NCBI RefSeq assembly: GCF_000010525.1
Contig: NC_009937.1
Coordinates: forward strand, 4,469,501-4,533,500
DNA length: 64,000 nt
Source of the DNA: Azorhizobium caulinodans ORS 571
GTDB taxonomy: Bacteria; Pseudomonadota; Alphaproteobacteria; Rhizobiales; Xanthobacteraceae
Direction: 5' to 3'
Under the pieces are notes generated by a model, which was given only the letters and a program-made list of their open reading frames with translations, did not search any database and had not been told where the DNA came from. How positions within the stretch are numbered: the first letter of the stretch is position 1; each line of letters starts with the position of its first letter. Positions 1 to 64,000 of the stretch are shown one piece after another. A program made the position numbers and the translations under genes.

Positions 1-347
1 GCGATGGCCACGCGGTTCTGCACCTGCACCTGCGCGATGTCGAGATTGGTGCCGAGGTCGAACGTCACCGAGATGGTGAAGCGGCCGTCCGCGGAGGAGT
101 TGGAGGAGAGATAGAGCATCCCCTCCACGCCGTTGATCTGCTGTTCGATCGGCGCCACCACCGTGTCGGCCACCGTCTCGGCGCTGGCGCCGGGATACTG
201 GCCGCTCACGGTGATCACCGGCGGGGCGATGTCCGGATACTGCGCCACGGGGAGGCGCAGATAGGACACACCGCCCAGCAGCATCACCACGATGGAGATG
301 ACGAAGGCGAAGATCGGCCGGTCAATGAAGAAATGAGAGAAGCGCAT
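1..347 (-). CDS. RND multidrug efflux permease, N-terminal part (cut by window edge)
   Basis: This is the inner-membrane pump of a tripartite RND (AcrB/MexB-like) exporter. Only the first ~115 residues are inside the window. They show the family's opening pattern: a start reading MRFSHFFIDRPIFAFVIS, a first membrane helix, then SYLRLPVAQYPDIAPP and TVADTVVAPIEQQINGV, which belong to the first periplasmic porter segment. The ATG is 13 bp downstream of the adaptor gene's stop and follows a GGAG-type ribosome site, so the two genes are co-transcribed. The substrate cannot be told from this fragment. Confidence 0.93.
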   Translation of the reverse strand, partial: MRFSHFFIDRPIFAFVISIVVMLLGGVSYLRLPVAQYPDIAPPVITVSGQYPGASAETVADTVVAPIEQQINGVEGMLYLSSNSSADGRFTISVTFDLGTNLDIAQVQVQNRVAI

Positions 348-360
348 GGGGGATCGCTCC

Positions 361-1554
361 TCACTTCGCCGGGGCGGCGGCGTTACCGTTCTGGGCGCCG
401 GCGGGAGCCGGAGCAGCGGGCTTTTCTTCCTGCGGCGTCACCTTGACGCCCGGACGCACGCGCATCAGGCCGTTCACCACCACCACATCGTCCGCCGTGA
501 GGCCGGACTTCACCGCGCGGCGGCCGTCCACCACCGGGCCAAGCTCCACGAACTTCATGGCGATCGTGTTCTCGGGGCCGACCACATAGACGAACTTGCG
601 CACCTGCTCGGTGCCGATGGCGGTATCGGGAACGGTCAGTGCCTCATAGGGCTTGCTGGCGGCCACGCGGATGCGGGCGAACATGCCCGGCTTGAACAGG
701 CCGTCCGGATTGGCGAACACGGCACGGCCGCGGATGGTGCCGGTGGCGGTGTCCACCACGTTGTTCAGGAAGTCCATCTTGCCGTGATGGGCAAAGGTCT
801 TCTCGTCCAGCAGCTTGAGGTCCACCGGCGCGCCGTCGTTGGCGCCCGTGCCGCTGTTCTTGTAGCGCAGCAGCGAGCCTTCATCGAAGGTGAACTCGAA
901 GCGGATCGGATCCTGCGACACGATCACCGCGAGCAGGGTCGGCGTGCCGGCACTGGCGCCGATCACATAGTTGCCCACCGACACGCGCCGGTCGCCGATG
1001 CGGCCGGAGATGGGTGCAGTGAGCTGCGTGAACTCGAGATCGAGCTGGGCCGAGGCCACGGCAGCTTCCTGCGCCTGGAGCGTGGCGGCGGCGGTCCGCT
1101 CGGTCTGGGTGCGCTGGTCGAAGGTCTGCTTGGAGATGGCCGTCGAATTGCGGTCCTGGAGCAGCGTCTTGGCGCGCTCAAGGTCGGTCTGCGCATAATC
1201 GAGATTGGCCTGCGCCTGGGCGAGGTTCGCCTTCGCCTGATCGAGCGCGATCTTGAACGGGCGCTGGTCGAGCGTGAACAGCGGATCGCCCTTCTTCACC
1301 AGCTGGCCGTCGGTGAACTGGATCTCCGAGAGATAGCCGGACACGCGGGCGTGCACGTTCACCTCATCCATCGCCACGAAACGGCCGACATACTCATCAT
1401 AGTCGGTGATCGTCCTGGGCTGCGGCTTGGCGACCGTCACGGCCGGAGGCGGCGGCGGGCCACCCTGCTGCTGCTGCGGCTGGCCACAGGCGGCAAGCGA
1501 AAGAAGGGAGACTGCACCGAGAGCCTTGAGCGGAAGGCGGGGCAACACAAACAT
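361..1554 (-). CDS. RND efflux periplasmic adaptor (membrane fusion lipoprotein)
   Basis: The adaptor links the RND pump to an outer-membrane channel. The chosen ATG lies behind a GGAG ribosome site and gives 397 residues; longer upstream starts would add an unlikely Arg-rich leader before the signal peptide. The product begins with a lipoprotein signal ending LAAC (Cys ~23), then a Gln/Pro-rich linker, a lipoyl/barrel half motif (NVHARVSGYLSEI), a long Ala/Gln-rich alpha-helical hairpin, and beta-barrel segments (GRIGDRRVSVGNYV, PGMFARIRV). This is the HlyD/AcrA family order. It is the first gene of an operon with the permease. No regulator is adjacent in the window. Confidence 0.93.
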   Translation of the reverse strand: MFVLPRLPLKALGAVSLLSLAACGQPQQQQGGPPPPPAVTVAKPQPRTITDYDEYVGRFVAMDEVNVHARVSGYLSEIQFTDGQLVKKGDPLFTLDQRPFKIALDQAKANLAQAQANLDYAQTDLERAKTLLQDRNSTAISKQTFDQRTQTERTAAATLQAQEAAVASAQLDLEFTQLTAPISGRIGDRRVSVGNYVIGASAGTPTLLAVIVSQDPIRFEFTFDEGSLLRYKNSGTGANDGAPVDLKLLDEKTFAHHGKMDFLNNVVDTATGTIRGRAVFANPDGLFKPGMFARIRVAASKPYEALTVPDTAIGTEQVRKFVYVVGPENTIAMKFVELGPVVDGRRAVKSGLTADDVVVVNGLMRVRPGVKVTPQEEKPAAPAPAGAQNGNAAAPAK

Positions 1555-1707
1555 CAAGGGAGCTCCAACAGAGCGCCGCGAGGGGCGGTCAATTTCTCGG
1601 AACGACGCCTCCCGCAACTGACGAGCCATTCCTTCGGGAACGGTCGATAGCACAGCTTCCTGCAATGCAAAATGCCCCGCGGGCGCATCAGATGCGGAAC
1701 GCCGGTC

Positions 1708-3246
1708 TCAGGTGCGGCGGCGGCCGGCCAGGCCCAGCACGAAGCCCTTGCCCAGAAATGCCGCAACGGCAAGGAGATAGGCGAGGCCGCCGGCCAGAAC
1801 GACGGCGAGAAAGATCACTTCGTCGCGAGAGCCGGCCAAGCCTTCGGTGAGGCGGCCCATGCCCCACACACCCACCTCAAGCACCACGGCGAGCACGACG
1901 CCGCACAGCAAAAGCCGGACGAGATGGCCGAACAGGCGCTCGTCGCCGATGGGAAAGCCCCGCCGGCGGGCGAACCAGATCAGCAGCCCCACATTGATCC
2001 AGCCGCCGATGGCGGTGGCGAGGGCGAGGCCCACCTGCGCCAGCGGCCCCATGAGGGCGAACTTCAGCGCCACATTGAGGCCCACCGCCGTCAGCGAGGC
2101 GCGCATGGGGGTGGCCGTATCGCCGCGCGCATTGAAGGGCGAGACGAAGGCCCGCACCACCAGGAAGGCGATGAGGCCGACGCCATAGGCCTGCAGGGTC
2201 GCGGCCGCCTCTATCGCATCCCCGCGGGTAAAGGCGCCGCGCGCGAACAGGGCGCGCATGGTCAGATCGGGAATGAGAAGCGCCGCCACCACGAAGGGCA
2301 GGCCCAGCAGCACGGCGAGTTCCACGCAGCGGGCCTGCGCCCGCGCTGCCCCCTCCTCGTCACCGGCAGCAAGGCGGCGGGCCATCTCCGGCAGCAGCAC
2401 GGTACCGATGGCGATGGCCACGACGCCGATGGGCAACTGGTTGATGCGGTCAGCGTAATAGAGCGCCGACAGCGCGCCCGCCGGCAGGAAGGTGGCGATG
2501 ATCGTGTCCGCGAACAAGGCGATCTGCACGCCGGCCGAGCCGATGATGGCCGGGCCAAGGGCCTTGAGGAACTGCCGCGTGCCGGGATCGAGCCGGGGCG
2601 TTCCGAATCTCAGGCCGATGCCGCTGCGCTCCGCATCCCAGCCCACCAGCAGCATCTGGAGCACGCCGGAGACGAGCACGCCCCAGGCCGCCGCGTGTCC
2701 CACCGTCGGGAACAGCGCGCCGCCCAGCAGCGTGCCGATCATGCAGACATTGAGGAGAATGGGGGAGGCCGCCGCCATGGCGAAGCGCCCGGAGGCATTC
2801 AGGGCGCCGGAGATCAGCGTCGCCACCGAGATCAGCGCCAGATAGGGAAAGGTGATGCGCGTCAGCGTCACCGCCAGATCGAAGCGCTGCGGGTCCTCCG
2901 CGAGGCCCGGCGCCAGCAGGCCGACGAACTGCGGCGTGAAGCCCAGCACCAGCACCAGCAGCACGCCATGGACCATCGCCATGGCGGTCAGCACCTCATC
3001 GGCAAAGCCCCGGGCGGCGGGAATGCCGTCCTGTTCCTTCAGCTTGGCATACGTGGGCACGAAGGCGGCGTTGAAGGCGCCCTCGGCGAAGATGGCCCGG
3101 AAGTGATTCGGCAGCCGGAAGGCGACGAGAAAGGCATCCGCCACCGGCCCCGCGCCCAGCACCGCCGCCATCACCACGTCGCGGATGAAGCCCGCGAGGC
3201 GCGAGAGCAGCGTGAAGCCTCCGACCGAGAGGATGTTGCGGAACAT
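1708..3246 (-). CDS. murJ: Lipid II flippase MurJ (MviN)
   Basis: MurJ moves the peptidoglycan precursor lipid II across the inner membrane. The 512-residue product has the usual family length, about 14 hydrophobic helices, and the diagnostic N-terminal stretch SRLAGFIRDVVMAAVLGAG followed by LPNHFRAIFAEGAF. Arginines in those stretches match the positively charged cavity residues known to be essential in E. coli MurJ. The start agrees with homologues (MFRNILSVGG). The gene lies between the RND operon and coaBC on the same strand, with ~100 bp separating it from coaBC. Confidence 0.96.
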   Translation of the reverse strand: MFRNILSVGGFTLLSRLAGFIRDVVMAAVLGAGPVADAFLVAFRLPNHFRAIFAEGAFNAAFVPTYAKLKEQDGIPAARGFADEVLTAMAMVHGVLLVLVLGFTPQFVGLLAPGLAEDPQRFDLAVTLTRITFPYLALISVATLISGALNASGRFAMAAASPILLNVCMIGTLLGGALFPTVGHAAAWGVLVSGVLQMLLVGWDAERSGIGLRFGTPRLDPGTRQFLKALGPAIIGSAGVQIALFADTIIATFLPAGALSALYYADRINQLPIGVVAIAIGTVLLPEMARRLAAGDEEGAARAQARCVELAVLLGLPFVVAALLIPDLTMRALFARGAFTRGDAIEAAATLQAYGVGLIAFLVVRAFVSPFNARGDTATPMRASLTAVGLNVALKFALMGPLAQVGLALATAIGGWINVGLLIWFARRRGFPIGDERLFGHLVRLLLCGVVLAVVLEVGVWGMGRLTEGLAGSRDEVIFLAVVLAGGLAYLLAVAAFLGKGFVLGLAGRRRT

Positions 3247-3347
3247 GCGGGGGTCCTTGAAGGCGGCAGGCGCTGCGGCCGGCGGGCATCATCCCACCGG
3301 GAGGTTTCGGTGACCCTAAAGACACGTGAGGCGCAAATGCGGCACCG

Positions 3348-4550
3348 TCAGGCCAGCGCCCCGGCGATGCGGGCGACGAGGCGGCGGGCCACCTCCGCCT
3401 TGCTGGCGGAGGGCCAGTCCTCCACGCCCTCGCCGGTGACGAGATGCACCGTATTGGCATCCCCGCCCATGATGCCGGTGGCGGGCGAGACGTCATTGGC
3501 GACGATCCAGTCGCAGCCCTTGCGCAGGCGCTTGTCGCGGGCGTTCGGCACCACATTCTCCGTCTCGGCGGCAAAGCCCACCACGAGACGGGGCCGCAGG
3601 GTGGAATGGTGCGAGATGGTGGCAAGGATGTCCGGATTCTCGGTGAGCTGGAGATCGGGCGTGCCTTGCGGCCCCTTCTTGATCTTCTGGTCCGCCTCGC
3701 CGGCCACACGCCAGTCGGCCACCGCCGCGGCGAAGACGGCGGCATCCACCGGCAGATGCTCCTCCACCGCCGCCAGCATCTCCCGCGCCCGCTCCACATG
3801 GATGACGGTGACGCCGCGGGGATCGGGCACCTGCACCGGGCCGGAGACCAGCACCACCTCCGCCCCGGCCGCCGCCGCCGCCGCCGCGATGGCGTGGCCC
3901 TGCTTGCCGGAAGACCGGTTGGCGATATAGCGCACCGGATCGATGGGCTCGACCGTCGGCCCGGAGGTGACCAGGAGCCGCCGTCCCTTGAGCAGTTGCG
4001 GGTGGGTTTCGAAGCGCGCCTCGATGGCGGCGAGGATTTCCAGCGGCTCGGCCATCCGGCCCTCGCCGAACTCGCCCCGCTCGGCCATGGCGCCGGCATT
4101 GGGGCCGACGATGGCGGCGCCGTCTTCCTTCAGCAGCGCCAGATTGCGCCGGGTGGCCGGATGGCTCCACATGCGCGGGTTCATGGCCGGGGCGAACAGC
4201 ACCGGCTTGTCGGTGGCGAGCAGCGCGGTGGAAGCGAGATCATCCGCAAGGCCGTTGGCCGCCTTGGCCATGAGATCGGCGGTGGCGGGGGCAACCACCA
4301 CGAGATCGGCCTCCCGCGAGAGGCGGATATGGCCGATGTCGTGCTCGGCCGTGAGGTCGAACAGGTCCGTGAACACCCGCTCGCCGGTCAGTGCGCCGAC
4401 CGAAAGGGGCGTCACGAAATGCTGGGCGGCCGAGGTCATGATGGCGCGCACGCTGGCGCCGCGCTCCTTCAGGCGGCGGATCAGATCGAGGCACTTATAG
4501 GCGGCGATCCCGCCGCCGATGATCAGAAGGATGCGGCGATCGTGCAGCAT
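3348..4550 (-). CDS. coaBC: Bifunctional phosphopantothenoylcysteine decarboxylase / phosphopantothenate-cysteine ligase
   Basis: This enzyme carries out two consecutive steps of coenzyme A synthesis. The N-terminal CoaC flavoprotein half (about residues 1-190) shows GGGIAAYKCLDLIRRL, the catalytic-type His in GHIRL (residue 74, equivalent to E. coli His75) and PAMNPRMW. The C-terminal CoaB half shows DPVRYIANRSSGKQGHAIA and the KIKK segment. Length (400) is normal. The loop that in E. coli carries catalytic Cys158 (ACGD...GRM) reads AERGEFGEGRM here, with no Cys; see findings. Confidence 0.96.
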   Translation of the reverse strand: MLHDRRILLIIGGGIAAYKCLDLIRRLKERGASVRAIMTSAAQHFVTPLSVGALTGERVFTDLFDLTAEHDIGHIRLSREADLVVVAPATADLMAKAANGLADDLASTALLATDKPVLFAPAMNPRMWSHPATRRNLALLKEDGAAIVGPNAGAMAERGEFGEGRMAEPLEILAAIEARFETHPQLLKGRRLLVTSGPTVEPIDPVRYIANRSSGKQGHAIAAAAAAAGAEVVLVSGPVQVPDPRGVTVIHVERAREMLAAVEEHLPVDAAVFAAAVADWRVAGEADQKIKKGPQGTPDLQLTENPDILATISHHSTLRPRLVVGFAAETENVVPNARDKRLRKGCDWIVANDVSPATGIMGGDANTVHLVTGEGVEDWPSASKAEVARRLVARIAGALA

Positions 4551-4660
4551 GGCGGTCTCCCTCGCGGCGCCGGCCCGATGCGCACATCGGGCACAGGCAG
4601 TCCTCTACCGGAATTCGCGTTCAGGCGCACCCGGCGGCAAAGGGCTGGATCGCGCCGGGT

Positions 4661-5581
4661 TCAGAGGCGGGCGACGGCCACGCGGTTTCGCCCTTCCCCT
4701 TTGGCGCGGTAGAGCAAGGCATCCGCCGTCGCCAACAGGCCGTGGGAGGTCTGCGCCATGGGGCGTTCGCAGCACACGGCGCCGATGCTGGCCGTCACGT
4801 GACCACCGTCGGCCTTGGCATGGGGAATGCCCAGCCCCGCGATACCGGACCGCAGCCGCTCCGCCACGCTCGCCGCACCGGCAAGGTCGAGCCCGGGCAG
4901 GACGCAGGCGAACTCCTCGCCACCGAAGCGGGCGGCAAGGTCGCTCTCGCCCCGCATCAGCGACGCGATGACCGCCGCCACCTGCCGCAGGCAGTCGTCG
5001 CCGCTCAGGTGGCCGTAATGGTCGTTGAAGGCCTTGAAGTGATCGATGTCGATCAGGATCACGGACAGCGGCTTGCCCGAACGCGCATGCTGGGCCACGA
5101 GGCTCGCGAGCGCTTCGTCGAAGCGCCGGCGGTTGCTGATGCCGGTGAGCCCGTCCGTGATGCTGAGCTGGTAGATGCGCTCGTTCAGCGCCCGGCGCTC
5201 GGCCTCGTTGCGCCGGCGCTCGGTGATGTCGCGCACGATGGAACAGTTGAACAGCCGCCCGTCCACGGAAACCAGATTGGCCGTGACCTCGACGGGAACA
5301 TCGACGCCGTCCTTGGTCGTGTTCACCGTCTCCAGCGTGACGGAGCCGAGCCGTTCCAGTTCCGCCCAGTGCTCCCGCCAGCGGGCCTCGTCGAACAGGG
5401 GGTCCACGTCGCAGACCCGGCGCCCCTGGAACTCCTCCTCCGTATAGCCGAGGAGCCGCTGCGCCGCCTTGTTGACGCACACATAGCGGCCCTCGCGGTC
5501 GGCCCAGACGATCATGTCGGCGATGGCGTCTATAGAATAGAGCGCCAGTTTTGCGATCAGATCGGGCGGGGACGCGATCAT
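4661..5581 (-). CDS. PAS-GGDEF diguanylate cyclase
   Basis: The protein is predicted to make cyclic di-GMP. Residues ~10-125 form a PAS domain (MIVWADREGRYVCVNKAAQR, LLGYTEEEFQGR), followed by a PAC-like segment and a GGDEF domain with signature RFGGEEF and upstream SITDGLTGISNRRRFDE. No transmembrane helix is visible, so it is probably cytosolic. An allosteric I-site would need RxxD just before the signature. The sequence RGESDLAARFGGEEF has Arg one position too far away, so product inhibition through a canonical I-site is unlikely. The ligand of the PAS domain is unknown. Confidence 0.92.
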   Translation of the reverse strand: MIASPPDLIAKLALYSIDAIADMIVWADREGRYVCVNKAAQRLLGYTEEEFQGRRVCDVDPLFDEARWREHWAELERLGSVTLETVNTTKDGVDVPVEVTANLVSVDGRLFNCSIVRDITERRRNEAERRALNERIYQLSITDGLTGISNRRRFDEALASLVAQHARSGKPLSVILIDIDHFKAFNDHYGHLSGDDCLRQVAAVIASLMRGESDLAARFGGEEFACVLPGLDLAGAASVAERLRSGIAGLGIPHAKADGGHVTASIGAVCCERPMAQTSHGLLATADALLYRAKGEGRNRVAVARL

Positions 5582-6062
5582 GGCTCACTCATGAAGCAAC
5601 AGGGACGCGCCCGGCAACGTTGATGAGCGCCTGAAAACCAGTATTTTCGCCGGACCTGCTTGCGGGCTGCCCGGAATACCGTGACAGCCGATGCGCCGAA
5701 CTTCCGACATCTGAGGAGGAGGTAGCGAAAAGCCATAAGCCCCGCAATCGGGACAAGTACCAAGATGGCTTGAAACCGAGCGCCGCCCGCGTCGCAGGCC
5801 CGCGCGGCATTGTGGCGCGCCAACGCATGCGCACATCGGCGGATCGTCCCATCCTGGTGCGATCTGCGACGGCCCCTTCCCGCTCTGCCCTTTCAACCGG
5901 CCTCCATACTGGCGACGCGGGTGCCACGGCGAACTCAGGGTGCGAAGACCGCCGGACGAAATTTCAGGTAGAAGGATGCAGCATCGGAAGCTTCAGCGGT
6001 CGCGCGATTCGCGGGGCGCGCGAGGCCGCCCCTGCCGCCGAGATCCATCCGGAGCCCTGATC
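5582..6062. other. Non-coding stretch between divergent genes
   Basis: This 481-bp region separates the minus-strand GGDEF gene from the plus-strand deaminase and presumably holds both promoters. Short open frames cross it, but none has a convincing ribosome site, start and protein-like composition together. A GAGGAGGAGG run near 5718 resembles a ribosome site but no start codon follows at a suitable distance. I see no RNA gene or clear repeat. Confidence 0.5.
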
Positions 6063-7637
6063 GTGCGCCGCCGCATCGCGATTGCCGCCTTCGTCCTCAT
6101 CGCCGCCGCCCTCGTGGTGCGGCTTGCCTTCGTGACCCGCGACCTGCCGGCCACCCTCACCGCCGGACAGTTCGAGACGCTGCGCGCCGAGCTTCCCCGC
6201 ATGCGCGCCTTCCTCGCCCGCATGCCCAAGGGCGGCGACCTCCACACCCACCTGTCGGGCGCCGTCTATGCGGAGCGCTTCATCGGCGTTGCGGTGCGCG
6301 ACGGCCTGTGCCTGCGCCGCGCCGACTGGACGCTGCTGCCCCGCCCCGCCGGTGCGCCTGCCGATCACCCGTGCGGCACCGACCCCGCCCTCGTGCCGCT
6401 CGCCGAAGCGGTGGCGGGCGGCCGGGGCCAGACCACCTACGACCTGCTGGTGAATGCCCTTTCCACCCGCTGGTTCGTGCCCACGCTCGCCGTCCCTTCC
6501 GGCCACGACCAGTTCTTCGGCACTTTCGGCAAGTTCAATGCCGCCACCGGCGGCCCGGAATGGGACAGCACCGCCCGCGCCACCGCAGAGATGGTGGTGG
6601 ACCAGTTGCGCCAGTATGAGGCCGAGCAGGTCCAGTATGCGGAATTCATGGTCACGCTCTTCGAGGGTGAGGACCGCCGCCGGCTGGCGCAGGCGCTGCT
6701 GGCGAGCCCGGCGGCCGCCGGCGGCATCGACGGCCAGAGCGATCCCGTCCCTCTGCTGGAGGCGGTGAAGGGCGCCGGCCTTGCCGATCTCGTTTCGGCG
6801 CGCGCGGCCCAGCTCAAGGATCTCGTGGCCCGCATCGAAGCCCTGCGCGGCTGCGCGGGCGACCGGGGCAAGCCGGGCTGCACCGTCGCCTACCGCTTCA
6901 TCGCGCAGGTGAACCGCAACGCGCCGCCGGCCGAGGTCTTCGTCCAGACCGCCCATGCCGCGGCCCTTGTCCGGGCGGCACCCGGCATCGTGGCGGGCCT
7001 CAATTATGTGGGGCCGGAGGACTACCGCATTTCCCTTCGCGACTACCGCATGCACATGCGCTGGATCGGCGCCCTCGCCGGGCATGACGTGCCGGTGGCG
7101 CTCCATGCGGGCGAACTGTGGCTCGGCCTGGTGCCGCCGCCGGACCTCACCTTCCACATCCGCGAGGCGGTGGAGGTGGCCGGCGCCCGCCGCATCGGCC
7201 ACGGCACCGCCATCGCCTTCGAGCGCGACATGGACGGCCTCCTCGCCCAGATGCGCCGCAAGGATGTGGCGGTGGAGATCGCCCTCACCTCTTCCGACGT
7301 GATCCTCGGCGTGCGAGGCCCCGAGCATCCCATCCGCACCTATCTCTCCGCCGGCGTGCCGGTGGTGCTCTCAACCGACGATGCCGGCGTCTCGCGCATC
7401 GACCTCACGAACGAATATTTCCGCGCCGCCCGCGATCAGGGGCTCGGCTATGGGCAGCTGAAGGCCATGGCCCGGGCCGCCATAACCCATGCCTTCCTGC
7501 CGCTGGACGAGCGCCAGTGGCAGCTCGGCCGCCTCGACAGCGCGTTCCTCGCCTTCGAACGCAAGGTGGCGAGCGACCTGCCGCTCCCGACCAAGGCCCG
7601 GCTGGTGGCGCGGGCGATGCTGCCGGCGGGGTGGTGA
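6063..7637 (+). CDS. Membrane-anchored or exported adenosine-deaminase-like amidohydrolase
   Basis: This belongs to the adenosine/AMP deaminase superfamily of zinc hydrolases. The metal-binding His pair is in GGDLHTHLSGAVY (about residues 60-62). The catalytic HAGE is in VALHAGEL (~347), a further His is in RIGHGTA (~380), and the metal/base Asp pair is in LSTDDAGV (~438). I chose the GTG at 6063, behind GGAG, because it gives an N-terminal signal/anchor helix (RRRIAIAAFVLIAAALVVRL) and drops an unlikely Arg-rich leader; length is then 524 residues. The anchor and the ~170 extra residues relative to cytosolic adenosine deaminase suggest a periplasmic enzyme like the ADGF/CECR1 branch. The real substrate is not proven. 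Confidence 0.85.
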   Translation: MRRRIAIAAFVLIAAALVVRLAFVTRDLPATLTAGQFETLRAELPRMRAFLARMPKGGDLHTHLSGAVYAERFIGVAVRDGLCLRRADWTLLPRPAGAPADHPCGTDPALVPLAEAVAGGRGQTTYDLLVNALSTRWFVPTLAVPSGHDQFFGTFGKFNAATGGPEWDSTARATAEMVVDQLRQYEAEQVQYAEFMVTLFEGEDRRRLAQALLASPAAAGGIDGQSDPVPLLEAVKGAGLADLVSARAAQLKDLVARIEALRGCAGDRGKPGCTVAYRFIAQVNRNAPPAEVFVQTAHAAALVRAAPGIVAGLNYVGPEDYRISLRDYRMHMRWIGALAGHDVPVALHAGELWLGLVPPPDLTFHIREAVEVAGARRIGHGTAIAFERDMDGLLAQMRRKDVAVEIALTSSDVILGVRGPEHPIRTYLSAGVPVVLSTDDAGVSRIDLTNEYFRAARDQGLGYGQLKAMARAAITHAFLPLDERQWQLGRLDSAFLAFERKVASDLPLPTKARLVARAMLPAGW

Positions 7638-7669
7638 GGGACGGCGACGGCCTTCCACCGGATGTGCCA

Positions 7670-7702
7670 ATTGCGCAATGTAAGGACTTTCCTTACATTG
7701 CG
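7670..7702. promoter_or_regulatory. Palindromic operator of the toxin-antitoxin operon
   Basis: A perfect 13-bp inverted repeat (CGCAATGTAAGGA, 3-bp spacer, TCCTTACATTGCG) ends 16 bp before the antitoxin ATG. It overlaps a second, self-complementary 10-mer (ATTGCGCAAT) at its left edge, so the half-site ATTGCG occurs three times. Position and symmetry fit autoregulation by the AbrB-type antitoxin. This function is inferred, not shown. Confidence 0.7.
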
Positions 7703-7718
7703 TGAGCGAGGAGCAGCC

Positions 7719-7937
7719 ATGATCACCTCCCGGCTCACCACCAAGGCGCAGACCACCATTCCGCAGCCCGTACGCAACGCCTTGCAGCTCAAGGAAGGCG
7801 ATGAGATCGCCTATGCCATCGAAGGCGACCATGTGGTGATCCGCAAGGCGAAACCCACCCTGCCCACCGATGATCCCTTCGCCACTTTCTCCGAGTGGGA
7901 CGGAGAGGCGGATCGCAAGGCCTATGGCGGCCTTTGA
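7719..7937 (+). CDS. AbrB/MazE-type antitoxin
   Basis: This 72-residue protein starts with the swapped-hairpin AbrB DNA-binding fold: SRLTTKAQTTIPQPVRNALQ followed by LKEGDEIAYAIEGDHVVIRKA. The C-terminal tail (PFATFSEWDGEADRKAY) would be the toxin-binding arm. The ATG follows a GAGGAGC ribosome site. The gene overlaps the toxin gene by 14 bp, the usual antitoxin-first arrangement of type II modules, and sits directly behind a perfect palindrome. Confidence 0.9.
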   Translation: MITSRLTTKAQTTIPQPVRNALQLKEGDEIAYAIEGDHVVIRKAKPTLPTDDPFATFSEWDGEADRKAYGGL

Positions 7938-8262
7938 TCAGGGGGACATCGTCCGCGTCCCATTCCCCTACACGGACGGCAATACGCGCCAGCATCGGCC
8001 GGCGCTCGTGGTTAGCCGGGGCCCGGTGGCGGGTGGTCACCTGTTGTGGGTGCTCATGATCACCAGCGCGGAGAACAGGCCTTGGCCCGGCGATGTTCCA
8101 TTAGGCGATGCCTATGGGGCCTGCGGTCTGCCCGCACCATCCGTCGTCCGGACGGCCAAGATCGCAACCATCGAAGCGGCGAAGGCAGACCGGATCGGGC
8201 ACCTGCCGCCAGAGCTTCTGGCACAGACGCGACTGCGTATAGCGGAAACATTGTCCCCATAA
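7924..8262 (+). CDS. PemK/MazF-family endoribonuclease toxin
   Basis: The product (112 residues) has the PemK/MazF landmarks: GDIVRVPFPYTD at the N-terminus, RPALVVS, and LPAPSVVRTAKIATIEA leading to RIGHLP. Family members cut mRNA at short sequence motifs and are neutralised by the upstream antitoxin. The ATG lies inside the last codons of the antitoxin gene, so translation is coupled. The cleavage motif cannot be predicted from sequence alone. Confidence 0.9.
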   Translation: MAAFDQGDIVRVPFPYTDGNTRQHRPALVVSRGPVAGGHLLWVLMITSAENRPWPGDVPLGDAYGACGLPAPSVVRTAKIATIEAAKADRIGHLPPELLAQTRLRIAETLSP

Positions 8263-8301
8263 CGCTTTTGCGCTTTCCCAGAGACCCGGAAATGCTCCGG
8301 C

Positions 8302-9291
8302 TCACCATGCCGCGTAAGGCGCCTCCAGCGGCGCGAAGCGCGCATCACTGAAGTCATGGAGGCGCAGGAATGCGTCTTCGCCCTTATCCGCATAATCGCG
8401 GAAGCGGCTCTTGCGCAACCGGTGGAGGCAGCCGGCGCGGGCGAACACGAGATCGCCGCCGTCCCAGTCCGCCCAGTCAGTCTCGGGCAGATCGACCAGC
8501 ACCGTGCCGTCGCGATCCACCACGCGGTAATCGAGGCCGTAGAAGGGCTTCCCGGCGCGGCCAACGACCCGCAGCAGCATCTGGAGACGCCGCCCGCCGG
8601 GGCCATCCTTCTCCCGCACCTGCGGCTTGCTGAACTTATAAATTTCCGGGGCCTTCAGGCCGCGCGCCTCGCCCTCTCCCCGCTCCACCAGACGCCAGCC
8701 GGCCCGCTCCAGCAGCAGGGTGTTGAGAGGCTCGTCCTCCCCGCGCCCGGACCACTGACCGCACGGCTTCACCTGCATTCCGGGCTTGAGCCGAAAGCCT
8801 TCGGCCAGCGGGAAACGGGGGGCGTCCCCGTCGGGGAGATAGTTGAGGAGCACTGTCTCCTCATCGTCGAGCATGCCGCCCCCGCCCCAGGCGTCCCCCT
8901 TGGGCCAGAGGGCGAGCGCGGTGAAGAAGGGCGGCTTTGAAAGGGCCGTCCAGGTGTAAAAGGGCGCCCGATGGGTCGCTGCGAAATAGAGCAGCAGTTT
9001 GCCGGACGGCGAGAGGTCGCAGCGCCGCTCATAGATGCGGCCCTTGAACCATTGCCCATGCTCGAACGTGTCGTCGCGCAGATCCCAGCGGATGAGCTGC
9101 ACCTGCCGGCTCGGCCCGCGGCGGAAGACGACGCCGGTTCGCGCATCCCGCGCGAGGATGGCATAGAGCCGCGTGGCGGGGCGCTTGCCTTTCGCGGCGG
9201 GCGGGACGGCTGGACTGGTCAAGACAGTTTCCCTTCGAAGCTTGGCCGGTTGACGTCTCCGACAACGGCCGAGCTCCCTTTTGGGATCCAT
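8302..9291 (-). CDS. Conserved protein of unknown function
   Basis: I do not recognise this family. The product (329 residues from the ATG; ~306 if the TTG at 9222, which follows AGGGAA, is the true start) is soluble, rich in Trp, Arg and Gly, and has no signal peptide or membrane helix. Phrases such as GKLLLYFAATHRAPFYTWTA, GLDYRVVDRDGTVLVDLPET and GDLVFARAGCLHRLR look like a repeating beta-sheet protein, perhaps a propeller, but this is a guess. It stands alone on the minus strand, between the toxin-antitoxin pair and ubiB. Confidence 0.75.
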   Translation of the reverse strand: MDPKRELGRCRRRQPAKLRRETVLTSPAVPPAAKGKRPATRLYAILARDARTGVVFRRGPSRQVQLIRWDLRDDTFEHGQWFKGRIYERRCDLSPSGKLLLYFAATHRAPFYTWTALSKPPFFTALALWPKGDAWGGGGMLDDEETVLLNYLPDGDAPRFPLAEGFRLKPGMQVKPCGQWSGRGEDEPLNTLLLERAGWRLVERGEGEARGLKAPEIYKFSKPQVREKDGPGGRRLQMLLRVVGRAGKPFYGLDYRVVDRDGTVLVDLPETDWADWDGGDLVFARAGCLHRLRKSRFRDYADKGEDAFLRLHDFSDARFAPLEAPYAAW

Positions 9292-9310
9292 CAGACCAGC
9301 AGCCGAGCCC

Positions 9311-10879
9311 TCATTTCAGCGCCAGCAGCAGCAGCGCGATGGCGATCACCCAGAGGGCCGCATTGCCCCAGAAGGCGCGGCGGGCTTCGGCGGCGCCGAT
9401 GCCCTCCAGCGTCTCGGGGGAGAGGTGGAGGCCGTTGCGGGTTGCTTCGTCGAGCTGGCTCACCACGCGGCCGGCGCGGGTGAGCAGGACCGGCGCGTCG
9501 AGGACGAAGCGGCCCACCTCGCCGATGCCGGAGCCCGCCTGCTGGAGGCGACCGACAGGGCCGAGGTTCTGGGCGATCCAGTCCTCCACCACCGGGGCGG
9601 CGGTGGTCCACATGTTGAGCTGCGGATCAAGGCCGCGCGCCACGCCCTCCACCACCACCATGGTCTTCTGCAGCAGCAGCAGTTCGGGCCGGGTCTTCAT
9701 GTCGAAGAGGCCGGTCACTTCCAGCAGCAGCGAGAGCAGCCGGGCCATGGAAATCTGGTCGGCGCTGCGGGAATGGATCGGCTCGCCGATGGCGCGGATG
9801 GCGAGGGCAAAGTCCTCCACCGAATGGTGGGAGGGCACATAGCCCGCCTCGAAATGCACTTCCGCCGTGCGCCGCCAGTTGCGGGTGATGAAGCCGTAGA
9901 GGATTTCGGCGAGGAAGCGCCGCTCCTTGAGGCCGAGGCGGCCCATGATGCCGCAGTCCACCACCACGAGACGGCCTTCCGCATCCACGAACAGATTGCC
10001 GGGGTGCATGTCGGCATGGAAGAAGCCGTCGCGCATGGCCTGCCGCAGGAAGGACTGCATGACGATGCGGGCGAGGTTCTGGAGATCGTGCCCCGCCGCC
10101 TCAAGCCCGGCACGGTCGGAGAGCTTGATGCCGTCGATCCACTCGGTGGTCAGCACCTCGCGGGCGGAACGGTCCCAGTCCACTGCCGGCACGTGGACGT
10201 CCGGATCGTCCTTCACATTCTCGGCCAGCTCCGCATAGGCCGCGGCCTCGAGGCGCAGGTCCATCTCCATGGTGACGGATCGGCCGAGCGTATCCACCAC
10301 CGTGGTGAGCCGCAGGCGCCGGGCCTCGGCGGAGATCTTCTCGGCGAAAGCGGCGATGCGACGGAAGGTGGCGACGTCGGCGGAGAAGCGCCGCTCGATG
10401 CCGGGGCGCAGGATCTTCACCGCCACGGTGCGGCGGGTGCCGTCGCGCTCCACCACCACCGCCTTGTGCACCTCGGCGATGGAGGCGGCGGCCACGGGCG
10501 GGCCGAATTCCGCATAGACCTCGGAGAGCGGCCGCTCGAAGGCGTCCACCACCGTCTGCTCCGCCACCGTCTGCCCGAAGGCGGGCATGCGGTCCTGCAG
10601 AACCTCCAGGTCGCGGGCGACGGACGCGCCCACCACGTCCGGCCGGGTGGCGAGGAACTGGCCGAGCTTCACATAGGAGGGGCCGAGGCGGCTCAGCGCG
10701 GCGGAGAGGCGCGCCGCCCGCGTGCCGGCATCGGGGCGGGCGATGAGGCGCGCAAGGCGCAGGCCGGGCCGTGCGAGCGGCGGCACCATGGCCGGGCTCA
10801 CGAGGCTCAGCACGCCCTCGCGGGCAAGCACATAGCCGGCGCGCGCGAGGCGCGCGGCGTCGATGAGAACGAGAATCAC
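9311..10879 (-). CDS. ubiB: UbiB ubiquinone-biosynthesis ABC1/ADCK kinase-like protein
   Basis: UbiB is an atypical protein-kinase-like ATPase needed for ubiquinone synthesis at the inner membrane. The sequence shows the family-specific KxGQ motif (SYVKLGQFLATRPD), the Ala-rich nucleotide loop (AAASIAEVHKA), the lysine of VAVKILRPG, the catalytic DGFFHADMHPGNLF and the metal Asp in VVVDCG. A hydrophobic C-terminal helix (ALWVIAIALLLLAL) anchors it. The GTG start behind AAAGGGA gives 522 residues; an upstream ATG would overlap ubiE. It follows ubiE by 34 bp in one operon. Confidence 0.95.
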   Translation of the reverse strand: MILVLIDAARLARAGYVLAREGVLSLVSPAMVPPLARPGLRLARLIARPDAGTRAARLSAALSRLGPSYVKLGQFLATRPDVVGASVARDLEVLQDRMPAFGQTVAEQTVVDAFERPLSEVYAEFGPPVAAASIAEVHKAVVVERDGTRRTVAVKILRPGIERRFSADVATFRRIAAFAEKISAEARRLRLTTVVDTLGRSVTMEMDLRLEAAAYAELAENVKDDPDVHVPAVDWDRSAREVLTTEWIDGIKLSDRAGLEAAGHDLQNLARIVMQSFLRQAMRDGFFHADMHPGNLFVDAEGRLVVVDCGIMGRLGLKERRFLAEILYGFITRNWRRTAEVHFEAGYVPSHHSVEDFALAIRAIGEPIHSRSADQISMARLLSLLLEVTGLFDMKTRPELLLLQKTMVVVEGVARGLDPQLNMWTTAAPVVEDWIAQNLGPVGRLQQAGSGIGEVGRFVLDAPVLLTRAGRVVSQLDEATRNGLHLSPETLEGIGAAEARRAFWGNAALWVIAIALLLLALK

Positions 10880-10913
10880 GCCGGTCCCTTTCCGCGATGG
10901 CCGCGCACGGCCA

Positions 10914-11684
10914 TCAGATGCGGTAACCCGAATGGAGGCAGACAATACCGCCGGTGAGCGGGGTCGCGGTCACCCGCGCGAAGCCCGCCGTGCGCATCAT
11001 CTGCGCGAAGACGTCCGGCGCGGGGAAGCGGCGGATGGATTCCACCAGATACTGATAGGGCTCGCCATCGCCCGCGACCCGCTTGCCCAGTTCCGGGATC
11101 ACCCGGAAGGAATAGAATTCGTAGATCTTGTCGAGCAGCGGCACGTCGACCTTGGAGAATTCCAGCACCAGCGCCTGCCCGCCCGGCTTCAGAACCCGCC
11201 GCATCTCGGAGAGGGCAAGCGGAATGCGCGGCACGTTGCGGATGCCAAACGCGATGGTCACGGCATCGAAGCTCGCATCCTCGAAGGGCAGTTCTTCCGC
11301 ATTGGCCTCGCGGAAATCCACCTTGTCGGAGAGGCCGCGCTTCTCGGCGCGCTCGCGCCCCACCGCCAGCATCTCGGTGTTGATGTCCGCCACCACGGCC
11401 CGCGTACCGGTGCCGCCCGCCGTCACGGCGCGAAAGGACACATCCCCGGTGCCGCCAGCCAGATCCAGCAGGCGGAAGGGCCGGTCGCCCTGCGGCGGGC
11501 GGAGCTTCGAGATGAGGACATTCTTCCACGCCCGGTGCAGGCCGCCGGACATGAGGTCGTTCATGATGTCGTAGCGCTTGGCGACCTTGTGGAAGACGTC
11601 GTCCACCAGGGTCTGCTTCTCGCCCAAGGGCACGGTGCGGTAGCCGAAATGGGTTTCGGCCGCGTCGGTATCGGAGCGTTGCAT
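10914..11684 (-). CDS. ubiE: Ubiquinone/menaquinone C-methyltransferase UbiE
   Basis: This SAM-dependent methyltransferase acts on the 2-polyprenyl-methoxy-benzoquinol ring. The SAM motif is [16 protein letters not shown], with the family signatures [21 protein letters not shown] near the N-terminus and [11 protein letters not shown] and [21 protein letters not shown] (in part) further on. Length (256) is normal. It is the first gene of ubiE-ubiB. The DNA glycosylase gene fpg/mutM, often found beside ubiE in related bacteria, is not adjacent. Confidence 0.96.
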
Positions 11685-11757
11685 GGTGCGTCCCGGCGGA
11701 TCAGTTTCGGCGCGACCTTATCGGATCGCGTCGCGGGACGCCAAGCGGCGCAGTGCC

Positions 11758-12528
11758 CTATTGCAGCAGCACCAGCCCGCAGCCCCCGAGATTATAGACG
11801 ACATGACACAGAAGGGAGGCGCCGATGCCGCCGCCGATCTGTCGGGCCAGCGCCAGCGCGACGACGGCAGGGAGCACGAGAAGGAAGCCACGAGGATCGC
11901 CAAGGCCGTGGGCAAGCAGGGCGGCGAGCCCGGTCGCCACCATCACCGCAGGCGGGCGCCACCAGCGGCTGAGTTCTTCCCAGATCCAGCCCCGGAAGAA
12001 CAGCTCCTCCGCCAGCGGCACGATGACGATGAGGCTCAGGAGCAAGAGGAGTTCCGCCCCGCGCCAGTGCCAGCCGCCATCGAGCGCGGCGCCGAGCGCG
12101 AAATCCCCCAGAAGGCCGAACGCGCCCGAGGCCACCGGCTCGGTCATCACCGCGACGGCGAATGCGAGGCCGGCCAGGGCGACGACCGCCAGCGGCCGCC
12201 GGATGCGCAGCGGCCCCAGACCGCGCATCACGCGCCCCTCGCCGGTGACGCGGGCGAGCAGGACGCCGAGGAGGCCGAGCACAATGCCGTGAACGGGCAG
12301 CACGAGGACGCTGATCCACATGAGCAGGGCCTCTCGCGCGAACGGATCGACGGGCAGCGGCCCCTCCCCGCGGGCCGCCCGCACCATGCCGACCCCAACG
12401 GAGATGCCGCCGAAGGTGACAACGAGGGCCGCAACCGCAGCGAGGGCGAGAACCAGCAGCGCCCGGAAGGGACCGCGCCGCAGAAGCGGCGGGCGCGCCG
12501 CCGGCGCGGCGGTGGTGTGGAGGGTCAT
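11758..12528 (-). CDS. CPBP-family intramembrane metalloprotease (copy 1)
   Basis: The product (256 residues from the ATG behind GGAG) has about seven hydrophobic segments and the CPBP/Abi motif 1, EELFFRGWIWEEL, the glutamate pair used by this protease family. His residues in LLAHGLGD and LLCHVVYN would complete the metal site. It resembles its upstream neighbour at 12649-13443 (shared LLRRGP start, EELFFRGW and CHxVY), so the two are tandem paralogues. Bacterial CPBP proteins serve in prenyl-protein-like processing or bacteriocin self-immunity; the role here is unknown. Confidence 0.88.
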   Translation of the reverse strand: MTLHTTAAPAARPPLLRRGPFRALLVLALAAVAALVVTFGGISVGVGMVRAARGEGPLPVDPFAREALLMWISVLVLPVHGIVLGLLGVLLARVTGEGRVMRGLGPLRIRRPLAVVALAGLAFAVAVMTEPVASGAFGLLGDFALGAALDGGWHWRGAELLLLLSLIVIVPLAEELFFRGWIWEELSRWWRPPAVMVATGLAALLAHGLGDPRGFLLVLPAVVALALARQIGGGIGASLLCHVVYNLGGCGLVLLQ

Positions 12529-12648
12529 GTCCGCTCTCCGGCAGGCAATGGCGGTGACAGGCCGCGCAGGGCAAAAGGACGACACCGGTCCGGAAACGCC
12601 GATGCCGCAGGATGATGAACGGCTCTAAAAAATCAGACGCTTACTCGG

Positions 12649-13443
12649 TCAAAACCGCACGACGATCAGGCTCGACAGCACCCAAATCACGGCGGCCCAA
12701 ACGTACACAAGGTGGCAGAGGACGGCAGACCTCAGGCCGCCGAGCGCTCGGGCGACGGTGAAGGCGATCGTCGACGGCAACAGAACGAGCATGTCCTCCG
12801 GGTTCGCGGAGGCCGCCGCGACGAGAAAGATGAAGCCGGTCACGCCCATCACCACCGGCTGTGACCAGAAGCCGCGCAGGGCGTTCCAGACCCATCCCCG
12901 AAAGAACAGCTCCTCGCCGAGGGGCCAGATCACCAGGATGCCCAGCAGGAACAGGCCCTCGCCCCAGCGCAGGACCACATCCGGGCCCGCATGGCGATGC
13001 AGGTCGCGCAGCCAAGACTCCCACTGAGGCGCTGCCGTGCCCCAGACCGCAATCGGGAGCGCCACCGCGAGGCCGGCGAGACCAACCGCGGCAAGGCGCC
13101 GGACCCAGGGCCGGCGAACCAGCACGGCGGTGTCAGGCCCAACGCCCTGAGCCGACGCGACACGGGCGAGCCACCAGCCGAAGGCCAGCAGCCCGAGACC
13201 GACGGCCGGAATGACGAGGACGTCCATCCATCGTTCATAAGCCGCGATCTCGACCGGAGCGGTTGGCTCGATGCTGAGCCCTTGGGCACCGCGCACCATG
13301 GCGGCGCCGAGCTCGACCACCAGAGCCGGGAGGAGATACGCCGCCACGAGGGAAACGAGTTCCACCCCGATGACCCAAGCCGGGCCGCGCCGCAGGAGGG
13401 GCAATCGGGATCGCGCGATCTGGAAATTTGCCTCGACGCTCAT
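12649..13443 (-). CDS. CPBP-family intramembrane metalloprotease (copy 2)
   Basis: This is a second polytopic membrane protein (264 residues) with the CPBP motif EELFFRGWVWNAL and a C-terminal CHLVYVWAA. The His of the middle motif seen in copy 1 (AHGLGD) is not obvious here; the matching region reads FIFLVAAASANPED. That may mean altered activity. The start (MSVEANFQIARSRLPLLRRG) aligns with copy 1's LLRRGP region. It is upstream of copy 1 in transcription order with a 120-bp gap. Confidence 0.85.
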   Translation of the reverse strand: MSVEANFQIARSRLPLLRRGPAWVIGVELVSLVAAYLLPALVVELGAAMVRGAQGLSIEPTAPVEIAAYERWMDVLVIPAVGLGLLAFGWWLARVASAQGVGPDTAVLVRRPWVRRLAAVGLAGLAVALPIAVWGTAAPQWESWLRDLHRHAGPDVVLRWGEGLFLLGILVIWPLGEELFFRGWVWNALRGFWSQPVVMGVTGFIFLVAAASANPEDMLVLLPSTIAFTVARALGGLRSAVLCHLVYVWAAVIWVLSSLIVVRF

Positions 13444-13771
13444 CGGCTCTGTCCACTGAATGGGAGCCCCGGGACAAGCGTCAGATGATGAGCGATGGCA
13501 AGGCTGCATCGCTCGGCTGTCGGCGCCGCGCCCCCGCCACGACACCGCTCAGGATTGCAAATATATCAGATTACACCCCACCGCTGTCAAGGCACAGGCT
13601 GCGCACCGCGCGCCAGACGTGTGAGGCGTAGAGACCGCTAGACCTCTCGTGAGGAGTGAGGCGCATACCTGCGCGGGGCTCGGCCCAGGCGCGTGGAGGC
13701 TCTGCGAGGCCATCCGGCCGCAGGGGCGGCGGCCGGCTTCGGGAGGGGCGCCGTCGCCCGTCCCGGTCGGG
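13444..13771. other. Non-coding stretch
   Basis: This region lies upstream of the CPBP pair and downstream of the small gene at 13772. It includes a relatively A+T-rich patch (CAAATATATCAGATTACA, ~13557-13574) that could be part of the CPBP promoter. No convincing gene, RNA or repeat is visible. Confidence 0.4.
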
Positions 13772-13999
13772 TCAGGCGTCGGTCCGGCCCTTGGGCTTCT
13801 TCGCCGGCGGACGGCGCACGCCCTCCAGTTCGTCGAGCGGCAGCATTTCCATGGCGAGGTAGCCGTCCGCATCCCGAGAGCGCTTGCGCTCGCCGCGGGC
13901 CAGGCTGGCCATGCTGAACAGAAAGGATTGCTTGCGGGCTTTACGCGCCTCGATTTCCTTCCGCATCGGGAAGACGGGCACATGAATGGTAAAAGTCAT
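13772..13999 (-). CDS. Small basic protein of unknown function
   Basis: This 75-residue protein starts at an ATG behind a GGGGA ribosome site. It is strongly charged: MRKEIEARKARKQS, then SLARGERKRSRDADGYLAMEMLPLDELEG, and a basic tail RRPPAKKPKGR. It has no signal peptide or Cys. I do not recognise the family. Good initiation signals and protein-like composition make it likely to be real. Confidence 0.6.
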   Translation of the reverse strand: MTFTIHVPVFPMRKEIEARKARKQSFLFSMASLARGERKRSRDADGYLAMEMLPLDELEGVRRPPAKKPKGRTDA

Positions 14000-14285
14000 G
14001 GCATCCCCGCAAGGTTAATGGAATGTGAACGCCAGTTCATTGCCGACATTCTTCTTCGCCTGAACCTGCGAGAGAGGCTCTCACCCCCTCAGTTCCGGCG
14101 CAGGACAAGAAAGACAGCCGATGAGGGCGCGATTGGGGCGGGGATGGGGAAGAAGCGGGATCATCCCGCGTCCATCGTGCGATGTGGAGTTTGGGCCACA
14201 GGTGGAGCCGGAAAGGCGGGACGCCGCGCGCCGGGCGGCGGGCATATCAACGGGTCTTCTTCGGCCGGCGCCGCCGCATTCGGCC

Positions 14286-17200
14286 CTATTCCGCGGCGCT
14301 GCGCGCAAGGCGGGACTGGGCGAGGAGGGCGCGCAGGGCCGCCGGCTTCAGCGGCTTGTTGAGCACCGCCATGTCGGCCGCACGTGCGGCCTCGCGCACC
14401 TTGCGCGTGCGGTCGGCGGTGATGAGGGCGGCGGGCAGCTTGCCCAGCTTCCAGCGCAGCGCCATCACCGCCTCGATGCCGTGACCAGCATCCAGATGGT
14501 AGTCCACCAGCACGAAGTCCGGTTGCACCTTCGCCGCATGCAGCGCCTCCAGCGCCCCGGCCATGTCCGCCGCCTTGATCACATGGCAGCCCCAGCCGGA
14601 GAGCAGCGTCTCCATGCCGTCGAGGATGGCCGGCTCGTTGTCGATGGCCAGCACGGTGAGGCCGTCGAGGGGGGCGGCGATGCGCGGCTGCGGCGCCGGT
14701 TCGGAATGCTCTTCGGGCAGCGGCACCGCCACCGGCAGGTCCACGGTGAAGGCCGAGCCCCGCCCCGCCGCCGAGCGCAGCGCCACCGGATGGTCCAGCA
14801 CGCGCCCGATGCGCTCCACGATGGACAGGCCGAGGCCGAGGCCGCGCGCCGCCTTCGCCCCCTGGTCGAGGCGCTGGAACTCCTGGAACACCAGCTTGTG
14901 CTTGGAGCGGGGAATGCCGAGGCCGGTATCGATGATCTCGACCCGCACCTTGCCCCGGCGGCGGCGGCAGCCCACCAGCACCCGGCCGCGCGGGGTATAT
15001 TTCACCGCGTTCGAGATGAGGTTCTGCAACAGGCGGCGGAGCAAGCGCCGGTCCGAGCGCACGGTCAGCGAGCAAGGCACGAAGGTGAGCTTGAGCTGTT
15101 TTTCCTGCGCCAGCGGGGCGAATTCCAGCTCCAGTTGCTTCAGCACGTCGTCCAGCCGGAAGGGCGCGAACTCCGGCTTCAGGACGCCGCTGTCGAGGCG
15201 CGAGATGTCCAGCAGCGCGACGAGGATCTCTTCCACCGCCTCCAGCGAGGCGTCGATGTTGGCGGCAAGGCGCGCGCCCTCCCCGCCCTTCGTGCGCTCC
15301 ACGAGGCTCGTCACATAAAGGCGGGCGGCGTTCAGCGGCTGGAGGATGTCGTGGCTGGCGGCGGCGAGGAAGCGCGTCTTGGAGAGGTTCGCCTCTTCCG
15401 CCTCGCCCTTGGCCTTCTCCAGCGCCTGATTGAGCCGCTCCAGCTGTTCCGTGCGCTCGCGCACGCGGCGCTCCAGCGTCTCGTTGGCGCGCTCCAGCGC
15501 CATCTCGGCTTCCACGGAGGCGGTGATATCGGTGAAGGTGACGACGATGCCGCCATCCGGCATGGGGTCGGAGCGCACCTCGATCACCGCCCCGCGCTGG
15601 GTGAGGCGCTCCAGCACCGCGCCGGTGGCCGCCACATAGCGCCCGAGTCGGGCGACGGGCTCGGCCGCCTCGCTCTCCGGCAGGGCATGGGCGAGGATGT
15701 CGGCGAGCGGAACGCCGATGGCGTAGCATTCCGGCGGCAGGTCCAGCATGGCGCCGAAGCTGCGGTTCCAGCACACGAGGCGCGCCTCGCGGTCGAACAC
15801 GGCGATGCCCTGACCCACGTGGTCGATGGCGCTCTGGAGCAGCTCGCGATTGTACTGGATGGCCGCGGAGGCATCGTCCAGCAGTTGCAGCGCCGCCTTG
15901 GTGGAAACCGCCCTTTTTCGCAGCAGCAGCGAGAGCACGAGGCGCGACGACGCCGCACCGATGGCGGACGCCAGGAGATGCTCGGCAAAGCGCACCAGAT
16001 GCGCGTCGGCCTCGCGCAGCGGATCGAGCTTGATGCCCTGCTCCACGGCGAAGGTGGCGAAGGCCGAGCGCGTGCGCTCCTCGCCGAGATAGCGCGCCAC
16101 CGTCACGATGAGCTCTTCCGTGCTCACCGCCGAGCGCCAGCGCCGGAAGGCGGGCCGCACCAGCGCCTGCGCGTCGGAGATGAACAGCCCCGCCTGCACG
16201 CGCTCGATGTCGCTGGGCCGGGTGAAGAAGGAGACCGCCAGCAGGGCCAGCGTGTTGAGGGCAAGGCTCCAGGCGACGCCATGGGCGAGCGGCGTCGCCT
16301 CCAGACCCAGCAGCGCGGTCGGCCGCAGCCAGCCGAGCCCCAGCGGCCCCGCCTCCACGATGTCGCGGGCGACAAGGCCCGCATCCACGAGGCTCGGCAG
16401 CAGCAGCGTATAGGCCCAAGCGGCAACGCCCACCAGAATGCCCGCCACCGCGCCCTTGGCGGTCGCCCGCTGCCACATGAGGCCGGCGGCGAAGGCCGGC
16501 CCCACCTGAGCCACCGCAGCAAAGGAGAGCAGGCCGATCTGGGCCAGCTGCACGTCGCCCGTGGTGCGGTAATAGAGATAGGCCAGCAGCATGATGCAGA
16601 AGATGGCCGCCCGCCGCACCAGCAGCAGCGTCTCCGACATGTCCCTGGCGCTGGCGGTGCCCTCGGTCGTGCGGCTCACCCGGCGGCGCAGCAGCAGCGG
16701 CACCACGAGATCGTTGGAAATCATGATGGCGAGCGCCACCGATTCCACGATGACCATGGCGGTCGCCGCCGAAAGGCCGCCGATGAAGGCGAGCAGCGCA
16801 AAGCCCTCGTGCCCGGAGGCCAGCGGCACGGCGAGCACGTAGACGTCGCTGTCCACGGTCGCCAGCGGGAACATGGTCATACCGGCCAGCGCCAGCGGCA
16901 CCACGAAGAGATTGATGAGAACGAGATAGAGCGGGAACAGCCAGCGGGCCCGGCGGATCTCCGCCTCGCTCTTGTTCTCCACCACCGCCACGTGGAACTG
17001 GCGCGGCAGCAGCATGAAGGCGCCGGCGGAGAGCACCGTCATGGTCACCCAGTTTTCCAGCGACATGCCGTGCTGGAAGGGTGTGGTCGCCCCGCTCTCG
17101 AGGCTCGCGTACCACAGCTCCCACGGGCCATCGAAGATGAAGAAAGTGACGAGCACGCCGACGGTGAGGAAGGCGATGAGCTTGACGAGGGATTCCGTCG

Positions 17201-17789
17201 CCACCGCCAGCATCAGACCGTCCTGATGCTCGGTCGCATCCGTGTGGCGGGTGCCGAAAAGGATGGCGAAGACCGCCATGGCGAAGGCGACGAACAGCGC
17301 CATGTCGCCGCCCACCGGCAGGCGCATGGGCCCGCCCGCCAGATGCCCCAGCACCGCCAGCAGCGAGGCCGACACGGCCTTCAGCTGGAGCGCGATATAG
17401 GGGATCGACCCCATGACGGCGACAAGGGCCACCAGCGCGGCGATGCCCTGATGCTTGCCGTAGCGGGCGGCGATGAAGTCGGCGATGGAGGTGATGTTGT
17501 GGGCTTTGGCCAGGCGCACCACCCGCATCAGCACCGGCGTGCCCAGCGTGATGACGATCACCGGCCCCACATAGATGGTCAGGAAGTCATAGCCCTGCGC
17601 GGTGGCAAGGCCGACCGAGCCGTAAAAGGTCCAGGAGGTGCAATAGACCGCCAGCGACAGCGCATAGATGAAGGGCCGCGCGGCCGTGAGCGCCTTGCCC
17701 GGCCCCCAGCGGTCGCCCAGGCTCGCCACGGCGAAGAGGCAGCCGATATAGGCGAAGGCGAGGATGATGACGACCCAGGCCTGAAGCAT
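14286..17789 (-). CDS. Sodium:solute-symporter / PAS / histidine kinase / receiver hybrid sensor
   Basis: This 1167-residue protein joins a transporter-like sensor to a phosphorelay. Residues ~1-480 are an SSS (PutP-like) module of about 13 membrane helices (YCTSWTFYGSVGLATAQGYD, ARYGKHQGIAALVALVAVMG). A PAS domain follows (~640-760), then a coiled coil, a HisKA domain with phospho-acceptor in AAASHDILQPLNAARLY (His ~811), an HATPase (~910-1006; NLISNAVKYTPRG, DTGLGIP, GLGLGLSIVERI) and a C-terminal receiver with Asp ~1094 (FVLVDYHLD) and Lys in LNKPLKP. This is the CbrA/CrbS type of architecture. No separate response regulator gene lies next to it. The solute is unknown. Confidence 0.94.
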   Translation of the reverse strand: MLQAWVVIILAFAYIGCLFAVASLGDRWGPGKALTAARPFIYALSLAVYCTSWTFYGSVGLATAQGYDFLTIYVGPVIVITLGTPVLMRVVRLAKAHNITSIADFIAARYGKHQGIAALVALVAVMGSIPYIALQLKAVSASLLAVLGHLAGGPMRLPVGGDMALFVAFAMAVFAILFGTRHTDATEHQDGLMLAVATESLVKLIAFLTVGVLVTFFIFDGPWELWYASLESGATTPFQHGMSLENWVTMTVLSAGAFMLLPRQFHVAVVENKSEAEIRRARWLFPLYLVLINLFVVPLALAGMTMFPLATVDSDVYVLAVPLASGHEGFALLAFIGGLSAATAMVIVESVALAIMISNDLVVPLLLRRRVSRTTEGTASARDMSETLLLVRRAAIFCIMLLAYLYYRTTGDVQLAQIGLLSFAAVAQVGPAFAAGLMWQRATAKGAVAGILVGVAAWAYTLLLPSLVDAGLVARDIVEAGPLGLGWLRPTALLGLEATPLAHGVAWSLALNTLALLAVSFFTRPSDIERVQAGLFISDAQALVRPAFRRWRSAVSTEELIVTVARYLGEERTRSAFATFAVEQGIKLDPLREADAHLVRFAEHLLASAIGAASSRLVLSLLLRKRAVSTKAALQLLDDASAAIQYNRELLQSAIDHVGQGIAVFDREARLVCWNRSFGAMLDLPPECYAIGVPLADILAHALPESEAAEPVARLGRYVAATGAVLERLTQRGAVIEVRSDPMPDGGIVVTFTDITASVEAEMALERANETLERRVRERTEQLERLNQALEKAKGEAEEANLSKTRFLAAASHDILQPLNAARLYVTSLVERTKGGEGARLAANIDASLEAVEEILVALLDISRLDSGVLKPEFAPFRLDDVLKQLELEFAPLAQEKQLKLTFVPCSLTVRSDRRLLRRLLQNLISNAVKYTPRGRVLVGCRRRRGKVRVEIIDTGLGIPRSKHKLVFQEFQRLDQGAKAARGLGLGLSIVERIGRVLDHPVALRSAAGRGSAFTVDLPVAVPLPEEHSEPAPQPRIAAPLDGLTVLAIDNEPAILDGMETLLSGWGCHVIKAADMAGALEALHAAKVQPDFVLVDYHLDAGHGIEAVMALRWKLGKLPAALITADRTRKVREAARAADMAVLNKPLKPAALRALLAQSRLARSAAE

Positions 17790-17889
17790 GTCCTCCCGTC
17801 CGGACGCTGGCCGGCTTTCTTGTTTGACGTAAGGGTCGCTCGACCGGCCGGGGCATGTCCAGCGCTACCGTCGTCGCCCCAGACTGACC

Positions 17890-18144
17890 TTAGTCGAGAG
17901 CTGCGGGATGCGGGGACGAAACACCAGAGAATTGTACACCCCGGGACAGTGAGCACCCGCGGTGCGCCTCCATGTGCTCGAAATGCGCACGCATACCGTT
18001 CACGCTGGCCCGATGCACCCGGACCCGTCCGTGACATTCGGGACAACGCTTGAGAAGGCTGGACGGTAAGCCCAAGGCCTCCTCGACCCCGACGGCCTCC
18101 CAACTACCATCCACGGACCGGATTTCACATTCGTGATCGGTCAT
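17890..18144 (-). CDS. Small zinc-ribbon-like protein of unknown function
   Basis: This 84-residue soluble protein contains a CPECHGRVRVHRASVNGM segment followed by HFEHMEAHRGCSLS. The spaced Cys/His residues (C-x2-C ... H-x2-H-x3-H-x2-C) look like a metal site. The ATG lies nine bases beyond the rpoN stop on the same strand, so it probably belongs to the lptB-rpoN transcript. In many relatives this place is taken by hpf and ptsN. The function is unknown. Confidence 0.7.
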   Translation of the reverse strand: MTDHECEIRSVDGSWEAVGVEEALGLPSSLLKRCPECHGRVRVHRASVNGMRAHFEHMEAHRGCSLSRGVQFSGVSSPHPAALD

Positions 18145-18153
18145 CTTCGCCTC

Positions 18154-19698
18154 TCAGCCGGCGGCGGCGGCGTCGCTGCGCAGGGCCTGCTTTTCGCGGC
18201 GGCGCTGGACCGAGGACGGGATGTTCATGCTCTCGCGATATTTCGCGACCGTTCGGCGGGCGATATCGATGCCGTCGTCCTTCAGCTTCTGCACCAGCGT
18301 GTCGTCGGACAGCACGTCGTCCGCACTCTCGGCCTCGATGAGGCTCTTGATGCGGTGGCGCACCGCCTCCGCCGCATGGGCCTCGCCACCACCCGAGGAA
18401 GCGATGGAGGAGGAGAAGAAGAACTTCATCTCCAGCACCCCGCGCGGGGTGGAGATGTACTTGTTCGAGGTCACCCGCGAGACGGTGGATTCGTGCATGC
18501 CGATGGCATCCGCCACCGTGCGCAGGTTCAGGGGGCGCAGGTGCCGCACGCCGTGCACGAGGAAGGCGTCCTGCTGGCGCACGATCTCGCTCGCCACCTT
18601 GAGGATGGTGCGAGCCCGCTGGTCGAGCGAGCGGGTAAGCCAGGAGGCGCTCTGGAGGCAGTCGGCGAGGAAGGTCTTTTCCTCGGCCGAGCGCGCCGCC
18701 TTGGCCACCGTCGCGTGATAGGTCTGGTTCACCAGCACGCGCGGCAGCGTCTCGGAATTCAGTTCCACGATCCAGCTGCCGTCGGAGCCCTCGCGCACGA
18801 ACACGTCCGGCACCAGCGGGTGGACGACGCCGCCGCCATAGGCGAGGCCGGGCTTCGGATCGAGGCGGCGGATCTCGCCGATCATGTCCGCGAGGTCTTC
18901 CGCGTCCACCCCGCAGATGCGCTTCAGCGCGTTGCGGTCGTGGCGGGCGAGGAGTTCCAGATTGTCGAGCAGCGCCTGCATGGCGGGATCGCAGCGATCC
19001 TTGTCGCGCAATTGCAGGGCCAGGCATTCGCTGAGCGACCGTGCGCCGACGCCGGACGGCTCGAAGCTCTGGATGACGCGCAGCACGTCGGCCACCTGAT
19101 CGTGGGTGGCGCCCAGTTGCTCGGCCACCGCATCGAGGTCGCCGGAGAAATAACCCGTCTCGTCGATGAGGCCGATGAGGTTGAGGCCGATGAGGCGGCG
19201 CGCCGGATCGGGCTCCGCCACGGAGAGCTGGGCTTCCAGATGGTCGGCCAGCGTCGTCTCGGCAGCGAGGAAGGCTTCCGGATTGTAGTCCTCGCCCCGG
19301 TCGCCGCCCGAGCCCCATTCGATGGACGAGCCGCTGCCGCTGCCCGCGCCGATGCGCTCGGCCGGCGCATCATCGGGAAAGACATTGCCGAGGTCGGTGT
19401 CCAGCCGGGTCTCGATGGCCTCGCGGCTCGAGCCCATGTCGCTTTCCATCCAGTCGCCGGACACCGGCGCGCCACTGTCAGGCGGGGTGGGTGCCTCTTC
19501 CTGCGGGTTCGGCGGATCGTGCTCGGGGCTTTCCGGCTCGCTCGCCCGCTCCAGCAGCGGATTGCGTTCGAGCTCGGCCTCCACATAGGCGACCAGTTCG
19601 AGATTGGAGAGCTGCAGCAGCTTGATGGCCTGCATCAGCTGCGGCGTCATCACCAGAGACTGGCTCTGGCGGAACTCCATCTTTGGGCTCATCGCCAT
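18154..19698 (-). CDS. rpoN: RNA polymerase sigma-54 factor RpoN
   Basis: Sigma-54 directs transcription from -24/-12 promoters with enhancer-binding ATPases, typically nitrogen and carbon-source genes. The N-terminal region I is Gln/Leu-rich (RQSQSLVMTPQLMQAIKLLQ), an acidic low-complexity region II follows (~residues 50-130), then the core-binding region. The C-terminus has the helix-turn-helix (ADAIGMHESTVSRVTSNKYI) and the RpoN box ARRTVAKYRE. The 514-residue length is normal, with an 18-residue Arg/Ala tail. It lies 63 bp after lptB on the same strand. Confidence 0.97.
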   Translation of the reverse strand: MAMSPKMEFRQSQSLVMTPQLMQAIKLLQLSNLELVAYVEAELERNPLLERASEPESPEHDPPNPQEEAPTPPDSGAPVSGDWMESDMGSSREAIETRLDTDLGNVFPDDAPAERIGAGSGSGSSIEWGSGGDRGEDYNPEAFLAAETTLADHLEAQLSVAEPDPARRLIGLNLIGLIDETGYFSGDLDAVAEQLGATHDQVADVLRVIQSFEPSGVGARSLSECLALQLRDKDRCDPAMQALLDNLELLARHDRNALKRICGVDAEDLADMIGEIRRLDPKPGLAYGGGVVHPLVPDVFVREGSDGSWIVELNSETLPRVLVNQTYHATVAKAARSAEEKTFLADCLQSASWLTRSLDQRARTILKVASEIVRQQDAFLVHGVRHLRPLNLRTVADAIGMHESTVSRVTSNKYISTPRGVLEMKFFFSSSIASSGGGEAHAAEAVRHRIKSLIEAESADDVLSDDTLVQKLKDDGIDIARRTVAKYRESMNIPSSVQRRREKQALRSDAAAAG

Positions 19699-19761
19699 GA
19701 CGTCAGCCCTCCCCGCTCGCGCGCCGCGCCCTCGCCGAGGCGGGAAGGCGCAGCGCCGTGC

Positions 19762-20607
19762 TCACAGCCGGAACTCTTCGCCGAGATAGAGCCGCCGCAC
19801 ATCGGGGCTCGCGACGATGGACTCCGGGTCGCCCTCCATGAGGACGGTGCCCGAATGGATGATGTAGGCGCGGTCGATCAGGCCCAGCGTCTCGCGCACA
19901 TTATGGTCGGTGATGAGCACGCCGATGCCGCGGGTGGTCAGATGGCGCACCAGCGCCTGGATGTCGCCCACGGCGATGGGGTCGATGCCCGCGAAGGGCT
20001 CGTCCAGCAGCATGAAGGCCGGGCGGCTCGCCAGCGCGCGCGCGATCTCCACGCGCCGGCGCTCGCCGCCCGAGAGGGCGATGGAGGGCGACTTGCGCAC
20101 GTGGGTGATCTTGAATTCCTCGAGCAGCGCGTCGAGTTCCTCGGCGCGGCGCTTCCTGTTCGGCTCGGTGATCTCCAGCACCGCGCCGATATTGTCCTCC
20201 ACCGACAAGCCGCGGAAGATCGAGGCTTCCTGCGGCAGATAGCCGATGCCGAGCCGCGCCCGCCGGTACATGGGCATGGGCGTCACGTCATGGCCGTCGA
20301 GCTCGATGCGGCCCTGATCGGCCTTCACGAGGCCCGTGATCATGTAGAAGACGGTGGTCTTGCCGGCGCCGTTCGGGCCAAGGAGGCCGACGGCCTCGCC
20401 GCGGCGCACGTCCAGGCTCACATCGCGCACTACCTTGCGACCGCCATAGGACTTGGCGAGGCCGAAGGCGGCCAGCGAGCCCTCCGCAGTGGCGGGCTGG
20501 TGGTCGTCGCCCTCCCAGTCGCCCTCGTCCGCATAGCGGCCGGCGGTGGCGGCGGGACTGGATGTTTCGCGTGTGGCGTTTCTACCGAACATGGACAGGA
20601 CGTTCAT
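19762..20607 (-). CDS. lptB: LPS export ABC transporter ATP-binding protein LptB
   Basis: LptB powers extraction of lipopolysaccharide from the inner membrane. It shows Walker [10 protein letters not shown], the Q-loop in [13 protein letters not shown], the signature LSGGERRR, Walker [11 protein letters not shown] and the switch His in [11 protein letters not shown]. The ATG behind GGAG gives 281 residues. About 40 of these form a hydrophilic leader ([17 protein letters not shown]) before the ABC domain, longer than in E. coli LptB (241). It lies between lptA and rpoN, the conserved alphaproteobacterial order. Confidence 0.96.
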
Positions 20608-20774
20608 CCCGGGCTCCGGATTGCAGCCCCTGTCCTCGGTTGTAATGCCTCCCACGGCGCCGCGCAATGCAACATGCAAAAAATGGGCCGACATGCGGCC
20701 CATTCACGCAAAGTCAGTTGGGATGAGGCTCGGCAGACTGTCGATGACAAACGGACGACAGCCTCCGGCCGGCC

Positions 20775-21371
20775 TCAGCGGCTCGGCTGCGCCGGCTGCC
20801 CGGGGGCGCCCGGCTGCTTCATGCTGCCAGGAGTCAGAAGCATATCCACGCGCCCGCCCTCGAATTTCGAGACGCCGGTCGTGAGGTCTACCACCAGCTT
20901 CTGGCCGCGGACCACGTTCGGGCCCTGGGTGAGCACCACCGGCTTTCCGGTGAGCGTGACGGTGTTGGTCTTCATCTCGAACACGCCCGTATCGCCGGTC
21001 GCCGTCTGGTCCTTTGTCTGAACCACGACACCGCCGAGGGCTTCGAGCTTGCGGATCTTGCTGGAATCCGACGGAGCGCCGCCCTGGACGCCGGCCGCCA
21101 CGTCGCCGTCGTAATAGACGACAAGCTGCGGGCAGTGGAGCGTGGTGTCGCCCTGCACCACCACCACCTTGCCGGAGAAGGTGGCCTGCTTCTCCTTGTC
21201 CTTCACTTCCAGCGTGTCGGAATTGATGCGGATGGGCTCGTCGCGGTTGCGGGCGAAGCCCTGAAGCGCGTTCGGTGGGCCGCTGTTGGCGGCCGGCTGC
21301 TGCGCAAGCGCAGGCACGGCGAGGGAAAGGACGCAGGCGGCCGCCGCAAGGCGGAGGGACAGGAAGGTCAT
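20775..21371 (-). CDS. lptA: LPS transport periplasmic protein LptA (OstA-like)
   Basis: LptA bridges the periplasm and carries LPS to the outer membrane. The 198-residue product has a clear signal peptide ending ALAQQ and an OstA-type beta-jellyroll: IRINSDTLEVKDKEKQATFS, GKVVVVQGDTTLHCPQLVVY, and VVLTQGPNVVRGQKLVVDLT. Its ATG overlaps the lptC stop by four bases (ATGA), so the two are translationally coupled. A gap of ~170 bp separates it from lptB. Confidence 0.95.
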   Translation of the reverse strand: MTFLSLRLAAAACVLSLAVPALAQQPAANSGPPNALQGFARNRDEPIRINSDTLEVKDKEKQATFSGKVVVVQGDTTLHCPQLVVYYDGDVAAGVQGGAPSDSSKIRKLEALGGVVVQTKDQTATGDTGVFEMKTNTVTLTGKPVVLTQGPNVVRGQKLVVDLTTGVSKFEGGRVDMLLTPGSMKQPGAPGQPAQPSR

Positions 21372-22090
21372 TGCTTCACAATCGGCTTTGGCGCGGGCGG
21401 GACGGGCTCGCTCTTCGGCAGGCTGGACAGGCGGAAATCGAGCTGGACGTGGCCATCGAAGAAGGCGCGGCCACCGCGATCGGTGATCTGCAGCTTATCC
21501 GCAACGAGCCGTCCGTCCATATAGGTCAGCACGACCGGATGGTCGGTGGTGACGGTTCCCGCCTTCACGTCCACGCCCGCATCCTGCATCTGGCCGGCAT
21601 AGCCGCTGTTGGTGGCGAGGTCCACACCGTCCGAGAGCGTGATGAACTGGGTCTTGGTATCGAGGGAGCCGGTGCGCGACTTCACCGTGGCCCAGCCCTT
21701 GTTGGCCAGCTCCATCTTGGCGAAGACATCGGTGAGGCCGATGAGGTCCGGCTTGGTCACATCCTGCACCGCCGAACCGGCGGTGATGGTGTAGGCGCGG
21801 TTGTCGTCGGTGAAGCCGGAGAGCTTCGGCGCCTCCATGGTAAGGCGGGTGCCCGAGAGGCTGAGGCGGCCGAGATCGAACGGCAGCTCCATCGTCATGG
21901 TGAGATTGCGCAGCAGCGGAATGCTGACCATCAGCACCAGCGCCACCACAATGAGCACCGGCAGGACGCGCTTCACCAGCCGCACGCGCGCGCTATGGCG
22001 CGTCGCCTTGCGGAAGTCCGGCGCAGCCCGCACCGCGAAGCTCGCGACATCCGGGCGTTCGAAATCGTCTGGCGGCACGTGTCTGTTCAT
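21368..22090 (-). CDS. lptC: LPS export protein LptC
   Basis: LptC is the bitopic inner-membrane protein that receives LPS from LptBFG and passes it to LptA. After a ~37-residue cytoplasmic leader there is one membrane helix (VLPVLIVVALVLMVSIPLL), then a periplasmic jellyroll with SLSGTRLTMEAPKLSGFTDD and a C-terminal AFFDGHVQLDFRLS. The 240-residue length is typical for rhizobial LptC. It is the first gene of the lptC-lptA unit. Confidence 0.93.
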   Translation of the reverse strand: MNRHVPPDDFERPDVASFAVRAAPDFRKATRHSARVRLVKRVLPVLIVVALVLMVSIPLLRNLTMTMELPFDLGRLSLSGTRLTMEAPKLSGFTDDNRAYTITAGSAVQDVTKPDLIGLTDVFAKMELANKGWATVKSRTGSLDTKTQFITLSDGVDLATNSGYAGQMQDAGVDVKAGTVTTDHPVVLTYMDGRLVADKLQITDRGGRAFFDGHVQLDFRLSSLPKSEPVPPAPKPIVKQ

Positions 22091-22297
22091 GGCTCACTCT
22101 GGGACACCGGCATCCGCCGTCGCCCTGTGGGTCTGACCACCCCTCTGCCGCGCACGCCCCCGCGACCGTGGAGTCTTTCTCAAGTGCGATGCATGCCACA
22201 CTTTGTGCTTCGCATCCACTGCGGGCATATGGCCCGCGGCAGGCCCGGCGCAAGGCTGCGGCCTCCGGATGCGCCTGCACCCGGCCACCGTTTGCGC

Positions 22298-22918
22298 TCA
22301 CGAATGAGCGAAGATGTCCTCGTCCGGCCAGCCGGCGAGATCAAGCGCGGCGCGCGCCGGCAGGAACTTGAAGCATTCGGCGGCGAGCGCGGTGCGGCCG
22401 TCGCGGGCCAGCATGGCCTCCAGCTTTTCCTTGCACGCGTGCAAGTGCAGCACGTCCGACGCGGCATAGGCGAGCTGGGCGTCGGTGAGCTCGCTGGCCG
22501 CCCAGTCGGAGCTCTGCTGCTGCTTCGACAGATCGACGCCGAGCAGCTCGCGCACCAGATCCTTGAGGCCGTGCCGGTCGGTGTAGGTGCGGGTCAGGCG
22601 CGAGGCGATCTTGGTGCAGAACACCGGAGCGGTGGTGACGCCGAAGGTGTGCAGCAGCACCGCGATGTCGAATCGCCCGAAGTGAAACAGCTTCACCACA
22701 TTGGGATCGGCCAGCATGCGCACCAGATTGGGCGCGCTCTCCGCCGTGGCGCCGGCCGGGATCTGCACCACATCGGCCGTACCGTCGCCGTTCGAGAGCT
22801 GAACCACGCAGAGGCGGTCGCGGTGAGGCTTCAGGCCGAGCGTCTCGGTATCGATGGCAACCACCGGGGCGGGCTGGAAGCTGTCGGGCAGGTCGCCCCG
22901 GTGCAGGCGGATGGTCAT
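22298..22918 (-). CDS. RNase D-like 3'-5' exoribonuclease
   Basis: This is a DEDDy exonuclease. The catalytic motifs are VVAIDTETLGL (Exo I, DxE), KLFHFGRFDIAVL (Exo II) and LAYAASDVLHLHACKEKL (Exo III, YxxxD). The ATG chosen (MTIRLHRGD) gives 206 residues: only the catalytic domain, without the HRDC domains of E. coli RNase D. Short forms of this kind are common in alphaproteobacteria and trim tRNA or other structured RNA. It is directly downstream of two tRNA-Ala genes on the same strand. Confidence 0.9.
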   Translation of the reverse strand: MTIRLHRGDLPDSFQPAPVVAIDTETLGLKPHRDRLCVVQLSNGDGTADVVQIPAGATAESAPNLVRMLADPNVVKLFHFGRFDIAVLLHTFGVTTAPVFCTKIASRLTRTYTDRHGLKDLVRELLGVDLSKQQQSSDWAASELTDAQLAYAASDVLHLHACKEKLEAMLARDGRTALAAECFKFLPARAALDLAGWPDEDIFAHS

Positions 22919-23076
22919 GGACGGCGGTTCCGGAAATGGAAGGTTGCGCGGCTTGTAATGGAGCGCGGCTCCGGCTGGCAACATGGCGCCGGATGCGCGG
23001 GCACCGCGACGGGCAAAATTGCTACCCGAATGGATGCATCTGTCGAACGGTCGGAATTTCAGGAAGGTTGGAGATT

Positions 23077-23152
<76 letters not shown>

Positions 23153-23367
23153 ACAGCGCCACGGGATGCGATCATTCAGGGCCCGAAGACCGATCAGACC
23201 GCCGGGAAGTCCCGGGACGGGAACCGCAAGAACTTTTGGTTCTTACGGGCGGATCTTTGAGAAGATCCGCAGAAACAACAGCCGCGCGTTTCGCTCGCGC
23301 CGGGTTCCTATAAGGCCGATCCGATGTTTACCGGAAGACCTTTTGTGGGAAACCCACAGGTTTGATT
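23153..23367. other. Spacer between the tRNA-Ala genes, with two hairpins
   Basis: On the minus strand, just downstream of tRNA copy 2, lie a 9-bp perfect stem (GCGGATCTT / AAGATCCGC, 23249-23270) and then a second short stem (AAGAAC / GTTCTT, near 23228-23244). There is no strong T-run, so they may be processing or weak termination signals. No gene is visible. Confidence 0.45.
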
Positions 23368-23443
<76 letters not shown>

Positions 23444-23584
23444 ACTGTGCCGCAGGCTGCAAACCAAGGATCAAAAGATCATCGATCTCAAGAACTTGGC
23501 TTACCGGGATGGCCCGCGGCGGGTGCCCGGGACAAGAACCCGTCCCGAGCGAGAGCGGCCTTTAAGCACAGGCCGCAGACGACA

Positions 23585-23989
23585 TCAAGCCTCTTCGTCG
23601 TCCTCGAGGCCCTCTCCGATGAGATCGGAGACGTCATCCCCATCATCTTCATCTTCTTCGAGGAAGGTATCGTCGTCGCCATCGGCGTCGATGTCTTCGT
23701 CCACATCCACGTCGTCAGCGGCCGGAATGGCCTTGGCGCCCGTGGTCTCCTCGTCGGCTTCCTCGAGGCTGATGACCTCGACGTCCGCCACATCATCGGT
23801 GTCGGTATCGTCGGCGGCCACGGCAGCGCGCGATTCGGCGCGGCTGCCGGCGCGCGGCTGCGGCTCGAAGTAAGAGCGGGGATACGTCTCGCCGGTGAAG
23901 GGAGAGACGATGGGATCCTTGTTCAGGTCATAGAACTTGCGGCCGGTCACGGGATCGACGCGCTTGGTTCCGAGTTCAGGCTTCGCCAC
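23585..23989 (-). CDS. FYDLN_acid (TIGR02300) family protein
   Basis: This is an alphaproteobacterial protein of unknown function. The conserved head (KPELGTKRVDPVTGRKFYDL, then NKDPIVSPFTGETYPRSYFE) carries the FYDLN motif that names the family. The last ~85 residues are almost entirely acidic (runs such as DDVDVDEDIDADGDDDTF and EEDEDDGDDVSDLIGEG), so the protein is strongly negative and probably disordered. The GTG start agrees with the family's N-terminus. It is divergent from aroA, its usual neighbour. Confidence 0.9.
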   Translation of the reverse strand: MAKPELGTKRVDPVTGRKFYDLNKDPIVSPFTGETYPRSYFEPQPRAGSRAESRAAVAADDTDTDDVADVEVISLEEADEETTGAKAIPAADDVDVDEDIDADGDDDTFLEEDEDDGDDVSDLIGEGLEDDEEA

Positions 23990-24104
23990 GGCAAAGATCC
24001 TCGGCGCTCATATACAGGGAGGGTGCTCCATTGGCGAAAGGGCCGTGCCCTGTCAAGGCGAAATCCGATTCGGCCGCGTGGCAGCCCCCGCCGGCCTGTG
24101 TTAG

Positions 24105-25532
<1,428 letters not shown>

Positions 25533-25542
25533 TGGGGCGGCC

Positions 25543-26163
25543 ATGATCATCGCCATCGATGGCCCCGCAGCCTCCGGCAAGGGCACGCTGGGCAAGCGCA
25601 TCGCCGGGCATCTGGGCCTCGCCCATCTCGACACCGGCCTGCTCTATCGCGCCGTCGGCGCCGCCTGCCTCGCTGCGGGCAAGCTCGACGACGAGGCCGC
25701 CTCCGTGGAAGCAGCCCGCACGCTCGATGTGACGACGCTCGATCCCGAAAGCCTGCGCACCGGCGCCATTGGGGAGGCGGCCTCCGTGGTCGCCGCCCGG
25801 CCCGGCGTGCGCGCGGCCCTCGTCGACCTCCAGCGGCGCTTCGCCGCCCGGCCGGAAGGCGCGGTGCTGGACGGGCGCGACATCGGCTCCGTCATCTGCC
25901 CCGATGCCACGGTGAAGCTCTTCGTCACCGCCTCGCCCGAGGTTCGCGCAGAGCGGCGCTTCAAGGAACTCGCCGCCCGCGATCCCCTCGCCTCCTATGA
26001 AGCGGTGCTCGCCGACATTCACAAGCGTGACGAACGCGACAGCAACCGCGCCGCCGCCCCGCTGGTGATGGCAAGCGATGCGGTGCTGCTCGACACCTCA
26101 CACCTCGGCATCGAGGAGAGCTTCGCGGCGGCCCTCGCCATCGTGGAGCGGGCGCGGGGGTGA
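25543..26163 (+). CDS. cmk: Cytidylate kinase
   Basis: CMP/dCMP kinase, supplying CDP and dCDP. The P-loop is [15 protein letters not shown], followed by the CMP-site residues in [22 protein letters not shown], and the lid region [10 protein letters not shown] and RDERDSNR. Length (206) is normal. It is coupled to aroA. In most alphaproteobacteria rpsA follows cmk, but here the next element is a repeat and the cobalamin riboswitch. Confidence 0.96.
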
Positions 26164-26224
26164 GGGGCAGGGAGGCTGAAGGCACCTCCTTGATCGCCCT
26201 ATAGCAACATCTCCCTCTTCGGGC

Positions 26225-26254
26225 CGTCGTGGCCGGGCTTGTCCCGGCCAAGAC
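26225..26254. repeat. Intergenic palindromic repeat (GGCCGGGCTTGTCCCGGCC type)
   Basis: A compact hairpin with arms TGGCCGGG and CCCGGCCA around CTTGT, inside CGTCGTGGCCGG...AAGAC. Elements of this form are scattered between genes in many Rhodopseudomonas/Bradyrhizobium-like genomes. Only one copy is seen in this window. It may help stop cmk transcription. Confidence 0.55.
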
Positions 26255-26349
26255 AACCCGCTGGGTTTGAAACAACGTGAGAGCCTCGGCACCGGCCTCC
26301 CCCATTTGACTTCCCCGCCCCCCGGCCCTTTAGTGGCCCCATCGATGGT

Positions 26350-26552
26350 CCCGGTCGGGCGGCGTTCTGCTCTGCCGGGTGAAAAGGGAATGCGAAGCGG
26401 GCCGGCGCCTTCAGGCGCCAAGGTCCGTCAACCGCAGCTGCCCCCGCAACTGTAGGCGGTGAGTCGGTGCCACGAGCCACTGGACGCCAGGAGACATCCG
26501 GCGCCGGGAAGGCGGCACAGGACCGTGACCCGCAAGCCAGGAGACCTGCCAT
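26350..26552 (+). promoter_or_regulatory. Cobalamin (B12) riboswitch
   Basis: The conserved core is present in order: GCCGGGTGAAAAGGGAATGC (P3 strand, ~26374-26393), CCCCCGCAACTGTAGGCGG (~26441-26459), the B12 box GCCACTG at 26476-26482, the CGCCGGGAAGGCGG hairpin (~26501-26514), and the closing CCCGCAAGCCAGGAGACCTGCC ending at ~26550. It lies ~110 bp upstream of the DUF1636-cobW-cobN genes and should repress them when B12 is abundant. A GC-rich inverted repeat (GGCC...GGCC, ~26602-26615) in between could be the expression platform. Edges are approximate. Confidence 0.93.
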
Positions 26553-26660
26553 TGATGAGGAACGCGCCGGGCGGGGTGCCCTGGCCATGCGCCCTTTAAA
26601 AGGCCCTCGCGGGCCAGCTGCACCCATGGACCCCGTGCCTTGCAGCAGCACGATACTGTC

Positions 26661-27050
26661 ATGCCCGAACGGGCCGCCGGCTCCGGACCGCCGGCCGTGA
26701 CCCTCTACGTCTGTTCCACCTGCCGCCTGCCCGATGCGCCGGCCGATGCCGCGCCCGCCGGGGCCGACCTGCTGGCGCAGGTGCGCGCCGCAGGCGAGAC
26801 CGACATCGTGGTGCGCGAGGTGAAGTGCCTCGCCAACTGCAAACGCGCGCTGAGCGCCGCCCTCACCCATCGCGACGGCTGGTCCTATGTCTTCGGCGAC
26901 CTCTCCGCCGAAGCGGCGGATGATCTTCTCGCCGGGGCCCGCCTCTTCCTCACCTCCACCGACGGCCTGCTGCCGTGGCGGGGCCGGCCCGACGCGCTGA
27001 AGCGCGGCATGGTGGCCCGCATCCCGCCGCTGGCGCCGCCCGCCGCCTGA
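26661..27050 (+). CDS. DUF1636 predicted metal-binding protein of the cobalamin operon
   Basis: This ~129-residue protein has two Cys pairs, CSTC near the N-terminus and CLANC in the middle (VREVKCLANCKRALSAAL), arranged as in the thioredoxin-like [2Fe-2S] ferredoxin fold. Members of DUF1636 are often found beside cob genes. It is the first gene behind the B12 riboswitch, 21 bp upstream of cobW, so a part in cobalt handling or corrin redox chemistry is plausible but unproven. An in-frame TTG at 26640 is an alternative start; neither start has a strong ribosome site. Confidence 0.85.
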   Translation: MPERAAGSGPPAVTLYVCSTCRLPDAPADAAPAGADLLAQVRAAGETDIVVREVKCLANCKRALSAALTHRDGWSYVFGDLSAEAADDLLAGARLFLTSTDGLLPWRGRPDALKRGMVARIPPLAPPAA

Positions 27051-27071
27051 CCTCATGTTTCCGGAGCTTTC

Positions 27072-28100
27072 ATGACCTCGCTCATCCGCGTTCCCTGCAC
27101 CATCGTCACCGGCTTCCTCGGTGCCGGAAAGACCACGCTCATCCGCCACCTGCTGGAGAATGCCGGCGGCCGGAAGCTGGCCGTCATCGTCAACGAGTTC
27201 GGCGATGTGGGCATTGACGGCGAAATCCTCAAAGGCTGCGGCATCGAGGCCTGCCCGGAGGACAATATCGTCGAGCTCTCCAACGGCTGCCTGTGCTGCA
27301 CGGTGGCGGACGACTTCGTGCCCGCGCTGGACCAGATCCTCGCCCGCGAGGTGGACCACATCCTCATTGAGACCTCCGGCCTCGCGCTGCCCAAGCCCCT
27401 CGTGCAGGCCTTCCAGTGGCCGGCCATCAAGAGCCGGGTGACGGTGGACGGCGTGGTGGCGGTGGTGGATGGCCCGGCGCTGGCGGAAGGCCGCGTCGCC
27501 CATGACATGGACGCCCTCGACGCCCAGCGCGCCGCCGACGACAGCCTCGACCATGACGACCCGGTGGAAGAGGTGTTCCAGGACCAGATCGCCTGCGCCG
27601 ATCTCGTCATCATCTCCAAATCCGACCTGCTGGACGCCACCGCCGCCGAGACGGCTGGCGCGCGTGTCTCCGCCGCCCTCCCCCGTGCGGTGAGCGTGGT
27701 GCGCGCGGCCGGCGGCAAGGTGGACCCGGGCGTGATGCTCGGCCTCGGCCTTGCGGTCGAGAACGAGATCGAGAACCGCAAGACCCATCACGATGACGAG
27801 CTCGATCACGACCACGACGATTTCGACAGCTTCGTCGTGGCGATCCCTGAGATCACCGATCCGGCGGCGCTCGCCGCCCGCGTCACCGCCGCCGCCGAAG
27901 CCCCCGACGTGCTGCGCGTGAAGGGCTTTGCGGCGGTGGCCGGCAAGCCCCTGCGCCTGCTGGTGCAGGGCGTCGGCCCGCGCGTGTCGCACCATTTCGA
28001 CCGTCCTTGGAAGGCGGAGGAAGCCCGGCGCGGCGCCCTCGTGGTGATTGGCCTCAAGGGCTTCGACCGCGCGGCGGTGGAGCGGGCGCTGCTCGGCTGA
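27072..28100 (+). CDS. cobW: CobW, G3E-family GTPase of cobalamin synthesis
   Basis: CobW-type GTPases act as metal (probably cobalt) chaperones for corrin synthesis. Visible motifs are the P-loop VTGFLGAGKTTLIRHLL, the metal-binding CLCC (LSNGCLCCTVADDF), the Walker B-like ETSGLALPKP, and SKSD for guanine recognition. A His/Asp-rich loop (HHDDELDHDHDDFDSF) near residue 240 is typical of the COG0523 family and may bind metal. The ATG follows CCGGAG. Three bases separate its stop from cobN. Confidence 0.95.
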   Translation: MTSLIRVPCTIVTGFLGAGKTTLIRHLLENAGGRKLAVIVNEFGDVGIDGEILKGCGIEACPEDNIVELSNGCLCCTVADDFVPALDQILAREVDHILIETSGLALPKPLVQAFQWPAIKSRVTVDGVVAVVDGPALAEGRVAHDMDALDAQRAADDSLDHDDPVEEVFQDQIACADLVIISKSDLLDATAAETAGARVSAALPRAVSVVRAAGGKVDPGVMLGLGLAVENEIENRKTHHDDELDHDHDDFDSFVVAIPEITDPAALAARVTAAAEAPDVLRVKGFAAVAGKPLRLLVQGVGPRVSHHFDRPWKAEEARRGALVVIGLKGFDRAAVERALLG

Positions 28101-28103
28101 TCC

Positions 28104-31100
28104 ATGCACATCCTCGCCACCACATCGGCCAGCATCGAGGACCTCGCGGAGCCCGTGGATCTCCGCCTGCCTCCGGCCGAGGTGGTGGCGCTGTCCTTCA
28201 CCGACAGCGACCTTCTGGCCCTTGCCGCCGCCTGGCGGCAGGACCGCGCGCGATTGCCCTCGCTGCGCCTCGCGCGGCTGAAGGACCTGCGCCATCCCAT
28301 GTCGGTGGACCTGTGGATCGACCGCACGGCCCGGCACGCCAAGGTCATCCTCGTGCGCCTGCTGGGTGGGCTCGACTGGTGGCGGTACGGCGCCGAACGC
28401 CTCGCGGAACTGGCTAGGGGCAAGAACATCGCCCTGGCCCTGCTGCCGGGCGAGGATCAGGACGACCCACGCCTCGCCGCCCTTTCCACCATTGATGCGG
28501 CCGAGCTGGCAGCGATACTCGCCGGCTTCCGCCAGGGTGGCCCCGCCAACATGGCCGGCGTGCTCACGCGCCTCGCCCGCATCGCCGGCCACGCCCTGCC
28601 CGAGCCCACCGCGCCCACGCCCGTGCCCCCCGCCGCCTTCTACAGGCCCGGCGTCGGGGCCGTGGATCTGGCAAGCGTGCTGCGGGCGCCGGCGGATGAC
28701 GCACACGCCAACCTGCCCGTCCCAACCACCCCGCGCAACGCGCCCCCTCTCCCGCTTGCGGGGGAGGGTTGGGGAGGGGGCATCACACCCTCGGACGACA
28801 CACCGCCCGCAAGCCTCGCACCCACCGCCGCGCTGCGCGCGTCGCCCCCTCCCTGCCCTCCCCCGCAAGCGGGAGAGGGTGAAATGGGAGAGGCCGCCGC
28901 CGACATGCCGGGCGCTGCTACACCTGCCCGCGCGCAGAACGCGGCCTCTTTCCCTGACGCCGGCGTTTCGAGCGCTGGGGATCTTGCCGCCGCGTCAGAG
29001 GACGCCCTCTCCACCCCGCGCACCCTGCCCCCTCCCCCCTTGTGGGGGAGGGCTGGGGAGGGGGGTAGAACGCCGTCCAACCTAAACAACGCCCTGTCTC
29101 TCTCAGCCGACGCGCCCTCGCCCCAACACGGCGCGCGCCCCCGCGCCCTGCTGCTGTTCTACCGTTCCATGTGGCTCGCCGGAGATGTCGCACCGATCGA
29201 TGCGCTGGCGGGGGCGCTGTGCGCGCGGGGGGTGACGCCTGTCCCGCTCTTTCTCTCCAGCCTGAAGGACCCCGCCGCCCGCGCCTTCGTGCGGCAGGCC
29301 ATCGGCGACACCCGGCCGGATGTCATCCTCACCGCCACCGCCTTCGCGGCGGGCGAGGCGGAGGACCTCTTTCCAGCCGGCGGGCCGCCGGTGCTTCAGG
29401 TCATTCCCGCCACCACGGCGGAGGAGGCGTGGGCGGAGAGCCCGCGGGGCCTCGCGGCGGCGGACCTCGCCATGCATGTGGTGCTGCCCGAACTGGACGG
29501 GCGCGTGCTGGCGGGCGCCATCTCCTTCAAATCGCTGACGCCGCCCGCCGACGATCTCGCCTTCGCCGCCGCCCGCAATGCGCCCAATGCGGCCGGCATC
29601 GCGCAGGCGGCGGATCGGGCGGCCGCGCTGGTGCGCCTCGCCCGCACGCCCCGCGCGGAACGGCGGCTGGCGCTGCTCATGCCTGATTATCCCGGCGTGC
29701 CCGGCCGCACCGGCTATGCGGTGGGGCTCGACGTACCCGAGAGCACCTGCCGCCTCATCGAGACGCTCCGCACCGAGGGCTACACGGTGTCCGAAGCCCC
29801 CACGGATGGCGCAGCCCTGCTGCGCCGGCTGGAGGACGCGCGCGAGGCCTTCCCCCTTTCCGACTACGCCACCGCCCTCGCCACCCTGCCCGCCGAGACG
29901 CAGGCCGCAATCCACGCCGCATGGGGGCCGCCCGAGGCGAATGCGGACGTGCGGGACGGCGCCTTCGTCTTCCGCGCCGCGCGCTTCGGCAACGCGCTCG
30001 TGGCCCTGGCGCCGGAGCGGGGCGCGTCGCTGGACCGGCGGGCGGATTATCACGATCCGGCTTTGCCACCCCGCCACGCGCTGCTCGCCTTCGGCCTCTG
30101 GCTGCGGCTGCGCTTCGGGACCCATGCGCTGGTCCATATGGGCGCCCATGGCACGCTGGAGTGGCTGCCCGGCAAGACCGTGGCTCTGACCCCCGCCTGC
30201 TTCCCGCAGGCCCTGCTGGGGCCGCTGCCCGTCATCTATCCCTTCATCGTCAGCAATCCCGGCGAGGCGGCGCAGGCGAAGCGGCGGATCGCCGGCGTCA
30301 CGCTCGGCCACCTGCCCCCGCCGCTTGCGAGCGCCGGCCTCTCGGAAGCCGAGCAGCGGCTGGAGCGGCTGGTGGATGAATATGCGCAGGCGGACGGCCT
30401 CGACCGGCGCCGCCGCGAGCGCCTCGCCCGCCTCATCGTCGAGACCGCCGCCGAGACCGGCCTTTCCGCCATGGCCGGCGTGCCGGCGGATGCGGACCCC
30501 GACGCGGCGCTGCGCCAGATCGATGCCTGGCTGTGCGATGTGAAGGACCTCGCCGTGAAGGACGGGCTCCACATCTTCGGTCAGGACGATGCCGACGCCA
30601 CCCGCGCGGAGAGCGGCGCGGCGGAGCGGACGGCGCTCCTAACCGCGCTGGATGGCCGCCATGTGCCCGCCGGCCCCGCCGGATCGCCCAGCCGGGGGCG
30701 GCGTGACGTGCTGCCCACCGGCCGTAATCTCTCGACCGCCGACCCCCGCGCCATTCCCACCCCCACCGCCATGGACCTCGGCCGCCTCGCGGCGGACGAG
30801 GTGGTGCGCGCCTTCCTGCAGGAGCATGGGGATTACCCCCGCGCGCTCGTCATCGACCTCTGGGGCAGCGCCACTTTGCGCACCGGGGGCGAGGAAATCG
30901 CGCAGGGGCTGGCGCTCATGGGCTGCCGCCCGCAATGGGACGGCGCCACCGGGCGCGTCACCGGCATCGAGGTGCTGCCGCCCGCCGTGCTGGGGCGCCC
31001 GCGCGTGGACGTGACCTGGCGCATCTCCGGCCTGTTCCGCGACATCTTCCCCGCGCAGGTGGCGCTGCTCGACGCCGCCACCCGCGCGGTCGCCACCCGG

Positions 31101-31847
31101 ACCGATGAGGGTGACGACAATCCGCTCGCCGCCTCGGGCACGGCCCCGCGCATCTTCGGCGCCGCGCCGGGCGCCTATGGCGCGGGCGTGGAGGACCGGC
31201 TGGCGCGCGGCGCATTTGCGGACCGCGCCGATCTCGGCGCCGCCTATCTCGATCACGCCTCGCACGCCTATGGCGGGCCGGACGGCACCGCCCGTCCCGC
31301 CCCCGGCGCCTTCGCCGCGCGGGTCGCCGCCGCCGACGGCTTGCTTCACGGGGCGGATGATCCGGCGCGCGATCTGCTGGATGGCGGCGCGGATTCGGCC
31401 TTCATCGGCGGCTTCGCGGCGGCGGCGGAAAAGCTCGGCCGCGCGGTGGATCTCATCGTGCTGGACACCAGCGATCCCGCCCGTCCCAAGGCGCGCGACC
31501 TTGCCACCGCGCTCGCGCGCATCGTCCACGGCCGGGTGTCGCAAACGTTCATCGCCGGCCAGATGCGCCACGGCCCGCGCGGCGCCACCGAGCTTCTGGA
31601 GACGGTGGACCGCCTCATCGCCTTCGCAGAGACCACCGGCCGCGTGCCCGACCGGCTCATCGACGCGCTCCACGGCGCCTATCTGCGGGACGAAAAGGTG
31701 CGCGCCTTCCTTCTGGCGCAGAACCCCGCCGCCGCCACCTCCATGGCCCGCCGCTTCGCGGATGCCCGCCGCCGCGGCCTCTGGCACCCCCGCCGCAACG
31801 ACATCGACGCCGACCTCGACGCGCTGAGAGCGGAGGCGGCGGAATGA
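28104..31847 (+). CDS. cobN: Cobaltochelatase subunit CobN with an in-frame repeat insertion
   Basis: CobN is the large subunit of the aerobic, ATP-dependent cobaltochelatase (with CobS and CobT, not in this window) that puts cobalt into hydrogenobyrinic acid a,c-diamide. Conserved landmarks include HPMSVDLWIDRTARHAKVIL, LVHMGAHGTLEWLPGKTVAL, VTWRISGLFRDIFPAQVALL and GAYGAGVEDRL. Between about residues 210 and 335, in the linker before RALLLFYRSMWLAGDV, the frame runs through three GC-rich palindromic repeats and encodes a Pro/Gly/Ala-rich stretch (such as PPLPLAGEGWGGG) that I do not expect in other CobN proteins. The frame is intact, so the enzyme is probably functional. Confidence 0.95.
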   Translation: MHILATTSASIEDLAEPVDLRLPPAEVVALSFTDSDLLALAAAWRQDRARLPSLRLARLKDLRHPMSVDLWIDRTARHAKVILVRLLGGLDWWRYGAERLAELARGKNIALALLPGEDQDDPRLAALSTIDAAELAAILAGFRQGGPANMAGVLTRLARIAGHALPEPTAPTPVPPAAFYRPGVGAVDLASVLRAPADDAHANLPVPTTPRNAPPLPLAGEGWGGGITPSDDTPPASLAPTAALRASPPPCPPPQAGEGEMGEAAADMPGAATPARAQNAASFPDAGVSSAGDLAAASEDALSTPRTLPPPPLWGRAGEGGRTPSNLNNALSLSADAPSPQHGARPRALLLFYRSMWLAGDVAPIDALAGALCARGVTPVPLFLSSLKDPAARAFVRQAIGDTRPDVILTATAFAAGEAEDLFPAGGPPVLQVIPATTAEEAWAESPRGLAAADLAMHVVLPELDGRVLAGAISFKSLTPPADDLAFAAARNAPNAAGIAQAADRAAALVRLARTPRAERRLALLMPDYPGVPGRTGYAVGLDVPESTCRLIETLRTEGYTVSEAPTDGAALLRRLEDAREAFPLSDYATALATLPAETQAAIHAAWGPPEANADVRDGAFVFRAARFGNALVALAPERGASLDRRADYHDPALPPRHALLAFGLWLRLRFGTHALVHMGAHGTLEWLPGKTVALTPACFPQALLGPLPVIYPFIVSNPGEAAQAKRRIAGVTLGHLPPPLASAGLSEAEQRLERLVDEYAQADGLDRRRRERLARLIVETAAETGLSAMAGVPADADPDAALRQIDAWLCDVKDLAVKDGLHIFGQDDADATRAESGAAERTALLTALDGRHVPAGPAGSPSRGRRDVLPTGRNLSTADPRAIPTPTAMDLGRLAADEVVRAFLQEHGDYPRALVIDLWGSATLRTGGEEIAQGLALMGCRPQWDGATGRVTGIEVLPPAVLGRPRVDVTWRISGLFRDIFPAQVALLDAATRAVATRTDEGDDNPLAASGTAPRIFGAAPGAYGAGVEDRLARGAFADRADLGAAYLDHASHAYGGPDGTARPAPGAFAARVAAADGLLHGADDPARDLLDGGADSAFIGGFAAAAEKLGRAVDLIVLDTSDPARPKARDLATALARIVHGRVSQTFIAGQMRHGPRGATELLETVDRLIAFAETTGRVPDRLIDALHGAYLRDEKVRAFLLAQNPAAATSMARRFADARRRGLWHPRRNDIDADLDALRAEAAE
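28742..29067. repeat. Three palindromic repeats inside cobN
   Basis: Copies lie at ~28742-28780 (forward; core CTCCCGCTTGCGGGGGAG), ~28844-28880 (inverted; CTCCCCCGCAAGCGGGAG) and ~29026-29067 (forward, with TTGTGGG in the loop). They belong to the same family as the intergenic copies near 32.0, 40.1, 44.9 and 49.4 kb. All three are read through by cobN without a stop; copies 1 and 3 are in different frames relative to the repeat. Confidence 0.9.
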
Positions 31848-31904
31848 AGCACGCCCTCGCCGCGCCTCACCGCACGCCAACCTCGCGCCCTCTCCCCCCC
31901 GCGC

Positions 31905-32347
31905 ACCCCGCCCCCTCCCCCCTTGCGGGGGAGGGTTGGGGAGGGGGGTATAACGGCTGGGGCAGATGCGCCCGCTCACCGGAAGGCGGCCCGCGCGGTG
32001 CCCTGACGCGGTGCGCGCCATTCCGACACGCCCGCAGCGGAGAGCGTTCTACCCCCCTCCCTGCCCTCCCCCGCAAGGGGGGAGGGTTCTCCCGCGTGGC
32101 GCCGCACCCGGTCGCTTTTCGCCCTGCCGCCCCTCTCCACCCCAAGCACCCCGCCCCCTCCCCCCTTGCGGGGGAGGGCTGGGGAGGGGGGTATGACGGC
32201 TGGGGCAGATGCGGCCGCTCACCGGAAGGCGGCCCGCGCGGTGCCCTGACGCGGCGCGTTCCAGCACGAAAGGCTCGCAGCGGAGAGGGCATTACCCCCC
32301 TCCCTGCCCTCCCCCGCAAGGGGGGAGGGTTCTGCCGCGTGGCGCCG
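31905..32347. repeat. Tandem duplication of a 200-bp palindrome pair
   Basis: Two nearly identical ~200-bp units (31905-32104 and 32148-32347) are separated by 43 bp. Each unit starts with a forward palindrome (CCCCCTTGCGGGGGAGGG), has a shared middle that includes CTCACCGGAAGGCGGCCCGC, and ends with an inverted palindrome (CCCTCCCCCGCAAGGGGGG) followed by GCCGCGTGGCGCC-like sequence. They occupy most of the 636-bp gap between cobN and cobG. An open frame crosses them (31844-32500), but its product only translates the repeats. The last ~135 bp before cobG show no other feature. Confidence 0.9.
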
Positions 32348-32483
32348 GATGCGCATTCGCATTTCAACCTGACGTCGCCCGCAATAGCCCTGCGGAGCGT
32401 TTCAGCCATCCCACCGCGCGGCCCCCGTACGCGGCTCATGACCATTCCTCAGGCCGCACCGCCCGGCGGCAGGGCAGGTGACC

Positions 32484-33827
32484 ATGTCGACATCTCCTAG
32501 GCCCCCCTCCCGCCGGGGCATCTGCCCGGCGCTCTCAGCCCCCATGGCCACCGGCGACGGCCTCCTCGTGCGGCTCGTGCCGGCGGAGGGCTGGCTCACG
32601 CTCGCCCAGATGCGCGGGCTGGCCTCCGCCGCCCGCGCGTATGGCAATGGCATCATCGAGATCACGGCCAAGGGCAGCGTGCAGATCCGGGGTCTGACCG
32701 AGGACAGCGTCGGCCCGCTCAATGCCGCCGTGGGCCGGCTCGGCATCACGCCACGCACCGGCCTGCCCGTCGACGTCTCGCCCCTTTCCGGCATCGACGC
32801 CACCGAGGCGGTCGATGCCCGGCTGATGGCGGCCCGGCTGCATGAGATGGCGGCGGACCTCGTGCCCCGGCTCGGCGCCAAGGTCTCCGTGGTGGTGGAT
32901 GGCGGCGGGGCGCTGAGCCTCGATGCCTTCAAGACCGACGTGCGGCTGGTGGCCCGTCCCGGCAAGGGCGAGAAGATGTGGGACGTTTCGCTGGCGGGGG
33001 ATGCGGCGCGCGCGCTCCCCTTCGGCAGCGTGCGGGGGCGCGATGCGCCGGACCTCGTGCGCGGCCTGCTGGAGCGCCTCGCGGCGCTTGGCCCCTCAGC
33101 CCGTATGGCGGACGCCCTGCCCCCGGCCACCGATGCTCCGCCCCGCCCCATGCGTGAAACGAGCCCCATCGGCCTCTTCGCGCTGACGGACGGCTCGACA
33201 GCCTGCGGCATCGGCCTGCCCTTCGGCGCGCTGCACGCGGATGATCTCGACGCCCTCATCGCAGCCGCAGAAGCGGCGGGCGCACGCGACCTGCGGCCGG
33301 CGCCCGACCATGGCCTCCTCGCCACCGGCCTGTCGGCCGAGGACGTGGACACCTTCCGCACGGCGGCGGCGCAGATCGGCTGCCTCGTCCTGGCGGATGA
33401 TCCCCGCCGCTTTGTCGCCGCCTGCCCCGGCGCACCGGCCTGCGCCTCCGCTGACATTCCCGCCCGCGCCATCGCAGCGGAGGTGGCGCAGGTGCTTGGC
33501 AAGGCGCTGGACGGCTCGCTCCAGGTGCACATCTCGGCCTGCAGCAAGGGGTGCGCGCATCCTGCGCCGGCCAACCTCACCCTCGTCGGCCTGCCCGCCG
33601 ACGCCATGGACAATCGGGTGGCGCTCGTGCGAGAGGGCAGAGCGGGGGATGCAACCCGGCCGCAGATCACGGCCGAGGCGCTTCTTCCCACGCTCGCCCG
33701 CCTCGCCGGCGCGCTCGACGCGGCCCACACGCCCGGCGCGCGCATGGTCGAGACGCTGGCGGCCCTGCCGTCCTCGTCGCTGGAGCCGTTGCTGTTGTCA
33801 CCCGCCGTGCTGGAGTCCACCCCGTGA
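32484..33827 (+). CDS. cobG: Precorrin-3B synthase CobG
   Basis: CobG is the oxygen-dependent monooxygenase that makes precorrin-3B, the marker of the aerobic B12 route. It is related to sulfite/nitrite reductases: GNGIIEITAKGSVQIRGL near the N-terminus and Cys residues for an iron-sulfur centre in CPGAPAC and CSKGCAH. Length is 447 residues from the ATG; a GTG two codons upstream is equally placed behind AGGGCAGG. Its stop overlaps the start of cobH (GTGA). Confidence 0.94.
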   Translation: MSTSPRPPSRRGICPALSAPMATGDGLLVRLVPAEGWLTLAQMRGLASAARAYGNGIIEITAKGSVQIRGLTEDSVGPLNAAVGRLGITPRTGLPVDVSPLSGIDATEAVDARLMAARLHEMAADLVPRLGAKVSVVVDGGGALSLDAFKTDVRLVARPGKGEKMWDVSLAGDAARALPFGSVRGRDAPDLVRGLLERLAALGPSARMADALPPATDAPPRPMRETSPIGLFALTDGSTACGIGLPFGALHADDLDALIAAAEAAGARDLRPAPDHGLLATGLSAEDVDTFRTAAAQIGCLVLADDPRRFVAACPGAPACASADIPARAIAAEVAQVLGKALDGSLQVHISACSKGCAHPAPANLTLVGLPADAMDNRVALVREGRAGDATRPQITAEALLPTLARLAGALDAAHTPGARMVETLAALPSSSLEPLLLSPAVLESTP

Positions 33828-34462
33828 GCCCCTCGCCTCTCGATTATGAGCGCGACGGCACGGCCATCTACGAACGCTCCTTCGCCATCATCCGCGCCGA
33901 GGCCGACCTTTCCCGCTTCTCGGACGAGGAGGCGGATGTGGCCGTGCGCATGATCCATGCCTGCGGCCTTGTGGAAGCGGCGCGCGATTTCGTGTTCGGT
34001 CCCGGCTTCGTGGCGGCGGCCCGCGCGGCGCTTCAGGCCGGCGCGCCCATCCTGTGCGATGCGCAGATGGTGGCGCATGGCGTGACCCGCGCCCGGCTGC
34101 CCGCGAACAACGAAGTCATCTGCACCCTGCGCGATGAACGGGTGCCGGCGCTCGCCGCCGAAATCGGCAACACCCGATCCGCCGCCGCGCTGGAACTCTG
34201 GCGGGAGCACATGGAGGGCGCCGTGGTGGCCATCGGCAATGCGCCCACCGCCTTGTTCCATCTGTTCGAGATGCTGGATGCCGGCGCGCCGAAGCCCGCC
34301 GCCATCCTCGGCATGCCGGTGGGCTTCGTGGGCGCGGCGGAATCGAAGGATGCGCTGGCGGAAAACCCGCGCGGCGTGCCCTTCGCCATCGTGCGCGGGC
34401 GGCTGGGCGGCAGCGCCATCACCGCCGCCGCCGTCAACGCACTCGCGAGGGCCGGGCTGTGA
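33824..34462 (+). CDS. cobH: Precorrin-8X methylmutase CobH
   Basis: CobH moves the C-11 methyl group to C-12, giving hydrogenobyrinic acid. The product (212 residues from a GTG that overlaps the cobG stop) contains YERSFAIIRAEADLSRF, the catalytic His region VRMIHACGLVEAARD, and GAPILCDAQMVAHGVTR, all typical of the family. Its stop overlaps the start of cobI in the same way. Confidence 0.95.
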   Translation: MSPSPLDYERDGTAIYERSFAIIRAEADLSRFSDEEADVAVRMIHACGLVEAARDFVFGPGFVAAARAALQAGAPILCDAQMVAHGVTRARLPANNEVICTLRDERVPALAAEIGNTRSAAALELWREHMEGAVVAIGNAPTALFHLFEMLDAGAPKPAAILGMPVGFVGAAESKDALAENPRGVPFAIVRGRLGGSAITAAAVNALARAGL

Positions 34463-35193
34463 ACGCCGCCATCGGACAGCTCATCGGCGTCGGCGTCGGC
34501 CCCGGCGATCCCGAACTCATGACGCTCAAGGCCGTGCGCGCGCTGGAGCAGGCGGACGTGATCGCCCACTTCGCCAAGGCGGGCAACAACAGCCACGCCC
34601 GCACCATTGCCGGCGCACACTTCCGCCCAGGGGCGGAAGAACTGCCCCTGCTCTATCCGGTGACGACCGAGATTCACCGCCATGACGAGGCCTACAAGCT
34701 CGCCATCGGCGCCTTCTATGACGAATCCGCCGCGCGGGTCGCCGAGCGCCTCATGGCCGGGCTCAATGTGGCGGTGCTGAGCGAGGGCGATCCCCTCTTC
34801 TATGGCTCCTACATGCATCTGCATGTGCGCCTCGCCCACCGCTTTCCCACGCGGGTCATTCCCGGCGTCACCGGCATGTCCGGCTGCTGGTCGCAGGCGG
34901 GGGCGCCCATCGCGCAGGGCGATGATGTGCTGATGGTGCTGCCCGGCACGCTGGACGAGCCGGAGCTGGCCCGCCGCCTTGCCGAGGCGGATGCCGCCGT
35001 CATCATGAAGGTGGGCCGCAACCTGCCGAAGATCCGCCGCGCGCTCGCCGCAGCCGGCCGCCTGCCGCGCGCGCTCTATGTGGAGCGGGGCACCATGGCG
35101 GAGAGCTATGTGGTGCCGCTCGCCGAGCGCAATGACGACCGCGCGCCCTATTTCGCCATCGTGCTGGTGCCCGGCTGGGAGCGCGCCGCGTGA
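34459..35193 (+). CDS. cobI: Precorrin-2 C20-methyltransferase CobI
   Basis: This SAM-dependent tetrapyrrole methylase methylates precorrin-2 at C-20. It shows LIGVGVGPGDPELMTLKAVR at the N-terminus, LSEGDPLFYGSYMHLHVRL and VIPGVTGMSGCWSQAG in the substrate cleft. The GTG start overlaps the cobH stop, and the stop overlaps the cobJ start (GTGA). Length (244) is normal. Confidence 0.96.
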   Translation: MNAAIGQLIGVGVGPGDPELMTLKAVRALEQADVIAHFAKAGNNSHARTIAGAHFRPGAEELPLLYPVTTEIHRHDEAYKLAIGAFYDESAARVAERLMAGLNVAVLSEGDPLFYGSYMHLHVRLAHRFPTRVIPGVTGMSGCWSQAGAPIAQGDDVLMVLPGTLDEPELARRLAEADAAVIMKVGRNLPKIRRALAAAGRLPRALYVERGTMAESYVVPLAERNDDRAPYFAIVLVPGWERAA

Positions 35194-35942
35194 GCGGGTC
35201 GCTCACCGTGGTGGGCCTCGGCCCCGGTGCCGCCCAGCAGATGACGCCGGAGGCCGTGGCCGCGCTGGAGGCGGCGGACGAACTCTTCGGCTACGGCCCC
35301 TATCTCGCCCGCGCGCCGGAACGGCCGGGGCAGGTGCGCCACGCCTCCGACAATCGCGAGGAACTGGACCGCGCCCGCGCCGCCCTCGACCGGGCGGTGG
35401 CCGGCGCGCAGGTGGCGATGGTGTCGGGCGGCGATGCGGGCGTCTTCGCCATGGCGGCGGCTGTCTGCGAGGCGGTGGAAAAGGGGCCGGACGCCTATCG
35501 CACCGTGGAGCTTTCCGTCGTGCCGGGCGTCACTGCCATGCTGGCGGTGGCTGCGCGCATCGGCGCGCCGCTGGGGCACGATTTCTGCGCCATCTCGCTC
35601 TCCGACAATCTGAAGCCGTGGGAGCTCGTCACCGCCCGCCTCAAGGCGGCGGCGCAGGCGGGCTTCGTGATCGCGCTTTATAATCCCATCAGTAAGGCGC
35701 GGCCCTGGCAGCTCGGCTCCGCCTTCGACCTGCTGCGCGAGGTGCTGCCGGGAACCGTGCCCGTCATCTTCGGCCGAGCCGCCGGCCGGACGGACGAGCG
35801 CATCACCCTTGCCACGCTCTCGGAGGCTGATGCCGGCGTCGCGGACATGGCCACCTGCGTCATCATCGGCTCGGCCGAGACGCGGGTGGTGGAGCGGCCC
35901 GGATTGTCCCCCCTCGTCTATTCGCCGCGCTCGGCGCGATGA
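35190..35942 (+). CDS. cobJ: Precorrin-3B C17-methyltransferase CobJ
   Basis: CobJ methylates C-17 and drives ring contraction of precorrin-3B. Motifs are LTVVGLGPGAAQQMTPEAVA, MVSGGDAGVFAMAA, and FCAISLSDNLKPWE; the FVIALYNPISKARPW segment is typical of CobJ/CbiH. The product is 250 residues. It is the last of the overlapping cobG-H-I-J chain; map follows after 27 bp. Confidence 0.96.
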   Translation: MSGSLTVVGLGPGAAQQMTPEAVAALEAADELFGYGPYLARAPERPGQVRHASDNREELDRARAALDRAVAGAQVAMVSGGDAGVFAMAAAVCEAVEKGPDAYRTVELSVVPGVTAMLAVAARIGAPLGHDFCAISLSDNLKPWELVTARLKAAAQAGFVIALYNPISKARPWQLGSAFDLLREVLPGTVPVIFGRAAGRTDERITLATLSEADAGVADMATCVIIGSAETRVVERPGLSPLVYSPRSAR

Positions 35943-35969
35943 TGCAGGGCTGATGCGAAAGGACAGGCC

Positions 35970-36725
35970 ATGACGCTGTCGAATGACGACGAGCTGAAGG
36001 CAATGCAGGAGATCGGCCGCATCTGCGCCGAGACGCTGGAGGCGATGAGCAAGGCGATCGAGCCCGGCATCACCACCCGCGAGCTGGACGGGATCGGCCG
36101 GGCCTTTCTGGAGGCCGCCGGCGCGCAGTCGGCGCCCGAGACGGTCTATGATTTTCCCGGCGCCACCTGCATCAGCATCAATGAGGAAGTCGCCCACGGC
36201 ATTCCCGGCGACCGCGTCATCCGGCCCGGCGATCTCGTGAACATTGACGTTTCGGCGCACAAGAACGGCTATTTCGCCGACACCGGCGCCTCCTTCGCCG
36301 TGCCACCGGTGACGCGGGCGGTGGAGAAGCTCTGCCGCGACGGACGCCGCGCCATGTGGGCGGGCCTGCGGCAGGTGGCGCCGGGCCGCCTGCTGGCGGG
36401 CATCGGTCAGGCTGTGGGCGCCTTTGCCAAGAAGAACGGCTATACGCTGGTGCGCAATCTCGCGAGCCACGGCGTCGGCCTCTCGCTGCACGAGGAGCCC
36501 ACCGAAATCGCCACCTGGCCGGATGCCTCCGATCGCCGGATCATCACGGAAGGGCTGGTGTTCACGGTGGAGCCCTTCCTGTCGCTCGGCGCGACCCTCG
36601 CCGAAAATGTCGAGGACGATCCGTGGACGCTCTATAGCGAACCTCGCGCCCTCACGGTCCAGTACGAGCACACGGTGGTCGCCACCCGCAACGGCCCGCT
36701 CGTGCTGACCATGCCGGGGCATTAA
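35970..36725 (+). CDS. map: Type I methionine aminopeptidase
   Basis: MetAP removes the initiator Met from new proteins. All five metal ligands are visible: Asp in LVNIDVSAHKNG, Asp in YFADTGASFA, His in NLASHGVGLSLHEEP, Glu in FTVEPFLS and Glu in QYEHTVV. The substrate-binding His is in EEVAHGIPGDR. There is no N-terminal zinc-finger extension. It is unusual to find it in a cobalamin cluster; cobalt is a classic in vitro cofactor of this enzyme. Its stop codon overlaps the cobK stop on the opposite strand (shared TTAA). Confidence 0.95.
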   Translation: MTLSNDDELKAMQEIGRICAETLEAMSKAIEPGITTRELDGIGRAFLEAAGAQSAPETVYDFPGATCISINEEVAHGIPGDRVIRPGDLVNIDVSAHKNGYFADTGASFAVPPVTRAVEKLCRDGRRAMWAGLRQVAPGRLLAGIGQAVGAFAKKNGYTLVRNLASHGVGLSLHEEPTEIATWPDASDRRIITEGLVFTVEPFLSLGATLAENVEDDPWTLYSEPRALTVQYEHTVVATRNGPLVLTMPGH

Positions 36726-37510
36726 AGCGCGCTTCTGTGTGCGCGGGTCCGGCTCTGGGTGTCGGGCGCGTTCGTCCTTTCGAGCCAGTGCGCCACCTCT
36801 TCCACCGTCTCCACCGCCGGCACATCGGGCACGTCCGGCCGGCGCAGCAGGATCACCTCGAGGCCCAGCGCGCGGGCCGCCTCCATCTTGCCGTAGGTGG
36901 CGGGGCCGCCGCTGTTTTTGGCGACGATGATCTCGATGCCATGATCGCGCAGCAGGTCCAGATCGCCTTCAGCCGTGAAGGGGCCGCGTGCCACCACATA
37001 GTTGGCGTTGGGCACGGCCAGGGGCGGCTCGACGGCATCGACGCTGCGTACCAGATAGCTGTGCCGGGGCGCGGCCTCGAAGGCGCGCACCTCGTTGCGG
37101 CCGAGCGCGAGGAAGACGCGGCGCGGTGTCTCACCCAGTGCCGCGAGGGCGCCAGCAACGCCCTCCACCTCCCGCCAGCGGTCACCATCCACCGGCTTCC
37201 ACGGCTGGCGGCGCAGGGCCAGAAGCGGCACGCCCAAGGCCGCGCAGGCGGCGGCCGCATGGCGCGACATCTGCGCCGCATAGGGATGGGTGGCGTCGAC
37301 CACCGCCGAAATAGCCTCGGCGGCAAGATAGTCGCGCAGGCCAGCTATGCCGCCGAAGCCGCCCACGCGGACGGGGACAGGCATCTGCGCGGGGTTTTCG
37401 GTGCGGCCCGCAAGCGACACAATGGCATGGAGGTTCTCCTCGCCTGCGAGTCGCGCGGCGAGACGCCGGGCCTCCCCTGTCCCCCCAAGGATGAGGATGT
37501 GACGCGGCAT
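36722..37510 (-). CDS. cobK: Precorrin-6A reductase CobK
   Basis: CobK reduces precorrin-6A with NADPH. It shows the nucleotide-binding ILILGGTGEARRLA at the N-terminus, VVDATHPYAAQMS and the C-terminal IIVAKNSGGPATYGKMEAAR, typical of CobK/CbiJ. The ATG at 37510 gives 262 residues. The open frame continues ~325 codons upstream, but that part is antisense to cobL and is not coding. cobK is convergent with map and divergent from cobL, 31 bp away. Confidence 0.93.
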   Translation of the reverse strand: MPRHILILGGTGEARRLAARLAGEENLHAIVSLAGRTENPAQMPVPVRVGGFGGIAGLRDYLAAEAISAVVDATHPYAAQMSRHAAAACAALGVPLLALRRQPWKPVDGDRWREVEGVAGALAALGETPRRVFLALGRNEVRAFEAAPRHSYLVRSVDAVEPPLAVPNANYVVARGPFTAEGDLDLLRDHGIEIIVAKNSGGPATYGKMEAARALGLEVILLRRPDVPDVPAVETVEEVAHWLERTNAPDTQSRTRAHRSAL

Positions 37511-37541
37511 GGATGCGGCTTGGCTGAGCGAGGGACCTGAC

Positions 37542-38783
37542 ATGGCGGGCGACACTGCCGCAGCACGGCCCTGGCTGTCCATCGTCGGCATCGGTGAGGA
37601 TGGCGCGGACGGCCTCTCCCCCGCCGCACGCGCGCTGGTCGGCGACGCAGAGCTGGTGTTCGGCGGTGCCCGGCATCTGGCGCTGGCGGGCGCCCTCGTG
37701 CGCGGCACGCCGTGCCCCTGGCCCAGCCCGTTCTCGGAGGGCATCGCGCAGGTGGTGGCGGCGCGCGGCCGAAAGGTGTGCGTGCTCGCCTCCGGCGATC
37801 CTTTCCTGCACGGCGTCGGCGCCACACTCTCCCGGCACGTCCCGGCGGATGAGATGCAGGTCCTGCCCGCGCCCTCCGCCTTCAGCCTCGCGGCGGCCCG
37901 GCTCGGCTGGCCCTTGCAGGAGACGGCGCAGGTCTCCCTGCACGGCAAGGCCATCGGCCGCATCCGGCCCTTTCTGCAACCGGGCGCCCGCATCCTGGCC
38001 CTGACCTCGGACGGCGACGGTCCCGCGCAGGTGGCGTGCCTCCTCGCCGCGCTCGGCTTCGGCGCGGCGCGGCTCACCGTGCTGGAAGCCCTCGGCGGCC
38101 CGCGCGCGCGGATGCGCACGGCGACGGCCGCCGGCTTCGATCTCGCGGATGTCGATCCGCTGAACATCCTCGCCCTGGAAGTCCCGGCGGACACAGCCCC
38201 GCAGGCCCTGCCGCTCACCTGCGGCCTGCCGGACGAGCTGTTCGAGCATGACGGCCAGCTCACCAAGCGCGAGATCCGCGCCGTCACCTTGTCCGCCCTC
38301 GCGCCGCGCGCGGGCGAGCATCTGTGGGACGTGGGCGGGGGCGCGGGCTCCGTCGCCATCGAATGGCTGCTGACGCACCCCTCCCTGTCGGCCACCGCCA
38401 TCGAGCAGGACGAAACCCGCGCCGAGCGCATCCGGGCCAATGCGGGCAATCTGGGGGTGCCGCACCTTGCCGTCGTCACGGGCATCGCGCCGCAGGCTTA
38501 TGCGGGCCTGCCGCAGCCCGATGTCGTGTTCATCGGCGGCGGCGGGTCCGAGCCGGGTGTCCTCGCCGGAGCCCTCGCAGCATTGAAGCCGGGCGGGCGC
38601 CTTGTCGCCAATGCCGTCACGCTGGAGACCGAAGCCGTGCTTCTGGAGCATTACGCCCGCCTCGGCGGCAGCCTCGCGCGGCTGTCCGTGTCCCGCGCCG
38701 TGCCGGTGAAGGGCATGACCGGCTGGCGCCCGGCGATGCCGGTCACGCAGTGGAGCGTCGTCAAGGCGGGAGCGTCCGCATGA
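37542..38783 (+). CDS. cobL: Precorrin-6B C5,15-methyltransferase (decarboxylating) CobL
   Basis: CobL is a fusion of two methyltransferases. The N-terminal CbiE part (about residues 1-200) has LSIVGIGEDGADGLSPAAR and VLASGDPFLHGVG. The C-terminal CbiT part (about 215-413) has TKREIRAVTLSALAP, DVGGGAGSVAIEWL and FIGGGGSEPGVL. The fusion length of 413 residues matches the family. The ATG follows GAGGGACCTGAC. Its stop overlaps the cobE start (ATGA). Confidence 0.95.
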   Translation: MAGDTAAARPWLSIVGIGEDGADGLSPAARALVGDAELVFGGARHLALAGALVRGTPCPWPSPFSEGIAQVVAARGRKVCVLASGDPFLHGVGATLSRHVPADEMQVLPAPSAFSLAAARLGWPLQETAQVSLHGKAIGRIRPFLQPGARILALTSDGDGPAQVACLLAALGFGAARLTVLEALGGPRARMRTATAAGFDLADVDPLNILALEVPADTAPQALPLTCGLPDELFEHDGQLTKREIRAVTLSALAPRAGEHLWDVGGGAGSVAIEWLLTHPSLSATAIEQDETRAERIRANAGNLGVPHLAVVTGIAPQAYAGLPQPDVVFIGGGGSEPGVLAGALAALKPGGRLVANAVTLETEAVLLEHYARLGGSLARLSVSRAVPVKGMTGWRPAMPVTQWSVVKAGASA

Positions 38784-39166
38784 TCGCGGCGGGTATCGGC
38801 AGCAAGCGGGGCGTGACCGCACAGGACGTGCTCGCCGCCATCGACGCAGCGCTGGAGCGGGTGCACCTGTCGCGCGAGGATCTCAAGGTCATCGCCACAC
38901 CGGCCGTGAAGGGTGGCGAGGCGGGCATCGCCGAGGCGGCGGCCCTGCTGGGCCTGCCGCTGGTGCTGATCCCGCAGGGCCAGCTGGAAGCCATGGCCGA
39001 GCGCACCCAGACCCATTCCGAACGGGTGGTGGCCCTGCTGCGCATTCCCTCCGCCGCCGAGACGGCGGCGCTTGCCGCCTGCGGCCTCAATGCCCATCTG
39101 CTGGGCCCGCGCCTCGCGCTCGGCTCGGTCACCTGCGCGCTCGCCCGCAGCGGCGCGCTGCCATGA
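38780..39166 (+). CDS. cobE: CobE/CbiG C-terminal-like protein
   Basis: The 128-residue product matches the small CobE protein, equivalent to the C-terminal domain of Cbi[21 protein letters not shown], then [20 protein letters not shown] and a C-terminal [11 protein letters not shown]. CobE is required for aerobic B12 synthesis in several bacteria, but its exact reaction is unclear. The start overlaps the cobL stop, and cobM follows after 13 bp. Confidence 0.9.
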
Positions 39167-39179
39167 GTTCCCGTTTCCC

Positions 39180-39941
39180 ATGACCGTGCATTTCATCGGC
39201 GCCGGCCCCGGCGCCGCCGACCTCATCACCGTGCGCGGGCGCGATCTCATCGCCCGCTGCCCCGTCTGCCTCTATGCCGGCTCCATCGTGGCGCCGGACC
39301 TGCTGGCCTATTGTCCGCCCGGCGCGCGCATCGTGGACACCGCGCCCCTCGATCTCGACCGGATCGAGCAAGAATATGTGGCGGCCCATGCGGCCGGACA
39401 GGACGTGGCACGACTGCATTCGGGCGACCTCTCGGTCTATAGCGCGGTCGCCGAGCAGGTGCGCCGGCTGGAGCGGAGGGGCATCCCCTATACGCTGACG
39501 CCCGGCGTGCCCGCCTTCGCGGCGGCGGCGGCGGCGCTGCGGGCGGAACTCACCGTGCCGGAAGTGGCGCAAAGCGTGGTGCTGACCCGCGTCTCCGGCC
39601 GCGCCTCCGCCATGCCGGAGCGCGAAAAGCTCGCCACCTTTGCCGAGAGCGGCGCGACGCTCGCCATCCACCTCGCCATCCATGCGCTGGACCGCGTGGT
39701 GGCGGAGCTCACCCCCTTCTATGGGGCGGAGTGCCCGGTGGCGGTGGTGGTGAAGGCGAGTTGGCCGGACGAGCGCATCCTGCGCGGCACGCTCGCCACC
39801 ATCGCCGCGCAGGTGGCGGACGATCCCATCGCCCGCACGGCGCTCATCCTCGTCGGCCCCGCCCTCGCCCCCGCCGATTTCCGCGAGAGCGCCCTCTACA
39901 ATGTGGATTACGTCCGCCGCTTCCGGGGGATGGCGGAGTGA
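39180..39941 (+). CDS. cobM: Precorrin-4 C11-methyltransferase CobM
   Basis: CobM methylates C-11 of precorrin-4. The product (253 residues from this ATG) has [20 protein letters not shown], the [16 protein letters not shown] cleft motif and [16 protein letters not shown], plus [15 protein letters not shown] typical of CobM/CbiF. It is the third gene of cobL-E-M. The region downstream is filled with palindromic repeats up to cbiD. Confidence 0.95.
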
Positions 39942-39991
39942 GTGCCGGGCTGCGAGGAGAAAGCCCCTGCTTTGCGCCCGACCGGGCACAA

Positions 39992-40186
39992 GCGGAGAGC
40001 GTCTTACCCCCCTCCCCGCCCTCCCCCTCAAGGGGGGAGGGTTTCCCGCTCGGATCTGAGCGCGCGTGCTCTCTTCACTGCATCGCCCCGTTGGCCGGCG
40101 AAGAGGCTCATGCAGACACCCGCCATCCCGCGTACCCCACCCCCTCCCCCCTTGCGGGGGAGGGTTGGGGAGGGGGGTATGACGGT
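39992..40186. repeat. Inverted pair of palindromic repeats between cobM and cbiD
   Basis: An inverted copy (CGGAGAGCGTCTTACCCCCC start, ~39992-40050) and a forward copy (ACCCCCTCCCCCCTTGCGGG start, ~40138-40186) are ~85 bp apart. Both match the units at 31.9-32.3 kb closely. They sit where the cobM and cbiD transcripts converge and may limit read-through. Confidence 0.85.
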
Positions 40187-40222
40187 TGCCGCCAGAGCAG
40201 CACCGACTCCCCACGCGCAAAC

Positions 40223-41362
40223 CTAACCGGCGCGAAACCCGGTCCGCCCCATCAGCGCGCCCTCGCGGTCGAAGACCACGATCTCCAGTTCCATGCCCGT
40301 GCCCGCGATCACGCCCGCCGCCGCGTCCCACGCCCGCGCCGCAACGAGATCGCCCAGCGGCAGGCCTTCGGCCCCGGCCTCGTCAAAAGCGTGCGCGACA
40401 GTATTGGCGCTGCCGATGCGGTCGGCGAGATCGAGGCTCGCGCCGGCCTCGCGCGCGAGATAGGCAAGGGCGGTGAGATCGGCGCTGCCGCGCTTGGAAT
40501 GCAGATCGAGCATCCCCTGCGCGAGCTTGGTCATCTTGGCGACGCCGCCGGCGATGGTGACGCGCGGCACCGGATGGGCGCGCAAATATTTCAGCATGCC
40601 GCCGACGAAATCGCCCATGTCGATGAGCGCGGTCTCGGGCAGCTGATGGAGCGCCTGCACCGCCGCCTCGGAGGCCGAGCCGGTGGCGCCCGCCACATGA
40701 TCGAGCCCCATGGCGCGGGCCACATCGATGCCGCGATGGATGGAATGGATCCAGGCCGCGCAGGAGAAGGGGATCACCACGCCCGTGGTGCCCAGAACCG
40801 AGAGCCCGCCGACGATGCCGAGGCGGGGATTGAGCGTCTTCTTGGCGAGGCGCGCGCCATCGGCGATGGAAATCTCAACTGCCACATCCGCCGGCACGCC
40901 CGCCGCCGCCGCCACCTCGGCGATGCCCTGCGCAATCATGCGCCGGGGCACGGGATTGATGGCCGGCTCGCCGGGCGGAACGGGAAGGCCGGGGCGCGTC
41001 ACGATGCCGACCCCTTCCCCCGCCGCGAAGGTGACGCCCGCCCCCGGCGCCCCCCGGCGCACGGTGGCGCTCACCAGCGCGCCGTGGGTCACGTCCGGAT
41101 CATCGCCGGCATCCTTCACGATGCCCGCGCGGGCGCTGTCGCCTTCGAGCGCGCTCACCGCGAGGGCAAAGGCGGGGCGGGCACCGTTCGGAAGCTCCAC
41201 CTCGACGGGATCGGGGAAAGCGCCCGTCACCAGCGCGGCGAAGGCGGCCTTGGCGGCACCGGCGGCACAGGTGCCCGTCGTCCAGCCGCGACGCAGGTTC
41301 GGGGCCGGCGCGCCGTCCGGCTGCTCCGCGAAAGGCCCGTCTTCCTTGCCGCCTGTGCTCAT
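40223..41362 (-). CDS. cbiD: Cobalt-precorrin-5B C1-methyltransferase CbiD
   Basis: CbiD methylates C-1 of the corrin precursor in place of CobF. Motifs are LRRGWTTGTCAAGAAKAAFA, EGVGIVTRPGLPVPPGEPAI, NPRLGIVGGLSVLGTTGVV and the C-terminal SANTVAHAF. The chosen ATG lies 4 bases beyond GAAGGG and gives 379 residues. CbiD belongs to the anaerobic route, so with CobG and CobN here it makes a mixed pathway. It is divergent from cobB, 47 bp away. Confidence 0.94.
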   Translation of the reverse strand: MSTGGKEDGPFAEQPDGAPAPNLRRGWTTGTCAAGAAKAAFAALVTGAFPDPVEVELPNGARPAFALAVSALEGDSARAGIVKDAGDDPDVTHGALVSATVRRGAPGAGVTFAAGEGVGIVTRPGLPVPPGEPAINPVPRRMIAQGIAEVAAAAGVPADVAVEISIADGARLAKKTLNPRLGIVGGLSVLGTTGVVIPFSCAAWIHSIHRGIDVARAMGLDHVAGATGSASEAAVQALHQLPETALIDMGDFVGGMLKYLRAHPVPRVTIAGGVAKMTKLAQGMLDLHSKRGSADLTALAYLAREAGASLDLADRIGSANTVAHAFDEAGAEGLPLGDLVAARAWDAAAGVIAGTGMELEIVVFDREGALMGRTGFRAG

Positions 41363-41409
41363 GAGGCCCTTCATAGGCCGCAGGCGGCGCGCCGTCACGG
41401 GGGCCAGCC

Positions 41410-42726
41410 ATGAGCCTCAACGGACTGCTCATCGGCGCCCCGCGCTCGGGCTCCGGCAAGACCACGGTGACGCTCGGCCTCCTCGCCGCGCTCGCCCGGC
41501 GTGGCGTTGCCGTGCGGGCGGCGAAATCGGGTCCGGACTATATCGACCCCGCCTTCCACGCCGCCGCCACCGGCCGGCCGGGCCTCAATCTCGACAGTTG
41601 GGCCATGCCACCCGGCCTGCTCGCCCATCTGGTGGATCTCGCCGGGGCGGATGGCGACCTCCTCGTGGTGGAAGGCGCCATGGGCCTGTTCGATGGCGTT
41701 GCCGCCCCGCCCCGCCGCAGCGGCGCCGGGGCGGACATGGCGGCGCTGCTTGGCATTCCCGTGCTGCTGGTGCTCGATGTCTCCGGCCAGTCGCAGACCG
41801 CCGCCGCCGTCGCGCGCGGCTTCATGGCGCATGATCCGCAGGTGCGCATCGGCGGGGTGATTCTCAACCGGGTGGGCAGCGAGCGGCACATAAGGCTCGT
41901 GCGCGAGGCCATGGCGCCGCTCGGCCTGCCGGTCGTCGGCGCCATTCCGCGCGATACCAGCCTCGCGCTGCCGGAGCGCCATCTCGGCCTCGTGCAGGCG
42001 GGCGAGCATCCCGATCTCGACGCGCGGCTCGATGCGCTGGCCGCCATGGCGGAGGCCCATCTCGACCTCGACGCCATTCTGGGGCTCGCGGCCCCCGTGC
42101 GGCCGGTGGCCGCGCACCCGGCACGCGCCCTGCCGCCGCCGGGGCAGCGGATCGCTCTGGCGCAGGATGCCGCCTTCACCTTCGTCTATGCCCATCTGCT
42201 TGCGGAATGGCGGGCGGCGGGGGCGGAGATCCTCCCCTTCTCGCCGCTGGCAGACGAGGCGCCCGATCCTTCCGCCGACATCTGCTGGCTGCCCGGCGGC
42301 TATCCCGAGCTGCATGGCGGGGCGCTCGCCAATGCCCAGCGCTTCAAGGCGGGGCTCACCGCCTTCGCAGCGCACAAGCCGGTGCATGGGGAGTGCGGCG
42401 GCTACATGGCCCTCGGCCAGGGCATCGTCGATGCACAGGGCGCGCGCCACGCCATGGCCGGGCTGCTGGCGCTGGAGACGAGCTTCGCCAAGCGCAAAAT
42501 GAATCTCGGCTACCGCGAGGCGTGCCTCCTGAGCGACACGCCCATCGGCCCGGCGGGCACGCGGGTGCGGGGGCACGAATTCCATTATGCCAGCGTGATC
42601 GACCGGGGTTCCGACGCGCCGCTGGCGGAGCTCGCCGACAGCCAGGGCACCGCGCTGCCGCCGTCGGGCAGCCGGCGCGGACAGGTGACGGGCACGTTCT
42701 TCCACGCCATTGCCCCTGCGGAATGA
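41410..42726 (+). CDS. cobB: (Hydrogeno)byrinic acid a,c-diamide synthase CobB
   Basis: This glutamine-dependent amidotransferase amidates the a and c side chains. The N-terminal P-loop domain has LIGAPRSGSGKTTVTLGLL and AAKSGPDYIDPAFH. The C-terminal glutaminase domain has LPGGYPELHGG, the nucleophile Cys in HGECGGYMALG, and RGHEFHYAS. Length is 438 residues. It is the last B12 gene in the window; its natural product is the substrate of CobNST. Confidence 0.95.
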   Translation: MSLNGLLIGAPRSGSGKTTVTLGLLAALARRGVAVRAAKSGPDYIDPAFHAAATGRPGLNLDSWAMPPGLLAHLVDLAGADGDLLVVEGAMGLFDGVAAPPRRSGAGADMAALLGIPVLLVLDVSGQSQTAAAVARGFMAHDPQVRIGGVILNRVGSERHIRLVREAMAPLGLPVVGAIPRDTSLALPERHLGLVQAGEHPDLDARLDALAAMAEAHLDLDAILGLAAPVRPVAAHPARALPPPGQRIALAQDAAFTFVYAHLLAEWRAAGAEILPFSPLADEAPDPSADICWLPGGYPELHGGALANAQRFKAGLTAFAAHKPVHGECGGYMALGQGIVDAQGARHAMAGLLALETSFAKRKMNLGYREACLLSDTPIGPAGTRVRGHEFHYASVIDRGSDAPLAELADSQGTALPPSGSRRGQVTGTFFHAIAPAE

Positions 42727-42814
42727 GCATCCGCTTTTTGCTGCATCGCAAAGCAAATCGCACCCTCCCGGCCCATGCTGGAGCGTGTCTTTTTGGACCG
42801 TTCCGGCGTTATAC

Positions 42815-42844
42815 TTGGGTCAACGAGATATTTGGGCCAACGAG
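42815..42844. repeat. Tandem 13-bp direct repeat upstream of a small gene
   Basis: TTGGGTCAACGAG and TTGGGCCAACGAG (12 of 13 identical) are separated by ATAT, a 17-bp period. They lie ~50-80 bp before the ATG at 42896, just after a TATACTT sequence that could be a -10 box. This arrangement could be a regulator-binding site. Confidence 0.5.
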
Positions 42845-42895
42845 CCGAACGGCCGCAGGTTGCAGAATGCGCCCTGAGCAGGAGGAGCAAATCCC

Positions 42896-43117
42896 ATGCG
42901 GTGCCAGAACAAGGAAAACGACTTCCGCGAAGCCATCATGGATCTGGTGAGCGCCAAGGACGGTCAGGCCATCGTCATCCAGGTCATCGGCGGCACCACC
43001 ATCACCGGCTATGCGCCCATGAGCGTGGGCAAGGGCTATCTGCGCTGCTACGTCTCGGCGGGGGACAACCACAAGGAGCAGGTGGTGCCCTTCCATTCCA
43101 TTACGTGCGTGCGATAG
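42896..43117 (+). CDS. Small protein of unknown function
   Basis: The 73-residue product follows a strong AGGAGGAG ribosome site. A helical start (CQNKENDFREAIMDLVSAKD) precedes a beta-rich part: IVIQVIGGTTITGYAPMSV, KGYLRCYVSAGD, and EQVVPFHSITCVR. The pattern of one short helix and then small twisted strands, with GG-x3-GY and a final VVPFHSI, is loosely like an Sm/SH3-type fold, but I do not recognise the family. It stands alone with its own upstream region. Confidence 0.7.
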   Translation: MRCQNKENDFREAIMDLVSAKDGQAIVIQVIGGTTITGYAPMSVGKGYLRCYVSAGDNHKEQVVPFHSITCVR

Positions 43118-43276
43118 CCTCCGGCTATAGATCCCGCCCAAAGAAACTCCGCTTGCCCCCTCGCACGGGGCAGCCGTTTCCCTATATGACAGCGGTATTC
43201 GCGCGGCCCGCCACGGGCGCGCGCGGTGTTCCGCCGGTGGAGCCCGTCGTGCCAGCCGGCCGCACAGGAGATGCCG

Positions 43277-44758
43277 ATGGCCGCCCAGACCGCTTCCCAG
43301 TCTTCCCCCGCCGCGCAGCCGCTCCCCTTCCAGCGCGAGCAGAACCTCATCGGCGGCGCCTGGGTCGACGCGGACAGCGGCGCGACCATCGAGGTCAACA
43401 ACCCGGCCACCGGCGCCATCATCGGCACCATTCCGCAGGCCGGCCGTGCCGAGACCCGCCGCGCCATCGAGGCCGCCGCTGACGCCTTCAAGATCTGGCG
43501 CGCCAAGACCGCCGCCGAGCGCGCCAGCGCCCTGCACAAGCTGGCCGACATCATCCTCGCCAACCAGGATGATCTTGCGCGCCTGCTCACCACCGAGCAG
43601 GGCAAGCCCTTCGCCGAAGCCAAGGGCGAGGTCGGCGCCTCCGCCGCTTATGTGCGCTGGTTCGCCGAGGAAGCCCGCCGCCTTTACGGCGACACCATCC
43701 CCTCCCCGTGGGCCGGCCGCCGCATCATGGTGACCAAGGAGCCGGTAGGCGTGGTGGCCGCCATCACCCCCTGGAACTTCCCCTCCTCCATGCTCGCCCG
43801 CAAGGTGGGTGCTGCGCTCGCCGCCGGCTGCACGGTGGTGGCGAAGCCGGCCGAACTCACCCCCTATTCCGGCCTTGCCTGGGGCGTGCTGGCGGAAATG
43901 GCGGGCATCCCCGCCGGCTGCGTGAACATCGTCACCGGCGATGCCAAGGAGATCGGGCTGGAGATGACCTCCAACCCCATCGTGAAGAAGGTGACCTTCA
44001 CCGGCTCCACGCCGGTGGGCAAGCTGCTGATGAAGCAGTCCGCCGACACCATGAAGAAGATCTCCATGGAGTTGGGCGGCAACGCCCCCTTCATCGTGTT
44101 CGACGATGCCGATCTCGATGCGGCGGTGGAAGGCGCCATCGCCTCCAAGTTCCGCAACTCCGGCCAGACCTGCGTGTGCGCCAACCGCATCTATGTGCAG
44201 GCCGGCATCCATGACGCCTTCGCCGAGAAGTTCGCGGAAGCGGTGCGCAAGCTCAAGATCGGCAACGGCTTCGACGACGGCGTGGTCGCCGGCCCGCTGA
44301 TCGAGGAGAAGGCGGTCGCCAAGGTGGAACGCCTGCTCAAGGACGCCACCGACAAGGGCGGCACCATCGTCACCGGCGGCAAGCGCAGCCCGCTCGGCCT
44401 CACCTTCTTCGAGCCCACTGTCATCGCCAATGCGACGCAGGACATGGGCTTTGCCCGTGAGGAAATCTTCGGCCCCATGGCGCCCCTCTTCAAGTTCGAG
44501 ACCGAGGAGGAGGTCGTTCGCTATGCCAACAGCACCGAATATGGCCTCGCTTGCTACTTCTTCACCAAGGATCTCGGCCGCGCCTTCCGCGTCTCCGAGG
44601 CGCTGGAATATGGGCAGGTGGGCGTCAATGCCGGCGTCATCACCACCGAGGTGGCCCCGTTCGGCGGCGTGAAGGAGAGCGGCGTCGGCCGCGAGGGCTC
44701 CAAGTACGGCTGCGACGACTATCTGAACATCAAGTACATCTGCATCGGCGGCGTCTGA
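43277..44758 (+). CDS. gabD: NAD(P)-dependent succinate-semialdehyde dehydrogenase (GabD type)
   Basis: This aldehyde dehydrogenase is best placed with GabD enzymes, which oxidise succinate semialdehyde from GABA breakdown. Catalytic residues are Glu in KKISMELGGNAPFIVFDDAD and Cys in NSGQTCVCANRIYVQ; the cofactor site is in ITPWNFPSSMLARKVGAALA and FTGSTPVGKLLM. The second Cys two residues after the nucleophile (CVC) is a feature of redox-regulated GabD. The ATG lies six bases after AGGAG; length is 493 residues. Glutarate semialdehyde is an alternative substrate. Confidence 0.9.
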   Translation: MAAQTASQSSPAAQPLPFQREQNLIGGAWVDADSGATIEVNNPATGAIIGTIPQAGRAETRRAIEAAADAFKIWRAKTAAERASALHKLADIILANQDDLARLLTTEQGKPFAEAKGEVGASAAYVRWFAEEARRLYGDTIPSPWAGRRIMVTKEPVGVVAAITPWNFPSSMLARKVGAALAAGCTVVAKPAELTPYSGLAWGVLAEMAGIPAGCVNIVTGDAKEIGLEMTSNPIVKKVTFTGSTPVGKLLMKQSADTMKKISMELGGNAPFIVFDDADLDAAVEGAIASKFRNSGQTCVCANRIYVQAGIHDAFAEKFAEAVRKLKIGNGFDDGVVAGPLIEEKAVAKVERLLKDATDKGGTIVTGGKRSPLGLTFFEPTVIANATQDMGFAREEIFGPMAPLFKFETEEEVVRYANSTEYGLACYFFTKDLGRAFRVSEALEYGQVGVNAGVITTEVAPFGGVKESGVGREGSKYGCDDYLNIKYICIGGV

Positions 44759-44781
44759 GCCCCACGCGGTTTCGCTCGATG

Positions 44782-44820
44782 AAAGAGGCGGCGCGGCCCA
44801 CGCGCCGCCTCTTTTCGTTT
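44782..44820 (+). terminator. Rho-independent terminator of gabD
   Basis: A perfect 14-bp stem (AAAGAGGCGGCGCG / CGCGCCGCCTCTTT) with a five-base loop GCCCA is followed by TCGTTT. It starts 24 bp after the gabD stop. Confidence 0.9.
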
Positions 44821-44884
44821 CCGGGCCTGTTTTGAGACCGTCCGCCGCTCTTTCCCGCGCCTGCTCCCCTTCGATCGCTCGCTT

Positions 44885-45010
44885 GCCCCCTCCCCTGCCC
44901 TCACCCGCAAACGGGACGGGGGCCTGTCGCGCTGGCTGAGGCGATGCTCCTGAACTGCCGGCGGGAAAGTCCTCTCCCGCTTGCGGGGGAGGGTTGGGAG
45001 GGGGCAGGCA
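44885..45010. repeat. Inverted pair of palindromic repeats after gabD
   Basis: A degenerate inverted copy (CTGCCCTCACCCGCAAACGG, ~44885-44928) is followed by a forward copy (CTCTCCCGCTTGCGGGGGAG, ~44970-45010). Between them lie GGCCTGTCGCGCTGG and TGCCGGCGGGAAAGT, which recur next to the copy at 49.4 kb. With the terminator, they fill the ~320-bp gap between gabD and the next gene; nothing else is visible there. Confidence 0.8.
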
Positions 45011-45077
45011 CGGTCAGGAGGGGCGGACGGCAGAAGAAATCACGCTCCGGTCCCGCCCAGCACCGCCCGCTTCGGCC

Positions 45078-46007
45078 TCACTTCGTGCCGAACGGGCCGA
45101 ACACCATGTCGGGGGCGCTCGTGTTGTGGCGGGAAGGCACGAGGCGGCCCGCCCAGAGTTCGCTGGCCAGTCCGCCGGGATAGGTCATCACCGGCGCCTC
45201 GCCCCAGCCCTTCTCGCCCGGCGCCTTCCAGGCAAGCCGCGCCACGTCGGCGTTGAACTCGGTCACATACATGGAGCGCAGCGCCGCGAAGGGCGCGCCC
45301 GCCACCGGCCGATCGAAGGTCACGTCCAGCGCCAGTTGCTCGCGGTCCAGAGTCGCGAGATGCATCCGCGCGGTGCCGCCGCCCGCGAAGGTGAGCGTGA
45401 AGATGCGCGTGGCCGGATCGAAGGCGATCTCCTTCAGCTTCACCAGCGGCCGCCCCTCGGTCTCCACCGGGCCGACGAGGAAGGACGAGCCATAGCCCGT
45501 CATCGGCAGATGGCTCGGCGAGAGCGGGCGGGCGCGCCAATAGCCGTCCGGGGGATAGACCACCAGCACCTCCTCCGCCCGGTCCTGCTGGCGCACCCAG
45601 AGTTGCACCAGATGCAGCCCCTCCACCACCTTGTCGCCGACGCGGAACGGCACGGCAGCCGGCCGCCAGAAGGAGGGGAAAGTGTAGCCGGTGAGCCAGA
45701 GGTCGGGCGTCTCGAAGAAGGTCACGCGCTTCGGCACCGCCGGCACGGCGGGATCCTTGCTCATGTCGCAGGCGGTGAAGTCCGGCGCCATGCGGTCCAC
45801 GGACAGCGTGCCGATGTAAGCGGGATGGACGGCGGCAATGCGCAGGCGGCTGATGCCCGGCGCGGCGAAGGTGAGCGCCACATTGTCCGTCTCGGCGCAG
45901 AGCGTCGGCACGCTCTCGTTGTGCACCGTCACCGCCGCCTCCTGTGCGGAAGCGGACGCGAAGGCGAGAAGGCCAAGGAGAGCCGTCAGGAAGAAACGTG
46001 ATGCCAT
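45078..46007 (-). CDS. Secreted protein of unknown function
   Basis: The product (309 residues) begins with a clear Sec signal (ASRFFLTALLGLLAFASASA, cut near AQEA). The mature part is beta-rich with few charged clusters and two Cys (TLCAETD, TACDMSK) that could form a disulfide. Phrases include WLTGYTFPSFWRPAAVPFRV and ARMHLATLDREQLALDVTF. I do not recognise the family. It follows the hydrolase gene at 46040 by 32 bp on the same strand, so the two probably form an operon of exported proteins. Confidence 0.8.
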   Translation of the reverse strand: MASRFFLTALLGLLAFASASAQEAAVTVHNESVPTLCAETDNVALTFAAPGISRLRIAAVHPAYIGTLSVDRMAPDFTACDMSKDPAVPAVPKRVTFFETPDLWLTGYTFPSFWRPAAVPFRVGDKVVEGLHLVQLWVRQQDRAEEVLVVYPPDGYWRARPLSPSHLPMTGYGSSFLVGPVETEGRPLVKLKEIAFDPATRIFTLTFAGGGTARMHLATLDREQLALDVTFDRPVAGAPFAALRSMYVTEFNADVARLAWKAPGEKGWGEAPVMTYPGGLASELWAGRLVPSRHNTSAPDMVFGPFGTK

Positions 46008-46039
46008 GCGTGCCCCGCGTAGGGGGCCGCCGCGGCCCC

Positions 46040-46969
46040 TCAATCCACCAGTACGTAACCCGCCTGCCGGGCGATGATCCGGCCCCGGTCGGGAATATGA
46101 GAGCCGGTGACGCCGATCTTGTCGATCACCAGCCGGTCGAGAATCCCCCGGCGGGTGGCGGCGGCAAGCGAGGCGTCCACGTCGAACACCACCGTCCAGG
46201 CGGGATGGGGGAATTGCAGCAAAGCGGAATGGATGGTGTCGGCAAAGATGAGGAACTGCTCCTTGCCATCCGCCAGCAGGAAGCCCGCATGGCCCGGCGT
46301 GTGCCCGGGCAGCGGCACGAAGGTGATGCCCGGCACCGCCTCACCGCTGCCGTTCACCGTGCGCACGCGGCCCTTGTAGGCCTCCAGCGCCTTGCGGGCG
46401 ATCATGAACATGGGCTCCATGGAGGTCGGCATGCGCGACATGGCGCCGTCGTCGCTCCAGAAAGCCACCTCCATCTGCTGCACCACCAGTTCCGCATTGG
46501 GGAACAGGGCCGTGCCGTCCGCCTTCATCAGGCCGCCCGCATGGTCGGCATGGAGATGGGTCATGAGCAGCGCGTTGACCCGCTCGGGCGGCACGCCGAC
46601 AGCGGCAAGGCGCTCTGCGGCCTTGCCGAGATCAGGCCCCAGCGTCGCCCCGGCACCCGCGTCCACCACATAGAATCGGTCGCCGCGATTGATGGCGAAG
46701 ACGTTCACCGGCTGCGGCCAGGGGCCGAGCTTGGGCAGGCCCGCCCGCTCCACCAGCTTCTCGCCCTCCACGGAATCGGCATCGGGAATCAGGGCCGGTG
46801 TGAGACCGAAGGGGCCGTCGAGAATGGGCATGATCCGGAAGGCGCCAACGCTGAAGGGCGCATTGAGGGGCGTCGCCATCGCCCGGCCGAGCCCGCCCGC
46901 AGCAAGCGGGAGCGCGGCGGCACCGGCCAGGAAATCGCGGCGGGACAGCAAACCTGTGGCGGACGTCAT
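46040..46969 (-). CDS. Tat-exported metallo-beta-lactamase-fold hydrolase
   Basis: The ATG behind GAGAGG gives 309 residues starting with a twin-arginine signal (SRRDFLAGAAALPLAAGGLG). The zinc site is the classic HxHxDH in LMTHLHADHAGGLM, with a third His in PLPGHTPGHAGF, an Asp in LIFADTIHSA, and a C-terminal His in GVTGSHIPDRG. This pattern is close to lactonase/quorum-quenching enzymes and glyoxalase-II-like hydrolases. Activity on a lactone is a reasonable but unproven guess. It is divergent from ffh. Confidence 0.88.
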   Translation of the reverse strand: MTSATGLLSRRDFLAGAAALPLAAGGLGRAMATPLNAPFSVGAFRIMPILDGPFGLTPALIPDADSVEGEKLVERAGLPKLGPWPQPVNVFAINRGDRFYVVDAGAGATLGPDLGKAAERLAAVGVPPERVNALLMTHLHADHAGGLMKADGTALFPNAELVVQQMEVAFWSDDGAMSRMPTSMEPMFMIARKALEAYKGRVRTVNGSGEAVPGITFVPLPGHTPGHAGFLLADGKEQFLIFADTIHSALLQFPHPAWTVVFDVDASLAAATRRGILDRLVIDKIGVTGSHIPDRGRIIARQAGYVLVD

Positions 46970-47161
46970 CGGGCCTCTCACGATGGCGAAGGCGGGCACG
47001 CGGGACGGCACGGCCCGCATATTCCATGCCGGTTCTAGAGCCCTAGGCTTGCGCCAGCATCGCTGCCCTCGGCGTGGCCGGACGGCACGTTTAAATTGCC
47101 TCGGCACATTTTCAGTGCTAAGGGCTCGCGCTTCAAGAGGACGGCATCGCCGATCCGCCGA

Positions 47162-47326
47162 CCGGACCGAGGGTCCGGAGGTCACCGCCCGACAGCGCGT
47201 TGCGCCCTCGGGCGCGTTTCTCGTTGCGCCGTTGGGATCATACCCCATCTGTGGCGCAGCAGAGAGACAAGACCCGGCGGGCCAGCCGCCGACCTTGCGA
47301 ACCCCAACTCCGGTCCCGGCCGGAGT
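47162..47326 (+). promoter_or_regulatory. Structured leader of ffh with three hairpins
   Basis: The 372-bp gap between the divergent hydrolase and ffh genes contains three short perfect inverted repeats: CCGGACC-GAG-GGTCCGG (47162-47178), GCGCCC/GGGCGC (47202-47215), and ACTCCGG-TCCCGG-CCGGAGT (47307-47326). The last ends 15 bp before the ffh ATG, close to its ribosome site (AGGA, ~47331). They could shape the leader RNA. No small SRP RNA (no GGAAGCA core) or gene is visible. Confidence 0.45.
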
Positions 47327-47341
47327 GATCAGGACGGACCC

Positions 47342-48877
47342 ATGTTCGACAGCCTTTCAGACCGCCTTGGCGGCATACTCGACAAGCTGAAGCGGCGCGG
47401 CGCTCTCACCGAGGCCGACGTCGGCGAGGCCATGCGCGAGGTCCGGCGGGCGCTGATCGAGGCGGACGTCGCCCTCGACGTGGTGCGCTCCTTCACGGAC
47501 AAGGTGCGCCAGCGCGCCGTGGGCGTCGAGGTCATCAAGTCGGTGACCCCCGGCCAGATGGTCGTGAAGATCGTCCATGACGTGCTGGTGGAGACGCTGG
47601 GCTCCGACGCCGATCCCATCGACCTCAATGCGCCCGCCCCCGTCCCGATCCTCATGGTCGGCCTCCAGGGCTCGGGCAAGACCACCACCACCGCCAAGAT
47701 CGCCAAGCGCCTGACCGAGCGCGGCAACCGCCGCGTGCTCATGGCCTCGCTCGACACCCGCCGCCCGGCGGCCATGGAGCAGCTGGCGACGCTGGGCACG
47801 CAGGTGGAGGTGAACACCCTTCCCATCGTGCCCGGCCAGAGCGCCGTGCAGATCGCCAAGCGGGCCATGGATGCCGCCCGCTTCGGCAATTACGACGTGG
47901 TGATCCTCGACACCGCCGGCCGCGTCACGCTGGATGAAGCGCTGATGGCGGAAGTGGCCGAGGTGAAGGCCATCACCAACCCGCACGAAGTGCTGCTGGT
48001 GGCCGACAGCCTCACCGGCCAGGACGCGGTGAACACCGCGAAAGCCTTCGACAGCCGCGTCTCCATCACCGGCATCGTGCTGACCCGCGCCGACGGCGAC
48101 GGGCGCGGCGGCGCCGCGCTCTCCATGCGCGCGGTCACCGGCAAGCCCATCAAGCTGCTGGGCACGGGCGAGAAGATGGACGGGCTGGAGGATTTCGATC
48201 CCCAGCGGGTCGCCGGCCGTATCCTCGGCATGGGCGACGTGGTGGCCCTCGTGGAGAAGGCCGCCGAGAATCTCGACATCGAGAAGGCCAAGGCCACCGC
48301 CGAGCGGATGCGCAAGGGCGTCTTCGATCTGGAAGACCTGCGCGACCAGCTCTTCCAGATGCAGAAGATGGGCGGCATGGGCGGCCTGATGGGGATGCTG
48401 CCCGGCATCGCCAAGGTGAAGAACCAGATCGCCGCTGCCAATCTCGACGACAAGGTGTTCAAGCGCCAGGTCGCCATCATCAATTCCATGACCCGGCAGG
48501 AGCGGCGCAATCCGAAGGTGCTCGACGCCTCGCGCAAGAAGCGCATCGCCTCCGGCTCTGGCACCAAGGTCGAGGAGATCAACCGCCTCATCAAGATGCA
48601 CCGCCAGATGGCGGACGTGATGAAGGCCATGGGCGGGGCCGCCGGCAAGCGCGGTCCGCTCGCCGGTCTCGCCAGCATGATGGGCATGGGGGCCGGCGGC
48701 CCCTCGCCGGAAATGCTCCAGCAGATGGCCGAGAAGATGCCGGGCGGCCTGCCCGGTGGCGGCGGCCTCCCCCCGACCTTCCCCGGTGGCCTGCCCGGCC
48801 TCGGAAAGGGCCTGCCTCCGGGCCTGCCCAAGGGCTTCCCCGGCCTGCCCGGCCTCGGCGGCCCGAAGAAGAAATGA
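47342..48877 (+). CDS. ffh: Signal recognition particle protein Ffh
   Basis: Ffh (SRP54) binds signal sequences and 4.5S RNA and hydrolyses GTP with FtsY. The NG domain has the N-terminal helix bundle, GLQGSGKTTTTAKIAKRL, DTAGR and TRADGDGRGG. The M domain is Met-rich (QMQKMGGMGGLMGMLPG) with RRNPKVLDASRKKRIASGSG for RNA binding. The last ~50 residues are a Gly/Pro/Leu repeat ending GPKKK, longer than the E. coli tail. Total length is 511 residues. It is first in ffh-rpsP-rimM-trmD-rplS. Confidence 0.97.
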   Translation: MFDSLSDRLGGILDKLKRRGALTEADVGEAMREVRRALIEADVALDVVRSFTDKVRQRAVGVEVIKSVTPGQMVVKIVHDVLVETLGSDADPIDLNAPAPVPILMVGLQGSGKTTTTAKIAKRLTERGNRRVLMASLDTRRPAAMEQLATLGTQVEVNTLPIVPGQSAVQIAKRAMDAARFGNYDVVILDTAGRVTLDEALMAEVAEVKAITNPHEVLLVADSLTGQDAVNTAKAFDSRVSITGIVLTRADGDGRGGAALSMRAVTGKPIKLLGTGEKMDGLEDFDPQRVAGRILGMGDVVALVEKAAENLDIEKAKATAERMRKGVFDLEDLRDQLFQMQKMGGMGGLMGMLPGIAKVKNQIAAANLDDKVFKRQVAIINSMTRQERRNPKVLDASRKKRIASGSGTKVEEINRLIKMHRQMADVMKAMGGAAGKRGPLAGLASMMGMGAGGPSPEMLQQMAEKMPGGLPGGGGLPPTFPGGLPGLGKGLPPGLPKGFPGLPGLGGPKKK

Positions 48878-48963
48878 CGCCCGCCGCTTGCTCCCATGGG
48901 GATCAGCGGTCGGCCGATTGAAATCAAGACACACGAACACGAAGACACTGAAAGGAAAGTCCC

Positions 48964-49329
48964 ATGTCCCTCAAGATCCGTCTCGCCCGCGGCGGCGCCA
49001 AGAAGCGTCCCTACTACCGCATCGTTGTGGCCGACGCCCGCTCCCCGCGCGATGGCCGCTTCATCGAGAAGATCGGCACCTTCAACCCGCTGCTGGCCAA
49101 GGACGCCGCCGAGCGCGTGACGCTCGACACCGAGAAGGCCAAGGCCTGGCTCGAGAAGGGCGCCCAGCCCACCGACCGCGTGGCCCGCTTCCTCGACGCC
49201 GCCGGCCTGCTGAAGCGTGAGGCCCGCAACAACCCGAAGAAGGCCGAGCCCGGCAAGAAGGCTCAGGAGCGCGCCGCCGAGCGTGCCGCCAAGGCTGCCG
49301 AGGCCTCCGAGGCCGCTTCCGCCGAGTGA
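48964..49329 (+). CDS. rpsP: 30S ribosomal protein S16
   Basis: The first ~80 residues are the S16 fold ([52 protein letters not shown]). The remaining ~40 residues are a basic/Ala-rich tail ([20 protein letters not shown]) that is common in alphaproteobacteria and absent from the 82-residue E. coli protein. The ATG follows AGGAAAG. A palindromic repeat lies between it and rimM. Confidence 0.97.
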
Positions 49330-49368
49330 TTTCGGCCGAGGGGGTGGGTACGGCTTCGGTCGCGCCTC

Positions 49369-49412
49369 TGCCCCCTCCCCATCCCTCCCCCGCAAGCGGG
49401 AGAGGGAGCCTG
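49369..49412. repeat. Palindromic repeat between rpsP and rimM
   Basis: A single inverted copy of the window's repeat family (CTCCCCCGCAAGCGGGAGAG core) followed by CCTGTCGCGCCGGCGGCAAA. The flank matches the repeat pair near 44.9 kb. It interrupts an otherwise compact ribosomal operon, so transcription must pass through it unless a second promoter exists. Confidence 0.8.
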
Positions 49413-49490
49413 TCGCGCCGGCGGCAAAGTTGACGCTTCAGATCCCCCGCCTCACCCGAGGCCGGTTCGCATTTTCGGTATCCGCATTCC

Positions 49491-50024
49491 ATGACAGATC
49501 GCATTCTCATCGCCCGCATCGGTGCGCCCCATGGCGTGAAGGGCGAGGTGCGCCTGTTCGCCTTCGGCGAAGACCCGCTGGCGCTGAAGCGCTATCCGCT
49601 GACCGACGAGAGCGGCGCCCGCCGCTTCAAGGTCCAGTCCCTGCGGGCGGCCAAGGATCATTTCGTCGCCAGGCTCGAGGGCATCGCCGACCGCAACGCG
49701 GCCGAGGCCCTGACCAATACCGACCTCTTCGTGCCCCGTGACGCCCTGCCCGCGGCTGAGGACGAGGACACCTTCTACCACGCTGATCTCATGGGCCTCC
49801 GGGTCGAGGATCAGAGCGGCGCGCTGCTCGGCACGGTGCTGGCCATGCACGATTTCGGCGCCGGCGACGTGCTCGAATACACGCCCGAAGGCGGCGGGCG
49901 CACGCTGCTGCTGCCCTTCACCAAGGCCGCCGTGCCGGTGGTGGACGTGCCCGGCGGACGCATCGTGGTGGTGCCTGACACCAATCCCGACGAGACTCCG
50001 CCCGAGGACGCCGATCAGGCCTGA
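49491..50024 (+). CDS. rimM: Ribosome maturation factor RimM
   Basis: RimM helps assemble the head of the 30S subunit near S19. The N-terminal RimM domain shows [20 protein letters not shown], and the C-terminal PRC-barrel shows [19 protein letters not shown] and [20 protein letters not shown]. Length (177) is normal. A long hairpin overlaps its stop codon, in the gap before trmD. Confidence 0.95.
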
Positions 50025-50061
50025 GCCTGCCCGCCGTCAAGTTGACGGCACGGGCAGGCTC
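50023..50061 (+). promoter_or_regulatory. Long hairpin between rimM and trmD
   Basis: The arms GAGCCTGCCCG and CGGGCAGGCTC (11 bp) flank an inner CCGTCAA / TTGACGG pair (7 bp) with one central base and a two-base bulge. The structure starts on the rimM stop codon and ends 15 bases before the trmD ATG. It lacks a T-run, so it is more likely a processing, stability or attenuation element than a full terminator. Confidence 0.65.
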
Positions 50062-50076
50062 CCCCATTCCTGCGCC

Positions 50077-50769
50077 ATGACCTTCCGCGCCACCGTCCTC
50101 ACCCTCTATCCCGAGATGTTTCCGGGGCCGCTCGGCCATGCGCTGGCCGGCCGCGCGCTGGCCAACGGGCTGTGGGCGCTGGAGGCGGTGCAGATTCGCG
50201 ACCATGCGCTGGACAAGCACCGCTCGGTGGACGACACGCCGGCCGGCGGCGGGCTCGGCATGGTGATGCGGGCCGATGTGCTCGCCCGCGCCATCGACGC
50301 CGTCTCTCCGCCGGACGATCCCCGCCCCCGCCTGCTCATGACCCCGCGCGGGCGCCCGCTGACGCAGGCGCGCGTGCGCGACCTCGCCGCGGGGCCCGGT
50401 GCCGTCATCCTCTGCGGGCGGTTCGAGGGGGTGGACGAGCGCATCATCCCCGGCCGCAATCTGGAAGAAGTGTGCGTGGGCGACGTGGTGCTCTCCGGCG
50501 GCGAGGCAGCGGCTCTGCTGACGCTGGATGCCTGCGTGCGGCTGATCCCCGGCGTCATGGGCAAGACCGAGAGCGGAGCGGAGGAGAGCTTCTCCGACGG
50601 CCTGCTCGAATATCCCCAATACACCCGCCCGCAGCTCTTCGAGGGCGCTAGCATCCCCGAGGTTCTCACCTCCGGTGATCACGCCAAGATCGCCGCCTGG
50701 CGCCGGGCGCAGGCGCTCGCCGTCACCCGCGAGCGCCGGCCGGACCTTCTCGCCAAGGCGGAAAAGTGA
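50077..50769 (+). CDS. trmD: tRNA (guanine-N1)-methyltransferase TrmD
   Basis: TrmD makes m1G37 in tRNAs that read CNN codons and prevents frameshifting. The trefoil-knot SAM site is visible in [20 protein letters not shown] and [19 protein letters not shown]; the catalytic region [20 protein letters not shown] is upstream. The C-terminal domain has [20 protein letters not shown]. The ATG at 50077 gives 230 residues, the normal size. Confidence 0.96.
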
Positions 50770-50941
50770 GGCTGCGCGCCGCGTCCGGTGGGGAAGATGA
50801 CGCTGCCATGAAGGAAAGGGCATGACATCTGCCCCTTTCTCCTGTATGTGAGCGCGTCCCTTAACTTACAACGACACGATGTGGCGCCGGGGCACGGCCG
50901 GAGACGGCTTATTCCCGAAGCGCTGCTAGAGGTTGGCGACA

Positions 50942-51337
50942 ATGAACATCATTCAGCAGCTTGAGGCCGAACAGGCCGCCCGCCTTTCCGAAACCAAGAC
51001 GATCCCGGAATTCCAGCCCGGCGACACCGTCATCGTCAACGTGAAGGTGGTTGAAGGCGAGCGCACCCGCGTTCAGGCCTATGAGGGCGTGTGCATCGCC
51101 CGCAACGGCGGCGGCCTCAACGAGAACTTCGTGGTCCGCAAGATTTCCTACGGCGAGGGCGTGGAGCGCGTGTTCCCGATCTACTCGCCGCTGATCGACA
51201 GCATCAAGGTGGTGCGTCGCGGTAAGGTGCGTCGCGCCAAGCTCTATTACCTGCGCGACCGTCGCGGCAAGTCCGCCCGTATCGCCGAGCGCACCGACGA
51301 CCGCGCGAAGAAGGCCAAGGCGACCGCCGCCGAGTGA
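50942..51337 (+). CDS. rplS: 50S ribosomal protein L19
   Basis: L19 lies at the 30S-50S interface. The sequence [18 protein letters not shown] leads into [40 protein letters not shown] and [14 protein letters not shown], all standard. The ATG follows AGAGG; a TTG three codons upstream is less likely. The 131-residue product has a short Lys/Ala tail. A 172-bp gap precedes it, and a strong terminator follows. Confidence 0.97.
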
Positions 51338-51363
51338 GGCGCCGTTTCCTTCTGACGATTTCA

Positions 51364-51391
51364 GCCGCCGGGTTCGCCCGGCGGCTTTTTT
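51364..51391 (+). terminator. Rho-independent terminator of the rplS operon
   Basis: A perfect 9-bp GC stem (GCCGCCGGG / CCCGGCGGC) with the stable TTCG loop is followed by six T. It begins 27 bp after the rplS stop and ends the ffh-rpsP-rimM-trmD-rplS unit. Confidence 0.95.
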
Positions 51392-51414
51392 ATTGGCCGC
51401 GTGGGCGCCTGAGA

Positions 51415-52320
51415 TCAGTCCGTCGCCGTTTCCAGCAACCGGGCGAGAAGCCCCTCCGGGTCCGCATCATAGGCCGCGCGCACGGTGGCGAGCGCCCGCG
51501 CCCCCCCGCCGCGATGACCGGCGCCGCCCACATGCAGCCAAGCATCGGCCAGCAGATAGGGCTCGGGCGTTCCCGTGGCGGGATCGGCGATCCAGGCGGT
51601 GCGGGTGGTGGCGCGTTCGAGCTGCGCGGGATCAAGCGTGCGGTAGAGCACGCCCCAGTTCTGCCCGCCGGTGTCCAGCGTCAGCGGCGTATCGGTGCCG
51701 AAATCGAGCGGCAGATGGCCGAGCGCGTCGAGATCGAAGACGCTGTAGCCGGGCCACAGATACCAGCCGCCGAAGCGATCTCCGTGCCGCACCATGCCAT
51801 AGGCCGGCTGACGGGCGACGAGGCCAGGAAGGTCCACCGGGGCCAGCGGCACGAGGTCATGATCCAGCAGCGCGAAGACTTTCGGCGCCACGGGCCGGAT
51901 GAGGCTGTGCAGCACCCAGTTCAGCGCCACGCCATGGGAGCGCGAACCGTTGCGCGCCCCCTTAAAGGGTGACGGCGGCAGCGGGCAATAAGGAAGCCCG
52001 CGCGCGGCGCACAAGGCGGCGATGGCGACGCGGGCCTCCGGCTTGCTGGAATTGTCGCACACCACCAGCGGAATGCCGGGGGCGAAGCGGTCCATGCCGT
52101 CCGCCAGCAGGGCGATGGCCTCGGGCAGGTTGAAAGCGATGGTGAAGGCGAGCGCAGGGGCCCGGCTCTCGCGCAGGCGCGCCACCAGCTCCGCCTGCCC
52201 GGGCGCGGTGCGGCGGCGATAGGCGCGGTCCACGAGCACGTTGCGCGCCCGCCGCAAGCGATGGAACAGCGGCTCGGCCGCCACCCATTCCTTCAGCGAA
52301 TAATCCTTCAGCGCGCGCAT
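51415..52320 (-). CDS. Glycosyltransferase-like protein (GT-A fold)
   Basis: The 301-residue soluble protein has features of a GT2-like nucleotide-sugar enzyme: a first strand with LAFTIAFNLPEAIALLADGM, VVCDNSSKPEA, and a DxD-like motif in FALLDHDLVPLAPVD. Later GGWYLWPGYSVFDLDALG and DTGGQNWGVLY would line the acceptor site. No membrane helix is seen. It is the last gene of a minus-strand group with a GST and a GT39-like protein. The donor and acceptor are unknown. Confidence 0.7.
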   Translation of the reverse strand: MRALKDYSLKEWVAAEPLFHRLRRARNVLVDRAYRRRTAPGQAELVARLRESRAPALAFTIAFNLPEAIALLADGMDRFAPGIPLVVCDNSSKPEARVAIAALCAARGLPYCPLPPSPFKGARNGSRSHGVALNWVLHSLIRPVAPKVFALLDHDLVPLAPVDLPGLVARQPAYGMVRHGDRFGGWYLWPGYSVFDLDALGHLPLDFGTDTPLTLDTGGQNWGVLYRTLDPAQLERATTRTAWIADPATGTPEPYLLADAWLHVGGAGHRGGGARALATVRAAYDADPEGLLARLLETATD

Positions 52321-52350
52321 GGCGCCTTGTGGGAGGCGCCGCCCGCCCCG

Positions 52351-53328
52351 TCAAGCGGCCGGGCGTTCCACGGGTGCGGTGAAATCCACCTCCGGCCCCA
52401 CCGGCACGATGCCGCGCGGGTTAATGCCCCGGTGGCTCTCGTAATAATGGTGCTTGATGTGGAAGACATCGACGGTCTCGGCGATGCCCGGCACCTGATA
52501 GAGCGCGCGCGTATAGGCCCAGAGCGCCGGATAATCGACGATGCGGCGCACGTTGCACTTGAAGTGGCCCACATAGACGAGATCGAAGCGCAGCAGCGTC
52601 GTCCAGAGCCGCCAGTCCGCCTCCGTCTGCCGGTCGCCCATGAGATAGGGCTGGCGGGACAGGCGCTCCTCCAGCCAGTCCAGCGTCTCGAACAAAGGCG
52701 CCAGCGCTTCCTCATAGGCCGCCTGCGTGGTGGCAAAGCCGCAGCGATAAACGCCGTTGTTCAGCGTCTTGTAGACGCGGTCGTTCACCGCATCGATCTC
52801 CGCCCGCAGCTCGGCCGGATAATAGTCGCCGGGCTTGGCGCCGACGCCATCGAAGGCGGAATTCAGCATGCGGATGATGTCGGCGGATTCGTTATTGACG
52901 ATCTGCCGGGTCTGTTTGTCCCATAGCACCGGCACGGTCACGCGGCCGCTATAAGCAGCATCCGAGCGCGCATAGAGCTCGTGCATGCGGGTCACGCCCT
53001 CGTTGGGATCGGGGATCACGCCCGGGCCGGGATGGAAGGTCCACCCCTCCTCCGCCATCAGCCAGTGGGTGACGGAAAAGGAGATGGCGTCCTCCAGACC
53101 TTTCAGGGTCCGGAAGATCATCGCCCGGTGCGCCCAGGGGCAGGCGCGGGCGATATAGAGATGGTAGCGGCCCGGCTCGGCCTTGAAGCCACCCGCGCCC
53201 ATGGGGCCGGGGCTGCCGTCCGCCGTCACCCAGTGCCGCAGCACGGAATCGGGCCGGGTGAAGCGACCGCCCGCGTCGGTGGGGAAATCTTCCTGTCCGT
53301 GCCAGACCCCATCCACCATCCGACCCAT
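52351..53328 (-). CDS. Glutathionyl-hydroquinone reductase (Xi-class GST, YqjG/PcpF type)
   Basis: Xi-class enzymes reduce glutathionyl-(chloro)hydroquinones using glutathione. The catalytic Cys is in YIARACPWAHRAMIF, and the family-specific segments WTFHPGPGVIPDPN, HELYARSDAAYSGRVTVPVL, WDKQTRQIVNNESADIIRML and the C-terminal RHFKCN-like YVGHFKCNVRRI are all present. The ATG behind AGGAGA gives 325 residues. It is a housekeeping detoxification enzyme with no clear link to its neighbours. Confidence 0.92.
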   Translation of the reverse strand: MGRMVDGVWHGQEDFPTDAGGRFTRPDSVLRHWVTADGSPGPMGAGGFKAEPGRYHLYIARACPWAHRAMIFRTLKGLEDAISFSVTHWLMAEEGWTFHPGPGVIPDPNEGVTRMHELYARSDAAYSGRVTVPVLWDKQTRQIVNNESADIIRMLNSAFDGVGAKPGDYYPAELRAEIDAVNDRVYKTLNNGVYRCGFATTQAAYEEALAPLFETLDWLEERLSRQPYLMGDRQTEADWRLWTTLLRFDLVYVGHFKCNVRRIVDYPALWAYTRALYQVPGIAETVDVFHIKHHYYESHRGINPRGIVPVGPEVDFTAPVERPAA

Positions 53329-53356
53329 CTGGCTTCTCCTTCCGCCTGTTGCGGTT

Positions 53357-55114
53357 TCAGTTCGCCTTGTCAGCCATGATGCGGGCCGCAAGATCCTTCA
53401 TGTCCGGCGTCCGGTCGCCGTTGCCCGTGAGCTCGTAAAGCCGGACCTCGCCCCGCGCGTCCGCACGCGGATAGCTGGCGATCAGCCGGAAGCGCTCTGG
53501 GAAGGCCGCGATGGCCTCCTCGAGCTGCCGGTCGTGCGGGAGCGCCTGCGCAGCCGCCGAGGTATCGACGACCACATGGCCGACGCCCACCGCATCGAGC
53601 TGCCGCAGGAGATCCGCCGCATCCTTGGCCAACGGCCGATAGGAGGTTGCGTTCCAGTCGGTGCGCGCCAGCATCTTGGTTCCACGCAGAACGATGATGC
53701 GCCGGGCACGGTCCTGCTGGCCGATGGTGGAGATGAAGGCCCCCTCCCCCATGGCATCGGACCCCACCAGCACCAGCGGATTGTCCGGACGTCCCGCAAG
53801 GAAGGCTTCGGCGGCCGCGCCCATGCCGATGGGGCGCTTCTCCACCGGTGTCATGAGCGCCGGCAGGGCCCCGATGAGCAGCACGAGAGCCGCCACGAGC
53901 CCCTTGAGCGTCGGCCAGCCGGTGGTCAGCATCCCGAGCAGCCCCGTCGCGCCATAGGCCGCAAGCAGGATGAGCGGCGCCACCACGGGGAGCATGTAGC
54001 GCGGGTCGAGGCCCGACGGCATGAGGCAGTGGAAGACGAAGAAGGCGACCGCCAGGGCCACCAGCGCCACCCAGAGATCCGCCTGCGCCCGTCCCCGCCA
54101 GCTCCGGACCACAGCGAGCAGCATGCCGACGCCGGCCAGCAGCAGGAGCAGGCCGCCGAGTGCCGCCGAAAGGCCGTCCGCATAAGTGGCAATGGCGAGA
54201 TCGATAAAGTCCACGCCCGCCTCATACTGGAAGCCGTTCGCCGCCATCTTCGCGGTCATCACCGTCCAGGGGCCGGCGAGCACAAGCACTATGGGCAGCG
54301 GCACCCAGAAGCCCCAGCGCAGCATCAGGCGGAAACGCCCGCCGAGCAGCACCACCAGCGGCGGCAGCAGCGCCAGCGCGGCGGCGGTGCCCTTGGTGAG
54401 GATCGCAATCGAGGCGATGAGGCCGAAGAGTGCCGCCGGCCCAACCCGCTGCGTGCGCAGGAAGCGCGCATAGGCGAGCGTCGCCAGCAGGGCCAGAAAG
54501 GCGACGGGCAGGTCGAGCTGGATCACCAGCATCGCTTGCCGCAGCAGCGGCGCGGCGAGCAGCACCACGCCCACCGCCACGCCCTGAAGCGGCCCAAGCG
54601 CGCGCGCCGCCACCCATCCCGTGGTCACGACCAGCAGCGCCGCGAGCAGCGCCGGCAGGAGCAGCGCCACCGGCGTCGTGGGCGGCAAGGCGAGGAAGAG
54701 ACCGGCCTCCGCGAGATAATAGAGCGGCGGCCAGTGGCCGATCGCCACCTTCGGCAGGTGCAGATAATAGTCGGTGGCGAAGGCGAGCGGATGCTGGGAG
54801 AGGCCGCTGCGCAGATAATCCGCGATCATCAGGCCGCTGATGAAGTGGCTCGCCTCGTCCGCATTGTCGGCGGACATCTCCGCGCCATAGCCGCCGAGGG
54901 CCCGCTGCTGGAGCGCGACCAGCACAAGGACCAGCGCCACGAGAATGAGGAAGAGAAGAACCTTGAGGGCGCGCGCCGCGGCGTTGCCCTTCCCACCTCG
55001 GGCTGCGCCCGTCACGTCCTGCTCCACCACCCGCACGTCCTGCCGCTGCTTCAACCTGAGGGAGACCGCCCGCCCCCGCCACCTCTCTGGCTGGCGCTCG
55101 GCGGTCGCGCTCAT
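53357..55114 (-). CDS. GT39/ArnT-like membrane glycosyltransferase
   Basis: The 585-residue protein has a ~50-residue cytoplasmic leader, about ten membrane helices and a C-terminal soluble domain, as in the dolichyl-phosphate-mannose/ArnT transferase group. The first periplasmic loop carries acidic residues (SADNADEASHFISG) and a conserved aromatic segment (GHWPPLYYLAEAG); ILTKGTAAAL and SGLDPRYMLPVVAPL are also typical. Such enzymes use a polyprenyl-phosphate sugar and modify a protein or lipid in the periplasm. The substrate is unknown. Confidence 0.83.
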   Translation of the reverse strand: MSATAERQPERWRGRAVSLRLKQRQDVRVVEQDVTGAARGGKGNAAARALKVLLFLILVALVLVLVALQQRALGGYGAEMSADNADEASHFISGLMIADYLRSGLSQHPLAFATDYYLHLPKVAIGHWPPLYYLAEAGLFLALPPTTPVALLLPALLAALLVVTTGWVAARALGPLQGVAVGVVLLAAPLLRQAMLVIQLDLPVAFLALLATLAYARFLRTQRVGPAALFGLIASIAILTKGTAAALALLPPLVVLLGGRFRLMLRWGFWVPLPIVLVLAGPWTVMTAKMAANGFQYEAGVDFIDLAIATYADGLSAALGGLLLLLAGVGMLLAVVRSWRGRAQADLWVALVALAVAFFVFHCLMPSGLDPRYMLPVVAPLILLAAYGATGLLGMLTTGWPTLKGLVAALVLLIGALPALMTPVEKRPIGMGAAAEAFLAGRPDNPLVLVGSDAMGEGAFISTIGQQDRARRIIVLRGTKMLARTDWNATSYRPLAKDAADLLRQLDAVGVGHVVVDTSAAAQALPHDRQLEEAIAAFPERFRLIASYPRADARGEVRLYELTGNGDRTPDMKDLAARIMADKAN

Positions 55115-55190
55115 GCCCCGACTTGTAGAGCCAAAAGCCGCAAACCGGAATCGGCAAACACGCCCGCCCGACGTTGCACGGGAGAAACGA

Positions 55191-55219
55191 AAAGGGCGCC
55201 GCGATCTCTCGCGGCGCCC
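55191..55219 (-). terminator. Rho-independent terminator of the aminotransferase gene
   Basis: On the minus strand a perfect 11-bp stem (GGGCGCCGCGA / TCGCGGCGCCC) with a four-base loop is followed by TTTTCGTTTC. It lies 36 bp after the stop at 55255. Confidence 0.9.
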
Positions 55220-55254
55220 CTGAACCTCGTCCTACCCGCCTTCGGCGGCGGAAA

Positions 55255-56427
55255 TCACTTGCCGACGGCGCGACGCACGGCGGCGATGATCTTGTCCTGC
55301 GTCGCCTCATCGAGATAGGCGTGCATGGGCAGGCTGATGACCTCGGCGCAGAGACCCTCGGCCACCGGCAGGCTATCGGCAGCGGCCGGATACTGCGCAT
55401 AGGCCGGCTGGCGGTGCATAGCGATGCGGTAATAGACGGCGGTGGGAATGCCCTCCGCCTGAAGCGCCTTCGCCAGCGCATCGCGCACGCCGGGAGCGAA
55501 GCGCAGCGTGTACTGCGCCCACACGGAGGAAGCGCGCGGATCGACGAAGGGCACGGTGGCGATGTCGGCGAGCGCCTCATTGTAGCGGCGGGCGACCTTT
55601 TCGCGGGCGGCGATCTCGTCCTCGAAGATGGCGAGCTTCTCCAGCAGCACCGCCGCCTGGATGGTGTCGAGGCGCGCGGTCATGCCGATGCGGACATTCT
55701 CATACTTGTCCACGCCCTGGCCGTGCTCGCGCACGCTCTTGAGCACGGCAACGAGGTCGGCATCGTCGGTGAGGATGGCACCGCCGTCGCCGTAGCAGCC
55801 GAGCGGCTTTGCCGGGAAGAAGGAGGTGGCGGTGGCATCGCCGATGGAGCCGGTGCGCTTGTTGTTCCAGGTGCCGCCGAAGCCCTGCGCGGTGTCGCAC
55901 AGCACCTTGAGGCCGTGCCGGGCGGCGATCGGCAGGATCGCGTCATAGTCGGCCGGCTGGCCGAACAGATCGACCGGGATCACCACCTTGGGGGTGAGGC
56001 CCTTTTCCTTGGCGACCGCAATGGCCTGCTCAAGGCTCGCCGGGTCCATGTTGAAGGTATCCGCCTTCACGTCCACGAACACCGGGGTCGCGCCCACCCA
56101 CGGCACCACTTCGGCGGTGGCGCAGAAGGTGAAGGCCGGGCAGAAGACCGCATCGCCCGCGCCGATGCCCCAGGCCATCAGCAGCATGGCCAGCGCATCC
56201 GTGCCGCTGGAGCACGAGACCGCATATTTGGCGCCGGCGAAGGCGGCGAGCTCGGCCTCGAACTTCGTCACTTCCGGCCCGTTCACGAAGCGGCAGCTGT
56301 CCAGCACCGCCTGCACCGCCTGGTCCACCTTCGGTCCGAGACGGGCTTTCTGGGCGGCGAGGTCGATGAAGGGGATGGGCTGGGCGAAAGCCGGCGCCGG
56401 ATGAAGCTGGGCAGCGGTCGAGGTCAT
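55255..56427 (-). CDS. DegT/DnrJ/EryC1-family sugar aminotransferase
   Basis: This PLP enzyme makes an amino sugar from a keto sugar nucleotide. The Schiff-base Lys is in SFFPAKPLGCYGDGGAILTD; other landmarks are SCSSGTDALAMLLMAWGIGA, DTAQGFGGTW and EHGQGVDKYENVRIGMTARL. Length is 390 residues. The downstream order from the upstream gene (a Gfo/Idh oxidoreductase) is like the wbpB-wbpE pair of 2,3-diamino-uronic acid synthesis, where a C3 keto group is aminated. The exact sugar is not certain. Confidence 0.9.
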   Translation of the reverse strand: MTSTAAQLHPAPAFAQPIPFIDLAAQKARLGPKVDQAVQAVLDSCRFVNGPEVTKFEAELAAFAGAKYAVSCSSGTDALAMLLMAWGIGAGDAVFCPAFTFCATAEVVPWVGATPVFVDVKADTFNMDPASLEQAIAVAKEKGLTPKVVIPVDLFGQPADYDAILPIAARHGLKVLCDTAQGFGGTWNNKRTGSIGDATATSFFPAKPLGCYGDGGAILTDDADLVAVLKSVREHGQGVDKYENVRIGMTARLDTIQAAVLLEKLAIFEDEIAAREKVARRYNEALADIATVPFVDPRASSVWAQYTLRFAPGVRDALAKALQAEGIPTAVYYRIAMHRQPAYAQYPAAADSLPVAEGLCAEVISLPMHAYLDEATQDKIIAAVRRAVGK

Positions 56428-56525
56428 GGGCACACGTTCCTGGCAGGCCGCGCGCAGAGGCGCGGGGCGATCGGCATGGACAAGCGGAGCCGAAGGCCCC
56501 GCGTCTGGTATGAAGGCGCCCGGCC

Positions 56526-57515
56526 TCAGCCGGCGCGCCGCACCTTGGCGCGGGCGGCCGCCTCCACCCGCTCGGTGAGGCAGGAGATGGCGATCTCCAG
56601 GCTCGCAACGCCCTCCTCGCCCGACACCGGCGGCGTGCCGCCCGTGCGGACCGCATCGAGGAAGTGCGTGAGTTCGGTGCGCAGGGGCTCCGCATAGGCC
56701 ACGGGAAGATGGCGCATGGAATAGGAGCCGTCCGGGCGATAGTCGAAGCACTCGGTCACCTGCCGGGTCAGCAGGTCACCGATGACGTATTTCTTGCGGG
56801 TGGCCACATGCACCGTGCGCGCCTTGAAGGGCGTCAGCCAGTTGGTGTTGATATGGGCCAGCACGCCGGAGGCGGTGCGGAACTGGAGCAACGCGATGTC
56901 CTCGCGCTCGGCCATGGCGCTGGAGGTCTGCGGCTGCACCTCGACGATGTCCGAGCCGGTGAACCAGCGGATGAGGTCGATGTCATGCACGGCGAGGTCG
57001 ATGACCACGCCCACGTTCGACATGCGCGGCGGGAACGGACCGACGCGGGTGATGGCGATGGAGAGGAGTTCCTCGCCCTCGATGGCCTTCTTCACCGCCT
57101 GCACGGCGGGATTGAAGCGCTCCACATGGCCGACCATGAGCGTCACGCCCTTGGCCCTGGCGGCGGCAACGATCTCGCGCCCCTGCTCCACGGTGGAGGC
57201 CACCGGCTTTTCCACCAGCACCGAGCAGCCGGCATTGATGACATCGAGCGCCACGGAATGGTGGAGATGGGTCGGGGCGGCGACGATCACCGCATCGAGA
57301 CCCAGTTCCAGCAGACCGTGATGATCGCTCACCGCCTGACAGCCGAGCACCTCGGCCACGCGGCCGGCCTGCGCCGTGTCCGGATCGGCCACCGCCACCA
57401 GCTCCGCACCTGGCAGTTCCGCCAGAACGCGGGCGTGGTTGGAGCCCATGATGCCAATGCCGGTGACGCCGACGCGAAGGGGACGCGCCACGGAGGCCGC
57501 CGAATCACGAGCCAT
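56526..57515 (-). CDS. Gfo/Idh/MocA-family sugar dehydrogenase
   Basis: The 329-residue NAD(P)-dependent oxidoreductase has the Rossmann motif VGVTGIGIMGSNHARVLAEL, the signature SVLVEKPVAST with catalytic Lys, and the C-terminal sheet residues DLAVHDIDLIRWFTG (with conserved Asp-x3-His). It is followed on the same strand by the DegT-type aminotransferase after ~100 bp, so the two probably act in sequence: oxidation of a nucleotide sugar, then transamination. Confidence 0.9.
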   Translation of the reverse strand: MARDSAASVARPLRVGVTGIGIMGSNHARVLAELPGAELVAVADPDTAQAGRVAEVLGCQAVSDHHGLLELGLDAVIVAAPTHLHHSVALDVINAGCSVLVEKPVASTVEQGREIVAAARAKGVTLMVGHVERFNPAVQAVKKAIEGEELLSIAITRVGPFPPRMSNVGVVIDLAVHDIDLIRWFTGSDIVEVQPQTSSAMAEREDIALLQFRTASGVLAHINTNWLTPFKARTVHVATRKKYVIGDLLTRQVTECFDYRPDGSYSMRHLPVAYAEPLRTELTHFLDAVRTGGTPPVSGEEGVASLEIAISCLTERVEAAARAKVRRAG

Positions 57516-57671
57516 TTCAGCCCTCTTGCCTACTGAACTTCGGCTGCGCTCCTATCATGGGGGGGCGGGCCAAAGCGAGGCGCCACATCAATTCCGCGAC
57601 GTTTCGCCGTTCAAGAATTACGTCCGCGTGTTACCGCGCCGCCACAAGCGGGCCGGATCCTGCGGGAAAGC

Positions 57672-57699
57672 AAAAGGGGCGCGGCTCGCGCCACGCCCC
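57672..57699 (-). terminator. Rho-independent terminator of the first porin gene
   Basis: On the minus strand GGGGCGTGGC / GCCGCGCCCC (10 pairs with one G-T) closes a GCGA loop and is followed by TTTTGCTTT. It lies ~60 bp after the stop at 57758. Confidence 0.88.
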
Positions 57700-57757
57700 C
57701 TCATCACGACCCCCGTCGCGCCGGACGCGGGACCTGCCCGCGTGCTGTTCCGATGCG

Positions 57758-58393
57758 TCAGAACTTGTAGTTGACGCCGAGCCGCGCCGTTGACGCGGCG
57801 ACCCCGGCCTCGCCGAGCGCCTTGTAATCGGCCTTGCCGAGATCGGTGTAGAGATACTCGGCGCGGGCGGTCCAATTGTTGGTGAGGGCGTATTCCACGC
57901 CGCCGCCCACCGTCCAGCCCGTGAGGGTCTGGGACTGGCTCGTGCCGAAGTCGGTGATCTTGTTGTTGCCCCAGGCAAAGCCGCCGGTGACATAGGGCAG
58001 CACGCGGTCCACCGCATACCCCAGACGGGCGCGGACGGTGCCGAAGGATTCGAGCTTGCTGGACACCGGGCCGTTGCCGGCGCTGATGCCGCCGCCCTGC
58101 ACGTCCGCCTCGAGGCCCACCAGCATGTTGTTCTGGAACTGGTAGTTGTAGCCGACCTGACCGCCGCCGAACCATCCGTCGGGATCGAGGCCGAGCGCAT
58201 CCGCGCTGCCCTTGCCCGAGCCCCACGCATAGCCGGTGTTGGCGCCGATATAGAATCCCGTCCAGGAGAAGACCGGCGGCGCACTCACGGCGCTCGCCGG
58301 CATCGCGGGGGCCGGCCGGGACAGATCGGCCGCCATGGCGGGCGCAGCGAACAGCAGGCTCGCCAGCGCTCCCGTGACCAGAACCGATTTCAT
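57758..58393 (-). CDS. Omp25/31-like outer-membrane beta-barrel protein (paralogue 1)
   Basis: A ~211-residue small porin-like protein. A Sec signal (LASLLFAAPAMA) is cut before ADLSRPAP. The mature part has the family hallmarks FSWTGFYIGANTGYAWGSG, QVGYNYQFQNNMLVGLEADV, GTVRARLGYAVDRVLPYVTG and a C-terminal aromatic end (LGVNYKF) recognised by the BAM machinery. A GTG directly before the ATG is an alternative start; AAGGG precedes both. It is the last of three tandem paralogues, each with its own regulatory region. Confidence 0.92.
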   Translation of the reverse strand: MKSVLVTGALASLLFAAPAMAADLSRPAPAMPASAVSAPPVFSWTGFYIGANTGYAWGSGKGSADALGLDPDGWFGGGQVGYNYQFQNNMLVGLEADVQGGGISAGNGPVSSKLESFGTVRARLGYAVDRVLPYVTGGFAWGNNKITDFGTSQSQTLTGWTVGGGVEYALTNNWTARAEYLYTDLGKADYKALGEAGVAASTARLGVNYKF

Positions 58394-58559
58394 CACGCTC
58401 TACCCTTCACTTGAAAACCCATTTCCCTTCGTATCGCCCGCGAGACGGGCGAGGGCATGGCACGGTGTGGGCAAAGCGATGGCAGGGGGCAGATGGCCGA
58501 ATAGCGGCAGCGCGGACGTGGCGGTGCCTTAGATAGCGGACCCGAGAGGTAAGGCGCGC

Positions 58560-58587
58560 GATATCGGCAACACCTGTTGCATATCGG
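58560..58587. promoter_or_regulatory. Dyad upstream of porin paralogue 1
   Basis: Imperfect symmetry: CGATAT, two extra bases, GCAACA, a CC centre, TGTTGC, ATATCG. It is ~170 bp before the paralogue 1 start and downstream of the terminator of paralogue 2 in transcription order. It could be an operator or an RNA stem. The rest of the 335-bp gap (58394-58728) holds only that terminator. Confidence 0.4.
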
Positions 58588-58676
58588 CCGAAAGGGGTGG
58601 CAGCACCTTACGGCAGCCAGGGAACCTCCGGCGCGCCCCGGGGAAAGCGAGGACCAAATGCGGCAGAGTCGGGGCA

Positions 58677-58706
58677 ATAAAAAACCCCGGGCTTTCGCCC
58701 GGGGTT
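58677..58706 (-). terminator. Rho-independent terminator of the second porin gene
   Basis: On the minus strand AACCCCGGGC / GCCCGGGGTT (10 bp, GAAA loop) is followed by a run of six T and ATTG. It lies 23 bp after the stop at 58729. Confidence 0.95.
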
Positions 58707-58728
58707 CTCGTCACCGGAAAGGTCCGGA

Positions 58729-59427
58729 TCAGAACTTGTAGTTCACGCGAGCGCGCAGGACGCTCATGTTGAACGAGGTGTCCAGCGAGGTCAGGTTCGG
58801 GAACAGGTAGTTGTTGCCACCCAGATCCACGTACAGGTACTCGAGGCCAGCCGTGATGTTGTTGGTGACGGCGTACTCGAAGCCCGCGCCGATGGTCCAG
58901 CCCCAGTTCGTGGAGGAGGTGCCGACACCGTAGATGTTGCCGTAGTCGACATGGCCCCAAGCCGCACCACCGGTGATGTAGGGCAGGAACTTGTCGAAGG
59001 CGTAGCCGAGACGGGCGCGGACGGTGCCGAAGTAGTCGAGCGAGCCGTTGATCGTCTGGCCGGCGAGCGGGCCGTTCACGGCGACGCCGGAGCTGCCGAT
59101 GCCGGTCCAGTCGATGTCAGCTTCGATGCCGACCACGACGTTGTTGGCGAACTGGTAGTTGTAGCCGATCTGGCCACCGCCCAGCCAGTCGTCCTGACCG
59201 CCGACGGAGTAGCTGTAGGGCAGGCCCGTGCGGGTGTTGCCGTGGAAGTCCGTGGAGCCCCAGGCGTAACCGACGTTGGCGCCGATGTAGAAGCCGGTCC
59301 AGGAGAACACGGGCACGACCGGCGCAATGGCCTTGACGGGGTACTTGGTGGCGAGGTCAGCCGCAGAGGCGGCGCCGCAGCCGAGGAGAGCCAGGGCCGA
59401 CACCCCGGCGAGAGCGCGCTTCAACAT
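58729..59427 (-). CDS. Omp25/31-like outer-membrane beta-barrel protein (paralogue 2)
   Basis: The 232-residue product has a signal peptide (LAGVSALALLGCGAASA, cut before ADLATKYP), then FSWTGFYIGANVGYAWGSTD, QIGYNYQFANNVVVGIEADI, GTVRARLGYAFDKFLPYITG and a C-terminal RARVNYKF. The Cys in the signal peptide is not in a good lipobox. The ATG follows AAGGTG; its own strong terminator suggests high expression. It is closely similar to paralogues 1 and 3. Confidence 0.94.
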   Translation of the reverse strand: MLKRALAGVSALALLGCGAASAADLATKYPVKAIAPVVPVFSWTGFYIGANVGYAWGSTDFHGNTRTGLPYSYSVGGQDDWLGGGQIGYNYQFANNVVVGIEADIDWTGIGSSGVAVNGPLAGQTINGSLDYFGTVRARLGYAFDKFLPYITGGAAWGHVDYGNIYGVGTSSTNWGWTIGAGFEYAVTNNITAGLEYLYVDLGGNNYLFPNLTSLDTSFNMSVLRARVNYKF

Positions 59428-59638
59428 GGGAACACCTTTTGTGTTTTTCGACGAAGAACCAGTGAGGCGGACCATACATCGGGTTCGCCGCCCCGTCTGT
59501 CACCCTAGCGCAACACCTCCTTTTGAAAGCACGGCAAAATTGCGGCAGGGGTTCCAGATCGCGACACAATTGCAGCCGACGCCACGAAAAAAGCCTTCTG
59601 TTTTCAAGATTTCCGCGGCGTCGACTGACGTTAAGAGA

Positions 59639-60247
59639 CTAGAAACGATAGTTCACACCTGCGCGAAGAACGCTTGTGTCATAGCTCACGTTGGTGGGGC
59701 CGACCCAGGTGCCATAGGTCGAGTTGCCTAGATCGACGTACATATATTCTGCACGCGCGCTCCAATTGCGGTCGATTGCATATTCCGCACCGGCACCCAG
59801 AGCCCAGCCGTAGGAGGTCTGGCTGTTGCTGAGACCGAACACCTGGTAGGAGCCCTTGCCATAGGCGAAGCCGGCGGTGCCGTAGATGAGGACGCGGTCG
59901 AAGGCGAAGCCCGCGCGGGCCCGCACCGTGCCGATATAGTCTTGGCTGTAATTGCCGTCGTTCATGCCGGCCCAGTCGAAGTCGGTCTCGAGACCGAGCA
60001 CGATGGGCGATCCGGCCATCTGAAGATTGTAGCCGGCCTGCAGGCCGCCCAGGAATCCCTTCGGGGAATCGGCGCCCGCCGAGCCCCAGCCGTAGCCGAT
60101 GTTTCCGCCGACGTAGAATCCGGTCCAGGAGGCAGGCGCGGCCGCCGCCGGTGCATAGCCATAGCTGTTGCCGTAGCTGAGATCGGCTGCCGCCACGGGG
60201 CTCGCCGCCAGCGTCGCGGCCAAGGCCGCGATGATGCGGGTCTTCAT
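59639..60247 (-). CDS. Omp25/31-like outer-membrane beta-barrel protein (paralogue 3)
   Basis: The 202-residue product has a signal peptide (AALAATLAASPVAA, cut before ADLSYGNS), a Tyr/Gly/Ala linker, ASWTGFYVGGNIGYGWGS, LQAGYNLQMAGSPIVLGLET and a C-terminal LRAGVNYRF. The ATG follows a perfect GGAGAG site. The downstream end and the 211-bp gap to paralogue 2 are richer in A+T than the surroundings. No clear terminator is visible after the stop. Confidence 0.93.
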   Translation of the reverse strand: MKTRIIAALAATLAASPVAAADLSYGNSYGYAPAAAAPASWTGFYVGGNIGYGWGSAGADSPKGFLGGLQAGYNLQMAGSPIVLGLETDFDWAGMNDGNYSQDYIGTVRARAGFAFDRVLIYGTAGFAYGKGSYQVFGLSNSQTSYGWALGAGAEYAIDRNWSARAEYMYVDLGNSTYGTWVGPTNVSYDTSVLRAGVNYRF

Positions 60248-60364
60248 GGAACTCTCCTCATTGCGGACGGGAGGGGGTCGTCCCGCCTTGCAGCGAGTAA
60301 GGCTTCCAAAGGCAAAGGAAGTGTCGCCGCTCCGCTTCGGCCTGCGAAGCTGGTGAAGAGAGTC

Positions 60365-61786
60365 TTAAGCGGCCGCGCCGCCGTTGCCTGCCAGCGAGTC
60401 GGCGAGCGCGGCGGTGCGCGCCTCGACGATCATGTCCACCCTCTGGGCCAGCGCCGGGTGGCGCTCCAGCAGGCGCTCCATGGCGGTCACCGGCACTTCC
60501 AGCAGATGAACCTCGCTCTCCGCGAGAACCTCCACGGACGAGGGCGTGCCGCGGAAGGCATCACGGGTGGCATAGAGCGCGCCATCCGCGAGGCGCTCCA
60601 CCACCCCGCCGGCCGGCAGGCTCACCCGCGCCGCGCCGGACAGCAGCACCAGGAAATAGGGGGCCGCCTCCCCCGCCCGCAGGATGATCTCGCCCGCCGC
60701 ATAGAGGCGCAGGCGCGCGTCCACCGCCACGACACGCAGGTCGTCGCTCACCGCACCGAAAGCGCCGGTGCCGGCGAGCGCCGCAAGACGGGTCTGCGGG
60801 GTGTCGGTGCCATAAAGCTCTTCCGCGCTCACGCCCTCGGCCACGGAGACGCCGTGGCGCTGGCCGACGTACCAGAGCCGGTGCAGGAAGGCGTCGCGCG
60901 CCTTCACCACCTGGCTGGCATCGGCCACCGGGAAGGACACGCCATAGACGATGGCCGTGCCGCCCAGTTGCTTGACGCGGCAGGCAACGGCATTGGCGTC
61001 GAGCAATTGCGGCACGTCCCGTGCCGCCTCCAGCAGGAGGGCCTTGGCTTCCGCCGGCGCGGTGCCGGGCGGCAGGGACACGTCGGTTGCGACCGACACC
61101 GACTGCCGGGCGCGGGTGATGCGAAGCGAAGCGCTGGACATGTTGGCGCTCGGCACCACGATGCGCTCCCCGGAGAGGGTCTCCACCGTGATGGCCCGCC
61201 AGTCGATCTGCACCACCTTGGCCGGCGTGCCGTCGATCTGCAGCCAATCGCCGAGATTGAAGTGGCGGCCGGAGAAGACGATCACGCCCGCCACGAGCCC
61301 GCCGATGACGTTCTGAAGCGCGAGGCCCAGCACCACCGAGCCGATGCCGAGCGCCCCGAGCAGGCTGCCGAGGTCCACGTCCCAGATGGTGGACACGATG
61401 ATGGCCGCGCCGATGGCCACCACCGCGGACGAGCCGAGCTCATAGAACAGGCGCGGTGCCGGCAGGCGCCCCACGGTCTCGCTGAAGGCGATGATGAGGC
61501 TCTGGAGGATGGTGAAGACGGCGTGCAGCAGCAGGATGCCCACCGCCGTGTCCACGATCTTCACCGTCAGGCCCTCGGGCGGCAAGTGCAGCAGTTCGTG
61601 GACGATGATCCAGACGGCGCCTGCCGGCACCACGATCATCTGCAGTGCCTTGATCGGCCGGCGCGCCGCCGAGTCCGGCCCGGCGAAACGCCGCGTCAGC
61701 TCGATGAGAAGAACCGTGAGGAGCGGAAAGCCGAGGACGATCAGGATCGTCCACGGCACCTCTTGGGCGATCTGCGCGCTGAGCAT
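60365..61786 (-). CDS. MscS-type channel with a degenerate cyclic-nucleotide-binding domain
   Basis: The 473-residue protein has about four membrane helices. The MscS pore helix and beta domain follow (DLGSLLGALGIGSVVLGLAL, QNVIGGLVAGVIVFSGRHFN, GDWLQIDGTPAKVVQIDWRA, VVPSANMSSASLRITR). A C-terminal cNMP-binding fold (about residues 330-460) shows YFLVLLSGAARVSLPAGGVV. The phosphate-binding cassette, normally FGE...PRxA, reads YATRDAFRGTPSSVEV here, without the Glu and Arg that hold the nucleotide. The ATG follows GAGG, 7 bp after the cyclase-like gene's stop. Confidence 0.9.
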   Translation of the reverse strand: MLSAQIAQEVPWTILIVLGFPLLTVLLIELTRRFAGPDSAARRPIKALQMIVVPAGAVWIIVHELLHLPPEGLTVKIVDTAVGILLLHAVFTILQSLIIAFSETVGRLPAPRLFYELGSSAVVAIGAAIIVSTIWDVDLGSLLGALGIGSVVLGLALQNVIGGLVAGVIVFSGRHFNLGDWLQIDGTPAKVVQIDWRAITVETLSGERIVVPSANMSSASLRITRARQSVSVATDVSLPPGTAPAEAKALLLEAARDVPQLLDANAVACRVKQLGGTAIVYGVSFPVADASQVVKARDAFLHRLWYVGQRHGVSVAEGVSAEELYGTDTPQTRLAALAGTGAFGAVSDDLRVVAVDARLRLYAAGEIILRAGEAAPYFLVLLSGAARVSLPAGGVVERLADGALYATRDAFRGTPSSVEVLAESEVHLLEVPVTAMERLLERHPALAQRVDMIVEARTAALADSLAGNGGAAA

Positions 61787-61793
61787 CGCCGCC

Positions 61794-63941
61794 TCACCGG
61801 CTCTCGGCGGCGGGCGCAGGCGCGGCCGGGCGCTGCCACGTGGCGACCGGCGTGTCATCGAACAGCGTGATCTCCGCCTTGGGCTCGAAGCCCTCGCGCA
61901 CGCTCAACTGCTGGAAGACCGCCTCCGTCACCCGCACGGTGCCCGGCTCGGCGTCGAAGACGATGCGCCGGGCTTCCAGCATGGTGGCGCCCCACACGTC
62001 GTAAAGCATGCGGTGGCGGCCGACGATGCCCACCTCCACGTCGCCGAGCGCGACGCCGGCGCGGACCGAGAGTTCGACCTCATAGACCCGCGACAGGCGG
62101 TCGAGCGCACCGCTCACCTGCTCCACGAAGGCAAGGCCCCGCTGGGCGGCGTCGAGGCGCGGCGTCGAGAGGCCGCAGGCGGCCATATAGGTTTCGCCGA
62201 TGGTGCGGATCTTCTCCAGCCCGCCGGCGGTGCACAGCTCGTCCAGATCGCCCACCACGGCATTGACGCGCTCCAGCGTCTCGCCGCTGCCGCCCCGCAC
62301 CAGCCCCTCGAAACCCTCGATGATGAGGACCACCACGCAGACGTTGCGCACATGCTCGGAGAAGGCGCCCTCGCCATTGCGGATGCGGTCGGCGATGAGG
62401 TCGGGATAGAAATTGCGCAGCAGTTGCTCGTACTCGACCGTCTTCTGCTCGATGCGGGCGGAGCGCTCGGCGATCTCGTTGGCCATGGCGTTGAAGGCGC
62501 GGGCGAGGTCGGCGAATTCATCGCGCCCCTTCACCGGAATGCGCACGCTCTCGTCGCCCGCCGCCAGCGTGTTGACGCCGGCGAGCACCGCCTGGATGGG
62601 GCGGGTGAATACGCTGGCGAGCGCCACCGAGATGGCGGTGAGGATGACCGCCGCCAGCGCCGCCACCACCAGGATGGAGTGGCGCAGGCCGTCCACTGGC
62701 GCCAGCGCCTCCGCCTCGTCCTGCTGGGCGACCACGATCCAGTGCAGGCCCTGCACCGCCACCGGCCCCCAGGAGCTCAGGGTGGAGACGCCCCGGTAAT
62801 CGGCCACGATCTGGGTGTCGGAGCGTCCCTTCTGGCCCTCGCGCGTCGCCTCCGTGCTGACCTTCTGGGCCATGATGGGCGAGTCGAAATGCCTGATGCG
62901 CGCGAGCGTCTCCGAACTCACGCCGGTGGCCTCCAGCGCCTTGAAATAGGCCGCCGGGTCCTGGATCAGGAAGCGCGAGGGCGAGCGCATCAGCAGCTCG
63001 TTGACGCCGACGAGATAGACCTCGCCCGTGCGTCCCAGCCCGGCCTCTTCCCAATGCCGGTCGTTGGTCATGAGCGCGTTGATCTGCTTGACCGACAGCA
63101 CGCCGATGACAACGCCCACGAGATTGCCGTCCGAAAAGACCGGCGCCGCGATGAAGGCGGAGGGGCGCAGGCCCGCGGGAATATAAGCGGAGAAGTCCTC
63201 CAGCACCGTATGGCCGGGCACCCCGCCGCCCTCGATCACGCGGCTGAAGGCGCGGGCGGCGCCGGAGGTGGAGAGGGACCCGCTCTTCAGGCTGGCGCCG
63301 AGATCGGTCCGCTTGGCCACCGTATAGACGATGGTGCCGCTCCGGGTGTCCACCAGCAGGATGTCTTCCAGCGCGTGAGTTTCCACGGCCCGGCGGAAGA
63401 AGGGCTGGAAGCGCGCCACCGCATCGTCATAGGCGGCAAGGCCGGAGTCCGCCGGCTGGCCGGTATCCTCCCGCGACACGCCCTCCGTGCCCACCGGATT
63501 GGCGTTGCGCGTCACATAGGCGGCCTGAAGCCGCAGGGCGGCCGGGCTCGCCGGCAGAAAGCCGCGCGGCACCAGCGGCGCATCCACGAGCATGGCGAAC
63601 GAGGGCAGGAACTTGTCCTTGTAATAGGCATCGAGCTCCGGCGTGGGCGTCGCGGACGCGCCGACGCCGGCCCGCAGGTAGGCGGCCGAGAAGGCCTGTA
63701 TGCCGGCAATGGTCGAGGCATCCTGCGAGATGTCGCTAAAGTCGTCCGAGACGTCCTGGAACCAGTTGACCACCTGCGCCGCCTTGGCGGTGCGCAGGGT
63801 GGTGAGCTGGTCGAAGATGCTGGACTTCAGCGTCGTGGTTCCGCTGCGCATGGCGACAAGGCTCGCCGCCACCAGACAGCCGATGCCGCAGATGAGCAGC
63901 ATGGCCAGAACCTTGGAGCGGATGGACAGGAAACCGAACAT
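61794..63941 (-). CDS. dCache-HAMP protein with a degenerate class III cyclase domain
   Basis: The 715-residue membrane sensor has an N-terminal helix (VLAMLLICGIGCLVAASLVA) and a periplasmic ligand-binding dCache-type region (~35-420). A second helix (SILVVAALAAVILTAISVAL) leads to a HAMP domain, a short coiled coil (ARIEQKTVEYEQLLRNFYPD) and a class III cyclase fold (~530-700). The catalytic residues differ from active enzymes: VVVLIIEGFEGL replaces the Asp-containing F-x-D-I-x-GF, IRTIGETYMA has Glu for the second metal Asp, and VWGATMLEARR lacks the Asp and Asn of WGDTVN. It is first in an operon with the MscS-type channel. Confidence 0.9.
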   Translation of the reverse strand: MFGFLSIRSKVLAMLLICGIGCLVAASLVAMRSGTTTLKSSIFDQLTTLRTAKAAQVVNWFQDVSDDFSDISQDASTIAGIQAFSAAYLRAGVGASATPTPELDAYYKDKFLPSFAMLVDAPLVPRGFLPASPAALRLQAAYVTRNANPVGTEGVSREDTGQPADSGLAAYDDAVARFQPFFRRAVETHALEDILLVDTRSGTIVYTVAKRTDLGASLKSGSLSTSGAARAFSRVIEGGGVPGHTVLEDFSAYIPAGLRPSAFIAAPVFSDGNLVGVVIGVLSVKQINALMTNDRHWEEAGLGRTGEVYLVGVNELLMRSPSRFLIQDPAAYFKALEATGVSSETLARIRHFDSPIMAQKVSTEATREGQKGRSDTQIVADYRGVSTLSSWGPVAVQGLHWIVVAQQDEAEALAPVDGLRHSILVVAALAAVILTAISVALASVFTRPIQAVLAGVNTLAAGDESVRIPVKGRDEFADLARAFNAMANEIAERSARIEQKTVEYEQLLRNFYPDLIADRIRNGEGAFSEHVRNVCVVVLIIEGFEGLVRGGSGETLERVNAVVGDLDELCTAGGLEKIRTIGETYMAACGLSTPRLDAAQRGLAFVEQVSGALDRLSRVYEVELSVRAGVALGDVEVGIVGRHRMLYDVWGATMLEARRIVFDAEPGTVRVTEAVFQQLSVREGFEPKAEITLFDDTPVATWQRPAAPAPAAESR

Positions 63942-64000
63942 GAAGCCCCCCGGCAGGTACCGGGCTGATTGGTAGTAGTTTTTTACGCCTTGTCCATGGA
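63942..64000. other. Upstream region of the sensor gene, window edge
   Basis: The last 59 bp precede the sensor gene's start and probably hold part of its promoter or leader. A T-rich patch (GTAGTAGTTTTTTACG) is present. No gene or RNA is visible. Confidence 0.3.

Follow-up and report, generated by a model that had tools for sequence, protein, structure and literature searches.

The window, a stretch of 64,000 nucleotides from the nitrogen-fixing Azorhizobium caulinodans ORS 571, encoded two adjacent genes on its minus strand. The first (61794..63941) coded for a dCache-HAMP receptor of 715 aa, a putative pseudo-cyclase whose output domain (61842..62399, roughly residues 515-700) resembles a class III cyclase with both metal aspartates missing. 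The second (60365..61786, with its ATG at 61786) coded for an MscS-type channel of 473 aa with a C-terminal cNMP-binding-fold domain (CNBD; residues 360-443 by Pfam match, 60458..60709), and only 7 bp lay between the stop of the receptor gene and the start of the channel gene. Both reading frames stood where the original prediction had placed them, with the same spacing, and Pfam agreed with their description. The receptor matched Guanylate_cyc (PF00211, E 2.5e-24) and HAMP (E 1.2e-13), with a dCache_1 match (E 9e-5) below the curated cut-off, and the channel matched cNMP_binding (E 9.7e-13) and MS_channel_2nd (E 1.9e-10).

Of the 249 genomes examined in the order, six carried the adjacent pair, A. 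caulinodans among them, as did two further Azorhizobium species, giving eight distinct pairs in total (A. caulinodans and seven other genomes). The scan of the order used the whole protein as query and found five of the seven other pairs with no residue bias, while the contig scan used a pattern containing the G-E of IGE and therefore favours members with Glu. Pair members outside Azorhizobium were about 25-36% identical. The two genes overlapped by four bases in three pairs from metagenome-assembled genomes (MAGs) and were separated by 7-10 bp in the three Azorhizobium pairs. Among open-licence papers searched by title or abstract start, no description of this pair was found.

Active-site residues of the cyclase-like domain

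The cyclase fold was confirmed by the PF00211 match and by the predicted structure, and single-domain cyclases (Rv1625c, 5o5k/5o5l) gave the best single-domain matches, 5o5k by sequence among solved cyclases (70.6 bits) and 5o5l by fold in Foldseek (1.2e-16). Unlike these cyclases, the A. caulinodans domain lacked both metal aspartates. In alignments to solved adenylyl cyclases, the first metal position fell on the Ile of LIIEGF and the second on the Glu of IGET, as had been predicted from the motifs IIEGFE and IGET. The prediction had also read WGATML as lacking the Asp/Asn of WGDTVN; the Asp of WGDT and the Asn (here Leu) were indeed lost, but that Asp is not catalytic. The base-specifying Asp stood in YDVWG and was retained, as were the base-specifying Lys and the transition-state Arg. 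The placement of the motifs thus held against solved cyclases, apart from the role given to the WGDT Asp. Residue roles were taken from family knowledge and from the available part of PMC4215837.

Neither metal aspartate was present in any of the eight linked pairs (the counts leave out L112 and L122, which repeat the window's own protein, the latter in truncated form). The first metal Asp was replaced by Ile, Val, Leu or Ser in 8/8 and the second by Glu in 8/8, while the base-specifying Lys and Asp (YDxW) and the transition-state Arg were retained throughout. The Asn was kept in 4/8, all of them MAG pairs that carried Lys, Asp and Arg but no metal Asp, and was lost in the Azorhizobium pairs. 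The position that we take to be that of the phosphate-binding Lys had no Lys in 5/8 pairs, Azorhizobium among them. In comparator cyclases of the order, a non-random sample for which each scan contributed its top-scoring loci, up to 30 in number, the six active-site residues were intact in 29/29.

As a class III enzyme, the domain therefore appears, from its aligned residues, to have the fold and the base-specifying pair and to lack the metal aspartates and the full Asn/Arg pair. The loss of both metal aspartates, described as indispensable in the part of PMC4886424 available, should stop catalysis on any NTP. According to the accessible text of PMC4215837, the cyclase Ma1120 lacks this Asn and is active.

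The original prediction had left room for an unusual cyclic nucleotide, made by this domain and recognised by the altered CNBD of the channel. Catalytic and receptor sites are both off the norm in 8/8 pairs and the second metal position is invariably Glu, as such a reading would have it; yet every pair has a non-acidic residue (Ile, Val, Leu or Ser) in place of the first metal Asp, and the residues lost from the CNBD cassette are base-independent. Since the loss of the metal aspartates should stop catalysis and the retained base-reading pair is of the ordinary adenine type, the idea found no support and is barely credible.

Mammalian tmAC C2 halves resemble the domain in that they share the cyclase fold, lack metal aspartates (Ser/Ala in the alignments of AC9/AC5) and keep base-reading residues. 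In the available part of PMC9552081, each half is inactive on its own; C2 functions together with the C1 half to which it is linked. AC9 aligned to the A. caulinodans domain better through its C2 half (52.5 bits) than through its C1 half (39.6 bits). Mammalian C2 halves were dropped as nearest solved relatives because two domains are summed in their E-values, and because higher scores were obtained with single bacterial cyclases (70.6 bits for 5o5k as against 52.5 bits for AC9 C2). The domain could likewise be completed by a separate cyclase bearing the metal aspartates, the heterodimer making cAMP. The four MAG pairs with Lys, Asp, Asn and Arg would suit such a role, and three genomes (G011, G059, G156) each encoded a second, intact class III cyclase; a fourth (G039) had four other PF00211 proteins, counted by profile match alone. 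The paired receptor has no C1 half, however, and the search for a partner by PF00211 gave no match other than the paired receptor in A. caulinodans, A. doebereinerae, A. oxalatiphilum (the latter two being draft genomes) or G008. By this search, A. caulinodans appears to have no partner cyclase that carries the metal aspartates. With the Asn also lost in Azorhizobium and a channel devoid of the cassette for reading cAMP, a heterodimer is very unlikely.

Channel domain, selective constraint and joint change of the pair

The channel core was MscS-like, its pore and beta domain being fused to the CNBD fold. The same architecture is reportedly that of bCNG channels, in which the MscS part is followed by a CNBD at the C-terminus (attributed to Caldwell et al. 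2010 and Malcolm et al. 2012). Unlike these, paired channels had a linked receptor gene and lacked the Gly-Glu and the Arg of the phosphate cassette in 8/8. In A. caulinodans, Gly-Glu was replaced by Ala-Thr and Arg by Ser; the channel alignment bore out the predicted YAT for FGE and the loss of the cassette Arg (PSSV against PRxA). Among 39 unpaired MscS-CNBD channels, Gly-Glu was kept in 36 and none lacked both residues, while Arg was kept in 24 and lost in 15; these counts were made after removal of ten repeat or end-truncated rows and of all CNBD rows without the MscS part. The paired channel thus shares the MscS and CNBD fusion of bCNG channels and, by alignment, lacks their phosphate-binding cassette (Gly-Glu, Arg). 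The predicted channel model was poor (pLDDT 66.6) and was used at the level of fold only.

Such a channel may be an ordinary tension-gated MscS in which the CNBD serves as a structural cap, co-transcribed with a receptor that acts elsewhere. Its MscS-like core and lost cassette would fit, and some MscS-CNBD channels (Ss-bCNGa) reportedly respond to tension. Against such uncoupled genes, linkage persists at about 25-36% identity, the genes overlap in three MAGs, and no class III cyclase flanked any of the 39 unpaired channels (in flanks of about 1.5 kb where the contig allows), which makes this explanation unlikely.

The cyclase-fold domain and the CNBD were both under purifying constraint. Among Azorhizobium, dN/dS was 0.22-0.35 for the cyclase domain and 0.47-0.66 for the CNBD, the highest of the parts, although in two comparisons out of three the N-terminal TM part came close to it. 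A drifting CNBD, considered from its dN/dS, was dropped after comparison with the MscS core, the median CNBD-to-MscS divergence ratio being 1.55 in paired channels (8 comparisons) vs 1.62 in unpaired ones (97 comparisons, 60 of them listed). This control covered MscS cores 55-97% identical and included two repeated comparator loci (L129 = L026, L130 = L027); the largest single ratio of all comparisons (3.53) was a paired one. The cyclase domain diverged more slowly than its own sensor in 6/6 within-group paired comparisons (ratio 0.62-0.91), and Azorhizobium (0.79-0.91) was less constrained in this respect than intact relatives (0.56-0.69). Together, dN/dS and divergence ratios argued against a decaying gene.

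Aligned with adjacent homologues, the same positions were altered together in 8/8 pairs, compared with 0/29 comparator cyclases and 0/39 unpaired channels (scored for loss of both Gly and Glu), and the association is therefore not due to chance, though both comparator sets are top-scoring loci and not random samples. Full-length unlinked dCache-HAMP receptors on Rhizobiaceae plasmids (for example S. meliloti pSymA, L199), which matched over 97% of the length at 31-33% identity and with the domains in the same order, differed from the paired receptor in that the cyclase was intact in the 3/3 read (of 19 records), with no MscS channel within 4 kb of these three. In another genome, one locus (L037) encoded four unlinked tandem receptors whose cyclases were also degenerate, and no channel was present in its 12 kb.

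Paired channels formed one clade (support 100/99; 15 rows, made of the eight pairs and seven repeat copies of paired channels), and paired cyclase domains also formed a clade (98/91). The sensor tree differed, since in it Azorhizobium joined the plasmid receptors that have an intact cyclase (91/91), but one clade of pairs was not rejected (p-AU 0.13). The eight linked pairs probably descend from one ancestral event, the single clade of paired channels favouring one origin; repeated co-evolution is therefore unproven by the joint change. The predicted concerted change of the two domains thus stood as far as the 8/8 pairs and 3/3 intact unlinked receptors go, and was weakened by the probable single event and by degeneration without a channel at L037.

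Signal transfer from receptor to channel

Between the two explanations first offered, direct contact seems to fit these residue patterns best. We consider the chances about even that the pseudo-cyclase receptor steers the adjoining channel by protein contact, without making cyclic nucleotide. The dCache domain would read an extracytoplasmic signal, which would travel by way of HAMP and a helical linker and reach a cyclase-fold dimer unable to hold catalytic metals; the dimer would then hand it to the MscS channel by contact, most likely at the ring of CNBD folds. Absence of catalysis, absence of cNMP binding, physical contact and gating are all things that we infer here. Several observations sit less easily with a contact relay: the degenerate L037 receptors without a channel, the 15/39 unpaired channels that also lack the Arg, the probable single origin of the pairs, the weaker constraint on the Azorhizobium cyclase domain relative to its sensor, and the high dN/dS of the Azorhizobium CNBD together with the paired ratio of 3.53.

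The retention of Lys, Asp and Arg means that nucleotide binding may still matter. The cyclase-fold dimer could be an adenine-nucleotide sensor that binds ATP/ADP without cyclising it, its occupancy setting the channel together with the dCache signal, and the nucleotide would then be the input. Besides these three residues in 8/8 pairs and the Asn in 4/8, the mammalian C2 halves without metal Asp lend it some weight, as does CyaC of S. meliloti, which binds the CRP-like Clr and requires ATP to do so (PMC10463352, in the part available). This reading is nevertheless rather doubtful, as the phosphate-Lys position has no Lys in 5/8 pairs, Azorhizobium among them, and some of the same residues are lost in the degenerate L037 relatives. 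The receptor is perhaps ATP-bound while it controls the channel by contact.

Contact with a CNBD-like channel domain has a parallel in KCNH (EAG/ERG) channels, in which the CNBHD and PAS domains interact directly according to the available text of PMC7515569. KCNH channels have an unrelated pore and are contacted by a PAS domain of their own, whereas contact in the Azorhizobium pair is putative. The association of a class III cyclase with a CNBD effector, through linkage or binding, is also described in Xanthomonas (XC_0250/XC_0249; PMC3770947) and for CyaC/Clr (PMC10463352); unlike the present pair, these comprise, in the parts of both sources available, active cyclases and nucleotide-binding effectors, with no channel.

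More broadly, and tentatively, the cyclase and CNBD may have been kept as folds emptied of their chemistry, a cyclic-nucleotide relay having turned into a contact relay and the pair forming a two-protein bacterial ligand-gated channel. The paired putative pseudo-cyclase receptor and channel suggest that the two proteins may signal by touch rather than by a chemical messenger. If so, a diffusible-messenger pathway can become a contact pathway while both domains persist, and the pair would make a small two-gene test system in which the intact single-gene relatives could serve as controls. Caution would then be called for before such genes are labelled as cyclases and as channels gated by cAMP. 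As the receptor was the only PF00211 protein found in A. caulinodans, class III cAMP synthesis in this species would be doubtful if it is a true pseudo-cyclase.

Distribution of the receptor-channel pair

The receptor gene (61794-63941, minus strand; 715 aa with dCache, HAMP and class III cyclase fold) was separated by 7 bp, from cyclase stop to channel ATG, from the gene of an MscS channel with a cNMP-binding fold (60365-61786, minus strand; 473 aa), in an A. caulinodans genome consisting of a single contig (5,369,772 bases). The architectures of both proteins are known, the first from receptor cyclases and the second from MscS-CNBD (bCNG) channels. The next open reading frame upstream of the receptor was divergent (locus L002), and three tandem ones downstream of the channel (57758-58396, 58729-59475 and 59639-60247, minus strand) appeared by eye to encode related outer-membrane beta-barrel proteins.

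The pair was conserved but rare. Across 249 genomes of the order, the receptor was matched in 13 and the channel in 13 at the thresholds used, and both stood side by side in 6, own included. A scan with one genome per species also recovered the pair in A. doebereinerae and A. oxalatiphilum, which held the closest outside relatives of the receptor, and a class-wide scan of 385 genomes (E 1e-50) returned nothing beyond the window's own. Eight distinct pairs were obtained in total, four of the other genomes being alphaproteobacterial MAGs with 'Dive100' names. The family of genome G156 displayed the pair in 3 of its 5 genomes; those of G039 and G008 comprised one genome each. Outside Azorhizobium, identity to the window's proteins was 29-36% for receptors (whole protein or C-terminal domain) and 25-28% for channels. 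The spacing was 7, 7 and 10 bp in the three Azorhizobium, a four-base overlap in three MAGs and 100 bases in the fourth (locus L036). The receptor gene of the MAG G059 (L038) was found in two overlapping frames (4869-5909 and 5906-7258), either an assembly error or a broken gene.

Active sites of paired and unpaired proteins

In comparisons with solved structures, mammalian adenylyl cyclases ranked first because the scores of their two domains add up; by single domains, the bacterial 5o5k (70.6 bits) and 4p2m (65.9) scored best, followed by C2 halves (AC9 52.5) and C1 halves (AC9 39.6). The predicted structure of the cyclase domain (pLDDT 79) matched the same enzymes (5o5l, 1.2e-16), with a TM-score of about 0.8, by target length, to C2 chains. 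These alignments bore out the original prediction that the first metal Asp is missing and the second replaced by Glu, and they placed Ile at the first position. The Asp that it noted as absent from WGATML is not the catalytic one: YDVWG still carries the base-specifying Asp, and the base-specifying Lys (EKIR) and transition-state Arg have been kept too, while the Asn is replaced by Leu. Loss of this Asn would not be decisive by itself, since Ma1120, an active cyclase from M. avium, also lacks it (PMC4215837); the metal aspartates are termed indispensable in PMC4886424.

Alteration of both the cyclase and the channel domain, as originally proposed for the window, was found in all eight pairs. 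Paired cyclases had lost the first metal Asp in 8/8 (Ile in 5; Val, Leu and Ser in one each) and carried Glu at the second position in 8/8, while Lys, the Asp of YDxW and Arg were each retained in 8/8 and Asn in 4/8. In contrast, all six active-site residues were present in 29/29 comparator cyclases from the order (best-scoring loci). Paired channels had lost both the Gly-Glu and the Arg of the phosphate-binding cassette in 8/8, whereas among 39 distinct unpaired MscS-CNBD channels Gly-Glu was present in 36, Arg in 24 (absent in 15) and all three residues in 22. None of these 39 had lost both Gly and Glu, and none had a class III cyclase reading frame nearby (flanks of about 1.5 kb where the contig allowed). 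A paralogous MscS-CNBD channel of A. caulinodans (L030: 1156-2679; C1:1880164) had Gly-Glu and lacked Arg.

Full-length relatives of the receptor were found in 19 records of Rhizobiaceae plasmids (at least 80% coverage, 31-33% identity). The three that were read (Sinorhizobium sp. M14, Pararhizobium sp. A13 and S. meliloti pSymA) were unlinked, with no MscS channel within 4 kb, and had an intact cyclase in 3/3 (FADLVGF, VGDAY, YDLWGDTVNLASR). The same receptor scaffold, when unpaired, thus bears a working-looking cyclase. As a counterexample, the 12-kb locus L037 (MAG RI_372) encoded no MscS channel but four tandem dCache-HAMP-cyclase-like receptors (334-2427, 2673-4772, 4986-7082 and 7426-9588), all with degenerate cyclase sites in which the metal aspartates were replaced (first by Glu; second by Met, Gly, Ala or Ser).

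Constraint and origin

Rough dN/dS values were obtained for each domain (simple Nei-Gojobori counting, three Azorhizobium species, GC-rich genomes). In the receptor, the cyclase domain gave 0.22-0.35, the sensor 0.31-0.42 and HAMP 0.20-0.31; in the channel, the N-terminal TM part gave 0.31-0.49, the MscS core 0.19-0.42 and the CNBD 0.47-0.66. The ratio of CNBD to MscS-core divergence was alike in paired (median 1.55, 1.45-3.53; 8 comparisons) and unpaired channels (1.62, 1.14-3.36; 97 comparisons), so that a high CNBD dN/dS is usual for such channels and the paired CNBD is under the usual constraint. The cyclase domain diverged less than the sensor in 6/6 within-group paired comparisons; the ratio was 0.79-0.91 in Azorhizobium, 0.62-0.80 in MAGs and 0.56-0.69 in intact relatives, so that constraint on the Azorhizobium domain is somewhat looser than in intact cyclases, yet still present. 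Both domains are thus maintained and not decaying.

The cyclase domains of the pairs formed one clade (93/83, three catalytic columns left out; 98/91 with plasmid receptors added, with a program warning of long branches), as did the paired channels (100/99). In the sensor-domain tree, Azorhizobium stood beside the intact plasmid receptors (91/91), although one clade of pairs was not rejected (p-AU 0.13); for the cyclase domain, grouping Azorhizobium with plasmid receptors was rejected (p-AU 0.0002, long branches in play). A single ancestral joint change would be the simplest reading of these trees, domain exchange or two separate changes being possible alternatives. With a probable single origin, the 8/8 counts reflect a joint state that was kept, not one that arose repeatedly.

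Possible coupling of receptor and channel

The original prediction had left a choice between direct contact and an unusual nucleotide. Synthesis of such a nucleotide is very improbable, because the first metal site is hydrophobic or Ser in 8/8 pairs, where cyclisation of any NTP is not expected, and the retained base-reading pair is of the common adenine type. Heterodimer formation with a partner that bears the metal aspartates cannot be the general rule, since in four genomes (A. caulinodans, A. doebereinerae, A. oxalatiphilum, G008) PF00211 matched no protein but the receptor itself; a second, intact class III cyclase was present in G011, G059 and G156, with one further weak match in G156 and four more in G039. 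ATP binding as an input, for which the retained Lys, Asp and Arg speak, is conceivable but rather unlikely. The receptor most likely drives the channel by contact, a reading held with about even confidence, and this contact would run through the cyclase-fold dimer to the channel. Precedents are KCNH channels, where CNBHD and PAS domains interact directly (PMC7515569), and CyaC, a cyclase of S. meliloti whose binding to the CNBD protein Clr depends on ATP (PMC10463352); for the window's pair contact is what we infer. No description of a conserved linkage between a metal-less receptor cyclase and a cassette-less channel was found among the open-licence papers that the literature searches listed.

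Directly upstream of the receptor, other genomes harbored a periplasmic binding protein gene (L034: 3721-4854 and L036: 3608-4744, both PBP_like_2; L006 of G039: 3-1286, NMT1_3), whose product may bring a ligand to the dCache domain. Further upstream, L034 (2184-3527, with an Ion_trans match) and L035 (2224-3516) encoded an ion channel with its own CNBD, the cassette of which had FGE and lacked Arg.
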